A stretch of DNA of 64,000 nucleotides from an uncultured Cohaesibacter sp. (GTDB lineage Bacteria; Pseudomonadota; Alphaproteobacteria; Rhizobiales; Cohaesibacteraceae). A model generated the notes under the pieces. The model was not told where the DNA came from. It searched no databases and saw only the letters and a list, made by a program, of their open reading frames with translations. This document shows, one piece after another, positions 1-64,000 of this stretch (its first letter is position 1; each line of letters starts with the position of its first letter). Both the position numbers and the translations under genes were made by a program. The DNA is taken from positions 1,882,501 through 1,946,500 of the forward strand of contig NZ_OY781114.1 of NCBI RefSeq assembly GCF_963676485.1. Reading direction: 5' to 3'.

Positions 1-38
1 TCCGGCTGCTTTCGGGCGGCTTGAACACGGATATAGAA

Positions 39-1148
39 ATGTTTGAACGAGATCGTCTGAACCAGCTACCACCATTGGTCGGAATGGATGACAGGGTAAA
101 GGATATATTCCGCACCATTGTGGAATCCTATCTTTCGACCGGTGATCCTGTGGGGTCGCGCAACATTTCCCGTGCCTTGCCCATTTCTCTTTCGCCGGCG
201 TCGGTGCGCAATGTCATGTCCGATCTGGAACAACTCGGACTGATCTATTCGCCGCATACCAGTGCGGGCCGCCTGCCCACGGAAATGGGTTTGCGCTTCT
301 TTGTGGATGCCATGATGGAATTTGGCGACCTGTCCAACGAAGAACGCAACGCCATCAAACGGCAGATGACCTCTTCCCATCAGCCTGATGCCGGCTTTGA
401 GAGCCTGCTGACACAAGCCAGCCAGATGCTGTCCGGTCTGTCCTCCGGCGCAGGGCTTGTGTTGACCAACAAGCAGGACCAGCGCCTCAAGCATGTGGAG
501 TTCGTGCGGCTTGAAGCCACAAAAGCGCTGGTTGTCCTCGTTGACGAGGATGACAAGGTGGAAAATCGCCTTATGACCCTGCCCAAGGGACTGCCTGCCT
601 CAGCGCTGACGGAGGCGAGCAACTTTCTCAATGCCCACATTCGCGGCAAAACCCTGTATGAAGCGCAAAAGGAAATCGAGGCGCACCATGTGGAACTGCA
701 GGCCGAGCTGGATGAACTCACCGCGAAGCTGGTGGAATCAGGGGTTGCCACATGGGCCGGAGCAAGTGAAGACCAGCCCCAGAGCCTGATCATTCGCGGG
801 CGTTCCAATCTTTTGGAAAATGTAACGGCGCAGGAAGACCTTGAGCGCATCCGTCATTTGTTTGATGATCTTGAATCCAAAAAGGATTTCATTCAGCTGT
901 TGGAGCTGGCTGAACAGGGCGATGGGGTGCGAATCTATATCGGCTCTGAAAACCAGCTCTTTTCGCTCTCTGGCTCCTCGGTCATTGTCTCTCCCTATCG
1001 GGATGGCAACCAGAAGATTGTCGGCGTGTTGGGCGTCATTGGCCCGACCCGGCTGAATTATGCGCGCATCGTGCCCATGGTCGATTATACGGCGCGGGTG
1101 TTGAGCAGCATGCTGACAGATCCGGCAAGGCGCTTTGAAAGCGACTGA
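39..1148 (+). CDS. hrcA: Heat-inducible transcription repressor HrcA
   Basis: HrcA represses chaperonin genes by binding the CIRCE element and depends on GroEL for activity. The protein has the family's N-terminal winged helix ([11 protein letters not shown], then [31 protein letters not shown], the classic HrcA signature) followed by the GAF-like and insertion domains. About 369 residues from this ATG, normal for the family. A TTG at position 21 in the same frame would add six residues; neither start has a clear ribosome binding site, so the start is uncertain. It lies directly upstream of grpE, the usual alphaproteobacterial order. No CIRCE element was found anywhere in the window, so its targets (probably groESL) lie elsewhere. 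Confidence 0.95.
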
Positions 1149-1204
1149 TTGGCTCCACAATCTGGACAATCGGGCCGCTTTATCCAACTCTTTGCCCGTG
1201 AGCT

Positions 1205-1233
1205 CTTGATTTTTTGATCAGAAAGCTCGATAT
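1205..1233 (+). promoter_or_regulatory. Candidate RpoH-type promoter of grpE
   Basis: CTTGAT at 1205-1210 and CGATAT at 1228-1233 are separated by 17 bases, close to the alphaproteobacterial heat-shock sigma factor pattern (CTTGA-N17/18-CYTATNT). It lies about 80 bases upstream of the grpE start. An imperfect hairpin (GAGCT/AGCTC arms) overlaps the site. Inference from spacing and motif only. Confidence 0.35.
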
Positions 1234-1311
1234 CCGGTGCAAACTCATGCCCGGGCAGCGGATGTACGCTGCCTCCCATTTTGGGCGCGCAATCAAAATA
1301 GAGGCTAGTAG

Positions 1312-1947
1312 ATGTCTGACGAAAACCGTAACCCTGAAGCTGTCGTAGACCCACTTGCCGAGGCTCCGGCTGAAGAGGTTTCCCAAGAGGAACCTTATCT
1401 CAATCCTTTGGAAGCTGCCGAACTGCGCATCAAAGAGATGGAAAAAGAAGCCTCCGAGATGAAAGACCAGCTGCTGCGCACGGTGGCTGACATGGAAAAT
1501 CTGCGTCGCCGGACCGAAAAGGAAATCCGCGATGCCAAGCAGTTTTCCGTCACCAGCTTTGCACGCGATATGCTGGCTGTGGCCGACAATCTACGTCGTG
1601 GTCTGGAAGCCATTCCTGAGGATGAACGGGCCAATGCCGATGGCACTTTGAAGGCCCTGTTGGAAGGCACCGAGATGACCGAACGGGAAATGCTCAAGAC
1701 GCTGGAAAAGCATGGCGTTAAAAAGCTGAATCCAGAAGGAGAAAAATTCGACCCGAATTATCATCAGGCCATGTTTGAAGTGCCCAACCCTGATGTCCCG
1801 AACAATTCTGTCATTCAGGTCGTACAATCCGGTTACGTCATTGGAACCCGAGTGCTCCGTCCTGCGATGGTTGGTGTCGCCAAGGGTGGCCCGAAATTCC
1901 CTGCGCAGCCTGCCGATGATGCAGACAGCCTTGACAAGAGCGTGTAA
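1312..1947 (+). CDS. grpE: Nucleotide exchange factor GrpE
   Basis: GrpE is the cytoplasmic co-chaperone that releases ADP from DnaK. The 211-residue protein begins with an acidic, poorly ordered stretch, then a long coiled-coil (roughly residues 35-85, containing [17 protein letters not shown]) and a C-terminal beta domain with the family motif [23 protein letters not shown] near residue 170. A GAGGC ribosome binding site lies upstream of the ATG. It follows hrcA after about 160 bases and may be transcribed from its own heat-shock promoter in that gap. Its partner genes dnaK-dnaJ lie about 10 kb downstream, so the system is split into two loci, as is common in this class. Confidence 0.97.
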
Positions 1948-1973
1948 GATAACGCTATCCAAGAACACCTTCC

Positions 1974-2003
1974 CTTAACGTAAGTGGAAGAGTTACGTTT
2001 AAG
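1974..2003. repeat. Inverted repeat CTTAACGTAA / TTACGTTTAAG
   Basis: Arms at 1974-1983 and 1993-2003 are complementary apart from one extra A, with a 9-base spacer. It lies between the grpE stop and its terminator, so it could be part of the transcript's 3' end or an operator. It shares the ACGTAA/TTACGT word with the site at 2143-2162. Confidence 0.4.
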
Positions 2004-2010
2004 ATATTAA

Positions 2011-2040
2011 AACGCCCGGATATTCTCCGGGCGTTTTTGT
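2011..2040 (+). terminator. Intrinsic terminator of grpE
   Basis: A perfect 10-base-pair stem, AACGCCCGGA with TCCGGGCGTT around a 5-base loop, followed by a run of T. It closes the hrcA-grpE unit. Confidence 0.9.
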
Positions 2041-2142
2041 TTGCGGTGTACAGGCATCCAGAATCTTTTATCGCTATGACTGATCCCGCCTTTTCGAATA
2101 GGAACGGATTTTACGGTCGGATCCCTTTTCGACGAAATTCAA

Positions 2143-2162
2143 TGACGCTAACGTAAACGTCA
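2143..2162. promoter_or_regulatory. Candidate operator, TGACG...CGTCA dyad
   Basis: TGACGCTAACGTAAACGTCA matches its own reverse complement at 16 of 20 positions. The dyad sits in the 480-base gene-free stretch between grpE and the LysR gene, about 140 bases upstream of the candidate small RNA. The bound protein is unknown. The rest of 2041-2290 holds nothing else recognised. Confidence 0.3.
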
Positions 2163-2297
2163 GATTCATAAGACCAAAGTCTTTACGAATTTTACCCCAC
2201 TGCGCTGTTTCGTCGCATATGCCCATCCCCGTTTACCCGTCAAATATGACATTGATCAAAGTTGGTCCAAAACTGACTGTCTAGATTAATTATAACC

Positions 2298-2410
2298 TTG
2301 TGGTTCGGGCTTGCCAGTGCGTCTCTCTCCTCCCCTCGACGTTCCTCTGCTGGTGCGAGGCCCATGGATCACATTTTAAAGGAGACTCCAATGTGGGTCT
2401 CCTTTTTCTT
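2298..2410 (+). ncRNA. Candidate small RNA with anti-Shine-Dalgarno tract
   Basis: A strong Rho-independent terminator (stem AAAGGAGAC at 2378-2386 with GTCTCCTTT at 2397-2405, then T-rich to 2410) has no protein gene ending before it. Upstream is a short stretch with a second possible hairpin (CCTCG near 2334 with CGAGG near 2356) and a pyrimidine tract, CTCTCTCCTCCCC at about 2323-2335, complementary to Shine-Dalgarno sequences. Small RNAs of the alphaproteobacterial alpha-r14 (NfeR1) family carry CCUCCUCCC loops of this kind. An AT-rich block at 2281-2297 could be the promoter, but no clear -35/-10 pair stands out. The 5' end is a guess; the short frames here show no protein homology I recognise. 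Confidence 0.5.
2378..2410 (+). terminator. Terminator of the candidate small RNA
   Basis: A 9-base-pair perfect stem with a 10-base loop, followed by TTTTTCTTTT. It faces the 3' end of the LysR gene and may partly stop transcripts from that side too. Confidence 0.75.
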
Positions 2411-2522
2411 TTGTCCGATTCATTTTGCAGGAACGCTCGCAGAAGCCTCAATGGGCTCAGAGAGCATGCCTGTTTTATCTCCAAGCTCAGACGTCATCAT
2501 TTCGGGAAGTATTTGGCGCGCA

Positions 2523-3425
2523 TCAGACAAACATGCTTGTGCTCTTGCGCATGCAGTCCAATAACCAGGCCCGCAGCTGAATGGCCGCCGGTGAGCGATG
2601 ACCGCGCCGTCTGGTCAGATAGTAGCTGTCCCCGGTCTCAATCGGTTGAGGCGCCAGAGGCACGAGAGACTGCTCCATGAGCGAGTCTGACGCCAGATCC
2701 ACATGGGCCATGGCGACCCCGCGCCCTTGTCTTGCCGCCTCCAGAAGCAGCCAATGATTGGGGTAGCGTGGACCCACGTGCCAATCCATATCCGCTTTAG
2801 GCTGTTGCTCCCCCCAACGAGGCCAATCTTTCTCCCACAGGGCATCATGCAGAAGGGTGACGGACTTCCAGCCTTCTTGCTGCGCAAGCCCCATCAGGTC
2901 GCGATACTGCTCGGTGCAGACTGGTGTAACACGGTCTTGAAACAGCAATTCGGACAAGAGATTGTCGTCTGTCGCAGGCATCCGTGAGACCATCAAATCG
3001 GCTGTGCCGTTCCGCTCGAGATGACTTTGCTTGTCTTGTGCTTGCACAAATACGGTGATGCCGGGATTTTCATTCTGGAAATCGGCCAGACGGGGCCCTA
3101 GCCATCCATCGGCAAAGGCACGAGGCGCAGAGATTGTAACGGATACGGAATGATTTTCCTGCTGCGCCGGTGGCAGAAGCGATGCCATTTCATCAAGCAG
3201 ACGAGACGCCTCTGGCAGAAGCGTGCGGGCTCTTTCGCTCAGCTCAACGCCATTGGCGTGACGCACAAAAAGCGCTTCCCCCAACCAGCTTTCAAGACCT
3301 TTGACATGCTGGCTAATCGCAGTGGCTGTAACATTCAACTCAGCGGCTGCGCGCGCGAAAGACCCGTTTCTTGCCGCCGCTTCAAACGCTTTAAGAGCAC
3401 TGAAAGGAGGGAGTTTTCTTTGCAC
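2523..3425 (-). CDS. LysR-family transcriptional regulator, GcvA-like
   Basis: A 300-residue LysR-type regulator. The N-terminal winged helix reads PPFSALKAFEAAARNGSFARAAAELNVTATAISQHVKGLE, the pattern typical of the GcvA subgroup, followed by the periplasmic-binding-protein-like effector domain (about residues 90-295). It ends with a short basic stretch. It is transcribed in the same direction as putA, which ends 245 bases upstream behind its own terminator, so it is probably a separate unit. The target genes cannot be told from the sequence; GcvA-like proteins control amino-acid, beta-lactamase and other genes. The family call is firm, the function is open. Confidence 0.9.
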   Translation of the reverse strand: MQRKLPPFSALKAFEAAARNGSFARAAAELNVTATAISQHVKGLESWLGEALFVRHANGVELSERARTLLPEASRLLDEMASLLPPAQQENHSVSVTISAPRAFADGWLGPRLADFQNENPGITVFVQAQDKQSHLERNGTADLMVSRMPATDDNLLSELLFQDRVTPVCTEQYRDLMGLAQQEGWKSVTLLHDALWEKDWPRWGEQQPKADMDWHVGPRYPNHWLLLEAARQGRGVAMAHVDLASDSLMEQSLVPLAPQPIETGDSYYLTRRRGHRSPAAIQLRAWLLDCMRKSTSMFV

Positions 3426-3601
3426 GATCGTCCTCGATACTACTGCAGCGCTGGAGTTGAGAGTGTCTGCTTCCTGTTTTACAGAACAGGACGAATTTCA
3501 CAAGCGGGGAATGGTTCGCCCTAAGGTCAGATAACTCTTTTCATGCCTCAGAGTTGCCTCACTGTTTGCAAAATTGTCGCCATTGATCATCGTTGTCAGG
3601 G

Positions 3602-3634
3602 AAAAAAGACCCCGAAAGCACAAGACTTCCGGGG
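3602..3634 (-). terminator. Intrinsic terminator of putA
   Basis: Read on the minus strand: CCCCGGAAG, a 7-base loop, CTTTCGGGG, then TCTTTTTT. The stem has one mismatch. It lies just past the putA stop codon. Confidence 0.85.
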
Positions 3635-3669
3635 ATTCCAGGGCTGGAAGACTTATCTATTCATGGGAA

Positions 3670-6600
3670 CTAGTTGGCTTCTCCCTCAGCCGCGGCCAAC
3701 AGAGTGGCGTTGCCACCGGCTGCCGTGGTGTCCACGCAGACATGACGTTCCAGAGCAAAACGGAAGGGATTGGCTTCCGTGATCAATGGTTTCAGAGCGC
3801 CATCCTGTTTGGCCAGCGCCATGCGCACGGTGCGCAAAGTATCTTTGTCAGCCATATAGGCAATGGCATCGATGCCTTCGAATTTGGCGATGGCATCGGC
3901 CGCGAGCACACCCTCAAAGCCAGTAACCGGCGCGCCACTCTCGGCGAGTTTGGCGGCCATGGCCTTTGCGCCCTTGCCCACAAGAATAACAGCATTGCCT
4001 GCAACAAGAGCAGCAACCGCCTGCAACAGGGTCATCCGTTCGGTGACACCCACCACCATGACCACGCCACGTGGTGCAAAGGACAGACGGTTGGATTCAC
4101 CGGTCGGCCCAGACATCTCCTGCGGGCTCATATCGCGCTGGAGGAAGATATCGAATGACACCGGCAGATTGTAGGCACTCTTGAGCGCGGCAAACCGATA
4201 TTCCTTCTCGGCCCATTTGTTGCGTTTGCCCTTGTCTGCCCTCAGCTCATGGATGGCATACTGGATTTCCGTGACCGGCGCTGCGTCACCTTCAGGAGCT
4301 TCCGCTTCTTCATGCTTGAAGGGCATGTAGAAGCGTTCAACATAGTTCGGACCGCCAGCTTTCGGACCTGTACCGGAAAGCCCTTCGCCACCGAATGGCT
4401 GAGACGCGACAACGGCGCCAATCTGGTTGCGGTTGACATAGGCATTGCCAACCTTGATCTGGTCGATCACTTCCTGCACACGATTGTCCATGCGGGTGTG
4501 CAGACCAAAGGTGAGCCCGAAGCCTTTGGCGTTGATTGCCGCGATCACATCATTCAGCTTGCTTGCCTTGAATTTGGCCACATGCAGAACCGGGCCAAAG
4601 ATTTCTTCTTCCAGTTCTTCAATGCCATTCAGCTCAATGATGGTTGGCGCGCAGAAGACGCCCTCTTTGGGCGTTGACAGCTGCTTGATAAGTCGGCCCT
4701 TGGCGCGCATCTTATCGCAATGGTTATCAATGCCTGCTTTCGCAGCCTCATCAATGACAGGGCCCACATCGGTCGACCAGTCCCACGGATTGCCTAAAGA
4801 GAGTTCATCGGTTGCCCCTTTGAGCATCTCCATCAGATGATCGAAGATGTCTTCCTGCACATATAGCATACGCAAGGCGGAGCATCGCTGTCCCGCAGAT
4901 TGGAACGAAGACGAAACAATATCCTTGACCGCTTGTTCGGGCAGGGCAGTGGAGTCAACGATCATCGCATTGAGACCACCTGTTTCGGCAATCAGCGGCG
5001 CGCTCGGGTCCAGGCTTGCGGCCATAGCGCGGTTGATGGTCTGAGCCGTCCCGGTGGAGCCTGTGAAGCAGACCCCGGCGATGCGCGGATCGGATGTGAT
5101 GGGCGTGCCCACCACCGAGCCACTGCCCGGCAATAACTGGATAGCCCCTTTTGGCACGCCGGCTTCATGCATCAACTGAACCGCACGATGGGCCATAATG
5201 CCGGTCGGGCCTGCCGGTTTGGCAAGGACAGCATTCCCTGCGGCCAAGGCAGCAAGGATCTGACCGGTGAAAATGGCCAGCGGGAAATTCCATGGCGAGA
5301 TACAGGCGATTGTGCCGCGCGCTGTTCTTCCGTCCTTGGCTGCCTTTTCGAGCCGCTCGGCCTCTGCAGCATAATAATATGCAAAGTCCACCGCTTCTCT
5401 GACCTCGCCAATGGCATCGGTCATCACCTTGCCTGCCTCACGGGCAGCAATAGCGAACAGTTCCTCTGCGTTGGCTTCATAAAGCTCGGCAACTTTGGTC
5501 AGAATGGCGGAGCGCTCGGCCACCGGTTTGGCAGACCAGACGGCAAAGCCCTTTTCGCTAGCCGCAAGCGCTTTTTCTACATCCGCTTCGGAGGCCTTGA
5601 CCACGGTGCCGATCTGTTCGGTGCGATCAGCCGGATTGTAGACCGGGAAGGGGGCTTCCTTGGATTTGTGCCCGGCGATCAGCGGTGTCGCTTCCCACAG
5701 ATGGCTTTTGAACTTGCCGCGCTTTTCATCAATCGCTTGGATGGAAAGTGGATCAGTATGGTCCCAACCTTTGGAGTTGCGCCGGACACCCTTGAAGATA
5801 TCCTTTGGCTTGGTCAGGAACGGATTCTCGATGGCATCGCCCAACTCACGCACCTTGGCAAATGGGTCGCCAGCGATTTCCTCCGGTCTGATATGGGTGT
5901 CGACAATCTGGTTGACGAAGGAGGAGTTTGAACCATTTTCCAGCAAGCGACGCACCAGATAGGCCAACAAGTCTGAATGAGCCCCGACTGGCGCATAGAT
6001 ACGGCAGGCGACTTTTTCCTGTTTGACCAAGGTGTCATGCAGCGCATCACCCATGCCATGCAGGCGCTGCAGCTCATAGGAGCCTTTGCCGACCCGGGCT
6101 GAAATGGCCATTTCCATCACGGCAACCGCCGTATGGGCGTTATGAGAGGCAAATTGCGGGTAGATATGATCGGTCATATCGAGTAGACGGCGGGCGTTGG
6201 ACAGATAGGACACATCGGAGTTGGCCTTGCGGGTGAAGACCGGGAAGCCTTCCAGCCCCATAACCTGAGCCCGCTTGATTTCGCTATCCCAGTAGGCGCC
6301 CTTCACGAGGCGCACGGTGATCTTGCGATCAAGCTTTCTGGAGAGCATATAGAGCCAGTCGATGACAAAGCTTGCCCGATGACCGAAGGCCTGCACGACA
6401 ACGCCAAAACCATCCCAGCCAGCAAGAGCGGGATTGGACAGCACAGCTTCAATCACATCGAGGGAAATATCCAGACGGTCCATTTCCTCCGCATCAATGG
6501 TGAAATTCATGTTGGCGGAGCGCGCCAGAAGCGCAAGACCAAAGGTCCGCGAGACCAGCTCGGACATGACCCGCTCTTTCTTGCCTTCTTCATAGCGCGG

Positions 6601-7374
6601 ATGCAGGGCAGAGAGCTTGACTGACAGGCCCGGATTCTTATGCACCGAATCCGAAGTGCAATAGGGGGCCAGTGTGGCAATCGCCTTGGAATAGGCCAGA
6701 TGATACTTGATGCCATCCGCTTCGGTGCGGGCGGCTTCTCCCAGCATATCATAGGAATAGGTGAAGCCCTTAGCTTCATAATGCTTGCCGCGCTGAATGG
6801 CCTTTTCAATGGTGGTGCCCAGAACAAACTGGCGCCCCAGTTCCTTCATGGCCTGCCCGACGGCTGTACGGATCACAGGCTCGCCGAGACGCTTGACCAT
6901 GGAGCGCATGGAAGCGGCGAGGCCTTCTTCATCCTTCTCCCTGAGGATGTTGCCGGTCAGCATCAGCCCCCAGGTAGAGGTATTGATCAGCGAAGAGGTC
7001 GACTTGCCCAGATGCTGCCCCCATTCACTCGGAGTGATCTTGTCGGAAATCAGGGCATCGATGGTTTCGGCGTCCGGCACGCGCAGCAGCGCTTCGGACA
7101 GACACATCAGCGCCACACCTTCGCGGGTGGACAGGCCATATTCCGCCAGAAAATTTTCCATCATGGATGGTTTGGTGGTGGTGCGGATGGTGCGGATGAG
7201 ATCGGCCGCGCGCTGGGAAATGCGCAGGCTCATGCGTTCATCCATATGGGCTTCTTCGATCAGGCGACGGACATTGCTTGCTTCGTCTGCCAGATAATGT
7301 TCGCGAATGACCTGACGCAGCTCAGAGAGGCGCGCGTCCAGATCGCGATTCGTGTCACAAGACGGTTGATCCAT
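3670..7374 (-). CDS. putA: Bifunctional proline dehydrogenase / P5C dehydrogenase PutA
   Basis: PutA oxidises proline to glutamate in two steps, with FAD and then NAD. The N-terminal half carries the PRODH barrel (about residues 170-470, with LVKGAYWDSEIKRAQ and the RRLLENGSNSSFVNQ region), the second half the aldehyde dehydrogenase domain (GTIACISPWNFPLAIF; AETGGLNAMIVDS; catalytic Cys in QSAGQRCSALR), and beyond it a long C-terminal ALDH-like extension. At about 1,234 residues it is of the longer PutA type. There is no N-terminal ribbon-helix-helix domain, so it should not repress its own gene. The frame opens at 7410, but AGGAG six bases before the ATG at 7374 favours the shorter start. 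It is divergent from an Lrp-type gene, presumably its activator. Confidence 0.97.
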   Translation of the reverse strand: MDQPSCDTNRDLDARLSELRQVIREHYLADEASNVRRLIEEAHMDERMSLRISQRAADLIRTIRTTTKPSMMENFLAEYGLSTREGVALMCLSEALLRVPDAETIDALISDKITPSEWGQHLGKSTSSLINTSTWGLMLTGNILREKDEEGLAASMRSMVKRLGEPVIRTAVGQAMKELGRQFVLGTTIEKAIQRGKHYEAKGFTYSYDMLGEAARTEADGIKYHLAYSKAIATLAPYCTSDSVHKNPGLSVKLSALHPRYEEGKKERVMSELVSRTFGLALLARSANMNFTIDAEEMDRLDISLDVIEAVLSNPALAGWDGFGVVVQAFGHRASFVIDWLYMLSRKLDRKITVRLVKGAYWDSEIKRAQVMGLEGFPVFTRKANSDVSYLSNARRLLDMTDHIYPQFASHNAHTAVAVMEMAISARVGKGSYELQRLHGMGDALHDTLVKQEKVACRIYAPVGAHSDLLAYLVRRLLENGSNSSFVNQIVDTHIRPEEIAGDPFAKVRELGDAIENPFLTKPKDIFKGVRRNSKGWDHTDPLSIQAIDEKRGKFKSHLWEATPLIAGHKSKEAPFPVYNPADRTEQIGTVVKASEADVEKALAASEKGFAVWSAKPVAERSAILTKVAELYEANAEELFAIAAREAGKVMTDAIGEVREAVDFAYYYAAEAERLEKAAKDGRTARGTIACISPWNFPLAIFTGQILAALAAGNAVLAKPAGPTGIMAHRAVQLMHEAGVPKGAIQLLPGSGSVVGTPITSDPRIAGVCFTGSTGTAQTINRAMAASLDPSAPLIAETGGLNAMIVDSTALPEQAVKDIVSSSFQSAGQRCSALRMLYVQEDIFDHLMEMLKGATDELSLGNPWDWSTDVGPVIDEAAKAGIDNHCDKMRAKGRLIKQLSTPKEGVFCAPTIIELNGIEELEEEIFGPVLHVAKFKASKLNDVIAAINAKGFGLTFGLHTRMDNRVQEVIDQIKVGNAYVNRNQIGAVVASQPFGGEGLSGTGPKAGGPNYVERFYMPFKHEEAEAPEGDAAPVTEIQYAIHELRADKGKRNKWAEKEYRFAALKSAYNLPVSFDIFLQRDMSPQEMSGPTGESNRLSFAPRGVVMVVGVTERMTLLQAVAALVAGNAVILVGKGAKAMAAKLAESGAPVTGFEGVLAADAIAKFEGIDAIAYMADKDTLRTVRMALAKQDGALKPLITEANPFRFALERHVCVDTTAAGGNATLLAAAEGEAN

Positions 7375-7603
7375 TGGGCACTCCTGGAAGTAGGACTTCG
7401 GTTTTGGCATAGGGATCCAACCTGCTTTTGGCGCAGTTTTCTGTCAGATCTGAAAAACCGAAGGGATGTGTGATTGTCGTTTATTATGGCTAAAAGGATA
7501 GCGAAAAATCTCTAGCCAGAGTGACCAATATTCGGGTAGATTTAGGATATATAACTGAAATTTTTCCGCATATTTTTCACTTTGACTATTGATGAGGTAA
7601 TAT
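7375..7603. promoter_or_regulatory. Divergent putA/putR control region
   Basis: A 229-base AT-rich stretch between divergent putA and the Lrp-type gene. It should hold both promoters and Lrp-family binding sites; no single palindrome is strong enough to name. GAGGT precedes the putR start. Confidence 0.5.
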
Positions 7604-8053
7604 ATGGAGAATTTGGATAAGTTCGACCGAAACATCCTGACCATTCTCGCAGAGAATGGACGCATCACCATCACCGAACTTGCGAAAAAGGTCGGACTAT
7701 CCAAGACACCTTGCCAGATTCGCATGCGTCGGCTGGAGGAGGGGGGCTTTATCCGGGGCTATGGTGCCATTCTCGATCCGGAGAAACTCGGCGAGGGACA
7801 TATCGCCTTTGTGCAGGTGACCCTAAGCGACACCCGCTCGGAGGCTCTGAATGCCTTCAACGAGGCAACACGCCATATTCGCGAAATCGAGCAATGCCAT
7901 ATGATCGCGTCGAATTTCGATTATCTCTTGAAGATCCGCACGCGCGACATGAACAATTACCGCAAGGTGTTGGGCGAGAAGATCTCGGCTCTTCCCTATG
8001 TGTCCCATACCTCCACTTTCGTGGTCATGGAAAGTGTGAAGGACAGGGGATAG
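7604..8053 (+). CDS. putR: Lrp/AsnC-family regulator, probable PutR
   Basis: A 149-residue Lrp/AsnC regulator: N-terminal helix-turn-helix (LDKFDRNILTILAENGRITITELAKKVGLSKT) and a C-terminal RAM ligand-binding domain from about residue 65. GAGGTAATAT before the ATG gives a good ribosome binding site. Divergent placement next to putA is the arrangement known for PutR, the proline-responsive activator of putA in Agrobacterium and Rhodobacter; the specific name is inferred from that position and from family knowledge. It binds proline or another amino acid as effector. Confidence 0.85.
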   Translation: MENLDKFDRNILTILAENGRITITELAKKVGLSKTPCQIRMRRLEEGGFIRGYGAILDPEKLGEGHIAFVQVTLSDTRSEALNAFNEATRHIREIEQCHMIASNFDYLLKIRTRDMNNYRKVLGEKISALPYVSHTSTFVVMESVKDRG

Positions 8054-8108
8054 GCGCAATTCCAGCGCTTCAAGCCCATACTCTCAAAACCAAAGAGGGC
8101 CTAGCCCC

Positions 8109-9056
8109 TTAAGGCACCAGAACGGACAATTCCTTGGCGTGCAGCTCGATGGTGATTTCGTCGGGCAAATCGTAAAGCTCGCCATCACGCACACATTGAG
8201 AGCCTTCAGGCTTTTCATGCACCGTCAGCTTGACGCATTTGGCCGAGTGGATTTCCAGATCAGGATTGTTCGGCGGCTGCCCAATCAGAAGATCTGTGCC
8301 GAGTATCAGGGCCTTCTGCCATGTCAGCTGGCCTGCCATATAGACGCCCAGTTCGCCGCCATCGAGTTTCTTTGCATAGGGCGGGGCAATCGAGCCGAAC
8401 AGGTTGTTCGATACCGAGAGAGCACTAAGCTGGCGCTCCTCGCGCGTGCCATCCAGATCAATGGTCACGCCACAGGTCGGCATATAGGAGAGGGTTTCCC
8501 AAAAGGCGCGCGTGCTGGCCAACATTTTGGTGACACGCGATTGATAATCAAGACTGTTTCGTCTCCTGATCATTCTCGGATGCAGGCCCACCGAAAATTG
8601 GTGCACGAAGGGGTCGCCATTGGCCGTCGCGATATCGGCATTCTTCTTCCTGCCGCTTGAGAGCGCATCAATTGCAAGCTCCACATCCAGAGGGATGTTG
8701 AGGGCACGGGCATAGAGATTCATTGTGCCACCGGGCAAAACGGCAAGGGTCTTGTTGTTGCGCCAAGCGGTCTCTGCGGCGGCGGATACCGTGCCATCAC
8801 CACCGCCAGCCAGCAGGATATCAAAATCTTCGGTCTGGCTGAGCTCTTTCATCTGACCGATCACGTTCGCCCCGCTGCCGGTATAGATGGATAGTTCATA
8901 GCCCGCCTCACCGAACGCCCTTTCAAGCATTGCGCGAACATGGCCGATTTCGAGCATCTGGAAGGTTCCACTGCCGGTATTCAGGAAAGCGGCAATATGA
9001 CCAGATTGTTTTTCGCTATGCATGGAAGACCCTTCCTCAAGCCCGGTCGATTGCAT
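8109..9056 (-). CDS. Diacylglycerol kinase-family lipid kinase
   Basis: A 315-residue protein of the DAGK catalytic-domain family (YegS/DgkB/sphingosine kinase fold), which phosphorylates lipid hydroxyl groups with ATP. The nucleotide-binding signature GGDGTVSAAAE lies near residue 83 and is followed by LAVLPGGTMNLYARAL. The first ATG overlaps the upstream gene's stop codon by one base (TGATG), indicating translational coupling. A second ATG at 9023 has a stronger ribosome binding site (GAGGAAGG seven bases before it), so the true start may be 11 codons further in. Third gene of a unit with a GpgS-like glycosyltransferase and a HAD phosphatase. The substrate is not known. Confidence 0.85.
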   Translation of the reverse strand: MQSTGLEEGSSMHSEKQSGHIAAFLNTGSGTFQMLEIGHVRAMLERAFGEAGYELSIYTGSGANVIGQMKELSQTEDFDILLAGGGDGTVSAAAETAWRNNKTLAVLPGGTMNLYARALNIPLDVELAIDALSSGRKKNADIATANGDPFVHQFSVGLHPRMIRRRNSLDYQSRVTKMLASTRAFWETLSYMPTCGVTIDLDGTREERQLSALSVSNNLFGSIAPPYAKKLDGGELGVYMAGQLTWQKALILGTDLLIGQPPNNPDLEIHSAKCVKLTVHEKPEGSQCVRDGELYDLPDEITIELHAKELSVLVP

Positions 9057-10282
9057 CAGGCAACACCATATTCTTGGTTATCCTGCTTCACCGCATTGTA
9101 AAAATCGAGCAGCAGATCATAATCTGCAGCGCTAACACGGCTCCAATTGGGAATGAAAGGAACTTCCATCGGATTGTCCATATAGGCCGCACCGGCTTCA
9201 ACGATATTGGCAGCAAACAGCTCGCAGCTGCGCTCTTCAATATGCCGGTCCGTATGCAGACCATTCATCATGGCATCATTGTAGTAGGTCTCGACCATGT
9301 CCAGCGACAAGCGCAGGTAAGTCGCCTTCAAGGTTCGGAAGAATTCGCCAGAGAATATAACGCCATCAATGGCCAGCTTGCGATAAAGCGCCTTGGCGAT
9401 ATCGGTCGACATGCGCGACAGACCTGTCGAGGCATCCTCTTCCGAGAGCGGCTGATGCTTGTGATCATAGATGTCGGCGATTTCCACCTGACAGACGGCT
9501 TTGGACGAGAAATTCCGGTGCACCTCGGAGAGAACCCCGATTTCCAGCCCCCAGTCCGAGGGAATGCGCATATCCGGCAGCATATAGGTGCGCATAGCAA
9601 ATTCACCCGCCAGCGGATAGCGGAAAGCCTGCAGATATTCCAGATATTCGTTGTTGCCGATCAACTTGCGCAGGGCAAGCAGCAGCGGTGTGATGAACAG
9701 ACGCGTGACACGGCCATTGAGCTTGCCATCAGCAATGCGCGGATAGAAGCCCTTGCAGAATTGATAGGAGAAATTGGGGTTCGCCACCGGATAGACCAGA
9801 CGCGCCAGCATCTCCTTGTTGTAGGTCACGATATCGCAATCATGCAGCGCCACAACATCGCTGTTTTTGGCCGAAAGCACATATCCCATGCAATACCAGA
9901 CATTGCGCCCCTTGCCCGGTTCGGAGGGCGAAAGGCCAAGGGTTTGCAATCGCTCATCAATAGCCCTAAGGCGCGGGCCATCATTCCAGAGCACGACATG
10001 ATCTTGCGGCAAGCGTGAGAAATATTGCTTGGCGTAGCGATATTGCTCTTCGTTGGCGCGGTCGAGCCCTATGACGATCTGATTGATGAATTTGGCCTTG
10101 CTGAGTTCATCCAGGATGTTGGAGAGGGCAGGCTGCTCCAGCTCTGAAAAGAGAGAGGGCAGTATCAGCGTGATTTTCCTGTTCTGGGCATAAGTCTCCA
10201 GAACCCGTTCCATATTCTCAGCAGATGCAGTTGGAAAATGATGCAGGGTCGCTAATTTGCCATTCTGATGAAAATCGCCCAT
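9056..10282 (-). CDS. GpgS-like glycosyltransferase (glucosyl-3-phosphoglycerate synthase family)
   Basis: A 408-residue soluble glycosyltransferase of GT-A fold, resembling the GT81 glucosyl-3-phosphoglycerate synthases. Visible features are the N-terminal KITLILPSLFSE strand region, an acidic DCDI motif (in ALHDCDIVTYNKEML) in the place of the metal-binding DxD, and a C-terminal helical region. GGAG lies six bases before the ATG. It lies 26 bases after a mannosyl/glucosyl-3-phosphoglycerate phosphatase-like gene and overlaps the following lipid kinase. The pair suggests synthesis of glucosylglycerate, a compatible solute made under salt or nitrogen stress. Sugar donor and acceptor are inferred from the neighbour and not from residues. 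Confidence 0.75.
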   Translation of the reverse strand: MGDFHQNGKLATLHHFPTASAENMERVLETYAQNRKITLILPSLFSELEQPALSNILDELSKAKFINQIVIGLDRANEEQYRYAKQYFSRLPQDHVVLWNDGPRLRAIDERLQTLGLSPSEPGKGRNVWYCMGYVLSAKNSDVVALHDCDIVTYNKEMLARLVYPVANPNFSYQFCKGFYPRIADGKLNGRVTRLFITPLLLALRKLIGNNEYLEYLQAFRYPLAGEFAMRTYMLPDMRIPSDWGLEIGVLSEVHRNFSSKAVCQVEIADIYDHKHQPLSEEDASTGLSRMSTDIAKALYRKLAIDGVIFSGEFFRTLKATYLRLSLDMVETYYNDAMMNGLHTDRHIEERSCELFAANIVEAGAAYMDNPMEVPFIPNWSRVSAADYDLLLDFYNAVKQDNQEYGVA

Positions 10283-10308
10283 ATGACACTCCGTTTCTAT
10301 TCTCTTTG

Positions 10309-11103
10309 TCAGGCCGTTGCCGGTCCGCCAATAAAATCAAATATTGCCTTATTCCAGCCGATAGGGCCGGGCTCTTGAGTACGTATGATACGGCCTTCAT
10401 CCTCCCCCGAAAGCGGCGGTAATGGCTTGCCTTCGGGATTGTTTATGATGACGCCGCGATCGGCTGTTTCCAGCATTTCAATATCATTTGCGGCATCACC
10501 CAGCGCGATCGATGTGATCGACGGTGTCGCCAAGGATAGTTCCTTCAAAATGCCAAGCATCTGGTCAGCCTTGGTGGCACCAAAGGACAGGGTATAATAG
10601 CGCCCTCCTTGTCGTGCCTTCAGACCTCTTTCCTCAATATAGGTGTCAAAGCGCTGCTTCTGATGCGCATTGCCCGAAAAAAGACCGGGCTCTGAAAAAA
10701 ATCGCCGCCCCGCAAGAGCCGCATTGTCTTTTGACAAGCCGGTATTATGTGCAATTTCCTCTATGCTCCAGTCACCAAAGCCGGTGAAAAGAGCACGCAA
10801 TTGAGCGGGCATGGCATCCAGTATCGCGCGGATGCGCTGATAATCGCTTTGCGCCCCGGCAAGACTTCCCGGATCTGCATGAGCTGGCAACAGACCGGCA
10901 CCGTTCTCCACAATCGCCGGACAATGGGTAAAACCGAGTTCATTGCGCAAGGGGGCGATTTCAAAAGCTGTTTTGCTGGACGACAGAATGACTGGAATAT
11001 CAAGTTTGTGCAGAAGCGCCAGCGCCGGCTTGGCCGGAGCGTAAGAATAGCTGGCGTGATCCAGCAAGGTTCCATCGAGATCAGTAAAAATAACGAAGGA
11101 CAT
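10309..11103 (-). CDS. HAD-IIB phosphatase, mannosyl/glucosyl-3-phosphoglycerate phosphatase-like
   Basis: A 264-residue HAD-superfamily phosphatase of the Cof/MPGP type. Motif I is FTDLDGTLLD at residues 6-15, with both catalytic aspartates; motif II is around VILSSSK; motif IV is GDAANDIEML. The region NELGFTHCPAIVENGAGL is characteristic of mannosyl-3-phosphoglycerate phosphatase relatives (YedP). It would remove the phosphate from the product of the next gene, a GpgS-like transferase. First gene of the unit; the upstream gap holds a short CTAACAGTTAG palindrome near 11149. Confidence 0.82.
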   Translation of the reverse strand: MSFVIFTDLDGTLLDHASYSYAPAKPALALLHKLDIPVILSSSKTAFEIAPLRNELGFTHCPAIVENGAGLLPAHADPGSLAGAQSDYQRIRAILDAMPAQLRALFTGFGDWSIEEIAHNTGLSKDNAALAGRRFFSEPGLFSGNAHQKQRFDTYIEERGLKARQGGRYYTLSFGATKADQMLGILKELSLATPSITSIALGDAANDIEMLETADRGVIINNPEGKPLPPLSGEDEGRIIRTQEPGPIGWNKAIFDFIGGPATA

Positions 11104-11222
11104 AACCTGCCTGACGGTTGGCCTTTAAAAGGCGCACAAAAACATTCCCTAACAGTTAGCATCATTTCTGAAGCCAAACCAGTCACATAAGGTAGACCAG
11201 CCATATTGCGCAGGCGTGACAG

Positions 11223-11963
11223 TCAATGCCCTTCAGCAGCCCCGCGCCTCACCCGCCTCACGGTCAGGTTGATCCGCCCGGCTTCCCTGAGCAGCAAGGA
11301 AGTGCCCGGATAGACCCGGTCAATGCCGTGATAGGCCAGTCGATCCTCTCCATCGAGAATGAAAATATCGCCTGATCTGAGAATATAACTCCTCGTTGGG
11401 TCTTTTCGTTCCCTGCCACCGAGACGAAAACGTGCATCATCGCCCAAAGACACCGACAAAATGGGCGCATCGAAATCCTCTTCGTCATTATCGACATGCA
11501 GTCCCATCTTGGCGTCCGGATTGTAATAATTGATGAGACAGGCTTCCGGCGGAAGCGGGTAACCGGTGGTTTCATCCCACAAATCCAACAGGCTCTGCGG
11601 AATGGGCGGCCATGGCTCACCGGTAACCGGATGGGTGACCTGATAGCGATAGCCAGACTTGTCTGCGACCCAACCAAGCGGTCCGCAATTGCTCATGCGC
11701 ACAGAGAAAGGGCGTCCCCAGCGGGGCATGGTGGGCGTAAAAAGGGGCGCCTTTGCCACAAGGGCCCTGATTTCTGCCACAAGGGCCTGCTGGGCGGCTT
11801 CATCAAGATAGGCTGACAAATGCTGCATGGTGCGGCTTGCTCCATTTTTCTGAGGGCTCTTATCTTCCTGCGAACTTTCTCGCGATGCCAAGAAGAAATG
11901 GCAGTCTGGCGTGATTCGCCCTTTGCATGCATCCATCAGATAAAACCCAAGGGCCCGGGCCAA
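11223..11963 (-). CDS. alkB: Alkylated DNA repair dioxygenase AlkB
   Basis: AlkB removes methyl groups from 1-methyladenine and 3-methylcytosine by oxidative demethylation, using Fe(II) and 2-oxoglutarate. The jelly-roll core has the iron-binding HxD in MGLHVDNDEED, LSVSLGDDARFRLGG, the distal His in LAYHGIDR, and the 2-oxoglutarate-binding arginines in GRINLTVRRV. The frame is 246 residues, about 40 longer than usual; the conserved part starts at LSAYLDEAAQ, so the ATG at 11828 (201 residues) may be the true start, although its GGAG lies rather far upstream. Stand-alone gene, divergent from dnaK. Confidence 0.9.
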   Translation of the reverse strand: MARALGFYLMDACKGRITPDCHFFLASRESSQEDKSPQKNGASRTMQHLSAYLDEAAQQALVAEIRALVAKAPLFTPTMPRWGRPFSVRMSNCGPLGWVADKSGYRYQVTHPVTGEPWPPIPQSLLDLWDETTGYPLPPEACLINYYNPDAKMGLHVDNDEEDFDAPILSVSLGDDARFRLGGRERKDPTRSYILRSGDIFILDGEDRLAYHGIDRVYPGTSLLLREAGRINLTVRRVRRGAAEGH

Positions 11964-12110
11964 AGGGGCCTAGTGCATCAAGAGGGAGAATTCTTATCTC
12001 ATTTTCTGTCTATTTTTGTTTTGGCGGAATGCGGGCTGAATTTGGAATGAATGCCGTTCCTTGCCAACTAGCGGGTATCTTTAGCAGCGAAAACGGGCGA
12101 CGGATTCCTC

Positions 12111-12130
12111 TTGCCAAGGCGGTTTGGCAA
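12111..12130. promoter_or_regulatory. Dyad TTGCCAA-N6-TTGGCAA
   Basis: Perfect 7-base inverted repeat with a 6-base spacer, upstream of dnaK and of divergent alkB. A further half-site (TTGCCAA) lies at 12061-12067. It looks like an operator; the protein is unknown. Confidence 0.4.
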
Positions 12131-12172
12131 ACTTATTTGAATAACCATCACAGATGTGGGGAATTTTGTGCT

Positions 12173-12187
12173 TTAACGTGACGTTAA
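12173..12187. promoter_or_regulatory. Perfect palindrome TTAACGT-G-ACGTTAA
   Basis: A 15-base perfect palindrome in the dnaK upstream region, related in core (AACGT) to the dyads downstream of grpE. Likely a protein-binding site; identity unknown. Confidence 0.4.
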
Positions 12188-12437
12188 CCTGCCTGACCCT
12201 CTTTATTTTCTCGCCTCACTCTTATATGAGGGGTGCCAATTTCAAAAAACGTCGCAAATGCATTCAAAGATGCTGGATTTGCGCCTTGCAGTCCGCGTAA
12301 ACGGCTCCTATATGTGCCTTGAATGTAAAACCCAACCCGCGCATCAAATGCGCATCTTCATGGGGGCTGGGCCGAATTATCGGCGCTTATAACCGCTTTT
12401 TAAGGGTTTGACCGGCCTGCCGAAAGGAGAATAGAGA

Positions 12438-14357
12438 ATGAGCAAAGTCATTGGTATTGACTTGGGTACCACAAACTCGTGCGTATCCATTATGGATGGC
12501 AAAGAACCTAAAGTCATCGAAAACGCCGAAGGTGCACGTACCACACCTTCCATGATCGCCTTCACCGAAGATGGCGAGCGTCTTGCTGGCCAGCCGGCCA
12601 AGCGTCAGGCTGTGACCAACCCGCTGAACACCCTGTTCGCGGTTAAGCGTCTGATTGGCCGTCGCTACGAAGATCCGGCTGTTGGCAAAGACAAAGATCT
12701 AGTCCCGTTCAAAATTGTCAAAGGCGACAATGGCGATGCATGGGTCGAAGTCGAGGGTGAAAAATACTCTCCTTCACAGGTCTCCGCTATGATCCTTCAG
12801 AAAATGAAGGAAACCGCAGAAGATTATCTCGGCGAGCCAGTAACCCAGGCCGTCATCACGGTTCCGGCATATTTTAACGATGCCCAGCGTCAGGCTACCA
12901 AGGATGCAGGCAAGATTGCCGGCATGGAAGTTCTGCGTATCATCAACGAGCCGACCGCGGCCGCTCTGGCCTATGGTCTGGACAAAAAAGACGGCAAGAC
13001 CATCGCGGTTTATGACCTTGGTGGTGGTACCTTCGACGTTTCTGTTCTGGAAATCGGCGACGGTGTGTTTGAAGTGAAATCCACCAACGGTGATACCTTC
13101 CTTGGTGGTGAAGATTTCGACATGCGTCTGGTCGATTATCTGGTTGCAGAATTCAAGAAAGAAAGCGGCATTGACCTCAAGAAGGACAATCTGGCTCTGC
13201 AGCGCCTCAAGGAAGCTGCCGAGAAAGCCAAGATCGAGCTTTCTTCTTCCACCCAGACCGAAATCAACCTGCCTTACATCACGGCAGATGCTTCCGGCCC
13301 GAAACACTTGGCGCTGAAGCTGACTCGTGCGAAATTCGAAGCACTGGTTGACGACCTGATCAAACGCACCATCAAACCGTGCGAAGCCGCCTTGAAAGAC
13401 GCAGGTCTTTCCGCTTCCGAGATCGACGAAGTCGTTCTGGTTGGTGGTATGACCCGTATGCCTAAGGTACAGGCCGCTGTTAAGCAGTTCTTCGGCAAAG
13501 AGCCACACAAGGGTGTGAACCCGGACGAAGTGGTTGCCATGGGTGCTGCCATTCAGGCAGGCGTGCTGCAGGGCGACGTGAAAGACGTGCTGCTGCTCGA
13601 CGTGACCCCGCTGTCCCTTGGTATCGAAACCCTGGGCGGTGTGTTCACACGCCTCATCGATCGCAACACCACGATCCCGACCAAGAAGAGCCAGGTCTTC
13701 TCCACTGCTGATGACAACCAGAATGCAGTGACCATCCGCGTCTTCCAGGGTGAACGTGAAATGGCTGCCGATAACAAGATGCTCGGCCAGTTCGATCTGG
13801 TTGGTATCCCACCGGCACCACGCGGCGTTCCACAGATTGAAGTGACCTTCGATATCGACGCCAACGGCATCGTGAATGTGTCCGCTCTGGATAAGGGCAC
13901 CGGCAAGGAGCAGAAAATCTCCATCCGTGCTTCCGGCGGTCTTTCCGATGACGAAATCGATAAGATGGTCAAGGATGCCGAAGCCAACGCTGAAGCCGAT
14001 AAGGTCCGTAAGGAACTGGTTGAAGCCAAGAACCAGGGTGAAGCCCTTGTTCACTCCGGTGAAAAATCTCTGGCCGACTATGGAGACAAGGTTTCCGAAG
14101 CTGACAAATCTGCCATTGAAGCGGCTATTGCCGAGCTGAAAACGGCCCTTGAAGGTGATGATCTGGAAGCCATCAAGGCCAAGACCGAAGCCATGACACA
14201 GGCATCCATGAAACTGGGTGAAGCCATGTATTCGGCGCAGCAGTCTGAAGAAGAAGCACGCGCTGCAGCTGACGCTGCGGCCGATGCGGCAAAGGACGAC
14301 GACATCGTTGATGCGGACTTCGAAGAAGTTCAAGACGACGATTCCAAAAAATCCTGA
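12438..14357 (+). CDS. dnaK: Molecular chaperone DnaK (Hsp70)
   Basis: ATP-dependent Hsp70 chaperone working with DnaJ and GrpE. All family signatures are visible: [12 protein letters not shown] at the N-terminus, [17 protein letters not shown] near residue 195, [14 protein letters not shown] near residue 335, the substrate-binding domain ([18 protein letters not shown]), and an acidic C-terminal tail ([15 protein letters not shown]) close to the bacterial EEVKD-type ending. 639 residues, the usual length. AAAGGAG lies upstream of the ATG. A hairpin with a T run separates it from dnaJ, which would give less DnaJ than DnaK. Confidence 0.99.
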
Positions 14358-14388
14358 GCGGACTTCATGAGCAAATAGAACCAAATGG

Positions 14389-14417
14389 AGTCGGCGCCAA
14401 ACTGGCGTCGACTTTTT
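14389..14417 (+). terminator. Terminator/attenuator between dnaK and dnaJ
   Basis: AGTCGGCGCCA (14389-14399) pairs with TGGCGTCGACT (14403-14413) over 11 pairs with one G-U, then TTTTT. It is placed 22 bases before dnaJ and probably lets only part of transcription through. Confidence 0.75.
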
Positions 14418-14438
14418 GGTAGAGGTGGATGAGCAAAT

Positions 14439-15563
14439 ATGTCTAAAGCCGATTTTTATGAAACGCTCGGGGTCTCCCGCGGGGCTGGCGACAAAGAATT
14501 GAAAAGCGCTTTCCGTAAGAAAGCAATGCAGTTTCACCCTGACCGCAATCCAGACGACCCTGACGCCGAATCCCGTTTCAAGGAAGTGAATGAAGCCTAC
14601 GAGATCCTGAAGGATCCCGAAAAGCGCGCAGCTTATGATCGCTATGGACATGCAGCCTTCGAACAGGGCGGCATGGGTCAAGGTTTTGGATCTGATTTCG
14701 GATCCTCGATGTCCGATATCTTCGAAGATATTTTCGGAGACATGATGGGCGGCGGCAGGCGGTCTCGTGGTCGCGAGCGCGGCGCTGATCTGCGCTACAA
14801 TATGGAAATCACCCTTGAAGAAGCTTTCCATGGCAAGACAGCGGAGATCGAGGTCCCAACATCGGTCACTTGCACGTCCTGTTCGGGTAGCGGCGCCAAG
14901 CCGGGAACATCTCCCAAACCATGCCCCACATGTGGTGGTATGGGCAAAGTACGGGCGACTCAGGGCTTTTTCACTGTCGAACGGACCTGTCCCACCTGTC
15001 ACGGACGCGGTGAAATCATCGACGATCCCTGTGATAGCTGCGGCGGCGTAGGCCGGACGACCGAAAATCGCAATCTGTCCGTCAATATCCCGGCCGGTAT
15101 CGAAGATGGGACACGCATTCGCCTGTCAGGCGAAGGAGAGGCCGGTGTCCGTGGCGGACCTCCGGGCGATCTTTATATTTTCCTCACGCAAAAGCCACAT
15201 GACCTGTTCCAGCGGGATGGTGCCGACATCTTCTGCCGTGTGCCGATTTCCATGACGACCGCCATTTTGGGCGGCCAGTTCGAGGTTCCCACGGTTGATG
15301 GTGGCAAAACGCGGGTGAGAGTGCCTGAAGGCACGCAAAGCGGCAAGCAATTCCGCTTGCGCGGCAAGGGTATGCCGGTACTGCGCAGCCAACAATATGG
15401 CGACATGTATATTCAGGTTGAAGTGGAAACACCACGCAAACTGACCAAGCGTCAAAGAGAACTGATTCAGGAGTTTGATTCCCTCACCAATGATGACAAT
15501 CATCCTGACAGCACTGGCTTTTTCGCAAAAGTGAAAGATTTCATCGAGCGCATTAGCGAGTAG
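14439..15563 (+). CDS. dnaJ: Co-chaperone DnaJ (Hsp40)
   Basis: DnaJ delivers unfolded substrates to DnaK and stimulates its ATPase. The 374-residue protein has the J domain ([12 protein letters not shown]; the HPD triad in [10 protein letters not shown] at about residues 33-35), a Gly-rich linker with [15 protein letters not shown], four CxxCxGxG-type zinc repeats ([32 protein letters not shown]), and the C-terminal beta-sandwich domains. It follows dnaK after 81 bases containing an attenuator-like hairpin. Confidence 0.98.
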
Positions 15564-15589
15564 CCTGAACCATTTTTATCAAGTGATCG

Positions 15590-15620
15590 GGAGATACCCT
15601 CATAGGGTGTCTCCTTTTTT
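15590..15620 (+). terminator. Intrinsic terminator of dnaJ
   Basis: GGAGATACCCT and AGGGTGTCTCC pair over 11 positions (one wobble) around a 3-base loop, followed by six T. Confidence 0.9.
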
Positions 15621-15821
15621 GTGGCTTCTGCCTTTTTTACGTTAGATATTGTACTATTATCATTAGCATATTTGGTTAAGGCCTTTTACCTGACACAAAT
15701 TGCTCTTACATGCATAATAGACATAATTTTATTGGCAAGAACCATCAAATCATCACCCGGGCAAAGCTTGCATATGGCTTTCAAGGGGACGCGATTTGAC
15801 AGCTGCATTTTTGAGGATCCT

Positions 15822-16424
15822 ATGCTCAAGCAATTGCGTAACCACACATTGAAAGCCCATATTCCGGACGAGATCCGTTTTTTAAGGCGATGGTTCGACG
15901 ATCCTCTCAAAATAGGCGCAGTTGCCCCTTCCAGCCCCGCGCTTGCACGCAAGATGGCATCCTATATTCCTCTGGATCACTCCGGACTGGTGTTGGAGCT
16001 GGGGCCAGGCACCGGCGTTGTGACCAATGCCGTCCTGAAACATGGTGTTGATCCTGCCAATATTCTGGCGGTTGAATATTCCAGCGAGTTTGTTTCCATG
16101 TTGCGGGATCGCTTTGCAGGCGTAAACGTGATACAGGGCGATGCTTATGACTTCGATGCCATCCGGCAGCAGAATATAGATGCGCCCCTTACGGCCGTGG
16201 TTTCCAGCCTGCCGCTTTTCACAAAACCCAGAGCCATGCGCAAGCGATTGATTTCCCTTTGCCTTGATGCCCTGAAGCCGGGGGCCCCCTTCATCCAGTT
16301 TTCCTATGCTCTGGTTCCACCAGTACCGGAAAAGGAAGGGGATTTCACCATTGAAACAAGCAGCTGGATTCTGGGTAATCTGCCTCCTGCACGCGTCTGG
16401 GTCTATCGGCGGCCCCTCAACTAG
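15822..16424 (+). CDS. SAM-dependent methyltransferase, PmtA-like (phospholipid N-methyltransferase)
   Basis: A class I methyltransferase of about 200 residues resembling PmtA, which methylates phosphatidylethanolamine to phosphatidylcholine. Visible are the amphipathic N-terminal stretch EIRFLRRWFDDPLKIGAVAPSSPALARKM, typical of the PmtA/LigE group, the SAM-binding motif VLELGPGTGVVTNAVL, and VVSSLPLFTKP as the post-II motif. The open frame runs back to a GTG at 15621, directly on the T run of the dnaJ terminator, and would add a hydrophobic leader; GAGG six bases before the ATG at 15822 and family alignment support the shorter protein. Substrate inferred from family, not proven. Confidence 0.82.
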   Translation: MLKQLRNHTLKAHIPDEIRFLRRWFDDPLKIGAVAPSSPALARKMASYIPLDHSGLVLELGPGTGVVTNAVLKHGVDPANILAVEYSSEFVSMLRDRFAGVNVIQGDAYDFDAIRQQNIDAPLTAVVSSLPLFTKPRAMRKRLISLCLDALKPGAPFIQFSYALVPPVPEKEGDFTIETSSWILGNLPPARVWVYRRPLN

Positions 16425-16435
16425 CCCTCAACTAG
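16414..16435. repeat. Tandem 11-base duplication at convergent stop codons
   Basis: CCCTCAACTAG occurs twice in a row (16414-16424 and 16425-16435). The first copy supplies the TAG stop of the PmtA-like gene; the second supplies, on the other strand, the TAG stop of the GNAT gene. Confidence 0.85.
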
Positions 16436-16992
16436 CCAAGGCCGGGTTGCCCTTTCTCCGCGCGGCTGGCGCTCCAGTTTTCTTTCTCAAGAAGAAAGAA
16501 GGGAAGATCCAGGCCATAGGCAAGGCGGGTGCCTTTCCGACTTAGGCCGACTTTATGCAACACATGCTGACTGGCGGCGTTGTTCGGAGCCGTGACGCCG
16601 CAAATTGCTTCAAGGCCGACCTTTCGGAAAGCGTGATCCCGAATGGCGCTGGCCGCTTCCGTCGCATAGCCTTTTCCCCATGCCCGCTGGACAAAGCGAT
16701 AGCCAATTTCCACCTCGGGGCCTTCTCCCGCCAAAGGCACGAGCAGAACCCATCCGACAAAGTTTCCCTCTGGTTTTCCTGTTGTCTTTTCAAAGACACT
16801 CCAGAAGCCTAGACCATCGCCATAATGACGGGTGATGCTTTCATGCAGAAAAATCCGATGCTCAGGTTCTGGCGGCGTTGGGCGAATATATTTGACGACC
16901 TCGGGGTCCAGATCCATGGCCAAGCAGGCATCCAGATCGTCCAGCGTGCGCGGGCGCATTATCAGACGCTCGGTTTCGTAGGTCGGTAACAT
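16432..16992 (-). CDS. GNAT-family N-acetyltransferase, RimJ/RimL-like
   Basis: A 186-residue acetyltransferase of the RimJ/RimL type (Acetyltransf_3). It starts with ETERLIMRPRTLDDL, the usual beginning of this group, carries the acetyl-CoA-binding loop in QRAWGKGYATEAASAIRDHAF, and the NNAASQHVLHKVGL segment near the C-terminus. The substrate (a protein N-terminus, amine or antibiotic) cannot be told. It converges on the PmtA-like gene with 7 bases between the stop codons and no terminator hairpin between them. Confidence 0.88.
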   Translation of the reverse strand: MLPTYETERLIMRPRTLDDLDACLAMDLDPEVVKYIRPTPPEPEHRIFLHESITRHYGDGLGFWSVFEKTTGKPEGNFVGWVLLVPLAGEGPEVEIGYRFVQRAWGKGYATEAASAIRDHAFRKVGLEAICGVTAPNNAASQHVLHKVGLSRKGTRLAYGLDLPFFLLEKENWSASRAEKGQPGLG

Positions 16993-17145
16993 GCTGACTC
17001 CTTCTCAATGCCTTGACACCCATTGATGAAAAATCTTGCATGAATCGACGTTGGTGAGAAGAGCAATTGCAAAAGCTGCACAATCAGCCTTACATGGAAA
17101 ATGACATTTGAAATTATGCGATTAATAAGACCAAGAGGCTCCATC

Positions 17146-17730
17146 ATGCAGCAAGTTAAACTTCTTTGCTTTGCCGGCTCCACCCGTTCGGGCAGCTTCA
17201 ACCAGACCCTTGCAGGGGCCATGGCCAAGGAGCTCAGCCTGATGGAGATGGATGTGACCTATCTTTCCCTTGCCGATTATCCTCTGCCGCTTTTCGATGT
17301 TGAAGACGAGGCCGAGAAGGGCCTGCCGGAAAATGCGATCAAGCTGGCAAAAATGATCGCCTCGCATGATGGTGTGTTCATTGCCAGCCCGGAACATAAT
17401 GGCTCCGTTACACCTTTGCTGAAAAACACGCTGGACTGGCTGTCACGCGTGCCCGCAAAAGAGCAAGATCCTTTTGCCAAGCCGGTTTATGCAATCGGCG
17501 CGGCTTCACCGGGGAAATTGGGCGGCATGCGTTCGCTGGCGCATCTGCGGGATATTCTGACCGCTCTGGGCAGTTTGACCATTCCCGAACAGCTCAGCAT
17601 CGGCGCTGCCCATGAAGCCTTTGATGACAAAGGCAATCTGAAGAATGACAGGGACGCCATGTTCCTGAGCGCCTGTGCCCGCAACCTGGTTTATATTGCC
17701 CAGCGCAAGAAACCACTGGAATGGGGGTGA
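17146..17730 (+). CDS. NADPH-dependent FMN reductase family protein
   Basis: A flavodoxin-fold oxidoreductase of about 194 residues. The FMN-binding loop GSTRSGSFNQTLA is at residues 10-22, SPEHNGSVTPLLKNTLDWLSR in the middle is the SPEYN-type motif of this family (azoreductase/chromate reductase/ArsH relatives), and the GGMRSLAHLRDIL segment follows. The frame extends upstream to 17101, but GAGG shortly before the ATG at 17146 and the family start favour the shorter form. Substrate unknown; quinone, chromate or azo compound reduction are the usual activities. Confidence 0.87.
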   Translation: MQQVKLLCFAGSTRSGSFNQTLAGAMAKELSLMEMDVTYLSLADYPLPLFDVEDEAEKGLPENAIKLAKMIASHDGVFIASPEHNGSVTPLLKNTLDWLSRVPAKEQDPFAKPVYAIGAASPGKLGGMRSLAHLRDILTALGSLTIPEQLSIGAAHEAFDDKGNLKNDRDAMFLSACARNLVYIAQRKKPLEWG

Positions 17731-17839
17731 CCGCCTGAGAGCGCAGAAAAGACCACATCATAAGCTGGACCCTTGCGAAGTGAAGTGATAAGCCTTTGCC
17801 AATTTGACGAAGCCCAAGCAACAAAAGGAACAGCTGCCG

Positions 17840-18550
17840 ATGTCTCTTTCTCCTCGTGATCGCCTCATTGTCCCGCTTGATGTACCCTCTATACAGGAGG
17901 CCCGTGATATCATTGCGGATCTTGGGGATAGCGTGTCCTTTTACAAAATCGGCTACCAGCTTGGCTATGCGGGCGGGTTTGACCTTGCGCGTGCGCTGAT
18001 CGGAGAGGGCAAGGATGTCTTCATGGATCTCAAGCTGCTTGATATCGACAACACCATCGAGAAGGGCGTCGTTTCCATTTCAACGCTTGGCGCCAAGTTC
18101 CTCACCATCCATGCCTACCCCAAAGCGATGCGTGCTGCAGTCGCCGGTCGGGGGCAAAGCGGCCTCAATCTGCTGGGCGTGACGGTGCTTACATCCATGG
18201 ATGATGCGGATCTGGAGGAAGCCGGATATCGCTTCTCGGCCAGTGAGCTGGTTGCCAAGCGCGCAGCCGATGCAAGGGCAGCCGGCATGGACGGCATTGT
18301 CTGCTCCGCTCAGGAAGCCGATGCCATGCGCTCCATCGTTGGGCCGGATATGGCAATTGTCACACCGGGCATTCGCCCCGCTGGCACCGATGTCGGCGAT
18401 CAGAAACGCGTCATGACACCAGAGAAAGCCATTGCAGCCGGTGCGGACTATCTGGTGGTTGGCCGCCCAATTCTGGCGGCAGAAAAGCGCAAGGACATGG
18501 CCCAGAGCATCGTTGCCGATATCGAAGCCGCGCTCGCACAAAAAGGGTGA
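17840..18550 (+). CDS. pyrF: Orotidine 5'-phosphate decarboxylase PyrF
   Basis: Catalyses the last step of UMP synthesis, decarboxylation of orotidine monophosphate. The TIM barrel shows [11 protein letters not shown] at the start, the catalytic [15 protein letters not shown] block near residue 60 (Asp-Lys-x-x-Asp network), and the phosphate-binding VTPGIRPAG and DYLVVGRPI motifs. 236 residues, normal length. AAGGAAC precedes the ATG at 17840; an in-frame extension to 17804 is unlikely. Its stop overlaps the start of the following GNAT gene (GTGA). Confidence 0.97.
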
Positions 18551-19119
18551 CAAGGCACAAAATGTGTAGGGATCTGCCAGCCATCCGGTATGCCACTATA
18601 AAAGACATACCGGACCTTCAGGCCATTGAAGTGGCTGCAGCAGCGCTCTTTCGTGATACGCCCTATCCCGAATTGGCGCTTGCGTCTCCTATTTCAACGC
18701 AAACCTATGAGATGCATTTCGCCAGCAAGCATCCCGTCTTTGTTGCTCACATAGAAGCAGAAAAAGGAAATGGCCACGATCAGCCACACCTACGCAATGC
18801 GGGGTTTGCCGTTGTTGCACCGTTGGGCAAAGGGCTGCATCTATACGAGCTGTCTGTCCATAGAAATGATCAAGGCAAGGGGATAGGGCGTGCTCTTCTA
18901 GAACATGTTGTGACTTATGCCCGCGAAAAAGGCTTTCCCTCTGTCACGCTAACGACCTATTCAGACATCAGTTGGAACGCGCCTTTTTATCGTTCGGCAG
19001 GTTTTAACATCGTCCCCCGCCGGGAGGCAGAGCCCGAACTCAAAGACATCTTGCAAAAGGAAATCGATGCGGGCGCCAATGCGCAGAACCGTTGCATCAT
19101 GCGTATCGATTTGGCGTAG
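18547..19119 (+). CDS. GNAT-family N-acetyltransferase
   Basis: A 190-residue acetyltransferase. The fold's acetyl-CoA motif is [27 protein letters not shown], followed by [21 protein letters not shown] and a C-terminal [19 protein letters not shown]. The start codon GTG overlaps the pyrF stop by four bases, giving translational coupling; an ATG five codons further in is an alternative. The substrate is unknown. The 260 bases that follow, up to dapB, contain no recognisable feature. Confidence 0.87.
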
Positions 19120-19382
19120 AAGCGCGCTTGATTTCATCCAGATTTTTCGCAAGGTTTTTAAGAAGAGTGCAGACTTATTCTTCGTCTCTAAGAACGGTTT
19201 TGGGCTCTTGTAGACTGTTTAAAACAGACTGCCATTGTGCGGCTTATATTTCCCCGTGACTGGGGCGGATTTGCCAAAACCTAGCCCAAATTCCGCCACC
19301 TGTCTGAAAATCAGTTCTTGCCTTGATGCTGCCATATGCGTAGAACAAACGTGTTTTTCTTGCAATCGCAAAGGACTGCGTT

Positions 19383-20195
19383 ATGACCGACTTACGGCTT
19401 GTTGTAGTAGGTGCACAAGGGCGAATGGGCCGTACGCTCATTGCGACCATTTCCGAACAGCCTGGAGTATGCGTTGCAGGGGCCGTAGAACGGGAAGGGG
19501 CCGATTGCATCGGCATGGACGCAGGCATTCTGGCAGGCCTACAGCCGCTTGATGTTCCGGTCACCAGCGATCTGGATGCAGCACTTGAAACAGCGGACGG
19601 CGTGATTGATTTCACCGCCCCGCAAGCGAGCCTCGCTTTTGCCAGGATTGCCGCTGCCAAGAACAAGATCCACATTGTCGGCACCACCGGTTTTACCCCG
19701 CAAGAGGAAGCTGAACTGAAGAGCATCGCAGAAGGCGGTGCCACCATGGTCCGTTCCGGCAATATGAGCCTTGGGGTCAATCTGCTCTCGAAGCTGATCG
19801 AGCAGGCCGCCAAGGCGCTGGACGCCGATTTCGATATTGAAATTCTTGAAATGCATCACAAGCACAAGGTTGACGCTCCTTCCGGCACAGCCCTTCTGCT
19901 TGGCGAAGCTGCTGCGCAGGGGCGCGGCATCGATTTGCACGCCAATGCCGTCATGTCTCGCGAAGGCATGACTGGAGCCCGGGAACGGGGTAGCATCGGA
20001 TTTGCCACCTTGCGGGGCGGTTCGGTGATTGGCGAGCATAGTGTGATCCTGGCAGGGGAAGGTGAGCGCATCGAGCTCACACATAAGGCCCAGGATCGCT
20101 CCATTTTTGCCCGCGGTGCCGTGAAAGCTGCATCCTGGGCAAAAGACAAACCCGTTGGCTATTACTCCATGATGGATGTTCTGGGACTGAATTGA
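19383..20195 (+). CDS. dapB: 4-hydroxy-tetrahydrodipicolinate reductase DapB
   Basis: NAD(P)H-dependent reductase of the lysine/diaminopimelate pathway. Visible are the Rossmann motif [30 protein letters not shown], and the catalytic/substrate-binding [16 protein letters not shown] with both catalytic His and Lys. 270 residues, as expected. It precedes gpmA in the same direction; the gap between them contains an imperfect hairpin (TTCTCAC/GTGAGAA near 20241-20267) without a T run. Confidence 0.97.
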
Positions 20196-20359
20196 ACAGG
20201 CACGCCACATGGCGAAGATTTAAACCGCAAAGAGGGCAATTCTCACGCACCAAGCGTGTGAGAAATGCTGCAAACCCATGTAACACAGCGCTTTCCTGAT
20301 CGCTCTGCGGCTCAGACAAACAGAAAAGCGCTTCAATTTGCAGTTAAGGAGTGGATCCG

Positions 20360-20977
20360 ATGGAACGGACACTAGTGCTGGCGCGTCATGGCCAGAGCGA
20401 TTGGAATCTGAAAAACCTTTTCACCGGCTGGAAAGACCCCGACCTTACCGAACAGGGCACGGCTGAAGCCATTGCTGCTGGCAAGAAGCTCAATGATCTG
20501 GGCATGAAATTCGACGTTGCCTTTACTTCCGACCTGCAGCGCGCCCAGAAAACCTGCCAGCATATTCTTGATGGCGTTGGTCAGTCTGACCTGAAGACCT
20601 ACCGCGATCTGGCCCTCAACGAACGCGATTATGGCGATTTGTCCGGCCTGAACAAAGACGACGCTCGCAAGAAATGGGGCGACGAGCAGGTGCATATCTG
20701 GCGCCGTTCTTACGACGTTCCTCCTCCGGGTGGCGAAAGCCTGAAAGACACCGCAGCCCGCACGCTGCCTTACTTCATCACTGACATTCTGCCGCAGGTT
20801 ATGGCTGGCAAGTCTGTTCTTTGTGCAGCTCATGGTAACTCCCTGCGCTCCATCGTGATGGTTCTGGACCGCCTGACCAAGGAAGAAATCCTTGAAGTCA
20901 ATCTGGGTACCGGTGTTCCGATCGTCTACAAATTCAACGCAGACACCTCGATTGCTTCCAAGGAAATTCTTGGCTGA
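20360..20977 (+). CDS. gpmA: 2,3-bisphosphoglycerate-dependent phosphoglycerate mutase GpmA
   Basis: Interconverts 3- and 2-phosphoglycerate in glycolysis and gluconeogenesis. The phosphohistidine motif [20 protein letters not shown] is at the N-terminus, [20 protein letters not shown] follows, and the second catalytic His is in [11 protein letters not shown]. 205 residues. AAGGAG eight bases before the ATG at 20360 decides the start against an in-frame GTG at 20351. Confidence 0.97.
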
Positions 20978-21000
20978 TCACAGCGTGATGCTGAATTTTG

Positions 21001-21028
21001 AAAAGGGTGGCTTCGGCCACCCTTTTTT
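21001..21028 (+). terminator. Intrinsic terminator of gpmA (bidirectional)
   Basis: AAAAGGGTGGC-TTCG-GCCACCCTTTTTT, an 11-pair stem with a stable TTCG tetraloop. On the minus strand it can also stop the Ada-type gene. Confidence 0.93.
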
Positions 21029-21070
21029 GTCCACCTAGCAGGTATTTTCTGGCGCAGAACGAGCAGATCG

Positions 21071-22015
21071 CTAGTGCCCTTTTCCTGCGGCATGGCCCTG
21101 TTCCCAGCCAAGTATGGCGCGTTTGCGTGTCAGGCCCCAATGATAGCCACATATGGAGCCGCCCTTGCCCACCACCCGGTGACAGGGCACGACAAAGGAA
21201 ATCGGGTTCCGTCCGACAGCAGACCCCACCGCACGCGCGGCTTTGGGTTTACCCATATGGCGCGCAATGGTGGAATAGGTCGTCATGCTGCCCAAGGGAA
21301 TCTTGAGCAGCATTTCCCACACCCTTACTTCAAAATCCGTTCCGATGAGCGTGATACGCAAGGGCTGCTCCTGCTGCCAGGCGTCGGGATTGAAGATATG
21401 GGTGGCAAAGGGGCGTGTTGCCTTTTCATCCTGTCGATACTCGGCCCTTGGCCAACGGCTATACATATCTTCAAGCGCTGTCTGCTCATTGCCCGGATCG
21501 GCGAAACCAAGACCGGCCAAGCCATGCTCGGTGACCATCACCAGGGCCTTGCCAAACGGGCTTGGGTGAAAACCGAACAAAATAGTGAGACCTTCACCCT
21601 TGGCCTTGTAGGCGCCCGGCGTGATCGCTTCGTGAGTGACAAACAGATCATGCAGGCGCGATGATCCAGATAGCCCTACCTCGAAAGAAGCTTCCATTAC
21701 GGATGCGGACTGATCAAGTATTTTCTTGGCATTGTCCAGCGTTACAGCCTGAATGAAGCCTTTGGGCGAAAGCCCTCCTGTCCAGCGGGTAAACAGTCGC
21801 TGCAGATGATGGGGCGACAGGCCGATATGATCGGACAGGCGCTCAAGGCTCGGCTGTTCGCGCCAATGGTCCGTAAGATATTCAATCGAGTGGCGGATGG
21901 TGTCATAATCCCGCAAAGCGTCCTGCTTGTCTTCCTGACTCCTTTGGGCATCGGTCACTATAGGGCAATCGCCATCCAATGGCAGATGTATGAGCGGGTT
22001 TTGTTTTTGCGTCAT
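21071..22015 (-). CDS. Ada-type protein: AraC helix-turn-helix fused to O6-methylguanine-DNA methyltransferase
   Basis: A 314-residue fusion. The N-terminal half is an AraC-type DNA-binding domain (LERLSDHIGLSPHHLQRLFTRWTGGLSPKGFIQAV); the C-terminal half is an alkyltransferase with the active-site motif PCHRVVG, RAVGSAVGRNPISF and the YSTIARHMGKPKAAR wing. It lacks the N-terminal zinc/Cys domain (Ada_Zn_binding) of E. coli Ada, so it cannot sense methylphosphotriesters in that way. It removes O6-alkyl groups from guanine and may regulate transcription by another signal. The first ATG gives the family's normal start. Confidence 0.92.
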   Translation of the reverse strand: MTQKQNPLIHLPLDGDCPIVTDAQRSQEDKQDALRDYDTIRHSIEYLTDHWREQPSLERLSDHIGLSPHHLQRLFTRWTGGLSPKGFIQAVTLDNAKKILDQSASVMEASFEVGLSGSSRLHDLFVTHEAITPGAYKAKGEGLTILFGFHPSPFGKALVMVTEHGLAGLGFADPGNEQTALEDMYSRWPRAEYRQDEKATRPFATHIFNPDAWQQEQPLRITLIGTDFEVRVWEMLLKIPLGSMTTYSTIARHMGKPKAARAVGSAVGRNPISFVVPCHRVVGKGGSICGYHWGLTRKRAILGWEQGHAAGKGH

Positions 22016-22189
22016 GATATCATCCTGAAATCGCGTTCATGATGATGCTAACCGGAGCGAGGCATTTCAACCACCCGAAACTTGCTTTGCAATTGGCCCT
22101 TGTCACCCGGCATGAAGAATTGGATAAAGACAAGGGAAGACGCAAGGGCAGGGGACAGACTGCCCGAATTGAGCATAAAGGGGACCATT

Positions 22190-23005
22190 GTGAGCGAAAA
22201 AGACGACACAGCTTCCAAAGGCAAGCCGAAAAAGGCCCGCACAGCAACCACAAAAGCGAAGAAGCCTGTGCGTCGGCGCAAATGGAGCAAGATGCCCAAA
22301 GAGGATATCGAGGAGCTGTTTGCGCGTTTTTCCAAGCAACGGCCCAATCCACGCGGCGAGCTTGATTATTCCAGCGCCTATACGTTGCTGGTGGCTGTGG
22401 TTCTTTCCGCTCAGGCCACCGATGTGGGCGTCAACAAGGCCACCGGTCCGCTGTTTGCTGTTGCAGATACCCCCGAGAAAATGGTGGCGCTGGGACAGGA
22501 GGCCGTGGAAACTTACATCAAGACGATCGGCCTTTATCGCAACAAGGCAAAAAATGTCATCCTGCTCAGCCAGAAGCTGCTTGATGAATTTGGTGGCGCG
22601 GTGCCCGCTGATCGCGATGCCTTGGTCAGCTTGCCCGGTGTGGGCCGAAAAACAGCCAATGTGGTGCTCAATATCTTTTTTGGTCAGCCGACAATTGCTG
22701 TAGACACCCATATCTTCCGCCTTTCCAATCGGTTGGAACTGGCACCGGGCAAGACGGTGGAAGAAGTCGAAATGGCACTGGAGAAGGTTATCCCCGAGCC
22801 TTACGTACGCCATTCCCATCACTGGCTCATTCTGCACGGACGCTATGTTTGCAAAGCGCGCAAACCCGATTGTCACAAATGCATTGTCGCAGATCTCTGC
22901 CGCTACAAGGACAAGACCTATTCGGTGCCTGCGCCCATCGTGGAGCTTGATTCCTATGAAAACAAGCAAAGCACGCCAGATAAAACCGGCGAATTCAGCG
23001 AATAA
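22190..23005 (+). CDS. nth: Endonuclease III (DNA glycosylase/AP lyase) Nth
   Basis: Base-excision repair enzyme removing oxidised pyrimidines. The helix-hairpin-helix with the catalytic lysine is LPGVGRKTANVVLNIFFG, the catalytic aspartate is in VDTHIFRLSNR, and the four-cysteine iron-sulphur motif is in CKARKPDCHKCIVADLC. A Lys-rich N-terminal tail precedes the core. The frame opens at 22082, but the GTG at 22190, preceded by AAAGGGG, gives a more usual length of about 271 residues; an ATG deeper in is also possible, so the start is uncertain. The gene is divergent from the Ada-type repair gene. Confidence 0.95.
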   Translation: MSEKDDTASKGKPKKARTATTKAKKPVRRRKWSKMPKEDIEELFARFSKQRPNPRGELDYSSAYTLLVAVVLSAQATDVGVNKATGPLFAVADTPEKMVALGQEAVETYIKTIGLYRNKAKNVILLSQKLLDEFGGAVPADRDALVSLPGVGRKTANVVLNIFFGQPTIAVDTHIFRLSNRLELAPGKTVEEVEMALEKVIPEPYVRHSHHWLILHGRYVCKARKPDCHKCIVADLCRYKDKTYSVPAPIVELDSYENKQSTPDKTGEFSE

Positions 23006-23025
23006 GACCAATAGCAAGGCATGAA

Positions 23026-23053
23026 AAAGCCGCCTCTTGATCAAGGGCGGCTT
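23026..23053. terminator. Bidirectional terminator between nth and the CysZ-like gene
   Basis: AAAGCCGCC pairs with GGCGGCTTT; the inside CTTGATCAAG is self-complementary and extends the stem with one bulge. T or A runs lie on both sides. Confidence 0.85.
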
Positions 23054-23078
23054 TCATCTGTGCATCGCTTCAGAAGGC

Positions 23079-23777
23079 TCAGGCAGTCGGGCCTACTATG
23101 CGCGCCGGTTTTGATCCGGTCACCCATTTATGGACATGCACCATGAAGGCGGTTGCAAATAGAGGCGTTAACAGGTTGAGAAACGGGACAACCACAAACA
23201 GGGAAATCAGAAGACCAGACAAGAAGATCTTGGCTCCGTGGCGGGCGCGCAGTTCCTTGACTTCCTGGCGAGACCGGAAGCGCAGCGCTGCCTGCTCGAA
23301 ATATTCCCTGCCCAGCAAATAGCCGTTGGCAACAAAGAAAAGCGGCACCCCAAGCCCGAGAAACGGGATGAGGATCAGCACCAACAGGTTGACGCCGACA
23401 ACGACCCCGAGAAAACGGATCGTCTGAAAAATCGCATCAATCATCGGCAGATCCCGTCCATGGGCTTCATGCGGATAATGCGTGCTCTCGACAATATAGC
23501 TGACCTCATCAACATAGAGCCCGGCGACAATGGCCGATACGGGAATGATGAGAAAGCCAAGTCCGAAAAACAGCCCCAACCCCGCCAGAATGCTGGCACC
23601 TGTTTCAGCCCAGCCGGGCAGGAAAGATTCCATGCTCAGCAGATATTCCAGACCCGCCTGCATGCCGATGCCGGTCAGAAGCAGCAACAGCAAGGTGATG
23701 CCCAGCATCTTCCAGAGCACGGTGCGGAAGGGTTTGGAGAAAAGCTGATTGAGCGCCAGAATGGCCGGAGACAACAT
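23079..23777 (-). CDS. CysZ/EI24-family integral membrane protein
   Basis: A membrane protein of about 232 residues with four to six hydrophobic segments, for example LGITLLLLLLTGIGMQAGL, ASILAGLGLFFGLGFLII, VVVGVNLLVLILIPFLGLG and ISLFVVVPFLNLLTPLFA. The overall pattern, with NGYLLGREYFEQAALRF in the middle, matches the EI24/CysZ family; E. coli CysZ takes up sulphate, but alphaproteobacterial relatives have no proven role. The frame opens at 23834; the ATG at 23777 with GAGAA upstream fits the family start. Confidence 0.8.
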   Translation of the reverse strand: MLSPAILALNQLFSKPFRTVLWKMLGITLLLLLLTGIGMQAGLEYLLSMESFLPGWAETGASILAGLGLFFGLGFLIIPVSAIVAGLYVDEVSYIVESTHYPHEAHGRDLPMIDAIFQTIRFLGVVVGVNLLVLILIPFLGLGVPLFFVANGYLLGREYFEQAALRFRSRQEVKELRARHGAKIFLSGLLISLFVVVPFLNLLTPLFATAFMVHVHKWVTGSKPARIVGPTA

Positions 23778-24004
23778 GATAGGATTCTCTTTAAAAGGGT
23801 TTGGTGCGGTTTCCTGCTTCACATAGGCGGGCATAAGCGCTTGTACAAGGGGAATTCAGCCGATTTGCCGGTTGCCTTGGCGCTTTGTCTTCCTATACTG
23901 CGTCCAGCTTTTTTACCAACCAAGGATACGCCAGCTTTTTCAGGCAGCACCATAAGGCCCAAACCCGATGGTACAGCCACAAAAGACCATGGCCGGAGTA
24001 AGAG

Positions 24005-25003
24005 ATGACTGCACCACGTTTTGATGTTCTGGGGATCGGCAATGCCATTGTTGATGTGCTTGCCCGCGTTGAAGATGACTTTCTGGTCGCTGAAAAACTT
24101 CACAAGGGCTCCATGAACCTGATCGAGACCGAGCGGGCGGAATATCTCTATGCCAAAATGGGAGCCGGTATCGAATCTTCCGGCGGCAGCGCAGGCAATA
24201 CGATTTTCGGGCTTACGAGCTTGGGCAGCAAGGCTGCCTATTTCGGCAAGGTTGCCGATGACCAGCTTGGCGAGATCTTTGCTCACGATATGCGGTCGTT
24301 GGGTGCGCATTTTGGTACCAAGCCTCTGATCGGCGGTAATCCTACCGCACGCTGTATGGTGCTCATTTCGCCCGATGGTGAGCGCACCATGAACACCTAT
24401 CTGGGCGCTTGCAGCGAGCTGACCGAACAGGATATTGATGAGAGTGTCGTCCGTGACTCCGGCATTCTCTATATGGAAGGCTATTTGTGGGACAAGGAAA
24501 ACGCCAAGAATGCCTTCAGGAAAGCGGCCAAGGTTGCTCATGAAGCCGGGCGCAAGGTTTCCATCACCCTATCAGACAGTTTCTGTGTTGATCGCTTCCG
24601 TGACGAGTTCCTCGAGCTGATCAAGTCCGGTCAGGTCGATATTGTTTTCGCCAATGAATCCGAGGCCAAGGCCCTTTATCAGACCTCCGATCGGGCGACA
24701 GCGCTCAATGCGCTGCGCCACGATACGGCACTGTCCGCCGTAACGCTGGGACCAGAAGGCTCGGTTGCCATTTCCGGCAATCAGACCCGCCATGCGCCCG
24801 CCTGCTCCATTCGCGAGTTGGTGGACACCACAGGCGCTGGCGATCTTTATGCCTCAGGCTTTCTTTATGGTCTGTCTCAGGAAATGAGCCTTGAGAAATG
24901 CGCTATGCTGGGGAATTTCTGCGCTTCGGAAGTCATTCAGCATGTCGGTCCGAGGCCTGAACATGATCTCAGACAAGCGGCCGATCAAGCGCAGTTGCTG
25001 TAA
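24005..25003 (+). CDS. PfkB-family carbohydrate kinase, adenosine kinase-like
   Basis: A 332-residue ribokinase-fold enzyme. The N-terminal GIGNAIVDVLARVEDDFL and SSGGSAGNTIFGLTSLG regions form the sugar-binding site; the C-terminal signature DTTGAGDLYASGFLYGL carries the catalytic aspartate. The spacing and the start are those of the adenosine kinase-like group common in alphaproteobacteria. It should phosphorylate adenosine or a related nucleoside/sugar. GGAGTAAGAG lies upstream of the ATG. Confidence 0.88.
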   Translation: MTAPRFDVLGIGNAIVDVLARVEDDFLVAEKLHKGSMNLIETERAEYLYAKMGAGIESSGGSAGNTIFGLTSLGSKAAYFGKVADDQLGEIFAHDMRSLGAHFGTKPLIGGNPTARCMVLISPDGERTMNTYLGACSELTEQDIDESVVRDSGILYMEGYLWDKENAKNAFRKAAKVAHEAGRKVSITLSDSFCVDRFRDEFLELIKSGQVDIVFANESEAKALYQTSDRATALNALRHDTALSAVTLGPEGSVAISGNQTRHAPACSIRELVDTTGAGDLYASGFLYGLSQEMSLEKCAMLGNFCASEVIQHVGPRPEHDLRQAADQAQLL

Positions 25004-25051
25004 GGCATACCGCTTGGCCCCAGGGGCTTGCACAATCCAAACGCTCATGAA

Positions 25052-25076
25052 AAAGGCAGCTCACATGGCTGCCTTT
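25052..25076. terminator. Bidirectional terminator between the adenosine kinase-like gene and coaA
   Basis: AAAGGCAGC and GCTGCCTTT, nine pairs around a 7-base loop. The T run is best on the minus strand, serving the his-coaA unit. Confidence 0.82.
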
Positions 25077-25104
25077 ATTCTGTCTCTATCTCAAGTCTTC
25101 CCAC

Positions 25105-26058
25105 TCAGAGCTTTCTCAACATGACGGTGGTGATCGCGTGTCCGTCTTCCTTGCGCAACACCAGATCGGCGCGTGGGCGCGTGGGGAAGATATTTTCTCG
25201 CAGGTTCACCAAGTTGATCGCGTTCCAAAGGTCTTTGGCAATCTTGAGCGCGTCCTCTTCCTCGATCAATGAGAAACGGTGGAAATAGGAGCCCGGATCC
25301 CTGAAGGCCGTTTCGCGCAAACGCATGAAGCGATCCAGATACCACTGGTGCAACATGTCCTCATCCGCATCGATATAGACCGAAAAGTCAAAAAAGTCGG
25401 AGACAAATGGCACATCCTTGGCATCGGTCGGCAGAATGCTCGTCTGCAACACATTCAGCCCTTCAAGGATCAGAATGTCAGGCTGATCGACAATCTGGGC
25501 CTCGGTCGACATCACATCATAATAGAAATGGGAATAGACCGGCGCACGCACATTGCGTTTGCCTGCCTTGATGTCGGTCAGAAATTCGATCAGTGCCGTA
25601 CGATCATAGCTTTCCGGAAACCCTTTGCGACGCATCAGGCCTTCCGCTTCAAGCACCGCATTGGGCAGCAGAAAACCGTCTGTCGTTACCAGATCCACTT
25701 TCGGGCTTGCTGGCCAACGGCTGAGCAGCGTCTGAAGCAGGCGGGCGGTGGTCGACTTGCCCACCGAAACTGAGCCGGCTATGCCGATGATAAAAGGGGT
25801 TTTGGGTTCATTGGTCCCAAGAAAATGCTGCGTCGCATTATTCAGGCCCTTGGCAAATTCAACATAATAGCTGAGCAGCCTGGACAGTGGCAGATAGATT
25901 TCTTCCACTTCCTGAAGGGAAATCGGATCGTTCAGACTCTTGATCTTCTCAAGGTCCGAGCGCGTCAGGGTAAGGGGTGTATCGGCGCGCAAGGTTGCCC
26001 ATTCGTCGCTGGAAAACACCCTGTATGGGGACAGTTGCCGGTCTACCGTTTGCTTCAT
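25105..26058 (-). CDS. coaA: Type I pantothenate kinase CoaA
   Basis: Phosphorylates pantothenate, the first and regulated step of coenzyme A synthesis. P-loop [46 protein letters not shown], and YSHFYYDVM are all type I signatures. The ATG at 26058 follows GAGG and gives 317 residues; the upstream extension to 26109 is unlikely. It is the last gene behind hisE on the minus strand, a conserved pairing in Rhizobiales. Confidence 0.96.
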
Positions 26059-26286
26059 CGTAAATCCTCGGAGCTTTTTGATCGACTGGCTGTCGATTTC
26101 GAGTTGCACGCTCCTTTAGCCCTATCCTGCACAAGCTGACTGGTTTTTAGCTCCGAATACCGGAAAACTGCGCGGGGCAAGCGCGCGCACCCTAGCGAGT
26201 GAAATTTGTCAACGGCTTGATCAAGCTCAATCTCTACAGGCTTTTTTGCATCTGCGAACCCGAAAAAAGGCCCATTCCAGTAGACT

Positions 26287-26610
26287 TTAGTCCGCCGGAC
26301 GCGATGCTTTCTCCTCAAGACCGGTCTGGCCGGTGCGGCTGGCCAATTCATCCATAACATCAGAAAGTGGCACATTGGAGATCTTCAGCACGACCAGAAG
26401 ATGGTAAAGCAGATCGGCAGTTTCGGAAGTCAGCTCCTGTTTGTCGCCCTGCACGGCGGCGATCACGGTTTCCACAGCTTCCTCACCCATCTTCTGGGCG
26501 CATTTGCCAACACCCTTGCCGATCAGCTTTCGGGTGTAGGATTTCTTGTCTTCCGATCCGGCGCGCTTGTCGATGATAGCCTCAAGATCAGTGAGCGAAA
26601 ATTGTGTCAC
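26287..26610 (-). CDS. hisE: Phosphoribosyl-ATP pyrophosphatase HisE
   Basis: Second step of histidine synthesis. The 107-residue MazG-like helical protein reads TLTD-like start ([15 protein letters not shown]), then [31 protein letters not shown] with the metal-binding EExxE pattern, and [10 protein letters not shown]. It begins with GTG at 26610; the open frame extends further upstream through sequence unrelated to HisE. It lies about 100 bases after hisF in the same unit. Confidence 0.95.
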
Positions 26611-26713
26611 GGGGTCTTTCCCTTTCCTGCGAAAGAAGGCTCGCCTCACCGCGCAAAGCAAGCCTTTTGATTTCTTATCCGGGCATCGGACCCGGAGCGA
26701 TAGCCAAGCCTGT

Positions 26714-27496
26714 TTATTTGTCGAGATCCATCCGCATGGGGATCCCTGCCTTGACCATATAATCCTTGGCTTCCTGAATGGAATATTCGCCAAAATGGAA
26801 AATGGAGGCGGCCAAAACAGCCGTGGCATGGCCATCGCGCACGCCTTCGACCAGATGATCCAGGGTGCCGACACCGCCAGAGGCAATCACCGGAACGGTC
26901 AGCATATCGGCAATTTTGCGGGTCAGATCGATATCGAAACCAATCTTGGTGCCATCGCGATCCATAGAGGTCAGCAGAATCTCACCAGCCCCCAGCTCAA
27001 CCACTTCCTGCGCATATTCAATGGCATCAATGCCGGTTGGTGTGCGACCGCCATGGGTGAAGATCTCCCACTTAAGTGGCTCGCCTTCCTTGGAAACACG
27101 CTTGGCATCCACAGATGCCACGATGCACTGGGCACCAAATTTTTCCGATGCTTCCTTGATGAATTCCCTTCGCAACACCGCAGCGGTGTTAATCGACACT
27201 TTGTCGGCCCCGGCCTTCAGAAGATCGCGGATATTGTCCGTCGTGCGGATCCCGCCACCGACGGTAACCGGCATGAAGCATTCTTCGGCTGTGCGACGGA
27301 CAACATCAAGAATGGTGCCACGGTTTTCGTGGCTGGCTGTGATATCGAGGAAGCAAAGCTCGTCAGCGCCTGCAGCATCATAAGCTTTGGCGCTTTCCAC
27401 CGGATCGCCTGCATCCTTCAGATCAACAAAATTGACGCCCTTGACGACGCGGCCGTCCTTGACATCAAGGCAGGGAATGACACGGGCTTTCAGCAT
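26714..27496 (-). CDS. hisF: Imidazole glycerol phosphate synthase subunit HisF
   Basis: Cyclase subunit, a TIM barrel that works with the glutaminase HisH to make imidazole glycerol phosphate and AICAR. Catalytic aspartates are in [18 protein letters not shown] (residues 6-23) and [13 protein letters not shown]; phosphate-binding VTVGGGIRT and VIASGGVG are present. 260 residues. Its start overlaps the hisA stop by 7 bases. Confidence 0.98.
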
Positions 27497-28242
27497 TCTT
27501 TCTCTCCTGCAGCTTTGGCCGCGGCGATCAGGCCAAGGGCTTCATCGGGATCAAGGCGCCCGTCATACAAGGCACGCCCCGTGATGGCCCCTTCCAGAAT
27601 GGCGCAATCGGGTTCCAACAGACGCTTGACATCCTCAATGGATGCCAGACCACCGGACGCGATGACGGGGATGGAGGTCGCATTGGCCAATTCCAGCGTA
27701 GAAGAAATATTGAGCCCTTTCAGGATGCCATCGCGATCAATATCGGTATAGATGATGGCAGCAACACCGGCATCTTCAAACTGCTTGGCCAGATCGACGG
27801 TAGTCAGTTCCGAGGTTTCAGCCCAACCTTCAACAGCAACCTTTCCGCCTTTGGCATCAATGCCCACGGCGACGCGGCCCGGAAATGCCTTGCAGGCTTC
27901 CTTGACCAACTGGGGGTCACGCACCGCAACCGTGCCCAGAATCACCCGTGTGATGCCTTTTTCAAGCCAATGTTCGATACCCTTGAGGTCGCGAATGCCA
28001 CCGCCCAGCTGTACCGGATTGGTGGTGTTTTTAAGAATACTGTCAACGGCTGCGGTATTTTCCGACTTGCCGGCAAAAGCACCGTTCAGATCCACCACAT
28101 GAAGCCATTCAAAGCCCTGCGCCTGAAACTGGCGTGCCTGATCGCCCGGATCATTGTTGAAGACCGTGGCCTGATCCATATCGCCCAGCTTGAGGCGCAC
28201 GCACTGACCATCCTTCAGATCGATAGCGGGAAAAATGATCAT
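27490..28242 (-). CDS. hisA: ProFAR isomerase HisA
   Basis: TIM-barrel isomerase of the histidine pathway converting ProFAR to PRFAR. The first catalytic Asp is in [16 protein letters not shown], the second in [20 protein letters not shown] and VIASGGLAS bind the phosphates. 250 residues. Begins directly after the hisH stop codon and overlaps hisF. Confidence 0.98.
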
Positions 28243-28893
28243 TTATGGCCTCCATTTGAGGAAATTGGAAATCAGGGAAAGGCCCAGCTTCTGGCTCTTT
28301 TCCGGGTGGAACTGGGTTCCGATGATATTGTCGCGTCCCACGCAGGCGGTAACCGTCTCGGCATAGTCTGCTGTGGCCAATATATGGCCGGGGTCGGCAG
28401 CCTTGAGGTGATAGGAATGCACGAAATAGGCATGCAAACCATCGGGACCAGTAGGAATGCCCGCCCAGACCGGGTGATCCCTGACCAGTTCCACGGTGTT
28501 CCAGCCCATATGTGGAATCTTGAGGCTCGGATCAGAAGGCTCCAGCGAGACCACATCGCCCGGAATCCAGCCCAACCCTTGAGTGATTTTATATTCTAGC
28601 CCCCGACTGGCCAAGAGCTGCAGCCCCACGCAAATGCCAAGAAAGGGTTTGCCATCCTTGATCACGGCCTCATTGAGTGCTTCAACCATGCCATCAACCG
28701 CATCAAGCCCGGCTCGACAGTCGGCATAGGCACCAACGCCAGGCAGCACGATATGACCCGCAGAGCACACATCTTCGGGCTGTGATGTCACCAGCACCTC
28801 AGCTTGAAAACCGCTCTCTCTGGCGGCTCGCTCAAATGCCTTGGCTGCCGAGCATAGATTGCCCGAGCCGTAGTCAATGATTGCAATGCGCAT
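28243..28893 (-). CDS. hisH: Imidazole glycerol phosphate synthase glutaminase subunit HisH
   Basis: Class I glutamine amidotransferase providing ammonia to HisF. The nucleophile Cys is in [12 protein letters not shown] near residue 87; the His-Glu pair is in [10 protein letters not shown] near the C-terminus; [12 protein letters not shown] is the oxyanion strand region. 216 residues. Its ATG overlaps the stop codon of the DUF2628 gene by one base. Confidence 0.98.
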
Positions 28894-29426
28894 TAGTTCG
28901 TCTCCTGAGAGGAATTGGGCGTCGGGAACAGACCAATAACCGGACCATTTGTTTTCTTGCCTGTTGGTTCGCTGGTTGCGAAACGCTTCAATCCTTTGTC
29001 ATTCACCGACAAAGATGTCGATGTCGTCTTCTCTGTGCTGCTGGCCATCTCTGCGGCGTGAACCCGAAATGCAACATAGCGCTGCTCGCAATGCTCCCTG
29101 TCTTCAGCATAAAGGGTCACAACTTCCTGATAACCCTTTCTTTCAAGCTGCCAGCCGATAAGATTGGGCGCCTCAACGCTGATCCAGACACTGATGATCA
29201 GGCTGATCAGCATCTCGGACCAAAGCGGCAGGGTGTCATAGAGTGACCAGAGGGGAAGCATAAACAGGCAGTAGCCAAGCAAAACCCACCATAAACGCTT
29301 GATCAGCATCCAGAGCGCTGGCAGGAAAAAGGCCAATGTTGAGTAATGGTTCTGCAGAATAACCGCGCTTTCCACTGTCTTTTCGAGCGAAAGTCCCGGT
29401 TTTTCATAGATCGTGTAGGAAGCCAT
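28893..29426 (-). CDS. DUF2628 membrane protein in the his operon
   Basis: A 177-residue protein of the DUF2628 family. Three hydrophobic segments are visible ([52 protein letters not shown]), then a soluble, Ser/Thr-rich tail with no recognised motif. It sits between hisB and hisH and is translationally coupled to hisH. Genes of this family occupy the same place in many Rhizobiales his operons, but no role in histidine synthesis is established. Confidence 0.82.
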
Positions 29427-29495
29427 AGCTATGCCTATATGAGAGGGCCTATCTTGCAGGACAAGTCTGGAAAGATCACCTCAGACCCGTGGAAT

Positions 29496-30089
29496 TCATC
29501 CGTTTAAGGTTCCCTTGGTTGAAGGGACACGGTCTGCCTGACGTGGATCCACTTCCACGGCCATGCGCAACACCCGCGCAACCGCCTTGAAGCAGCTCTC
29601 CGCAATATGATGATTGTTGGTGCCGTAAAGATTGGCGATATGCAGCGTGATGCCAGCATTCTGGGCAAAAGCATGGAAGAATTCTTCAAACAGCTCAGTA
29701 TCGAAATCACCGACCTTGTCGCGGCTAAAGGTCACGTCCCAAACAAAGAAGGGCCGGCCGGACACATCAACAGCGGCCCGGGTCATCACTTCATCCATCG
29801 GCAGATGCACATCGGCATAGCGCGCAATGCCCTTCTTGTCTCCGAGCGCCTGCTTGAAGGCCTGCCCAAGAGCGATACCGATATCCTCTGCGGTGTGGTG
29901 GGCATCGATATGCAAATCGCCTTTGGCCTTGATTTCCATATCAATCAGGGAATGGCGCGACAATTGATCGATCATATGGTCCAGAAAGCCGACGCCTGTA
30001 TCTATGGAATAGGATCCTGTTCCATCCAGATTGATGGAAAGGGAGATGTCGGTTTCATTGGTTTTACGAGTGATCGATGCTGTGCGCAT
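29496..30089 (-). CDS. hisB: Imidazoleglycerol-phosphate dehydratase HisB
   Basis: Removes water from imidazole glycerol phosphate. The manganese-binding motifs [15 protein letters not shown] and [14 protein letters not shown], and the second pair [14 protein letters not shown], are all present. 197 residues: the stand-alone dehydratase without the phosphatase domain of enterobacterial HisB. First gene of the minus-strand hisB-DUF2628-hisH-hisA-hisF-hisE-coaA unit. Confidence 0.98.
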
Positions 30090-30427
30090 GAAGGTATTCC
30101 TTCGCTTGGTTCATTCCACCGTTATGAAAAACGCCATCGATATGTATCAGGGCGCAGTTGACAAATCCATAGCGCCTACCATCCAAAATGCAACTGTGAA
30201 GCGGCTATATTTGTGGTTTTAATCCCTTTGTTGACGGAATACCAATCAAAGCTGCCCTAAATGGGCCAAATGAAAGCAAAGGTCTTGCAATCGACTTTCA
30301 ATCAAAGCGAGATTGAAAATCACGGTGTGATGCTTACATCTGGTTAAACACATGCGGCTCAAGAAAGCTTGATCCGCCTACCCACATGGCCCGACACAAA
30401 CGGGCAAGATGATGGATTCATTCATTC
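30090..30427. other. Gene-free divergent region between hisB and hslV
   Basis: 338 bases that must hold the his operon promoter and the hslVU promoter. CTTGAT at 30368-30373 resembles a heat-shock -35 element, but no matching -10 lies at the proper distance. No attenuator-like His-rich leader peptide or riboswitch was recognised. Confidence 0.4.
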
Positions 30428-31000
30428 ATGACAGAACAGTCTTCTAACAATTCGGCTTTTCCTGGCTGGCGCGGAACCACCATCCTGACCGTTCGCAAGG
30501 GCGGCAAGGTCGTTGTCGCAGGCGACGGACAGGTGAGCCTTGGACAGACAGTGATCAAGGGCAATGCACGCAAGGTACGTCCTTTGGGCAAAGGAAACGT
30601 GATTTCAGGCTTTGCCGGAGCCACGGCAGATGCCTTCACGCTGTTTGAGCGCCTTGAAGGAAAGCTTGAACAATATCCCGACCAATTGACACGTGCCTGT
30701 GTGGATATGGCCAAGGATTGGCGTACAGATCGGTATCTGCGCCGTCTGGAAGCCATGATGATTGTGGCCGACAAGGATGTTTCCCTTGTCCTCACCGGCA
30801 CAGGCGATGTTCTTGAGCCGGAAAATGGCGTTACAGCCATCGGATCGGGTGGCAACTATGCCCTCGCAGCAGCCCGCGCCCTTATGGATACTGATATGGA
30901 TGCGGAGGCAATCGCCCGCAAGGCAATGGCCATCGCGGCTGAAATCTGCATCTACACCAATGACAATCTGACCGTCGAAATACTGGATGCCAATCAATAA
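30428..31000 (+). CDS. hslV: ATP-dependent protease subunit HslV (ClpQ)
   Basis: Proteasome-like peptidase that forms a double hexamer capped by HslU. The mature enzyme needs an N-terminal threonine; here the sequence begins with 16 residues ([16 protein letters not shown]) before [10 protein letters not shown], so a propeptide must be removed between Gly16 and Thr17. [15 protein letters not shown] and [17 protein letters not shown] are family signatures. 190 residues. Heat-shock protease; hslU follows. Confidence 0.96.
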
Positions 31001-31035
31001 GGCATATTTCTTGCCTACAGATCGGTGTGATTATC

Positions 31036-31069
31036 AGGGCTTTTGCCCTCAGAACATTTTCCGGTTCTG
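31036..31069 (+). repeat. Two adjacent hairpins between hslV and hslU
   Basis: AGGGC-TTTT-GCCCT at 31036-31049 and CAGAAC-N8-GTTCTG at 31050-31069 lie side by side in the 120-base intercistronic gap. No T run follows, so they are more likely RNA-processing or stability elements than a terminator. Confidence 0.5.
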
Positions 31070-31120
31070 GCAAGACCATCAGGGTCTGACATCAGTCAGA
31101 AGCCTTCAGGAGATACAAGT

Positions 31121-32428
31121 ATGACCAATTTTTCCCCTCGCGAAATTGTTTCCGAGCTGGATCGCTTCATCGTAGGGCAGAAAGACGCCAAGCGTGCCGT
31201 GGCGATTGCGCTTCGAAACCGCTGGCGGCGGCAACAATTGGATGACGACCTCAGAGAAGAGGTCTTGCCAAAAAATATCCTCATGATCGGGCCGACGGGT
31301 GTCGGCAAGACCGAGATTTCCCGTCGTCTGGCCAAGCTGGCCAATGCGCCTTTCATCAAGATCGAAGCCACCAAATTCACTGAGGTCGGCTATGTCGGCC
31401 GCGACGTGGACCAGATCGTGCGCGACCTTATTGAAAGCGGCATTGCGCTCACACGTGAAAAGAGGCGCCAGGATGTGAAGGCGAAGGCCCACGCCGCCGC
31501 TGAAGAGCGCGTGCTGGATGCTCTGGTTGGTCCAGGAGCCGGTCCTTCCACTCGCGACAGTTTCCGCAAGAAGCTGCGTGATGGGTTGCTCGATGAGAAA
31601 GAAATCGAGGTTGAGGTGAAGGACACCAGTTCACCTATGTCTTCATTCGAAATTCCCGGCATGCCGGGCGGGTCCATGGGTGTGATGAATCTGTCTGACA
31701 TGTTTGGCAAGGCTTTTGGCGGCCGCACAAAGCAGCGCAAGATCAATGTGAAAGACTCCTACGAGCTGTTGATCACCGAAGAATCCGATAAGCTTCTTGA
31801 TGAGGATAAAATTATTTCGGAAGCGGTTTCATTGGTAGAAAATAGCGGAATCGTGTTCCTTGACGAGATTGACAAGATCTGTGCACGGGAAGGCAAGGGC
31901 GGAGCCGATGTTTCCCGTGAAGGCGTTCAGCGGGACTTGCTTCCTCTGATCGAAGGTACGACCGTGACGACCAAATATGGCCCGGTGAAAACCGACCATA
32001 TCCTCTTCATTGCATCGGGTGCTTTCCATGTCTCCAAGCCGTCGGATTTGTTGCCTGAGCTTCAGGGCCGCTTGCCAATCCGGGTGGAGCTGAGAGCGCT
32101 AACAAGAGAAGACTTCAAAGCGATCCTCGTTGACACAGAAGCCAATTTGCCCAAGCAATATTCTGCTTTGATGGCCACCGAAGAGGTAACTCTCAGCTTT
32201 AGCGACGATGCGATCGACACCATCGCTGATATTGCCGTGGAGCTGAACAGCACCGTGGAAAATATCGGCGCTCGTCGTCTGCAGACTGTCATGGAAAAGA
32301 TTCTGGAAGATATCTCATTCGAGGCACCCGATCGGGGCGGCGATACGATTGAGATCACTGGCAGCTTTGTGCGCGACAATGTTGGCGAATTGGCCAAGAA
32401 CACGGATCTCAGCCGCTATATCCTGTAG
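31121..32428 (+). CDS. hslU: HslU (ClpY) ATPase subunit of the HslVU protease
   Basis: AAA+ unfoldase feeding substrates to HslV. Walker [10 protein letters not shown] near residue 60, Walker B FLDEIDKI near residue 250, the intermediate I domain between them, and the C-terminal tail LSRYIL, which inserts into HslV, are all visible. AGGAG eight bases before the ATG at 31121 gives 435 residues; the frame extends to 31043 but that start has no support. Confidence 0.97.
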
Positions 32429-32461
32429 ATGGCTCAAGAGCGCCAAAGAGACACCATTTAG

Positions 32462-32496
32462 AAAAGGGCATTCCACCGGTTGGGATGCCCTTTTTT
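32462..32496 (+). terminator. Intrinsic terminator of hslVU
   Basis: AAAAGGGCATTCC and GGGATGCCCTTTT form a 13-pair stem with one wobble around a 7-base loop, then six T in all. Confidence 0.9.
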
Positions 32497-32527
32497 ATGT
32501 CTTCCAAGCCATAAGATTTTCTTCGGG

Positions 32528-32929
32528 TCAGGTTTGGTCCCTGAAATCAGGGGTACCCATGCCACGCCCGCGTGAAGATGCCGAGCGGACTTGCAGGATC
32601 AGGGCTTCAAGGCTTTCCTTTGAAATCTGATCAATGCGATCCGCCAGAAGATTGGCAAGCTCGGTAGCGCGCGGATCAAGACCGGCGGTGCGGATAGTTG
32701 GATTCGGATCCGAAATTTCAGCCAGACGCTGCAATTCTTCTGCTTCATCCCAAATTACATTGAAATAGGCAATGATGCGTTGGATGAGAAACCAGGTAGG
32801 CTTGCCCCTCTTGCCATGCTCAAGGGCCGATAGATAGGCGCTCGAAACATCCAACCGATCCGCCATTTGCTTGAGCGTAAGTTTGCGCTCTTTGCGCATG
32901 CGCCGCAATTTTGCACCGAAAGGAGTCAT
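32528..32929 (-). CDS. XRE-family helix-turn-helix regulator
   Basis: A 133-residue regulator. The Cro/CI-type helix-turn-helix fills residues 3-60 (FGAKLRRMRKERKLTLKQMADRLDVSSAYLSALEHGKRGKPTW), followed by a helical region with no ligand domain recognised and a Ser/Arg-rich end. It closes the minus-strand unit Tim44-mltA-smr and has a conserved place there in Rhizobiales. Target unknown. Confidence 0.87.
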   Translation of the reverse strand: MTPFGAKLRRMRKERKLTLKQMADRLDVSSAYLSALEHGKRGKPTWFLIQRIIAYFNVIWDEAEELQRLAEISDPNPTIRTAGLDPRATELANLLADRIDQISKESLEALILQVRSASSRGRGMGTPDFRDQT

Positions 32930-32978
32930 GGCTCAGATCCTTATATCTGACAGAATAAGAAAAACTTGGGCACGCTAT

Positions 32979-33602
32979 CTAGCGAATTTTGTTGCGCCGT
33001 CTCAATCTTATATGCAAAGCACCCGCCCCGCCAAGAGAGGGATGGGCCTCTTCAAAGCCAACAATGATGCTGCGAATATCCGGCTCGGACAACCATTTGG
33101 GCACGACGCGCCGCAACACGCCTTTTTCCGGACCAATGGCATAGGTTTCTCTCTCGCCCCGGCTGCCCTTGCCGGTGATGACAAGCACATGCTTTTGATT
33201 TTGCTGGTGGGCGCTCCGCAAAAAGCCGAACAGGGCAGTATGGGCTTCGCGCTGAGTCATGCCATGCAGGTCAAGCCTTGCATCGATAGCGAGATGGCCG
33301 CGTATGATGCGTTTCTTTTCTTTCCGGTCAATGCCGGCCAAGGGCATAATAGTCTTGGATTGGGGAGTAGCCTTACCGCGCATACCGGCATCTTTGAACG
33401 CATTCAGTTCAGCATCGCTCGCCCGGCGCTGCACCGGATGGGTGGCATCGGGCTGATCACCAGTGTCCATCTGGGTTTGTGTATCGATTGTTTCGATAAG
33501 CGCCTTCAACTCTGCGGATCGGCCTTCAAGCGGTTCTACCGTTTTGGCCACCTTCTGCCAGAGTTTGATGTCTTTGCGGCTGAGAGGAGGTTTACGAGCC
33601 AA
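32979..33602 (-). CDS. Smr-domain protein
   Basis: A 207-residue protein with a C-terminal Smr (small MutS-related) domain: the DLHGMTQREAHTAL motif near residue 115 and the VITGKGSRGERE glycine-rich loop near residue 150. Smr domains bind and nick DNA or RNA; recent work on relatives points to cleavage of mRNA at stalled ribosomes. The N-terminal half is charged and without a known domain. It starts 12 bases after the mltA stop. Confidence 0.88.
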   Translation of the reverse strand: MARKPPLSRKDIKLWQKVAKTVEPLEGRSAELKALIETIDTQTQMDTGDQPDATHPVQRRASDAELNAFKDAGMRGKATPQSKTIMPLAGIDRKEKKRIIRGHLAIDARLDLHGMTQREAHTALFGFLRSAHQQNQKHVLVITGKGSRGERETYAIGPEKGVLRRVVPKWLSEPDIRSIIVGFEEAHPSLGGAGALHIRLRRRNKIR

Positions 33603-33614
33603 TCTTTCCTCCTC

Positions 33615-34745
33615 TCATTCATCAACTGCCAACTGTAGCCGGTTTGGCATCAGGCAGATAAAGGTTGTTACTTGTTGAAGCTTTCCAGCGGTGGCGCCCG
33701 CTTCAGTCCCGGTTCCCACAAACAGATCACCGCGGGCAGCACCCTTGATCGCAGACCCTGTATCATGGGCAAATACCATTTGCTTGAAGGGTTTATCCTC
33801 TCCGCTCGCATCAGGCAAGGTGGTTTCCAGCCAAAATGGCAAACCGAATGTGTGCAAATGTCGATCAACCGCAATGCTGCGCATGGGTATAAGGGGCACT
33901 CTGGCTGCGGCACGAGGGCCGAAATCACCTGCTTCAGGGGCTTCATCTTCGACAGCTTTGAAATAGATATAGGAAGGATTTTCTCCAAGAAAGCGACAGC
34001 CATCCGCCCCGAGCGATTTGAGATGAGCGATCAATCCATCCATCGTGATGGTTTCAGCGCTTAAGACGCCTTGTTCGATCAATAGCTTGCCCAGAGATCG
34101 ATAGGGATGGCCGGATTTGCCATCAAAGACAATAGGCAAGCGGCGCCCTTGCCCAAGATCGATGGTCGCAGAGCCTTGAATATGGATGATATAGGCTTCA
34201 AAAGGATCTTTCAGCCATACCAGCTCCAGATGCTGGTCATCCAGCGCTCCAGCCATCACCTCAGCCCGGCTATAGTGGAATTGATAGCTATGGGCGCTTT
34301 TGCGTGCAAAGCTTGTCTCAGCAGTGAAACCGGCTTTGAGAGCCTCGGCCTCAGAGAGGGGCACCAGATCATCAGGTCTCTTATGCAGGGGAAAGCGGAA
34401 GCAACTATCCCGCTCAAGCCGTCCTTCGAATATCGGTTCGAAATAGCCAGTCAACAGCCCCTCATCAGCGACGGCTTCTGGATGAAAATATGTTTCAAAG
34501 AAGCAGCGGGCTTGTGTCTGGTCAAGTGCTTCACCAAGCAAGAGCGCCTGTTTGCCGATAGCCAGAAGATCTTCGGCCCGTGCGCTGCCGGGCCTTGTGG
34601 TTGGCGGGTTTTTCAACAAATAGCGGGCAGCATGACAAAAGGCGGCAAAAGCCGCCTTGTGATCATGGTCTCGCCATCCGGCAAGGTCTGAAAAGGACAT
34701 ATTTTCGGGCCCTGCCATTTCGCGTTTCTCCTTTGATCTTGCCAT
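33615..34745 (-). CDS. mltA: Membrane-bound lytic transglycosylase A (MltA)
   Basis: Cleaves murein between MurNAc and GlcNAc, leaving 1,6-anhydro ends. The MltA double-psi barrel (LLTGYFEPIFEGRL; IHIQGSATIDLGQG; YRSLGKLLIEQG) and the 3D domain with catalytic aspartate (MVFAHDTGSAIKGAARGDLFVGTG) are clear. 376 residues. No signal peptide or lipobox is visible at the N-terminus (MARSKEKREMAGPENM), although the enzyme must act in the periplasm; the 25-base gap to the Tim44 gene leaves no space for a longer start in this frame without overlap. Confidence 0.93.
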   Translation of the reverse strand: MARSKEKREMAGPENMSFSDLAGWRDHDHKAAFAAFCHAARYLLKNPPTTRPGSARAEDLLAIGKQALLLGEALDQTQARCFFETYFHPEAVADEGLLTGYFEPIFEGRLERDSCFRFPLHKRPDDLVPLSEAEALKAGFTAETSFARKSAHSYQFHYSRAEVMAGALDDQHLELVWLKDPFEAYIIHIQGSATIDLGQGRRLPIVFDGKSGHPYRSLGKLLIEQGVLSAETITMDGLIAHLKSLGADGCRFLGENPSYIYFKAVEDEAPEAGDFGPRAAARVPLIPMRSIAVDRHLHTFGLPFWLETTLPDASGEDKPFKQMVFAHDTGSAIKGAARGDLFVGTGTEAGATAGKLQQVTTFICLMPNRLQLAVDE

Positions 34746-34770
34746 GTCCCTTTGCCTGATAGGCGCAAGA

Positions 34771-35502
34771 TTACTGGGCCGATTCGGTACCGATCAGTTT
34801 CCAGTTCGGGTTGCGGCTGGTGACATCGCGGCTGAACGTCCAGATATCCGTGACATCTTCCACTGCGTTGGGATCCCCTTCAATCACATGGCCGATCTCA
34901 TCCTTGGTGCAGGAAGTGATGGAAGAAACAAACCGCACAGTGATCTGGGCTTCGCTGCCAGCCACTTCGGCTTCCACAATGGAAGACTTGTTGATCCCGA
35001 TAAAGGTGAAATCTACACGCAGCTTGTTGGCTTCGCGTTCATCCAATGCTTCAGAGAAACCGGAAAACACATCGGCTGCCAAAAGCTGCTTGAGGGTCTT
35101 GCGATCGCCCTGTGCATAAGCGGTGACAATCATCTCATAGGCAGCGCGGGCCCCTGCAAGGAAGGAATCCGGATCAAAATTGTGATCCATAGCTATCAGC
35201 TGGGAAAGTGCCGCATTAAGAGAAGACCCTTCGGGCGCAATCTTCTCGATTCGTTTGCTCTTCTCTTCAGACGACTCCTGCTCATTATCCATGCGCTCTG
35301 GCAAGGTTATGACATTGTCGCCGACATCATCAGCCTGCGGTGCCTTCTTTTCTTCGCCACTTTCATGATCTGAAAATGGATCAAAAGGATCGGCTTCGTT
35401 GCCTGTTCTCGTGCCTAAAACATCCTTTAATCGCCAAAACAAGACGACAGCGATAATGAGGAAAACGACTGATGTTAAATCGAAACCGAGGAATTGGGAC
35501 AT
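34771..35502 (-). CDS. Tim44/TimA-domain membrane-anchored protein
   Basis: About 243 residues. An N-terminal membrane helix (LTSVVFLIIAVVLFWRLKDVLGTRTG) is followed by an acidic linker with DPFDPF and a C-terminal Tim44-like domain (SFLAGARAAYEMIVTAYAQGDRKTLKQLL onwards). The bacterial homologue of the mitochondrial import factor Tim44, called TimA in Caulobacter, is of unclear function. AAGGCG before the ATG at 35502 favours this start over 35520. Divergent from fxsA. Confidence 0.87.
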   Translation of the reverse strand: MSQFLGFDLTSVVFLIIAVVLFWRLKDVLGTRTGNEADPFDPFSDHESGEEKKAPQADDVGDNVITLPERMDNEQESSEEKSKRIEKIAPEGSSLNAALSQLIAMDHNFDPDSFLAGARAAYEMIVTAYAQGDRKTLKQLLAADVFSGFSEALDEREANKLRVDFTFIGINKSSIVEAEVAGSEAQITVRFVSSITSCTKDEIGHVIEGDPNAVEDVTDIWTFSRDVTSRNPNWKLIGTESAQ

Positions 35503-35648
35503 ATAGCTCGCCTTGACCAAGTTGATTTTTGCAAAAAAGCACTGAAACTTTCACTTTTCTTTCTATATTTAGGGGAGGGCTCCTCGCAAATCCATAATGG
35601 ATAACGAAAGGAGCATAAAAAACACAGACTTTTGAGGAGAACGCTTAA

Positions 35649-36230
35649 GTGAAGCACAAATCGCTCTTTCCATTCATTCCCTTTCTGCTGCTGGCAGTGC
35701 CGATCTTGGAAATTGGCGTGTTCATCATTGTTGGTGGACAAATTGGCGTTCTCAACACTCTGCTTGGCGTTTTGCTGACTGCGGTGATTGGCACCATTCT
35801 ATTGCGGCATCAGGGCTTTGCTCTGGTCGGACAGGCCCAGCAACAGATGAATCAGGGCAAAATTCCCGGCAAGGAAATGGCCCACGGCGTCATGTTGCTG
35901 GCAGCTGGCCTGTTGTTGCTCACACCGGGCTTTGTAACTGACACTGTCGGTTTTCTGCTTCTGGTTCCCGGCATCCGTGACAGCATATTCCACTTTTTCA
36001 AATCACGCATCACAGTCGCTGGCATGCAGGGGCAATCATTCGGTGGCGACTCCACTTATTATCAGAGCTACAGCTACCAGAGTTATGAAGCGCCGAACAG
36101 GGAAAACAGCACGCACCCGGAAAATGACGACATCATTGATCTGGATGAAGACGAATTCGGGGAAGTAAAAGACCGCGACGCAATTGAAAATCAAAGGGAC
36201 GACAATTCTCCCTGGAATAAAAACCAGTGA
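35649..36230 (+). CDS. fxsA: FxsA family membrane protein
   Basis: 193 residues; named after the E. coli protein whose overproduction relieves F exclusion of phage T7. Hydrophobic segments FIPFLLLAVPILEIGVFIIVG, VLLTAVIGTILL and LLAAGLLLLTPGFVTDTVGFLLLVPG, with the conserved LLTPGFVTD motif, then an acidic cytoplasmic tail. The GTG start is supported by AGGAGA eight bases before it. It stands divergent from the Tim44 gene and upstream of secB. Confidence 0.9.
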   Translation: MKHKSLFPFIPFLLLAVPILEIGVFIIVGGQIGVLNTLLGVLLTAVIGTILLRHQGFALVGQAQQQMNQGKIPGKEMAHGVMLLAAGLLLLTPGFVTDTVGFLLLVPGIRDSIFHFFKSRITVAGMQGQSFGGDSTYYQSYSYQSYEAPNRENSTHPENDDIIDLDEDEFGEVKDRDAIENQRDDNSPWNKNQ

Positions 36231-36423
36231 AACAGGCTTCTGTGCCCCCGATTAGATGACGATCTCATGAAATTGCTTCACAAATTCGGGGCAAAGCTGG
36301 CAAATGGATTGGCTAATCTGGCCTTTACCTTGTTTCAACCGGTTCATCATGCTACAGCGGTTCTCAGACAAGAGGATTATCAATTCGGACCCTGCTGAAG
36401 CGCCTGAGTAAGCTATGAGAGGC

Positions 36424-36446
36424 GATCAGGTGATCAAAACCTGATC
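36424..36446. promoter_or_regulatory. Inverted repeat GATCAGGT-N7-ACCTGATC upstream of secB
   Basis: Perfect 8-base arms with a 7-base spacer, about 85 bases before the secB start. A second, smaller palindrome (ATTTGG-GAT-CCAAAT, 36485-36499) follows. They look like operators in the 300-base fxsA-secB gap; no known consensus matched. Confidence 0.45.
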
Positions 36447-36530
36447 TCGACAACAGAGTTATGGCGCCGGGTTGTCAGCGATCCATTTGGGATCCAAATT
36501 TGTTCAACCAATAAATTAGGAAACAGTTTT

Positions 36531-37028
36531 ATGAGCGACGCACAAGAAAATGGCGCAGCTGAAGGCGGTGAACTCAAACTGCCAGGCCTGAGAATTCTAG
36601 CCCAATATATCAAGGATCTGTCCTTCGAAAATCCAAACGCTCCAGATTCTCTGCGTCCTCGCGAGAAAGCTCCGGAGATCAACGTACAGATCAACGTCAA
36701 TGCAACGCCACTGTCGGAAACTGAATTCGAAGCCGAGCTGACATTGAACGCGACCGCTACCAGCGACGAAACGACCATGTTCAACGTCGAGCTGCTTTAT
36801 GCCGGTATCTTCTCCATTTCCAACGTTCCGCAGGATCAGCTGCATCCGTTCGTCATGATCGAATGCCCACGCATGCTGTTCCCGTTTGCGCGTCAAATCA
36901 TCTCCGATGCGACCATGCGCGGCGGTTTCCCTCCTCTGAACGTGGATCCGATCGATTTTGCTCAGCTTTACCGTCAGCGTATGATGGAAATGGCTGCCCA
37001 GCAGCAGCAGGATCAGCCTACCCAGTAA
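36531..37028 (+). CDS. secB: Protein-export chaperone SecB
   Basis: Tetrameric chaperone that keeps precursors unfolded and hands them to SecA. The 165-residue protein has the typical GLRILAQYIKDLSFENPNAP start, VQINVNATPLSETEFEAELTLNA, and the C-terminal region CPRMLFPFARQIISDATMRGGFPPLNVDPIDF. An acidic, Gln-rich tail ends it. Confidence 0.97.
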   Translation: MSDAQENGAAEGGELKLPGLRILAQYIKDLSFENPNAPDSLRPREKAPEINVQINVNATPLSETEFEAELTLNATATSDETTMFNVELLYAGIFSISNVPQDQLHPFVMIECPRMLFPFARQIISDATMRGGFPPLNVDPIDFAQLYRQRMMEMAAQQQQDQPTQ

Positions 37029-37051
37029 GCTGCCTTAAGCTGTTGAAATAC

Positions 37052-37084
37052 AAAAGCCGACCGGTTTGCCCGGTCGGCTTTTTT
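37052..37084. terminator. Bidirectional terminator between secB and dnaQ
   Basis: AAAAGCCGACCGG and CCGGTCGGCTTTT, a perfect 13-pair stem with a 5-base loop, followed by T; the A run on the left makes it functional for dnaQ transcripts as well. Confidence 0.93.
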
Positions 37085-37113
37085 GTTGTGGCATTTGCGG
37101 CTATTTCAAATTC

Positions 37114-37127
37114 GTTTCACGTGAATC
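37114..37127. other. parS-like ParB-binding site
   Basis: GTTTCACGTGAATC, one base away from the GTTTCACGTGAAAC consensus, in the short gap between the secB terminator and dnaQ. Confidence 0.75.
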
Positions 37128-37143
37128 CATGTTCCAGCAGGCC

Positions 37144-37899
37144 TTATGCCTCTGTTTGATCCTGATCCGGTTCCTGAGCGGGTTCTGGCGGCAGATAGTG
37201 CGACCAGATGCTTTCACCCTTGATTTCACCAAGAAAAGCTCGATGTGCCTCGATTTCGGCTTCACTAAGGCGTAAAGGAAGCGCAGAAGGGCGGGCCTTG
37301 GCGGGCTTGCGCACGCGTGTGGCCTCCCAATCCTCGCCATCGGATTCATTCTGTTGATCATTGGACAGCATGAAGCTGGTTTGGCGGCCGCCGATCAGTT
37401 CCAAATAGACGTCTGCCAGAATCTCACTATCGAGCAAGGCTCCATGCAGGGTTCGTTTGGAATTATCAATTCCGAAACGGCTGCACAGCACATCAAGATT
37501 ATTAGGACCTGCAGGGAATTTCTGACGCGCCATGGCCAAGGTATCGATGACGAGGTCATCCTTGATCTTGGGGAAACCCGCCTTGTCCAGTTCCCAATTG
37601 AGAAACTTCACGTCGAAGCTTGCGTTATGGGCGATCAGCACGCTGTCTTTGATAAAGTCATGAAAATCCTTGGCGATTTCCGCAAATTTTGGTTTATCCG
37701 AGAGGAACTCTTCTGACAGGCCATGCACACGGAAGGCCTCTTCGGGCATATCGCGCTCTGGATTGATATAGACGTGAAAGTTATTTTCGGTCGTCAAATG
37801 GTTGATAAGTTCAACGCAGCCGATTTCCACGATCCTGTCGCCAGTCATGACGTCGAGGCCAGTCGTTTCCGTATCGAATACTATTTCCCTTAGCGCCAT
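37144..37899 (-). CDS. dnaQ: DNA polymerase III epsilon subunit DnaQ
   Basis: 3'-5' proofreading exonuclease of the replicase. ExoI motif FDTETTGLD (Asp, Glu at residues 8-12), ExoII AHNASFDVKFLNWEL, and ExoIII HGALLDSEILADVY are all intact (DEDDh type). 251 residues with a Gln/Glu-rich tail that should contact the alpha subunit. Its place beside coaE near the origin is conserved in the Rhizobiales. Confidence 0.97.
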   Translation of the reverse strand: MALREIVFDTETTGLDVMTGDRIVEIGCVELINHLTTENNFHVYINPERDMPEEAFRVHGLSEEFLSDKPKFAEIAKDFHDFIKDSVLIAHNASFDVKFLNWELDKAGFPKIKDDLVIDTLAMARQKFPAGPNNLDVLCSRFGIDNSKRTLHGALLDSEILADVYLELIGGRQTSFMLSNDQQNESDGEDWEATRVRKPAKARPSALPLRLSEAEIEAHRAFLGEIKGESIWSHYLPPEPAQEPDQDQTEA

Positions 37900-37941
37900 C
37901 TCACACTCTCTTCCAAATCAAATCACTTTGCAGACTATGAT

Positions 37942-38544
37942 CTATTCGCCCGATTGTGCAAAGCGGCTTCTGACATCATCCAGAATTGCATCCACCTGTC
38001 GGGCCGCTGCCTCCAGTCCCTTGCCGGTATCGACAACATAGTCAGCCCGATTGCGCTTTTCGGCATCAGGCATCTGCTTGGCCTTGATGGCCTCGAATTT
38101 TTCTTCCGTCATGCCCGGACGCTCAAGCACCCTCGCGCGCTGAATTCTTTCATCGGCAGAGACCACCACAACGACATCCACACGGTTCTGCGCGTTGGTT
38201 TCATAAAGAAGAGGGATATCCAGAACAACAATATCGGCCTCTTCGGATTGGGCTTTCTGGAAGAATTTTCGTTCCTCGGCTCGCACAAGCGGATGAATGA
38301 TTTCTTCCAGGCGACGCATAGCTTGTGGTTTGCCAATCACCTTTTGGGAAAGCGCAGCGCGATCAACCCCGAAAGGGCCTGTGGTTCCGGGAAATTCGGC
38401 TTCAATCAGTGGCACGGCCTCACCATGATAAAGCTTGTGCACAATGGCATCGGCATCATGCAGCGGGCAACCACGCTCCACAAACATCTGTCCCGTTGTG
38501 CTCTTGCCCATGCCAATGGAGCCAGTGAGGCCAATCTTGATCAT
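37942..38544 (-). CDS. coaE: Dephospho-CoA kinase CoaE
   Basis: Final step of coenzyme A synthesis. P-loop GLTGSIGMGKSTTGQMF, DADAIVHKLYHG, and DIPLLYETNAQNRVD are the family signatures; 200 residues. AGGAGAAAGAG precedes the ATG. It follows aroE by nine bases and is part of the unit maf-aroE-coaE-dnaQ that leads away from the origin. Confidence 0.96.
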   Translation of the reverse strand: MIKIGLTGSIGMGKSTTGQMFVERGCPLHDADAIVHKLYHGEAVPLIEAEFPGTTGPFGVDRAALSQKVIGKPQAMRRLEEIIHPLVRAEERKFFQKAQSEEADIVVLDIPLLYETNAQNRVDVVVVVSADERIQRARVLERPGMTEEKFEAIKAKQMPDAEKRNRADYVVDTGKGLEAAARQVDAILDDVRSRFAQSGE

Positions 38545-38553
38545 CTCTTTCTC

Positions 38554-39432
38554 CTAAAGATGCTTGAGCACCTCTTCTCGCAAAGCCTCGGTCACTGCAG
38601 GACGCTTGCCAAACCAATGTTCAAAGCCCGGCACAGCCTGATGCAACAACATGCCCAATCCATTCACAACGCAATTGCCTTTCAGCCTCGCTGCGCGCAA
38701 TAAATCAGTCTCCAGCGGATTATAGACAATATCGGTCACCAATGCGGAAGAGGGCAGGGTATTGAGAGATAGTTCCAGAGTCGGCTGGCCGATCATGCCC
38801 AAACTGGAACTGTTCACAAGCAAGTCGATATCCGAGAGTTTCTCTGACCGCTCATCCCAGTCGATGCACTGCAAATGATCGCCATATCCAAGATCAGAAA
38901 AAAGAGACACAAGCGCTTCGGCTTTCTCTTTTGTTCGATTCGCAATCGTGACGGATGAAAAACCACGATCTATCAAGCCATTGATGATGGGCCTTGCCGC
39001 TCCACCGGCTCCCAGAATCATCGCATGACTGCCCTTTTTGCTATCCCAACCGGGCTGCATCTGGTCGAGATTGGCAAGAAAACCATAGCCATCGGTATTG
39101 TCAGCATGGAGCGTTCCACCTTCAAACCACAGGGTATTGGCGGCCTGAAGTTTTTCAGCTGACGGATGGATCACATCGGCAAAAGCCAGAACCGCCTGCT
39201 TGTGCGGGATGGTCACATTGCATCCGGCAAAGCCCTTGTTCTTCATTTCCTTGATGAAGTGGCCCAATGCCTCTGGTTCAACGGCAATCTTCTCATAAGA
39301 GCCCGCAAGGCCGAATTTTGCCAGCCAATGCCCGTGGATGATCGGTGACTTGGATTGTTCAATAGGCCAGCCAATGACAAAAGCCTTGGGCGCACTGGAT
39401 TGAGAGCCAGAGGATAAAGTAGTCATTGGCAT
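38554..39432 (-). CDS. aroE: Shikimate dehydrogenase AroE
   Basis: NADPH-dependent reduction of 3-dehydroshikimate in the aromatic amino-acid pathway. Substrate site SKSPIIHGHWLAKFGL, catalytic Lys in CNVTIPHKQAVL, Asp in NTDGYGFLANL, and the nucleotide motif MILGAGGAARPII are present. 292 residues. GGAG eight bases before the first ATG, inside the end of maf, supports the start at 39432. Confidence 0.96.
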   Translation of the reverse strand: MPMTTLSSGSQSSAPKAFVIGWPIEQSKSPIIHGHWLAKFGLAGSYEKIAVEPEALGHFIKEMKNKGFAGCNVTIPHKQAVLAFADVIHPSAEKLQAANTLWFEGGTLHADNTDGYGFLANLDQMQPGWDSKKGSHAMILGAGGAARPIINGLIDRGFSSVTIANRTKEKAEALVSLFSDLGYGDHLQCIDWDERSEKLSDIDLLVNSSSLGMIGQPTLELSLNTLPSSALVTDIVYNPLETDLLRAARLKGNCVVNGLGMLLHQAVPGFEHWFGKRPAVTEALREEVLKHL

Positions 39433-39434
39433 GA

Positions 39435-40031
39435 TTAGAACTCCAATCCCTGATGATCACGCAAATAGCCAAGCAATGGCAGCAGTGGCAGGCCGAGAAT
39501 GGTGAAATAGTCCCCTTGGATCTTTTCAAACAATTGCACGCCAAGCCCCTCAAGCTGATAGCAGCCAACGCTGGACCGCACCTGAGCACCAACCCGCGCC
39601 ATATAATGTCCTACCTCTTGTGGGCTCAGCGGCCGCATCGTGAGGATGGCTGTCGAAACATGGCTCCAGAGGATTTCCCCATCTTTTACACAGGCCACAG
39701 CCGAGTTCAATTGATGGCTATGACCAGCCAATTCCAATAATTGCCGCCGTGCAGCGGCATCATCTTCGGGTTTGTTAAAGCGTTTATCCCCAAAGCCCAA
39801 TGTCTGGTCGGCACCAATAACCAACGCACCGGGGTTGCGGCAGGACACTTCGGTGGCCTTCACCTGAGCAAGCAGGCTTGCAATATCGGCGGGCGATGCC
39901 CCCGCTTCCAAAAGGGGCTGTTCAGCTGCGCGTTCATCGATTTGCGCAACGGATGTATCAAATGAAAGGCCGGCATTGGACAATAGCGATGCCCGGGCCT
40001 GACTTTTGGAAGCAAGAATCAATGGAATCAT
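39435..40031 (-). CDS. maf: Maf-family nucleotide pyrophosphatase
   Basis: Maf proteins hydrolyse non-canonical or pyrimidine nucleoside triphosphates. The start MIPLILASKSQARASLLSNAG is the family N-terminus; IGADQTLGFGDKRFNKPED carries the catalytic Asp; QLEGLGVQLFEKIQGDYF is the C-terminal signature. About 198 residues from the ATG at 40031; the frame extends to 40124 without homology. First gene left of the origin. Confidence 0.93.
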   Translation of the reverse strand: MIPLILASKSQARASLLSNAGLSFDTSVAQIDERAAEQPLLEAGASPADIASLLAQVKATEVSCRNPGALVIGADQTLGFGDKRFNKPEDDAAARRQLLELAGHSHQLNSAVACVKDGEILWSHVSTAILTMRPLSPQEVGHYMARVGAQVRSSVGCYQLEGLGVQLFEKIQGDYFTILGLPLLPLLGYLRDHQGLEF

Positions 40032-40175
40032 GAATATGGTCCAACGTTGAAAGATGATCGAAGTTTTAGAGCAACGAGAGGGCAAACTAAACGGCTGTTG
40101 TGGATCTTTCCTATTCGTCTGCATTTACACAGGGTCAAAAGCCCTGAAATCCGCAATTTTCGTCACAAGACTGTC

Positions 40176-40190
40176 TTAATAGAGAGTTAA
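40176..40190. promoter_or_regulatory. CtrA box 1 in oriC
   Basis: TTAATAGAGAGTTAA, an exact TTAA-N7-TTAA. Confidence 0.7.
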
Positions 40191-40280
40191 GACCAGCAGC
40201 ATCAGCCGATTCTTCCCCAGGGGGTGTGGGCAACAGGGGATAAACAAGCCACTTTTCCCGAGTTCGGGTTTTCATGCCCG

Positions 40281-40295
40281 TTAACCATTTATTAA
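40281..40295. promoter_or_regulatory. CtrA box 2 in oriC
   Basis: TTAACCATTTATTAA, an exact TTAA-N7-TTAA, directly followed by TCCCCA. Confidence 0.75.
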
Positions 40296-40315
40296 TCCCC
40301 AAGCTCAGTTGAGCG

Positions 40316-40331
40316 TTAACTATTTTATTAA
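40316..40331. promoter_or_regulatory. CtrA box 3 in oriC (spacer of 8)
   Basis: TTAACTATTTTATTAA: both halves exact, but the spacer is 8, one base longer than consensus. Confidence 0.45.
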
Positions 40332-40348
40332 CACTCTGTTTACTGAGG

Positions 40349-40363
40349 TTAACAAACAGTTAA
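40349..40363. promoter_or_regulatory. CtrA box 4 in oriC
   Basis: TTAACAAACAGTTAA, an exact TTAA-N7-TTAA. Confidence 0.75.
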
Positions 40364-40374
40364 TGCACACATTG

Positions 40375-40389
40375 TTAAACTTTACTCAA
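40375..40389. promoter_or_regulatory. CtrA box 5 in oriC (one mismatch)
   Basis: TTAAACTTTACTCAA: correct spacing, second half TCAA instead of TTAA. Confidence 0.45.
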
Positions 40390-40666
40390 TTTCTGTCTCC
40401 ATCTCGTACCCAGATTTGACCACAGACAATTGCGCTGATTTCTGCCCATAATATGACTTGTCCCCACCGATCCATAAAAGTTACTAGAAGGTAACGACTG
40501 TTGAATCACAGTTGTTCAAGAGTCATTGTGGGCAATATGTGGGCCAAAAATAACTCCCACAATCCACGGTCTAAAAGAAGAAACAGATTCTAAAACTTAA
40601 ATATTTTATTAGGAAGTTTGTTGGGAATCGTGCTCAATTCGGACTGCAAACGGGGAGACAAAATTC

Positions 40667-41698
40667 GTGAACAATCGACGCTTGATGAACGTGCTCAATG
40701 GCCAGACTGAGAAAACCCCTCCAATCTGGTTGATGAGGCAAGCGGGAAGGTATCTTCCTGAATATCGTGCCACCAGGGCAGAGGCAGGAAGCTTTCTCTC
40801 CCTTTGCTACAATCCTGATTTGGCTTGCGAGGTAACCCTTCAACCTATTCGTCGATTTGGCTTTGATGCAGCCATCTTGTTTTCCGATATTCTCGTTATT
40901 CCAGATGCACTTGGGCGTTCGGTAAGATTTGTTCAAGGGGAAGGGCCGCAGCTCGATCCGATATCTCCCGAAGAAATCAAGGATCTTGATCCTTCCAAGG
41001 TTCTGGAAAATCTCTCTCCGGTTTTCGAGGCAATCGTAAAGATCAGATCAGAGCTACCGGGGGAAACCACTTTTCTTGGATTTTGTGGTGCTCCCTGGAC
41101 CGTTGCCACCTATATGATCGCTGGTCATGGCACACCGGATCAGGCACCGGCCCGTTTGTTTGCTCGTAAGCATCCTGAAGCTTTTCATGCCTTGATTGAT
41201 GTCCTGGTTGAAGCGTCGATCCTTTATCTGGTCAAACAGTTGAAATCAGGCGCCGACGCGGTGCAGATTTTTGATAGCTGGGCAGGCGTGCTGGATGATG
41301 CGCTGTATCTTTCTGCATCGCGTGATCCGATCGCGAAGATTGTTGCGGGCGTACGTGCGCACATTCCTGATGCCAAGATTATCGGTTTCCCGAAAGGGGC
41401 GGGCGTACGGCTCGTTGATTTTGTGGAGGCAACCGGAGTGAATGCTATCGGGCTGGATTGGACCGTGCCTTTGGACTGGGCGCGGGATGTCTTGCAGCCG
41501 AAGGTGGCTTTGCAGGGCAATCTGGACCCGACCTTGTTGATGTCAGATGAACGACATCTGGATGAAGCCATCGACAGGATCATGGTTTCCTGGAGCAATG
41601 GACCATTTATTTTCAATCTGGGCCATGGAATTTCTCCGCAGGGGAATATCGATCTGGTTCACCGCTTGATCAAACGCGTTCGTTCCTATAACGGCTAG
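40667..41698 (+). CDS. hemE: Uroporphyrinogen decarboxylase HemE
   Basis: Heme pathway enzyme converting uroporphyrinogen III to coproporphyrinogen III. The substrate-site motif WLMRQAGRYLPEYR is at residues 21-34, GFCGAPWTVATYMI in the middle, and the C-terminal NLGHGI(S)P motif reads FNLGHGISPQG. 343 residues from GTG, preceded by GGGGAG; an internal ATG six codons on is possible. It is the gene bordering oriC on the right, as in Caulobacter. Confidence 0.97.
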   Translation: MNNRRLMNVLNGQTEKTPPIWLMRQAGRYLPEYRATRAEAGSFLSLCYNPDLACEVTLQPIRRFGFDAAILFSDILVIPDALGRSVRFVQGEGPQLDPISPEEIKDLDPSKVLENLSPVFEAIVKIRSELPGETTFLGFCGAPWTVATYMIAGHGTPDQAPARLFARKHPEAFHALIDVLVEASILYLVKQLKSGADAVQIFDSWAGVLDDALYLSASRDPIAKIVAGVRAHIPDAKIIGFPKGAGVRLVDFVEATGVNAIGLDWTVPLDWARDVLQPKVALQGNLDPTLLMSDERHLDEAIDRIMVSWSNGPFIFNLGHGISPQGNIDLVHRLIKRVRSYNG

Positions 41699-41754
41699 GT
41701 GTGGAAATAGCCGAGCAAAGGATCGGGCTTTGTTCAAGATTTTTGAGGACTGAA

Positions 41755-42207
41755 ATGGATTTTCTGGAATTTCTTCCCTACGAGTGGACCAAGGCCCTGC
41801 ACATCATCTCTGTCATCACCTGGATGGCAGGGATTTTCTATTTGCCGCGCTTGTTTGTTTATCACGCAATGTCAGAAGTCGGATCCGAGAAATCTGAAAC
41901 ATTCAAAGTCATGGAACGCAAGCTGCTGAAGGGAATCATGAACCCTTCCCTGATTGCGTCGTGGGTTTTCGGTTTATGGCTGGCTTTTGGCCATGGCATC
42001 TGGACAGCTGACGCCATCTGGCTCCATATCAAGTTTCTTCTTGTAAGTCTGATGACTGCGTACCATATGGTCTGTGCACGCTATGTGCGTGTCTTTGCTG
42101 CTGACGAAAACCGCAAGAACCATGTGTATTATCGTTATTTCAACGAAGTCCCCACGTTGTTGATGGTGGCAATCGTCATTTTGGCTGTTGTTAAACCGTT
42201 TTACTGA
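41755..42207 (+). CDS. hemJ: Protoporphyrinogen IX oxidase HemJ
   Basis: Membrane enzyme that oxidises protoporphyrinogen IX when HemG/HemY are absent. 150 residues with four hydrophobic segments; ALHIISVITWMAGIFYLPRLFVYH near the N-terminus carries the conserved His and the family's WMAGxFYLPRLFVYH motif, and HIKFLLVSLMTAYHMVCAR the second conserved region. GAGG six bases before the ATG at 41755 sets the start. It stands next to hemE and completes a local pair for heme synthesis. Confidence 0.93.
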   Translation: MDFLEFLPYEWTKALHIISVITWMAGIFYLPRLFVYHAMSEVGSEKSETFKVMERKLLKGIMNPSLIASWVFGLWLAFGHGIWTADAIWLHIKFLLVSLMTAYHMVCARYVRVFAADENRKNHVYYRYFNEVPTLLMVAIVILAVVKPFY

Positions 42208-42472
42208 CAGCTTATTCAAGGATCAGACTAGTAATTCGTCTGAATTACCCCCTTTGAACTGGCCTTGTGTCATATTTTTGTATCACAGGGCTTGCCCAGT
42301 CTATGCGAAGCAGCTATGTTCCGCGAAATCGTTTCTAACGATGAATACCTTGGAGACGCTTTCTTTCCTTTGTTTTCCGAGGTTCTAGCGAGGCGCAATA
42401 ACAAACAACAGTGCCTTGTTTTCTTCCTACCTTTTTCCCTTGGTTGCTTATCCCTTATATGAGAGTTTCGCT

Positions 42473-43738
42473 ATGCGCGAAATGAAACTAAAAGAACTCA
42501 AAAAAAAATCTCCAACAGAGCTTTTGAATTTTGCTGAAGAGCTCGAGGTCGAAAATGCCAGTACGCTGCGAAAGCAGGAACTGCTTTTTGCGATCCTCAA
42601 ACAGCTTGCAGAACGAGAAACTGATATCATCGGCGAAGGTGTCGTCGAGGTATTACAGGATGGTTTCGGTTTTCTGCGGTCGCCAGATGCAAACTATTTG
42701 CCTGGCCCGGACGACATCTACATTTCACCTTCCCAGATCCGGCGCTTTTCCTTGCGTACGGGGGATACGGTGGAAGGACATATTCGTAGCCCGAAGGAAG
42801 GCGAACGCTATTTTGCCCTTCTGAAGGTGAATACTGTCAACTTTGAAGATCCGGACAAGGCGCGTCACAAGGTTCATTTCGATAACCTGACGCCGTTGCA
42901 TCCTGATGAACGCTTCAAACTTGAAGCCACTGACCCAACCGGTAAGGACATGTCCAGTCGTGTGATCGATCTGGTTGCGCCACTTGGTAAAGGTCAGCGT
43001 GCTTTGATCGTTGCGCCGCCGCGTACCGGTAAAACGGTTTTGCTGCAGAATATCGCTAAATCGATCACTGCCAACCATCCGGACAGTAGCCTTATTGTGT
43101 TGCTCATTGACGAGCGGCCTGAAGAGGTGACTGACATGAAGCGGACGGTGAACGGTGAAGTGGTTTCATCCACCTTTGATGAGCCGGCTTCCCGCCACGT
43201 TCAGGTTGCCGAAATGGTGATCGAGAAAGCCAAGCGTCTGGTCGAACATGGCCGTGACGTGGTTATTCTGCTTGATTCCATCACGCGTCTTGGACGTGCC
43301 TACAACACGGTTATTCCTTCTTCTGGTAAAGTTTTGACCGGTGGTGTGGATGCCAATGCGTTGCAGCGGCCGAAACGCTTCTTCGGTGCGGCTCGTAATA
43401 TCGAGGAGGGCGGGTCTCTGACGATCATTGCTACTGCCTTGATTGATACGGGTAGCCGCATGGACGAGGTCATCTTCGAAGAATTCAAGGGCACGGGTAA
43501 CGCCGAAATCGTTCTTGATCGCAAGGTTTCCGATAAACGTATCTTCCCTGCCATGGATATCCTTAAATCGGGTACCCGTAAGGAAGAGCTTATGGTTGAT
43601 AAGAAAGATTTGCAGAAGGTCTTTGTTCTGCGTCGTATTCTTGGTGCCATGAGCAATGTTGACGCCATCGAGTTCCTTCTCGATAAATTGCGCGCAACAA
43701 AGGATAATGCGGAATTCTTCGACAATATGAATACCTGA
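42473..43738 (+). CDS. rho: Transcription termination factor Rho
   Basis: Hexameric RNA helicase ending untranslated transcripts. N-terminal helical domain ([27 protein letters not shown]), the cold-shock-type RNA-binding domain ([29 protein letters not shown]), P-loop [12 protein letters not shown], and Walker [17 protein letters not shown]. 421 residues from the ATG at 42473, in line with E. coli Rho; the frame runs back to 42416 without homology. The 265-base leader could host Rho self-regulation but shows only a small CAGAC/GTCTG hairpin. Confidence 0.98.
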
Positions 43739-43758
43739 TGTCCTGCATCAGCTTGTAA

Positions 43759-43827
43759 ATTGGGCTTGCCCAATCGCACACAAAAGATTAGAAAGCCGTC
43801 TGACAGTCGTTGGGTGGCTTTCTTTTT
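43759..43827 (+). terminator. Palindrome and intrinsic terminator downstream of rho
   Basis: ATTGGGC-TT-GCCCAAT at 43759-43774 is a perfect palindrome 20 bases after the rho stop. At 43790-43823 AGAAAGCC pairs with GGCTTTCT across a long loop and is followed by five T, the likely terminator. The remaining 43828-44053 before mnmE shows nothing recognised. Confidence 0.65.
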
Positions 43828-44053
43828 GTGATCCTCTCTTTTGGGTCGCCAGAAGCCTGCTCATGATTTTACCGGATCTTCTCTGAAATTGATGGGATAG
43901 CCAGATTGTCAGCTTGATGATCAGGTCCGCTTGGAAGCGTAGATCTGAGCCTTCGGCAGACCGATTGATGCAGATGGATTCGGTTCTGAAACAATCAATA
44001 TCGCAAATATACAGCATGCAGCCTTGTTTTTCAGGCCTGCAGGGATTGACCTC

Positions 44054-45397
44054 ATGACGCAAGATACCATTTTTGCCCTTTCCAGCGGAGCGGTTCCGGC
44101 TGGTGTTGCCGTGATTCGCTTGTCCGGTCCCAAGGCGCGTGCCGTCATGAATAAGCTGATCGACAAGGAACCCAAGCCGCGCTTTGCCGCTTTGCGGTAT
44201 CTGTCCGATCCCGATAGCGGTGATATCATTGACCAGGCGCTGGTTATTCTTTTTCCAGACACCAAGTCTTTTACCGGCGAAGAGGCTGTCGAATTTCATC
44301 TCCATGGTGGGCGGGCAGTGGTCAAGGCTATGCTCGAAATCCTTGGGCGCTTTGAAGGCTGCCGGCTGGCCGAGGCGGGAGAGTTCACCCGGCGGGCGTT
44401 TGAAAATGGAAAATATGATCTGACCGCGGTCGAGGGGCTGGCCGATCTTATTCAGGCAGAAACTGAAAATCAGCGCAGGCAGGCGATTCGTCAGGCTAGT
44501 GGTGCGCATAAGAGTGTCATTGATGGCTGGCGTGAGATATTGCTTCAGGCGCGCAGCATGATCGAAGCGGAGCTGGATTTCTCCGATGAGGAAGATATTC
44601 CGGGCGCGATTTCCGACGTGATCTGGCCAAAATTAGAAGAGCTGAAAGCCGATATTGAACGGCATCTTGCCAAGGCTGATCATGGGGAGCGCTTGCGTAA
44701 CGGATTGACTGTGGTGCTAGCCGGTCATCCCAACGCTGGCAAATCCTCTTTGCTCAATTGGTTTGCTAAACGGGATGTGGCGATCGTGACCGAAGAGGCG
44801 GGGACGACGCGGGATCTTCTCGAACTGCATCTGGATATCGAAGGCTATCCGGTGACGATGATCGATACAGCGGGATTGCGAAAGTCGGACAATATCGTTG
44901 AGCGGGAAGGGATTCGCCGCGCTTTGGAGAAAAGCGAGAATGCGGACCTGTTGATTGAAGTTGTGGACGGCACCCATCCAGAGGAACGGGTGGAGTTGAG
45001 CAGTCATGCCCGTCGGATGGTTCTGTTTAATAAGCAGGATCGAATCGATTCGGAACCGTTTCATGCCAATGGTAAAGGGGATGATAAGGAAATGGTCTTT
45101 TCAGCCTCCGTTAAAACAGGCAATGGGATGGATTTCTTTTACGATTCGTTTGTGAAACAAATTGAATCCTTGTTTGATGGGGCAGAAGATGTGCTTATTA
45201 CACGTGAACGTCATAGAAAATATCTGATGTCGTGTGTGGATAATGTTAATAATTCTCTTATCTATACAGAGTCGCCTATAGAAATCCGCTCTGAATTTTT
45301 GCGTCAAGCTGGGGATGAGTTGGGGAAAATCACTGGAAGAATAGATGTCGAGGAAATGCTCGGTGTGATTTTTTCACAATTCTGTGTGGGTAAATAG
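44054..45397 (+). CDS. mnmE: tRNA modification GTPase MnmE (TrmE)
   Basis: With MnmG it makes the cmnm5/nm5 groups on wobble uridine 34 of tRNAs. The N-terminal formyl-THF-binding domain begins DTIFALSSGAVPAGVAVIRLSGP; the G domain has GHPNAGKSSLLNW, the DTAGLR switch and NKQD; the C-terminus is the catalytic CVGK tetrapeptide (FSQFCVGK). 447 residues from the ATG at 44054. mnmG follows after the parS cluster. Confidence 0.97.
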   Translation: MTQDTIFALSSGAVPAGVAVIRLSGPKARAVMNKLIDKEPKPRFAALRYLSDPDSGDIIDQALVILFPDTKSFTGEEAVEFHLHGGRAVVKAMLEILGRFEGCRLAEAGEFTRRAFENGKYDLTAVEGLADLIQAETENQRRQAIRQASGAHKSVIDGWREILLQARSMIEAELDFSDEEDIPGAISDVIWPKLEELKADIERHLAKADHGERLRNGLTVVLAGHPNAGKSSLLNWFAKRDVAIVTEEAGTTRDLLELHLDIEGYPVTMIDTAGLRKSDNIVEREGIRRALEKSENADLLIEVVDGTHPEERVELSSHARRMVLFNKQDRIDSEPFHANGKGDDKEMVFSASVKTGNGMDFFYDSFVKQIESLFDGAEDVLITRERHRKYLMSCVDNVNNSLIYTESPIEIRSEFLRQAGDELGKITGRIDVEEMLGVIFSQFCVGK

Positions 45398-45403
45398 TGG
45401 ATC

Positions 45404-45417
45404 GTTTCACGTGAAAC
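45404..45417. other. parS site, perfect palindrome
   Basis: GTTTCACGTGAAAC, the full ParB-binding consensus, 6 bases after the mnmE stop codon. Confidence 0.93.
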
Positions 45418-45445
45418 ATAGTTTTTTGATTTCAGTATTGACTCT

Positions 45446-45459
45446 GTTTCACGTGAATC
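45446..45459. other. parS site
   Basis: GTTTCACGTGAATC, one base from consensus, second of four in the mnmE-mnmG gap. Confidence 0.85.
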
Positions 45460-45484
45460 ACAAAACAGCGAATTTGCCACAATA

Positions 45485-45498
45485 GTTTCACGTGAATC
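45485..45498. other. parS site
   Basis: GTTTCACGTGAATC, third of four in the mnmE-mnmG gap. Confidence 0.85.
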
Positions 45499-45532
45499 CG
45501 TGATGTTTGGCAAAAATCTGCGGGTTTGATGT

Positions 45533-45546
45533 GTTTCACGTGAATC
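45533..45546. other. parS site
   Basis: GTTTCACGTGAATC, fourth of four in the mnmE-mnmG gap. The rest of this 307-base gap (45547-45704) is the mnmG leader, with AGAGGATG before its ATG. Confidence 0.85.
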
Positions 45547-45704
45547 CTGAATTTTGACCCGATTCAGGCTATCATGCGAGATGTAAACAAGTTCTGAAGA
45601 ATTGGGTCTGCTGATTAACGCTCCGGGTGAGGTATTCTCGGTGTTGAAACGTCGAATATGACGTTGCTCTGTCTGGTGTTGGCTAAAGACATAAGAGGAT
45701 GTGA

Positions 45705-47549
45705 ATGAACCGAGTTGATGTAGTGGTTGTTGGTGGTGGTCATGCAGGTGCTGAAGCTGCAGCAGCTGCTGCGCGTGTTGGTGCGTCTGTTGCTCTGGTG
45801 ACGCATAGTCGACATACAATCGGTGTGATGTCCTGCAATCCGGCTATTGGTGGTTTGGGTAAAGGGCATCTTGTTCGCGAGATTGATGCACTGGGTGGCG
45901 TTATGGGTCTTGCTGCGGATAGAGGCGGAATACAGTTTCGTCTGCTTAATCGGCGCAAGGGTCCGGCTGTGCAGGGGCCACGTGCTCAGGAAGACCGTAA
46001 ACTCTATCGTGATGCTGTACAGGCTCTTTTGGCTGACACTCCCAATCTTGTGATTGTTGATGGCGAAGTCGCTGACATGTCTATCGAAGAAGGATGTGTG
46101 ACGAGCGTGACCTTGTCTGATGGCAAGGAGATTGCGTGCGGCGCCGTTGTTTTGACGACGGGTACCTTCTTGCGAGGGCTTATTCATATCGGGCAAAAGA
46201 GTTTCTCCGCTGGTCGTATGGGGGACCCTGCTGCCAATGATTTGTCCTTGCGATTGATGTCTGAGAATTTTCGTCTTGGTCGTTTGAAGACAGGTACCCC
46301 GGCGCGCTTGAATGGAAATACGATTGACTATTCCTCGCTCGGCACGCAGCCGGGGGATGATGAGCCTGTGGCTTTTTCCTATCTGACAAACGCAATTACG
46401 ACGCCGCAGATCGATTGCCATGTGACACGCACGGTGCCTAAAACCCATCAGATCATTCGCGAGAATATTCATAAATCTGCGATGTATTCAGGCAAGATTG
46501 AAGGGGTGGGTCCACGCTATTGCCCTTCCATTGAAGACAAAATCAATCGCTTTGGTGATCGGGATGGTCATCAGGTTTTTCTTGAACCTGAAGGGCTCGA
46601 TGTCGATACGATCTATCCAAATGGTATTTCGACCTCGCTGCCGGAGGATGTGCAGGATGCCTATATTCGCTCGATTCCGGGCCTTGAGTCTGTCGAGATC
46701 AAGCAATATGGCTATGCGATTGAATATGATTATATCGACCCGACGGAGCTGAAAGCGACGCTCGAAACCAAGCGGGTGTCAGGACTGTATCTGGCCGGTC
46801 AGATTAATGGAACGACAGGCTATGAAGAGGCTGGGGCGCAGGGGCTGATCGCAGGCATGAATGCTGCGCGTCAGTGTGGTGATCAGGACGGTGTGGTCCT
46901 TGGTCGGTCCGATGCCTATATCGGTGTGATGATTGATGATCTGATTACGCGCGGCGTGATGGAGCCCTATCGGATGTTTACTTCCAGGGCGGAATATCGT
47001 CTTTCCCTGCGAGCGGATAATGCCGATCAGCGGTTGACCGATCTGGCTGATGGTTGGGGATTGATCGGTGAAGATCGCCGCAAGAGCTTTGGACAGAAGA
47101 AGGAAGAGCTTCAAGCAATTACGGCGCTGGCTCAGGAGAAGAGCTTGACACCGAATGAAGCGGAGCGGGTTGGGCTCAAAATCAATAAGGATGGGCAGCG
47201 GCGTACGGCTTATGAGCTTCTGGCCTATCCGGATCTGGATCTGAAACGCTTGACTGAGGTGTGGCCCGAGTTTGGTCATTTTTCGGAGAATGTGCGCAAG
47301 CAGCTTGAGATTGAGGCGCTCTATCAGGTCTATATGAAGAAGCAGACTGATGATATCGAGACCTTCAAGAAAGACGAGGCCTTGGTGATTCCATCGAACC
47401 TTGCCTTTGAGAATATCAATGGCTTGTCCAATGAGTTGAAACAGAAGCTGAAACATGTCCGCCCGCAGACGCTTGGTCAGGCCTCGCGTATAGACGGGAT
47501 GACGCCGGCTGCTTTGACGCTTGTGTTGGCGCATAGCAAGCGTATGTAA
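45705..47549 (+). CDS. mnmG: tRNA uridine-5-carboxymethylaminomethyl modification enzyme MnmG (GidA)
   Basis: FAD-dependent partner of MnmE. N-terminal dinucleotide fold [22 protein letters not shown], the GidA signature [29 protein letters not shown] near residue 270, [24 protein letters not shown] near residue 365, and the helical C-terminal domain. 614 residues. First gene of mnmG-rsmG-parA-parB, a classic origin-proximal string. Confidence 0.98.
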
Positions 47550-47624
47550 TATTTGCAAAATCCGACTTTGTAGGCGGCAGGATAATGCGCTTCATTGTTG
47601 ACTTGTAAGGAATGGAAAGATCAT

Positions 47625-48272
47625 ATGGACGCTAAGGAACGCGGCATTGAGCTGATCAATTCAATGCTTTCGGTTTCACGTGAATCGCAGGAAAAACTAG
47701 GCCACTATGAGGCCTTGGTGCGTAAATGGCAGCCAGCGCAAAATCTGGTTGCGCCAAAAACGCTTGATGAAATCTGGGTTCGTCACATTGCAGATAGCGT
47801 ACAGATCTATGCTGCTTATCCGGAAGCGCGCCATTGGATCGACCTTGGGTCCGGCGCCGGGTTTCCGGGCTTGGTTACAGCCATTCTGCTGGATGATACG
47901 GGGGACGATTATTCTGTCCATATGATCGAAAGCAATGGCCGAAAAGGCGCGTTTCTAAAGACGGTGGCTCGCGAATTGGGGCTGAATGTGGTCGTCCACG
48001 GGGGCAGAATCGAAACGGTCTTGAAGGATTGGTCTGATCCAGTGGATGCTTTCAGTGCCAGAGCGCTCGCTTCTCTCGATAAACTCTGCTCTTTTGTTTA
48101 TCCTTATATTGGTGAAACTTGTGCGGGTGTTTTCCACAAAGGTCGGGACTTTGATCGAGAATTGCGAGAGGCCAGTGTTAGCTGGAATATAGATCTGGTA
48201 CAACAAGTGAGCAGAACTGATCCCGATGCGCGGATCGTTATTCTGCGCCGCTTATCACCCAAAAACGCATAG
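47625..48272 (+). CDS. rsmG: 16S rRNA (guanine527-N7)-methyltransferase RsmG (GidB)
   Basis: SAM-dependent methyltransferase for G527 of 16S rRNA. SAM motif WIDLGSGAGFPGLVTAILL near residue 75, then VHMIESNGRKGAFLKTVARELGL. 215 residues from the ATG at 47625. The N-terminal VSRES (residues 17-21) is encoded by a parS-like sequence, so the same bases serve protein and ParB. Confidence 0.97.
   Translation: MDAKERGIELINSMLSVSRESQEKLGHYEALVRKWQPAQNLVAPKTLDEIWVRHIADSVQIYAAYPEARHWIDLGSGAGFPGLVTAILLDDTGDDYSVHMIESNGRKGAFLKTVARELGLNVVVHGGRIETVLKDWSDPVDAFSARALASLDKLCSFVYPYIGETCAGVFHKGRDFDRELREASVSWNIDLVQQVSRTDPDARIVILRRLSPKNA
47673..47686. other. parS-like site inside rsmG
   Basis: GTTTCACGTGAATC within the rsmG reading frame, encoding Val-Ser-Arg-Glu-Ser. 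Confidence 0.8.
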
Positions 48273-48300
48273 TGAAACAAATGCGAAGTGAGGCCACTTT

Positions 48301-49131
48301 ATGAGTTCACTGCCTGAATCTCCCCGCGTTCTGACTCTTGCTAATCAGAAGGGCGGCGTAGGGAAAACAACAACTGCAATCAATTTGGGTACCGCTTTGG
48401 CGGCGATTGGAGAAACGGTTCTCATCGTGGATGTGGATCCGCAGGGCAACGCCAGTACCGGATTGGGGATAGACCGCCAGGCGCGTCAGATTTCGACCGC
48501 CGAATTGTTGCTCAATGAAGCGACCTTGATGGAAGCTGCCATTCCAACCGCTGTGCCGCGTCTGTCTGTTGCCGCTTCGACGATGGATCTTCTCGGGCTT
48601 GAGCAAGAGATTTCGGGTGATAAGGATCGCGCTTTCCGTTTGCGCAAAGCTATTGAAGCACATGGAAAAATGGGTGATGAAATTCCGGAGGAAAAGCGCT
48701 TTACCTATGTGCTGATCGATTGTCCTCCTTCTTTGAACCTATTGACGATCAATGCGATGGCTGCAGCGCACTCCATTCTTGTTCCGCTACAATGCGAATT
48801 CTTCGCACTTGAAGGTTTGACGCAGCTCATTCAAACTGTGAATCAGGTAAAGGGTGCTCTGAACCCCGAGCTTTCGATTCATGGTATTGTGATGACCATG
48901 TATGATAGCCGGAATAATTTGTCCAATCAGGTGGTTGAGGATGTACGCGAGCATATGGGGGATAAAGTTTATGAAACGATCATCCCTCGCAATGTGCGTG
49001 TTTCTGAAGCGCCATCCTATGGTAAACCGGCTCTGCTTTATGATCTGAAATGTTCGGGCAGTCAGGCTTATTTGAAACTCGCATCTGAGATTATCCAGCG
49101 CGAGAAAAAATTGCGTAACAAGGCTGCCTGA
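48301..49131 (+). CDS. parA: Chromosome partitioning ATPase ParA
   Basis: ParA forms ATP-dependent gradients that pull ParB-parS complexes to the poles. Deviant Walker A LANQKGGVGKTTTAINLG at residues 12-29, VDVDPQGNASTGLG (Walker A' region), and LIDCPPSLNLLTINAM (Walker B). 276 residues, without the N-terminal helix-turn-helix of plasmid ParA, so it is of the chromosomal type. parB follows after 84 bases. Confidence 0.98.
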   Translation: MSSLPESPRVLTLANQKGGVGKTTTAINLGTALAAIGETVLIVDVDPQGNASTGLGIDRQARQISTAELLLNEATLMEAAIPTAVPRLSVAASTMDLLGLEQEISGDKDRAFRLRKAIEAHGKMGDEIPEEKRFTYVLIDCPPSLNLLTINAMAAAHSILVPLQCEFFALEGLTQLIQTVNQVKGALNPELSIHGIVMTMYDSRNNLSNQVVEDVREHMGDKVYETIIPRNVRVSEAPSYGKPALLYDLKCSGSQAYLKLASEIIQREKKLRNKAA

Positions 49132-49215
49132 TTGTCGGGTCAGCATAACTGTGACAAAGGGAAGTCTGGCCCGTTTGCTCAAGGGCTTATACGGGTTTGA
49201 TGGGAATGCGGAAAA

Positions 49216-50085
49216 ATGTCGAAAAAACCAGCTGAAGGCAAACGTTTGGGGCGCGGATTGGCAGCTCTGATCGGAGATATGGATAATGAAGCGCAAGCGA
49301 TTGAGCGGGCTCGATCTCAACGGCGCATTCCTATTGAGTTTTTACGGCCGAACCCGCGCAACCCACGTCAGGATTTCGTTGAAAAGGATCTCGATGATCT
49401 GACCAGATCGGTTAAAGAAAAGGGCATAATGAACCCTATTCTTTGTCGTGCGGTAAAAGGTGAGGAGGATTCTTTCGAGATTATTGCTGGTGAACGTCGT
49501 TGGCGCGCCGCTCAGGCTGCTGGTTTGCACGAAGTTCCCGTTCTCATTCATGACGTGAGCGACAAGGAAGCTCTCGAGCTTGCCATCATCGAGAATGTTC
49601 AGCGCGCAGACCTCAATGCATTGGAAGAAGCACTTGGCTATGATCAGTTGATTGCTGAATTTGATTATACGCAGGCCGAGCTGGCCGACGTTATTGGCAA
49701 AAGCCGCTCTCATGTCGCCAATACCTTGCGCCTGCTGAAACTTCCAGAAAGCATTAAGGATTATCTCAAAAGAGGCGAGCTGACCGCTGGCCATGCTCGT
49801 GCTCTGATTACGGCTGAAAATCCTGAAGAATTAGCGCGCCGTATTGTCGAAGACGGAATGACTGTACGAGACGCTGAGAAGGCCGGCCAGGAGAAGGAAA
49901 AAGTCAAGGAACCGAAGCCGAAAAAGGAAAAAGACGCAGACACCGTGGCTTTGGAGAAGCGTTTGACCGATCGCCTTGGCTGGAATGTTTTCATTGCCCC
50001 TAAGAAAAAGGGTGGGGAACTCAAGATCCAGTATAAGTCTCTTGAGCAGCTTGATGCGATTATTGCCATTCTTGAGAAGCAATAA
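49216..50085 (+). CDS. parB: Chromosome partitioning protein ParB
   Basis: CTP-dependent clamp that loads at parS and spreads. N-terminal ParA-interacting stretch GRGLAALIGD, the CTP-binding domain (EIIAGERRWRAAQAAGL; AIIENVQRADLNALEEA), the helix-turn-helix (TQAELADVIGKSRSHVANTLRLLKLP), a charged Lys/Glu linker, and a C-terminal dimer domain ending LEQLDAIIAILEKQ. 289 residues. Its eight presumed binding sites surround the gene. Confidence 0.98.
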   Translation: MSKKPAEGKRLGRGLAALIGDMDNEAQAIERARSQRRIPIEFLRPNPRNPRQDFVEKDLDDLTRSVKEKGIMNPILCRAVKGEEDSFEIIAGERRWRAAQAAGLHEVPVLIHDVSDKEALELAIIENVQRADLNALEEALGYDQLIAEFDYTQAELADVIGKSRSHVANTLRLLKLPESIKDYLKRGELTAGHARALITAENPEELARRIVEDGMTVRDAEKAGQEKEKVKEPKPKKEKDADTVALEKRLTDRLGWNVFIAPKKKGGELKIQYKSLEQLDAIIAILEKQ

Positions 50086-50112
50086 GCCAAGATTTTGCAG
50101 AATTTTCGATAG

Positions 50113-50140
50113 AAAGGGAGCCATTTGGCTCCCTTTTTTT
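50113..50140 (+). terminator. Intrinsic terminator of parAB
   Basis: AAAGGGAGCC-ATTT-GGCTCCCTTT, ten pairs with a 4-base loop, then a run of T. Confidence 0.93.
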
Positions 50141-50198
50141 GTTGCCTGTTATCGGGCTTGTCGCGATGGCTTAAGCCAACGAAGAAGAAAAACGGGAG

Positions 50199-51428
50199 TC
50201 AATGCCGATGATTCTTGAAAAAATAGCCGATGGGCAGGACGGCAAGCAGGCAGATGAAGGTTGAGAGGCCAAATACGCCTGCAGGGTGATAATAGGCAGC
50301 GTGATCCTGGGTGAAGAAATGAAAAGTGCGGGTCATGATCAGCGGGCTAAGGATGGTCGTCAGGCTGGTCAGGCTGCCTATACCGCCTTGTAATTGTCCT
50401 TGGTGGGTTTCCGGCACTTTCTGGGTCATGAGAGATTGTAGGCCCGGTGTGGCCAAGCCGCCAAGCGCGGTGAATGGCAGGAATAAATAGATGACCCAGC
50501 CTTGAGTGATGAAAAGTAGCATGAACATGATCACTGCGCTGCTGAAAATACCGATGAGGGCGATGGTTAGCTCATCATGCTTTTTCAGCAGTGCTCCGAC
50601 CAGGAAAGCTTGCGTCAAGGCGTGGAAAAAGCCGAAGATTGCCAAGGTCAGACCGACCTGACGGCTGCTCCATTCGAAAGCCTCACGTGTGTAATAGGGC
50701 CAGACAGAGACATAGACATGATCGGCTACGAGGAAGAGAAATAGCGCAAGGAAGAGAGGCAGAATGCTTGGAAAGCGTACGCATTCTGCAAGGCCCTTAA
50801 AGGGATTGATGCCGGTCAGTGTGAATTTTCGCCTTTTCTCTATCGGCAGGCTCTCGGGAAATATGAAAAGTCCATAGATAAAATTGAGTAAAATCAGGAA
50901 GAAAGCCGCAAAGAAGGGTACACGCACGCCATAATCTGTGAGTATTCCTCCGATTAATGGCCCAGCTACGAATCCGGCTCCGAAACTCGCCCCCAAGAGG
51001 CCAAAATTGCGTGTGCGTTGTTTGCCGCAGGAAATATCCGAGATGAAGGCCGAAGCTGTGGCATGTGTGGCGCCGAATATACCTGCAATAAAACGGCCCA
51101 GAAAGAGGAGCCAGAGGGAATTGGCAAAGCCCATAATCAGGTAGTCAATGCCCAGTGCGCCTAGCGATACGACAAGGACAGGCCTTCGGCCGAAACTGTC
51201 AGACAGATTCCCCAAAATTGGGGAGACGATGAATTGCATGAAGGCATAAATGAAGGTCAGATAGCCGCCATAAATGGCCGCATTGCCCAGATTGGTTCCC
51301 GTTATTTCTTCAAGAAGATCCGGCAGAACCGGTGAAATAAAGGCAATTCCGAAAGCATCCAAAAAGACGGTGATCATTGCAAAATAGGCGGCGTGGGACC
51401 CATTTTTCTGGAGTCTGTTGAATGTCAT
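50199..51428 (-). CDS. MFS transporter, TCR/Tet-like exporter
   Basis: A 409-residue major facilitator protein with twelve predicted membrane segments. Motif A between segments 2 and 3 is GNLSDSFGRRPVLVVSLGA; GRFIAGIFGATHATASAFISD and GLLGASFGAGFVAGPLIGGIL are typical of the tetracycline-resistance (TetA/Bcr) group of 12-segment drug/proton antiporters. The substrate cannot be told from the sequence, and chromosomal members often are not resistance genes. It stands between parB and holA, which are usually neighbours. Confidence 0.88.
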   Translation of the reverse strand: MTFNRLQKNGSHAAYFAMITVFLDAFGIAFISPVLPDLLEEITGTNLGNAAIYGGYLTFIYAFMQFIVSPILGNLSDSFGRRPVLVVSLGALGIDYLIMGFANSLWLLFLGRFIAGIFGATHATASAFISDISCGKQRTRNFGLLGASFGAGFVAGPLIGGILTDYGVRVPFFAAFFLILLNFIYGLFIFPESLPIEKRRKFTLTGINPFKGLAECVRFPSILPLFLALFLFLVADHVYVSVWPYYTREAFEWSSRQVGLTLAIFGFFHALTQAFLVGALLKKHDELTIALIGIFSSAVIMFMLLFITQGWVIYLFLPFTALGGLATPGLQSLMTQKVPETHQGQLQGGIGSLTSLTTILSPLIMTRTFHFFTQDHAAYYHPAGVFGLSTFICLLAVLPIGYFFKNHRH

Positions 51429-51593
51429 TCTGTTGTCCGGATGTTGGGATCATCATGTCAATTTGGGGTGATCCACCGTGTAGGGCGTTGCTTCCATCAT
51501 GTTCAAATGATTAAAAATTAAAGTCAATCTCCAGCAGATAAAATGCGGTGGAGACTGCGCGCTTGGCAATGGTCTTTGCATGGTCGGGCTGTT

Positions 51594-51607
51594 GATTCAC
51601 GTGAAAC
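51594..51607. other. parS-like site
   Basis: GATTCACGTGAAAC (the GTTTCACGTGAATC form on the other strand) in the 350-base gap between the MFS gene and holA. Confidence 0.8.
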
Positions 51608-51739
51608 GACTTTGACCAAAAAGATAAGCTTTTTTAAGGGATTTTCTTGGCTATGCGCCATTAGATTTCAAACCGAAACAAGGCATATTGTTTTCACACA
51701 GTGAGAGATCAGAGAAAGCAAGGTCCTGATTTGAAAAAC

Positions 51740-51753
51740 GATTCACGTGAAAC
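51740..51753. other. parS-like site
   Basis: GATTCACGTGAAAC, 26 bases from the holA stop. The gap 51429-51778 shows nothing else recognised. Confidence 0.8.
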
Positions 51754-51778
51754 AATATTTAGCAAAGAAAAGCGGAGC

Positions 51779-52813
51779 TTAGCGGTTGCTGCGTTGCGCT
51801 GTTGCGGAGATCATCAGGAGTGTCTCGGAAATCACCGTGGGGGCCAAATGATAATGTTTGCGGCTGTTGGCTAGGCTTTGGGAGAGCAATTCGCAGGCAC
51901 GGGATGCCTTTTTGCTGTCCCAGATGCGCAATTGGCCCTGTATAAGCGGTTTGCGCTTGAAATGCAGCATGGGCGCCGCTTTCTCAAGGGCTGAAGGCGG
52001 CGGAGTGCCCTTGTCCATCAGGTTGAGTGCGCGTTCAAGCATTTGAAAATGACGCAAAGCAGCCGAGCCGATGACAGCTGGGTGATTGCCCGACCTGAGG
52101 CTCTGTTCAAGACGCCGATCCAGCTCTCCCGTTCTTCCAAGAGCTGCGGAATCAATAATCATATCAATTTGTTGGTTGGATGCGTCGCCAACAATATCTT
52201 CAATATGTTGCTCGGAAATTTCGCCGTCATCCATGGCAAAGAGACAGAGCTTTTGAACCTCGGCACGAGAAGCCATTCTATCGGCGCCCAGATTGTCCAG
52301 AAGCATCGTTCTAGCATTCTTAGTAATGGAGAGGCGGGAGAGAGCCAATTCTTCGTCTATGATGCCATTGAGGGTTTCTCTTGCATCCATATAGCAGGGA
52401 AGGGTGACTGCGCTCTGAGCCTTCTCTATGGCCTTGCGCAAAGGTGCCGACTTTTTAAGGTCCGCGGCCTTGATGATGATGAAGGCATCCTGAGGCGGGG
52501 TCGACAAAACAGGTTCCAGCGCCGGCATGATCGATTTGTTGCCACTCATCTGTATGGTGATGACGCGACTGCCACCAAACATCGAGATGGTGTTGGCTTC
52601 ATCGGCCAGGCGCAGAGGATCAGACGCTATATCCGCCGAATCGAGACGGATCACGGCAAAGGGATCTGTATTGTCCTTGAGGTAGGTTTTTGCGAGACGT
52701 TCGGCGCGTTCGGTAACAAGGCCCGGGTCCTGACCATAGATCAGAATGACCTTATGGGCATAATTGGGTTTGACCAGATAGCTATCGACCATATTGGTCT
52801 TGATTTGCGCCAT
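51779..52813 (-). CDS. holA: DNA polymerase III delta subunit HolA
   Basis: Clamp-loader subunit that opens the beta clamp. 344 residues with the AAA-like fold without a working P-loop: VILIYGQDPGLVTERAERLAKTYL at the start, and MDARETLNGIIDEELALSRLSITKNARTMLLDNLGADR in the middle. Alphaproteobacterial HolA is poorly conserved, but length, order and position before lptE-leuS support the call. Confidence 0.92.
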   Translation of the reverse strand: MAQIKTNMVDSYLVKPNYAHKVILIYGQDPGLVTERAERLAKTYLKDNTDPFAVIRLDSADIASDPLRLADEANTISMFGGSRVITIQMSGNKSIMPALEPVLSTPPQDAFIIIKAADLKKSAPLRKAIEKAQSAVTLPCYMDARETLNGIIDEELALSRLSITKNARTMLLDNLGADRMASRAEVQKLCLFAMDDGEISEQHIEDIVGDASNQQIDMIIDSAALGRTGELDRRLEQSLRSGNHPAVIGSAALRHFQMLERALNLMDKGTPPPSALEKAAPMLHFKRKPLIQGQLRIWDSKKASRACELLSQSLANSRKHYHLAPTVISETLLMISATAQRSNR

Positions 52814-52900
52814 TGTCTGCCTTTGAAAAACGGGGTTTGCCAGTTTTGAAGTCGGGAAACAGGCCGTCCTATCGCAAAAAGGGGCGGCCTGCTTCTAAAA

Positions 52901-53437
52901 TTACGTGCCTGCAGCGAAGAAAGCAGACAGGCGCAGCTGAATATCATTGGCAATTTGTTCGGCTGCGCGATTTTCGGCATCAAGCTTGGCGCGATCGTTG
53001 GCAAAGCGCTGGGTGCTTCTGGCAAATTCGGCCGTAAAATAGCTAGAACCCTTGGTTGCCATGGATTTGTCAGAGAGCTTGATGAGCGTGTAGGTGGCGG
53101 TCATGCTGACGCGTGTGGTTTTGGCAAGACCGGTTCCGCTTTCGATCGTTAGGTCATCACTTCTGGTTTTGGTATCCAGAACCAGCTTGTAAGCCGGTGC
53201 CTCTGGCAATCCACCACCTGTGAAGGCAAAGATCAGTTTGTTGCGGATTTCCTGCTCGATGCGGTTATCTGCAGGAGCAATTTCCACTGAAGAAAGCTCA
53301 GTTGCAAGCATTTGGCCAGATGCCGTGGTCGAGGAATAGAGCGGACGAACCTGACAGGCGGAAAGGCCAAGACCCAGGCCCACAAAGAGGGCCAGGGTCA
53401 GAATTTTCGTCTTGTTATGATTGTCAGATAACAACAT
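52901..53437 (-). CDS. lptE: LPS-assembly lipoprotein LptE
   Basis: Outer-membrane lipoprotein that plugs the LptD barrel. Signal peptide [17 protein letters not shown] with lipobox LSAC, so the mature protein starts at Cys near residue 28; QVRPLYSS is the typical sequence after it. About 178 residues. The ATG at 53437 lies 14 bases inside the end of leuS, so the two are translationally coupled. The longer frame to 53557 is a shadow of leuS. Confidence 0.9.
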
Positions 53438-56042
53438 TGACGATCCTTTTGGGCACGACAATGACCTTGCGCGGAGCTTTGCCATCCAGTGCTTTGATAA
53501 CGGGTTCAGATGCGAGTACAGCCTTTTCGATTGTATCTTTATCTGCGTCCGCGGCAACGGTTAATTCACCGCGCTTTTTACCATTGATCTGAATGGGCAG
53601 CGTTATTTCGTCTTCCGACAACATGGCGCTATCAGCTTGTGGCCAGCTTTGCGTTGAAACAAGCCCTTTCTTGCCCAGCTGTGACCAGCATTCCTCGGCC
53701 AGATGCGGCATCATTGGAGAGCACATCAGCAACAGGAGCTGCATGGATTCATCAACAACCCAACAAAGGGATGCATCCTTGTCCAGCTTTTCCTTTTTGG
53801 CAGCTGACGCAATGGCATTGACCAACTGGTAGATCTGGGCAACAGCACGGTTGAAGCCGAGTTGCTCGATGGTGCTTTCAACTGTTGCCAGTGTCTTATG
53901 GCTCAGTTTGCGCAGGGCAAGAGCTTCATCAGACAGGCTATCTGGCTTGGAAAGTGTCGAAGAATCAAGGAATTCGGACACATCAAGTGTCAGTCTCCAG
54001 ATGCGCTGGATGAAGCGGTGCGCACCTTCTGCGCCAGCTTCCGTCCAGATGACGTCACGTTCCGGAGGGCTATCGGAAAGCATGAACCAACGGGCGGTAT
54101 CGGCGCCATATGTTTCGATAATATCTGTCGGATCCACGGTATTTTTCTTGGATTTCGACATTTTCTCGATAGAGCCGATGGTGATGGTTTCGCCGGTTTC
54201 CTTATGGACAGCAGTGCGTTTGCCGTCTTTTTCTGAGACGGTAATCTCTGCCGGGGCCACCCAGCGACCATCTTCACCTTTATAGGTTTCATGCACGACC
54301 ATGCCCTGAGTGAAGAGGCCCTGGAAGGGCTCTTTTACAGTCATATGGCCAGTTTCGCACATGGCGCGGGCGAAGAAGCGGGAATAGAGCAGATGCAGAA
54401 TGGCATGCTCGATACCGCCGATATACTGATCAACAGGCAGCCATTCATCGACAGCTTTCTTGTCGGTTGGAGTGGTTTCCCAAGGCGCTGTAAAGCGTGC
54501 AAAATACCAGGAGCTGTCCACGAAGGTGTCCATGGTGTCGGTTTCGCGCTTGGCCGCCTTGCCGCATTTGGGGCAAGTGCAATCACGCCATGTCGGATGA
54601 CGATCAAGCGGGTTACCCGGTTTGTCGAAATTGATGTCGTCCGGCAGCTTGATCGGAAGATTTTCTTTTTTCTCCGGAACCACACCGCAATCCGGGCAAT
54701 GCACCATCGGAATTGGGCAGCCCCAGTAACGCTGACGGGAGATCCCCCAGTCGCGCAGGCGATACTGGGTTTTGCGCAGAGCCTGAGGTTTGTCGCCAAT
54801 CATCACGGCTTCCAGTTTGGAGGCGACCGCGTCTTTGGCGTCTTCAATGCTCATGCCATCAAGGAACTCTGAATTGAAGATGGTGCCTTCGCCAGTGTAG
54901 GCCTCATCGGCAACCGTGAAGCTAGCCGGATCGGCATCCTTTGGCAGCACCACAGGGGTAACCGTCAGGTCGTATTTGCGGGCGAAATCAAGGTCGCGCT
55001 GGTCGTGCGCCGGACAGCCGAAGATCGCGCCAGTGCCGTAATCCATGAGGATGAAGTTGGCAACATAAACTGGTAATTCAATAGAAGAATCAAGAGGATG
55101 CACAACTTTTAGGCCGGTGTCGAAGCCGAATTTTTCGGCTGTTTCTAGCTCGGCTGCGGAGGTGCCCATCTTGTGGCATTCTTCTACAAATGCTGTCAGC
55201 TCGGGATTATCCTTGGCCAGTTCTTTTGTCAGCGGATGGTCAGCCGACAAACCCAGGAAGGATGCGCCAAAAAGCGTATCAGGGCGCGTGGTGAAGATTT
55301 CCACATCGCCATGGCCATGCACTTCTTGGCTTAACTGGAAGCGAACCTGCAGGCCCTCGGATTTGCCGATCCAGTTGCGCTGCATCAGCCGAACCTTGTC
55401 AGGCCAGCGTGTGAGATTGTCGATCTCGGAGAGCAAATCATCAGCAAAATCAGTGATTTTGAAGAACCACTGGGTCAGCTCACGCTGCTCAACCTCGGCA
55501 CCGGAGCGCCAGCCTTTGCCATCGATGACCTGCTCGTTGGCCAGAACTGTCTGATCTACCGGGTCCCAGTTGACCTTTGCGTTTTTGCGATAGGCAAGAC
55601 CCTTTTCGACAAAGTCGAGGAAGAGCATCTGCTGACGGTGATAGTAATCCACGTCGCAGGTTGCAAATTCGCGTTCCCAATCCAGCGACAGGCCCATCAG
55701 CTTCAGCTGGGCGCGCATGGTTGCGATATTTTCGTAGGTCCAGTCCTTGGGATGGATGTTGTTCTGCATGGCGGCATTTTCCGCCGGCATACCGAATGCA
55801 TCCCATCCCATCGGGTGCAGAACATTAAAGCCCTTGGCGCGCTTGTAACGGGCGACAACGTCTCCCATGGTATAGTTGCGCACATGGCCGATATGAATGC
55901 GACCGGATGGATAGGGGAACATCTCCAGCACGTAATATTTAGGTCGTGGGTCATCATTCGTGGTTTGGAAGATTTTCTGGGTATCCCAGGTCTTTTGCCA
56001 GCGAATTTCCGCTTCGCGTGCGTTGTAGCGTTCATTAGCCAT
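53424..56042 (-). CDS. leuS: Leucyl-tRNA synthetase LeuS
   Basis: Charges tRNA-Leu. Class I signatures are [20 protein letters not shown] (HIGH motif, residues about 43-55) and [13 protein letters not shown] (KMSKS, about residue 630); the CP1 editing domain has VFTTRPDT-type sequence ([18 protein letters not shown]) and [22 protein letters not shown] and CPKCG zinc knuckles are present. 872 residues. Its end overlaps lptE. Confidence 0.98.
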
Positions 56043-56066
56043 GGATCGTCGCCAATGCCTCGTCTC

Positions 56067-56108
56067 TAGAGCATTTTCGGTAATTCAAAAATCAGCGAAA
56101 ATGCTCTA
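56067..56108. repeat. Intergenic palindromic repeat (TAGAGCATTTTCG type)
   Basis: Arms TAGAGCATTTTCG (56067-56079) and CGAAAATGCTCTA (56096-56108) are perfectly complementary over 13 bases with a 16-base loop. Repeats beginning TAGAGCATTTT are common between genes in Rhizobiales genomes. Only one copy is in this window. Confidence 0.75.
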
Positions 56109-56456
56109 TTCCTTTGTATTTACGCGAATCCCAATCAAAAAGTCGAGCGACTTTCCGGGGATGCGCTCCAAGTCACTTTCAGGCCCGACCATCAACAGAA
56201 TTCATACCTTCCGTCAAGCCCTTTAGAGTGAGATATGGCCCTGAGGCGGTCCAATCTTGCGATGAGAGCGCATTGGGGCTAATTTATCGTGCATAATGCA
56301 GGCATATCGGCACATAAAGTGTCTGGACCAGTGAACAACTCCTCCATATGATGTGGACGCTGGATGTATCCCATTCGGCATCAGTTAGGCGCATTTTCGA
56401 GCTAGAGGTATCAATCAAATCGCCGAAAGTGCTTTCAAGAGGTATAGAAAATCAAG
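56109..56456. other. Gene-free stretch between leuS and the PLP protein gene
   Basis: 348 bases. A small perfect palindrome GAAAG-TG-CTTTC lies at 56425-56436, about 20 bases before the next start. No gene, RNA or terminator was recognised in the rest. Confidence 0.4.
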
Positions 56457-57131
56457 ATGAGCATATCGTCCCATTTGGCAGAAGTTCAACAAGCCATAGC
56501 GGAGTGCGAAAAGGAAGCCGGACGGGAGGATGGGAGCGTAACACTCATCGCTGTTTCAAAAACCTTCGATGCTGACGTGATCGAGAAGGCCTTGAAGGCC
56601 GGCCAAAGGGTCTTTGGCGAAAACAAGGTTCAGGAAGCCAAGGCCAAATGGCCACAATTGCGCGAGAGCTATGAGACTGTTGAATTGCATCTCATCGGAC
56701 CGCTGCAGTCGAACAAGGCCAAGGATGCCGTTGCACTGTTTGACGTCATCCATACGATCGATCGCAAGAAAATTGCTCGTTCCATTCGCGTGGAGATGGA
56801 AAAACAGGGCCGTGAACTGGGTCTGTTCATCCAGATCAACACTGGTGCCGAGCCGCAAAAGGCCGGTATCCTGCCGGACGAAGCCGATGATTTTATTGGC
56901 TTTTGTCAAGTGGAGCTGGGTCTGAGTATCCGCGGCTTGATGTGTATTCCGCCATTTGATGAAGATCCCAAGCCGCATTTCAAGATGCTGCGCAAGATTG
57001 CCAAGCGCAACGATATCAAGGAATTGTCCATGGGGATGAGTTCCGACTATACCGAAGCGATCAAGCAGGGCGCCACATTTGTGCGCGTAGGCAGTGCCAT
57101 CTTTGGGCATCGCAAAAATAAACTGGACTGA
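56457..57131 (+). CDS. PLP homeostasis protein (YggS/PLPBP/ProSC family)
   Basis: A 224-residue alanine racemase-like TIM-barrel protein that binds pyridoxal phosphate and buffers its level; it has no catalytic activity known. PLP-binding Lys in LIAVSKTFDADVIEKAL, FGENKVQEAKAKWP, LHLIGPLQSNKAKDAV, and LSMGMSSDYTEAIKQGATFVRVGSAIFG are all family signatures. The ribosome binding site is weak (AGAGG rather far upstream). Confidence 0.95.
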   Translation: MSISSHLAEVQQAIAECEKEAGREDGSVTLIAVSKTFDADVIEKALKAGQRVFGENKVQEAKAKWPQLRESYETVELHLIGPLQSNKAKDAVALFDVIHTIDRKKIARSIRVEMEKQGRELGLFIQINTGAEPQKAGILPDEADDFIGFCQVELGLSIRGLMCIPPFDEDPKPHFKMLRKIAKRNDIKELSMGMSSDYTEAIKQGATFVRVGSAIFGHRKNKLD

Positions 57132-57153
57132 GGAGGCTTTAAGCCTCCTTTTC
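57131..57153. terminator. Intrinsic terminator of the PLP protein gene
   Basis: AGGAGGCTT and AAGCCTCCT form a near-perfect palindrome starting at the stop codon, followed by TTTTC. Confidence 0.85.
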
Positions 57154-57175
57154 TCTTTCCGCCAGACCCATGATC

Positions 57176-57730
57176 CTAGCGAGCAATGTGAATTCTGGTT
57201 GCTGGAGACATCCAGCCAAGTAAGCGCCGGAGATCGCTTTTTTGTAGCGCAATGCAGCCTTCGGTGGGCATAAAGCCCTCTCTTGCCACATGCATAAAGA
57301 TGGCACTGCCGCGTCGTTTTGCGCGTGGGGCGATATTGATATCAAGCACGATGACCAGATCATAGAGCGGATCGTCGCGCCACATCGTCTCGTGTGACGC
57401 GTCAAAGGGCAATGAAACCAACTGGTTATAGCATCGGTGCTCTGCTTCATCACACCAGCCCATATCTTCATGCATTGGATGAAAGGGAACCGCGGAAAGC
57501 GGGCGTTTCTCTCTGTCCGGGCGATAGAAGCCGTAAAGCATGCGGGTTGTCATGATCGGTGTGACGCCGTTTCCCTCCTGCTTGATCGGTCCCATGCCGC
57601 TGCGACCAAGGGCACAGGGAACGGTTTGATCGCCAAATGTCAGTAGACCTTTGCTGCTATGGCTCGGTTTCTTGCGAATGGTTATTTGGCTTAAAAATCC
57701 TGATACAGTCATCCCGATTATCCGTTTCAT
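57176..57730 (-). CDS. L,D-transpeptidase catalytic domain (YkuD) protein
   Basis: 184 residues with the YkuD catalytic signature: His in AIFMHVAREGFMPTEGCIAL and the nucleophile Cys in the same motif (H-x13-GC). The YkuD fold forms or cuts 3-3 cross-links in murein, or attaches lipoproteins. No signal peptide or membrane segment is clear, so export is not explained; this small family with LLTFGDQTVPCALGRSG at the start is common in alphaproteobacteria. Second ATG at 57712 is an alternative start. Confidence 0.82.
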   Translation of the reverse strand: MKRIIGMTVSGFLSQITIRKKPSHSSKGLLTFGDQTVPCALGRSGMGPIKQEGNGVTPIMTTRMLYGFYRPDREKRPLSAVPFHPMHEDMGWCDEAEHRCYNQLVSLPFDASHETMWRDDPLYDLVIVLDINIAPRAKRRGSAIFMHVAREGFMPTEGCIALQKSDLRRLLGWMSPATRIHIAR

Positions 57731-58038
57731 CCCTCATATTTTTCAGGCTTTAGCATTGTCGCAAAGAGAACGAAAGGCGCGTTTTGTCTGCTCGTTGTCG
57801 GGGCTGGAAAATCATGCGACACTCGCAACTATGTGTTTTACCATAAATACTTGAATGCCTAAGGATAACGCGGTCATGACGTTGACGTGATTGGCTGTGA
57901 ATTGAAAATCCTTTAGGCTGTCCTTAAGTGGAGCTTGGTCTTGTCTGGTCGGTGAGTGTTTCTATCTATAGAATACGTAGTGTGACCTTGAATCAGGCCA
58001 TTGTGATTTGCTGACTGTGACAACGCCAGGAGCATGAG
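57731..58038. other. Gene-free stretch between the YkuD gene and the response regulator
   Basis: 308 bases between divergent genes; AT-rich around 57840-57920. Presumably holds both promoters. No palindrome or RNA gene was recognised. Confidence 0.4.
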
Positions 58039-58722
58039 ATGACAGCGAGAAAGATTTTGTTGGTCGATGACGACACCGAACTGCGTGAAGCATTGATCGA
58101 ACAGTTGTCTCTCTATGAGGAATTCGATATCACCCAGGCCGATTGTGCCGCAGCGGCCGTTAAGGTTGCTAGAGGGGATCATTTTGATTTGCTGATCATG
58201 GATGTCGGTTTGCCTGATATGGATGGGCGCGAAGCAGTGAAATTGCTGCGTAAGGGCGATTTCAGAGCACCCATCATCATGCTCACCGGTCATGACACCG
58301 ATTCCGATACGATCCTTGGCCTTGAAGCGGGGGCAAATGACTATGTCACCAAGCCTTTTCGTTTTGCCGTGCTTCTGGCGCGCATCAGGGCGCAGCTTCG
58401 CCAGCATGAAAATAGCGAGGATGCGACTTTTACCGTGGGGCAATATACCTTCAAGCCTGCAGCGAAAATTCTGGCAGACGAATCCGGCGGCAAGGTGCGG
58501 CTTACCGAAAAAGAAACCTCGATTTTGAAATATCTTTATCGGTCAGGCGATAAGCCGGTCAGTCGCGATGTTCTGCTGCATGAGGTGTGGGGGTATAATT
58601 CAGGCGTTACGACCCACACACTGGAAACGCATATTTATCGTTTACGGCAAAAAATCGAGAAAAATCCTTCTAATGCGGAATTGTTGATCACGGAGTCTGG
58701 TGGCTACAAGCTTGTTCCCTGA
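58039..58722 (+). CDS. OmpR/PhoB-family response regulator (no kinase nearby)
   Basis: 227 residues: receiver domain with acidic pocket ILLVDDD, phosphorylated Asp in LLIMDVGLPDMDG (about residue 55), Thr in IIMLTGHD and Lys in VTKPF; then a C-terminal winged helix (VRLTEKETSILKYLYRSGDKPVSRDVLLHEVWGYNSGVTTHTLETHIYRLRQKIE). No histidine kinase gene is adjacent, so it is an orphan here. A cyclic-nucleotide-binding protein gene follows after 109 bases. Target genes unknown. Confidence 0.9.
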   Translation: MTARKILLVDDDTELREALIEQLSLYEEFDITQADCAAAAVKVARGDHFDLLIMDVGLPDMDGREAVKLLRKGDFRAPIIMLTGHDTDSDTILGLEAGANDYVTKPFRFAVLLARIRAQLRQHENSEDATFTVGQYTFKPAAKILADESGGKVRLTEKETSILKYLYRSGDKPVSRDVLLHEVWGYNSGVTTHTLETHIYRLRQKIEKNPSNAELLITESGGYKLVP

Positions 58723-58831
58723 AGATCAGCGCTCTTTCTGCCTTAGAGCCGAGCGATGCTGCTTGACAGGCAACGATGAGACGCGCCTATAGTGGGTTGT
58801 TTTTCGGATATCATCGAGTTGAAAAGAATCA

Positions 58832-59341
58832 ATGAGCCTGACAAGTGATATTGACCTGCTCAAGCAGGTCCCTTTCTTTGACAATTTCGACAATGACCAA
58901 CTGCGTCTGTTGGCCTTTGGAGCCGAAATGCGCGCCTATCGGGCCAAGCAGGTGATCTTTCGCCAGGGTGATTTGGCCGATTCCGGTTTTGTCATCACCG
59001 AGGGTCAGATTCGCATGACGATTTCTGAAAATGGCTTTGACCTGCAAAGCCAGATACTCGGGCCAGGTAGCCTGATTGGCGAAATGGCCTTGATGGCAGA
59101 AACGCGCCGCTCGGCAATGGCCACAGCGATTGAGGATGTCAAAGTTATCCAGATCCGGCGCGTGACTTTCCGGCGGGTGATGGATGAATATCCCGAGCTT
59201 GCAGCGATCATTCATGATCGCGTTGCCGGACGGCTGGCCGGTCTGGTGGATGATCTTGAAAAAGTGCGTTCCAAACTCGGGCACGATGCTGAGGAAGAGA
59301 TGTCGCTTGAAGATGCTGAAGCCTTTGTCAAACGCGGATAG
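58832..59341 (+). CDS. Stand-alone cyclic nucleotide-binding domain protein
   Basis: 169 residues with one Crp-type nucleotide-binding barrel: LLKQVPFFDNFDNDQLRLLAFGAE, VIFRQGDLADSGFVITEGQIRM, and the phosphate-binding cassette ILGPGSLIGEMALMAETRRSAMATA. After the C-helix there is only a short acidic tail; the helix-turn-helix of Crp/Fnr regulators is missing, so it is not a DNA-binding protein by itself. It may sense cAMP or cGMP and act on a partner. Confidence 0.87.
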   Translation: MSLTSDIDLLKQVPFFDNFDNDQLRLLAFGAEMRAYRAKQVIFRQGDLADSGFVITEGQIRMTISENGFDLQSQILGPGSLIGEMALMAETRRSAMATAIEDVKVIQIRRVTFRRVMDEYPELAAIIHDRVAGRLAGLVDDLEKVRSKLGHDAEEEMSLEDAEAFVKRG

Positions 59342-59355
59342 GGGACGCAAAAACG

Positions 59356-59868
59356 GTGTCTGAGATGTCCTATTGTCTGCGATCTGCCACACTTTCCGAT
59401 CTGAAAGCCCTTGTCCATTTGAGTGAGCTGTCTTTTTCGAAAGGGCTTGTTGGTGCCTATGATCCTGATCTGATTGAACAATCTGTTCCCCTTATCTCTC
59501 AGGTTTCTCAACCGCTTATTCAGTCCGGTCAGCTATATGTGGCTGAGGGAGATCAAGGATTGCTGGTTGGGGCAGGGGGCTGGAGTCGTGACTATCACGG
59601 CGCGCCGTCCGTTGCTGGCGTTGGTCATATCCGGCAGTTTGTGGTGCATCCGGATTGGACGCGTCAAGGCATTGGGCGAGCACTTTTTGATTTCTGCCTG
59701 AAGGCGGCAAAGGATGTTGTCCAGTTTGATTGTCAGGCGTCCCTGAGCGCCATTTCCTTTTACCGCTCACTCGGGTTTGAGGTTGTAGCTCAAGATGAAG
59801 TGATGCTGCCAAACGGGATCATCTTTCCCAGCTGCTTGATGCGCTATCGAAGATCCGGAACTGTTTGA
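59356..59868 (+). CDS. GNAT-family N-acetyltransferase
   Basis: 170 residues. Acetyl-CoA-binding motif RQFVVHPDWTRQGIGRALFDFCLKAA, then LSAISFYRSLGFEVVAQDEV, the usual C-terminal half. It starts with GTG 15 bases after the cyclic-nucleotide-binding gene, and probably forms one transcript with it. Substrate unknown. Confidence 0.87.
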   Translation: MSEMSYCLRSATLSDLKALVHLSELSFSKGLVGAYDPDLIEQSVPLISQVSQPLIQSGQLYVAEGDQGLLVGAGGWSRDYHGAPSVAGVGHIRQFVVHPDWTRQGIGRALFDFCLKAAKDVVQFDCQASLSAISFYRSLGFEVVAQDEVMLPNGIIFPSCLMRYRRSGTV

Positions 59869-59878
59869 AACAAAAATT

Positions 59879-59908
59879 AACCCCGCCGGACTGACCGACG
59901 GGGTTTTT
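59879..59908. terminator. Terminator between the GNAT gene and acs
   Basis: AACCCCGCCGG and CCGACGGGGTT pair with one mismatch around ACTGA; TTTTT follows on the plus strand, and a looser T run on the minus strand can serve acs. Confidence 0.85.
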
Positions 59909-59929
59909 CTTTGTGCAAGTGGCAAGTGC

Positions 59930-61870
59930 TTACCGATTCTGGCGGTTGTCGATCAGGTCTTCCACCACGGTAGGATCTGCCAGCGTTGAGGTATCACCCA
60001 GTGAGCCGAAATCGTCTTCGGCGATCTTGCGCAGAATGCGGCGCATGATCTTGCCCGAGCGGGTTTTCGGCAAGCCCGGTGCGAACTGGATGAGGTCTGG
60101 CGAAGCAATCGGGCCGATTTCATGGCGCACCCAATTGCGCAGTTCCTTGCGCAGCTCCTCGCTTTCCTCTTCGCCTTCCATAAGGGTGACATAGACATAG
60201 ATGCCCTGACCCTTGATATTGTGCGGATAGCCCACCACGGCGGCTTCTGATACCTTTTCATGAGCCACAAGGGCGCTTTCCACTTCTGCCGTGCCCATAC
60301 GATGGCCAGATACGTTGATCACGTCATCGACGCGGCCGGTGATCCAGTAATAGCCATCCGCATCACGGCGGGCTCCGTCGCCAGTGAAATAGTAGCCCTT
60401 GAAGGTCTCGAAATAGGTCGAGACAAAGCGATCATGGTCGCCATAGACCGTGCGCATCTGCCCCGGCCAGCTGTCGGCGATGCAGAGCACGCCTTCGCAT
60501 TCGGTCTCACCAATTTCATTGCCCATCGTGTCGAGCATGACCGGTTGTACACCAAAGAAGGGGCGCGTGGCCGAGCCAGGTTTGAGATCGGTGGCTCCGG
60601 GCAGTGGCGTGATCAGAATGCCGCCGGTTTCGGTCTGCCACCAGGTGTCAACAATCGGGCATTTCTCTTTGCCGACCACCTCATAATACCATTTCCAGGC
60701 TTCAGGGTTGATGGGTTCACCAACGGAGCCGAGAATGCGCAGGGAAGAAAGATCTGCTTTTTCAACATGTTCAGACCCTGCTCCCATCAGCGAGCGAATG
60801 GCGGTTGGGGCGGTGTAGAAGATATTGACCTTGTGCTTGTCGCACACGTCCCAGAAGCGGGATGGTGTTGGATAATTGGGCACACCTTCAAACATCAGCG
60901 TGGTTGCGCCATTGGCAAGCGGGCCATAGACGATGTAGGAATGGCCGGTTACCCAGCCCACATCGGCCGTGCACCAGTAGATATCACCATCATGATAGTC
61001 AAAGACATATTCATGGGTCATGGAGGCATAGACCAGATAGCCGCCGGTGGTGTGAACCACGCCCTTCGGCTTGCCGGTGGAGCCGGAGGTATAGAGGATG
61101 AAGAGTGGATCTTCAGCATTCATTGGCTCTGGCGGACAGTCCGCAGACGCCTTGGCCACCATATATTCATACCAGAAGTCACGACCGCTGGTCATGGGGA
61201 CATCACCGCCGGTGCGTTTGACGACAAGAGTCTTGACGTCGTGGCTGACCTTCTCAAGCGCCGTGTCCACATTGGTTTTCAGCGGGACAGTTCGTCCACC
61301 GCGCAGGCCTTGATCGGCTGTGACCACCAGTTTGGCTTCGCAACCATTGACGCGGTCAGCCAGAGCATCGGGCGAAAATCCGCCAAAGACGATGGAATGA
61401 ATGGCGCCGATGCGGGCTGATGCCAGCATGGCATAGGCGGCTTCCGGGATCATCGGTAGGTAAAGAATGATGCGATCACCCTTGCCAACGCCCAATTCCT
61501 TGTAGGCATTGGCCAGTTTACTGACCCGCTCATGGAGCTGGTTAAAGGTGATATGCTCGTCATCAGCCGGATCATCTCCCTCCCAGATGATCGCGGTCTG
61601 ATCACCCCGTTTTTCCAAGTGACGGTCGATACAGTTGGCGGCCACGTTGAGCGTGCCGTCTTCGAACCATTTGATGGAAACATTGTGATAATCGAAGGAT
61701 GTGTTCTTCACCTTGGTAAAGGGTTTGATCCAATCGAGGCGTTTGCCGTGTTCTCCCCAGAAGGCTTCCGGATCTTCCACTGACTGCTTGTACATGGACA
61801 AATAGGCATCGTTATCGATCAGGGCATGTGATGCCACATCCGTCGGTACAGGATAGACGTTCTCCGACAT
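59930..61870 (-). CDS. acs: Acetyl-CoA synthetase Acs
   Basis: Makes acetyl-CoA from acetate through acetyl-AMP. AMP-binding P-loop [20 protein letters not shown] near residue 265, [38 protein letters not shown], and the C-terminal [14 protein letters not shown] whose Lys is the acetylation site of regulation. 646 residues. The start at 61870 follows GGAGG (in AGGAACG context) on the minus strand. Confidence 0.98.
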
Positions 61871-62251
61871 GCGTTCCTCCCAGAACTCGTCTATTGAAAT
61901 TGTGCACCATCCCCTTTTGAGCGTGTTTGGTGCGGTGATGCTCGGTTTGTTTTCAGACTATTATGCTTAGGCGATAGCAGAGCGTCTACGTGAGCGGTAT
62001 TGCTCTTTGGTATGTAATATGGAGGTATAATCTCGTGACATCGGAGGCAGAAACAGAAAATATTCCACCAATTGCCTAGAGAAGCATGGTGCCAAAAGGA
62101 TTCCACCAAACAATGAAGTGAAATGCAGTGGTTTATTCTTGTGTTTTTTTGAGTGGCCTTGACCACCAAAGCCATAGAAACTTGGACTATAGCTCCATTT
62201 TGGGTGATCATTCTTTCGTATAAGGGGAAAAACGGATGGTATCTATGGAAC
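61871..62251. other. Gene-free stretch upstream of acs
   Basis: 381 bases between the acs start and the ocd terminator. Contains the acs promoter region. A 120-codon frame here lacks any recognised homology and codon bias and is treated as chance. No operator was recognised. Confidence 0.4.
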
Positions 62252-62283
62252 AAGAAAAGGCCCCACGCATCACGCAGAGCCTT
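62252..62283 (-). terminator. Terminator of the ornithine cyclodeaminase gene
   Basis: On the minus strand AAGGCTC pairs with GGGCCTT (one wobble) around a 13-base loop and is followed by TTTTCTTG. Confidence 0.6.
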
Positions 62284-62325
62284 ATGTCACTTGGTTTTTG
62301 TTGGATCTGAACCTTGATGCCCTGC

Positions 62326-63396
62326 CTATTCAGCGGCGTTTAGGGACTTTTCTGCTCGGCGAACCATGCCATAGAGATCGCGGGGTTCGTCTGGGTCGGC
62401 CAGCATGTCGAGATTGTCGTAGAAGGGCGTTCCCTTGATGACGTCATGGATATAGCGCAGGGCCGAGAAATCCTCGATGGCAAAGCCGACGGAGTCAAAC
62501 AAGGTGATCTGGCCTTCCGATGTGCGACCTTCTTCCTGCCCCGTCATGACTTTCCAGAGTTCCTTGACCGGATGATCCGGATCCAACTGCTGGATTTCGC
62601 CTTCGACGCGGGTTTGCGGCGGATATTCAACGAAAATCTCCGAACGGCGCAGAATGTCGCCATGCAGCTCTGTCTTTCCCGGGCAATCACCGCCGATGGC
62701 GTTGATATGCTGGCCGGAGCCGACCATGTTGTCGGTCAGGATAGTGGCGCATTGTTTGTCGGCGGTGCAGGTGGTGATGATATCTGCACCGGAAACACAT
62801 TCCTGATGGCTGGAGGTTCGGATGATCTTGAGGCCGGAATCCTTGAGGTTGAACTCAGCCTTTTCGGTGGCAATCGGATCAATATCAAACAGGCGCACGG
62901 TATCAATGCCGCAGATACGCTTGAAGGCAAGGGCCTGAAACTCGCATTGCGCACCGTTCCCGATCATTGCCATGACTTTTGCGTCTTTCGGGGCGAGATA
63001 TTTGGCGGCAACGGCTGATGTGGCTGCTGTTCTGAGCGCGGTGAGGATGGTCATTTCCGTCAGTAACACCGGATATCCGGTATAGACATCGGCCAGAAGC
63101 CCGAAGGCGGTGACTGTTTGCAGGCCTTCCTTGGTGTTTTTCGGGTGGCCGTTGACATATTTGAAGCCATAGACTTCGCCGTCGCTGGTTGGCATCAGTT
63201 CGATGACGCCTTCCTTGGAGTGGGACGCGATGCGGGGTGTCTTGTCGAAGCTTTCCCACCGTTTGAAATCGCTTTCAATCTGCGCGGCTATCCCCTCAAT
63301 GGCTTCTTCCACGCCGATGGACAGGATCAGCTTCATCATATTGTCGACGCTGACAAAGGGGACAAGATTGAGAGTATCTTTCTGCGGTGCTGTCAT
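62326..63396 (-). CDS. Ornithine cyclodeaminase
   Basis: Mu-crystallin-family enzyme that converts ornithine to proline and ammonia using bound NAD. VLLTEMTILTALRTAATSAVAAKYLAP near residue 120, the dinucleotide motif MAMIGNGAQCEFQALAF, DIDPIATEKAEF, ADIITTCTADK, and INAIGGDCPGKTEL are typical of bacterial ornithine cyclodeaminase. About 356 residues from the ATG at 63396, which has AGGA upstream; the frame extends to 63549 without homology. With putA at the other end of the window it would link ornithine to glutamate through proline. Divergent from an Lrp-type gene. Confidence 0.92.
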   Translation of the reverse strand: MTAPQKDTLNLVPFVSVDNMMKLILSIGVEEAIEGIAAQIESDFKRWESFDKTPRIASHSKEGVIELMPTSDGEVYGFKYVNGHPKNTKEGLQTVTAFGLLADVYTGYPVLLTEMTILTALRTAATSAVAAKYLAPKDAKVMAMIGNGAQCEFQALAFKRICGIDTVRLFDIDPIATEKAEFNLKDSGLKIIRTSSHQECVSGADIITTCTADKQCATILTDNMVGSGQHINAIGGDCPGKTELHGDILRRSEIFVEYPPQTRVEGEIQQLDPDHPVKELWKVMTGQEEGRTSEGQITLFDSVGFAIEDFSALRYIHDVIKGTPFYDNLDMLADPDEPRDLYGMVRRAEKSLNAAE

Positions 63397-63649
63397 GGTG
63401 TGTGTTCCTGAAAATCCGTAAGAAGGTGGCTCTGATGGCCTTTGGGTCCATTTAAGAGGCAACTGACAGGGTGATGTCCGGTCAGCGCAGAAGATGGACC
63501 ATAGTTGTTTCATCAGAATAGCGAGACAAATTTCCAGACAAAATGGCAAAATCCTTCAAGAAATGATAAGTGATTGTCAAAATTTAAAGCGATCATTATA
63601 CAAATCGGCAGAATGAACTGAATAGGCCAGCAAGAGAGGAACAAATCGA

Positions 63650-64000
63650 ATGGTGACCCAACAGGCCAAGCATATTTTCGATCAGCTGGACCGGGATCTC
63701 ATCTCGCTTTTGCGCCATGATGGACGGGCACCCCTGTCCAAGCTGGCTGATATTTTGCAAGTCTCTCGCGGGACAGTGCAGAACAGGCTCGATCGCCTGA
63801 TGGAGTCAGGCGCGATTCTTGGCTATACCGTGCGCGTGCGAGAAGATTATGAACTGGATGGAATTCGCGCAATCATGCTGATCGAGGTGGTGGGCAAATC
63901 GACATCTCAGGTGATCAGGAAATTGCGCGGTATGCCTGAGCTCCACACGTTGCACACGACCAATGGGGCGTGGGATCTTGTGGCTGAGATCCAGACGGCA
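63650..64000 (+). CDS. Lrp/AsnC-family regulator (cut by window end)
   Basis: The first 117 codons of a regulator. The helix-turn-helix reads FDQLDRDLISLLRHDGRAPLSKLADILQVSRGTVQNRLDRL after about ten residues, and the RAM domain begins at ILGYTVRVRED. AGAGAGGA lies upstream of the ATG. It is divergent from the ornithine cyclodeaminase gene and probably controls it in response to an amino acid. The frame is open at the window's right edge, so the gene is incomplete. Confidence 0.9.
   Translation, partial: MVTQQAKHIFDQLDRDLISLLRHDGRAPLSKLADILQVSRGTVQNRLDRLMESGAILGYTVRVREDYELDGIRAIMLIEVVGKSTSQVIRKLRGMPELHTLHTTNGAWDLVAEIQTA

Follow-up and report, generated by a model that had tools for sequence, protein, structure and literature searches.

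A conserved pair of probable CtrA boxes at the chromosomal origin of Cohaesibacter

CtrA of Caulobacter is autoregulated, its regulon includes genes of flagellar, chemotaxis and pilus type, and the Caulobacter origin, Cori, contains a hemE-side promoter that CtrA represses. According to a 2015 review (PMC4468827), CtrA is thought to exclude DnaA sterically at Cori, whose two G-boxes adjoin CtrA sites or are covered by them. The same review states that removing all five boxes perturbed the cycle only mildly in the laboratory, that the loss of the five sites mattered under antibiotic and nutrient pulses, and that CtrA sites had been unseen in origins outside Caulobacter, Rickettsia prowazekii possibly excepted (PMC4468827). 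Sinorhizobium meliloti is described as controlling initiation without CtrA at its origin (PMC4433202). CtrA at the origin was known for Caulobacter, reported for Hyphomonas and predicted for Rickettsiales. In the open-access literature we found no publication on CtrA in Cohaesibacter and no report of origin CtrA boxes in Hyphomicrobiales, the latter search covering some papers in part and few subscription journals.

The window is a 64-kb stretch (C1:1882501-1946500) of a Cohaesibacter genome (Hyphomicrobiales) of 5.08 Mb in two contigs; by HemE, its nearest named records belong to Cohaesibacter. Its cumulative GC skew has its minimum at 40473, inside the gap between a Maf-like gene and hemE, which are arranged as follows:

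39435..40031, minus strand: Maf-like protein gene, left flank (NCBIfam PRK02478, 268.6 bits, just under the cut-off of 269)
40032..40666, no strand: oriC gap between the Maf-like gene and hemE (cumulative GC skew minimum and flanking genes)
40667..41698, plus strand: hemE, uroporphyrinogen decarboxylase, right flank (TIGR01464, 397.6 bits, cut-off 302.95)

Among 63 slices of 20 kb, the skew was positive in all 35 of those that lie rightward of the gap as far as 4.40 Mb, and negative in 26 of the 28 from the other half of the chromosome, the two exceptions lying below +0.004. A second switch falls between 4.40 and 4.50 Mb, approximately opposite the gap. Because the skew flips sign inside the gap and again on the opposite side, the gap is almost certainly the chromosomal oriC; it is intergenic, adjoins hemE and lies at the skew switch, as is characteristic of the hemE-side origins of Alphaproteobacteria. 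A reading of the window from its sequence alone (the sequence-only reading) had placed the chromosome origin between maf and hemE and proposed GC skew as a check. The switch falls in the gap, and hemE, the Maf-like gene and nearby ParA/ParB-like genes also back this placement. The start of the gap needed correction: it had been set at 40125, but the Maf-like protein fits from the ATG at 40031 and not from 40124, which gives a gap of about 40032-40666.

To the left of the gap lie dnaQ, coaE and aroE, to the right rho, mnmG and the ParA/ParB-like genes; dnaA (C1:1782249) is 140 kb away. Besides dnaA, the genome has matches to the DnaA C-terminal domain above the cut-off at two other places (C1:73193-73387 and C1:4472632-4472823, both on the minus strand), where the open frames are 138 and 240 residues long. 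COG1806/PSRP (DUF299, PF03618), which we take to be the usual second flank of alphaproteobacterial origins, does not form the other flank here, and the window's genome has no PF03618 match at all. A match is lacking in 11 of 18 Cohaesibacter genomes, including the window's, whereas the remaining 7 and the two other Cohaesibacteraceae genera each have one; since the relatives that retain PF03618 have it at the origin, its absence reads as a lineage loss. Two of the 20-kb slices, C1:2000000-2019999 and C1:2250000-2269999, with GC contents of 0.41 and 0.39 versus 0.50-0.56 in the others, are probable genomic islands.

The gap contains the following words of the CtrA-box type (TTAA-N7-TTAA) or close to it:

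40176..40190, plus strand: putative CtrA box TTAATAGAGAGTTAA, exact; exact in 6 of 18 Cohaesibacter genomes
40281..40295, plus strand: putative CtrA box TTAACCATTTATTAA, exact, touching TCCCCA at 40296; exact in 9 of 18
40316..40331, plus strand: TTAA-N8-TTAA word, probably no box; found in 1 of 18, private to the window's genome
40328..40342, plus strand: putative CtrA box TTAACACTCTGTTTA, one mismatch; at most one mismatch in 18 of 18, exact in 3
40349..40363, plus strand: putative CtrA box TTAACAAACAGTTAA, exact; at most one mismatch in 18 of 18, exact in 14
40375..40389, plus strand: weak CtrA-like box TTAAACTTTACTCAA, one mismatch; one mismatch in 7 of 18, exact in none

The five sites of the sequence-only reading were all recovered (40176, 40281 and 40349 exact, 40316 with N8, 40375 with one mismatch); the box at 40328, one of the two most conserved, had been missed.

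When the 635-bp gap was dinucleotide-shuffled 20,000 times, no shuffle reached its three exact boxes (mean 0.036), and 0.13% reached its five N7 sites at one mismatch or fewer. The rest of the window holds a single further exact box, at 12173; when the window was shuffled 100 times, the number of exact boxes averaged 0.30, with a largest value of 3 and none reaching the observed 4. Exact boxes occur at 54 places in the 5.08 Mb of the genome, and among the 52 places located only the origin has three within 200 bp. The spacing of 7 is specific: these 54 places compare with 76 for spacings 8-10 combined, whereas the reversed control (AATT words) gives 98 versus 274 and no spacing-7 excess (Fisher P 0.001), from which it follows that about half of the 54 places exceed the background. 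Intergenic position was rejected as a test of box function, since TTAA words at almost all spacings fall mainly between genes in this genome and most of the slices had been picked around N7 sites; genome-wide counts were used instead.

A ctrA gene with a matching DNA-reading domain is present. Its product is the single genome match at E < 1e-60, scores 428 bits against the equivalog NF045991 (cut-off 350) and is 81% identical to a Caulobacter CtrA sequence; in the C-terminal part, 88 of 103 residues are identical to that sequence, including a DNA-binding core of 54 identical residues. ChpT and GcrA family matches are likewise present in the genome. On the promoter side of the located N7 sites lie 49 distinct genes, 40 of which were scanned; they include flagellin, FliF, FliX, FlgI, a flagellar rod/hook-type protein, three chemotaxis receptors, CpaB and RpoD. 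Genes for flagella, chemotaxis, pili or diguanylate cyclases make up 12 of 40 behind N7 sites versus 1 of 20 behind spacings 8-10 (P 0.024), and 9 of 40 versus 1 of 20 when the diguanylate cyclase (GGDEF) genes are left out (P 0.084). This enrichment, though modest, would agree with a CtrA regulon. Within 600 bp upstream of ctrA, an exact TTAA-N7-TTAA word was absent in 12 of the 12 Cohaesibacter genomes read; in the window's genome, this region carries two overlapping TTAA-N9-TTAA words. With a CtrA gene present, an excess at spacing 7 and conservation among relatives, the words at the origin are very probably CtrA boxes, as had been proposed.

Conservation was assessed in 18 Cohaesibacter genomes, the window's own and 17 more, which are kin to one another. 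Regarding the half-sites of the boxes at 40328 and 40349, 14 of 16 columns are invariant, compared with 108 of 560 columns in the gap alignment overall, whereas those of 40176, 40281 and 40375 have 0 or 1 invariant column of 8 each. These two boxes, whose starts are 21 bp apart, are the only ones universal in the 18 genomes; 40176, 40281 and 40375 are restricted to one or more subclades. The pair was chosen after viewing the alignment and the genomes are related, so that P values serve as guides only. The origin thus has several boxes conserved among relatives, two in all 18 genomes and up to three more in subclades. Alignment of the gap across relatives, suggested as a check by the sequence-only reading, came out in favour of the boxes, both members of the pair having at most one mismatch in 18 of 18. 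Its Caulobacter-like set of five fared less well: three members are confined to subclades, 40316 is private, and the conserved core is the 21-bp-spaced pair, one member of which was unlisted. The five-box layout of Cori, known here by description, does not recur, the five listed sites not being conserved in the 18 genomes.

The pair forms part of a larger unit:

40328..40369, plus strand: 42-bp composite of two putative CtrA boxes 21 bp apart and a DnaA-box-like word; a single copy in each of the 18 Cohaesibacter genomes
40361..40369, plus strand: DnaA-box-like word TAATGCACA, one mismatch to TTATNCACA; shares three bases with box 40349

Box 40349 runs into TWAATRCACA, which in its final nine letters differs from TTATNCACA at a single position and of which all columns are 18/18 except the W and R places. 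The window's own letters in TAATGCACA are matched, column by column, in 14, 18, 18, 18, 8, 18, 18, 18 and 18 of 18 genomes, the variable place being G or A. The predicted contact of boxes with DnaA-box-like words is seen in at least one overlap, that of 40349 with TAATGCACA; TCCCCA touches 40281, and the DnaA role of both words is predicted from their letters. The composite pattern was drawn from the same 18 genomes, and only its single copy and its absence elsewhere are informative: it was found in neither of the two other genera of the family and in none of the viral contigs scanned. Both of these genera have a box at about -316 of hemE, one exact and one with one mismatch. The 21-bp pair was rejected as an order-wide feature, a partner at -21 (at most two mismatches) accompanying 2 of 21 boxes outside Cohaesibacter, in two close relatives.

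Other elements of the gap are:

40208..40219, plus strand: GATTC (a GANTC word), then TCCCCA (40214); GATTC in 18 of 18, TCCCCA in 15-18 of 18 per column
40225..40243, minus strand: DnaA-like words TTGCCCACA (40225-40233) and TTATCCCCT (40235-40243), two mismatches each to TTATCCACA; partly conserved
40458..40466, plus strand: conserved word TTGTCCCC, two mismatches to TTATCCACA; at least 16 of 18 per column
40527..40580, no strand: block TGTGGG..TGTGGG..AAAAA..CCC.C.ATCCAC..AAGAA; conserved in the 18-genome alignment
40582..40631, no strand: AT-rich stretch, 74% AT, adjoining hemE; AT-richest 50 bp of the gap, without boxes

GANTC is presumably the CcrM methylation site; GATTC at 40208-40212 is invariant in 18 of 18 origins, and four other GANTC words in the gap vary. 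The gap (40032-40666) contains no strict DnaA box, the exact TTATCCACA having correctly been called absent, and no strict IHF site by either of two patterns. The conserved GATTC/TCCCCA (40208), TTGTCCCC (40458) and the block at 40527-40580 would be DnaA-binding and methylation elements, the block probably a DnaA-binding array, and 40582-40631 is a candidate unwinding element.

Beyond the genus, the 600 bp preceding hemE hold an exact spacing-7 box in 15 of 40 representatives (drawn from 43 other-genus genomes, of which one has no hemE match and two more were left out; two of the 40 fall in Cohaesibacter's own family and one inside the Rhizobium clade), compared with 0-2 genomes for every other spacing; dinucleotide shuffles gave a mean of 0.86 and a largest value of 3 in 200. 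Named Hyphomicrobiales have such a box in 6 of 76 cases (shuffles: mean 0.57, largest 3). Spacing 7 is preferred in Cohaesibacter (17 of 18 genomes), in the other-genus representatives (15 of 40) and in the named Hyphomicrobiales (6 of 76), with other spacings far lower and the reversed AATT control flat in the 40. Skew was checked in the window's genome only, and in the others the region upstream of hemE stands for the origin, so that these counts are a lead and no census. Outside the genus the boxes occupy positions -26 to -429 of hemE; those at -26, -72 and -94, close to hemE, may not belong to an origin. A YGC suffix follows 7 of these 21 boxes, versus 2 preceded by its complement, which is suggestive only.

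In a 134-row hemE tree, boxed rows number 5 of 71 in the Rhizobiaceae-Phyllobacteriaceae-Brucellaceae-Aurantimonadaceae clade and 16 of 45 among the remaining non-Cohaesibacter rows. The box label clusters (20 changes versus 35.4 when shuffled), on a tree that was made by a quick method, with 51 open forks and several long branches meeting, and that does not support counts of gains or losses. The contrast with other Hyphomicrobiales drawn by the sequence-only reading thus stands for the Rhizobium/Mesorhizobium/Brucella clade and is drawn too widely for the whole order, given the exact box in 15 of 40 other-genus genomes. Class-wide, an exact box is present at 2 of the 29 loci examined; these come from the 29 best matches among 92 non-own genomes in which hemE was matched, and 28 of them belong to other orders, in which hemE may not adjoin the origin. 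A record titled Bacillus subtilis SK6B4, whose hemE-origin region groups beside Phyllobacterium and Brucella, is mislabelled or contaminated.

The origin by skew, the boxes, their conservation, the single copy and a CtrA with the Caulobacter DNA-reading core were obtained directly. We consider the best explanation, at a probability of roughly 0.7, to be a Cohaesibacter oriC at which CtrA~P on the conserved pair, joined by extra boxes in a subclade, competes with DnaA. CtrA~P would bind the boxes at 40328 and 40349, and in the subclade also the extra boxes to the left; a distance of 21 bp, about two helical turns, would place both boxes of the pair on one DNA face. Occupancy of the pair and masking of the DnaA word are proposed after Cori: CtrA~P on the pair would cover TWAATRCACA, and because the inner box shares three bases with this word, binding by CtrA~P and by DnaA would be mutually exclusive at this place. 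DnaA would begin to assemble only after a fall in CtrA activity, and initiation would be blocked in one cell type or under stress. CtrA binding, DnaA competition and the block or timing of initiation are all suggested by analogy. A stress role may be as likely as a daily one, because in Caulobacter the loss of the five sites was mild in the laboratory and mattered under pulses. Counting against this explanation are a ctrA gene without its own upstream box, the modest regulon enrichment, a DnaA word one mismatch off, a 21-bp partner that is rare outside the genus, and the mild Caulobacter phenotype.

It is unlikely that the boxes are real CtrA sites serving transcription of hemE or the Maf-like gene, with their position in oriC a by-product of the gene neighbourhood. 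Both flanking genes face outwards, so any CtrA site in the gap is upstream of both, and Cori has its CtrA-repressed hemE-side promoter; the conserved pair, however, is separated by about 320 bp from hemE and by about 300 bp from the start of the Maf-like gene, far off the usual promoter positions, and overlaps the conserved DnaA-like word. The pair also persists where the left gene is PSRP and not Maf, and the lone sigma-70-like match in the gap, at 40423-40452, compares with 1.4 in shuffles. That the TTAA words are instead an AT-rich unwinding part, or sites of a protein other than CtrA (IHF or another OmpR-type regulator), is quite improbable. AT content is 66-70% over the stretch 40282-40381, and 40350-40362 match an IHF-like word at one mismatch, but the gap has no strict IHF match, its AT-richest 50 bp (40582-40631) is free of boxes, and a motif preferred at exactly spacing 7 in three genome sets, with reversed AATT flat in the 40, is in genome-wide excess and located before CtrA-type targets. 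Very unlikely, too, is a vestige of an ancestral CtrA-bound origin, with boxes that still bind and matter no more for initiation: box number does vary widely in the genus and the order, and S. meliloti controls initiation without origin CtrA (PMC4433202), but the pair stayed invariant in a gap that has otherwise mostly diverged (invariant columns: 108 of 560), which argues for purifying selection, and a subclade gained boxes.

Competition between CtrA and DnaA at the pair being the preferred reading, Cohaesibacter probably gates DNA replication much as Caulobacter does and unlike its best-studied relatives. Tentatively, and at slightly less than even odds, we propose that origin gating by CtrA is old or was repeatedly gained in Hyphomicrobiales and was largely lost in the Sinorhizobium/Agrobacterium/Mesorhizobium/Brucella clade, and that Cohaesibacter built a compact CtrA-DnaA switch, unlike the five-box Caulobacter design. 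The view that CtrA skips rhizobial origins has been shaped by models from a clade boxed in 5 of 71 rows; if the gating reading is true, this view stems from a derived clade, and the Cohaesibacter switch would consist of two adjacent CtrA dimers and a DnaA site that overlaps the final three bases. If origin boxes are common in other Hyphomicrobiales families, the timing and number of gains and losses of CtrA control become directly testable. Cohaesibacter and Sinorhizobium would then form a natural contrast, with regulator and neighbourhood alike and origin wiring opposite, and the single-copy composite is a precisely defined site at which base substitutions could test competition between CtrA and DnaA.

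Among the described systems, Rickettsia and Wolbachia share hemE-side origins with CtrA-box-like words, but belong to a distant order with very AT-rich genomes, and their sites are mostly in silico predictions (PMC1914354). Hyphomonas neptunium resembles Cohaesibacter in a CtrA ChIP-seq peak adjoining the origin (PMC7200025) and differs in belonging to Caulobacterales (PMC8116508) and in the one site reported (PMC7200025). Sinorhizobium meliloti and Brucella abortus are of the same order and have a hemE-side origin and CtrA; the S. meliloti origin, however, is described as lacking a CtrA motif and CtrA binding (PMC4433202), and Brucella CtrA is reported as not binding the origin (PMC2877005). 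Cori is alike in its hemE-side position, its several TTAA-N7-TTAA boxes, its AT-rich stretch and its low-match DnaA-box-like words that overlap or adjoin boxes (PMC1914354, PMC4468827), and unlike in having five high-affinity boxes, four of them conserved in freshwater Caulobacter (PMC4468827), versus two in Cohaesibacter. Compared with Cori, Cohaesibacter's own are the 21-bp pair fused to a specific TWAATRCACA and a Maf-like gene instead of COG1806/PSRP on the left.
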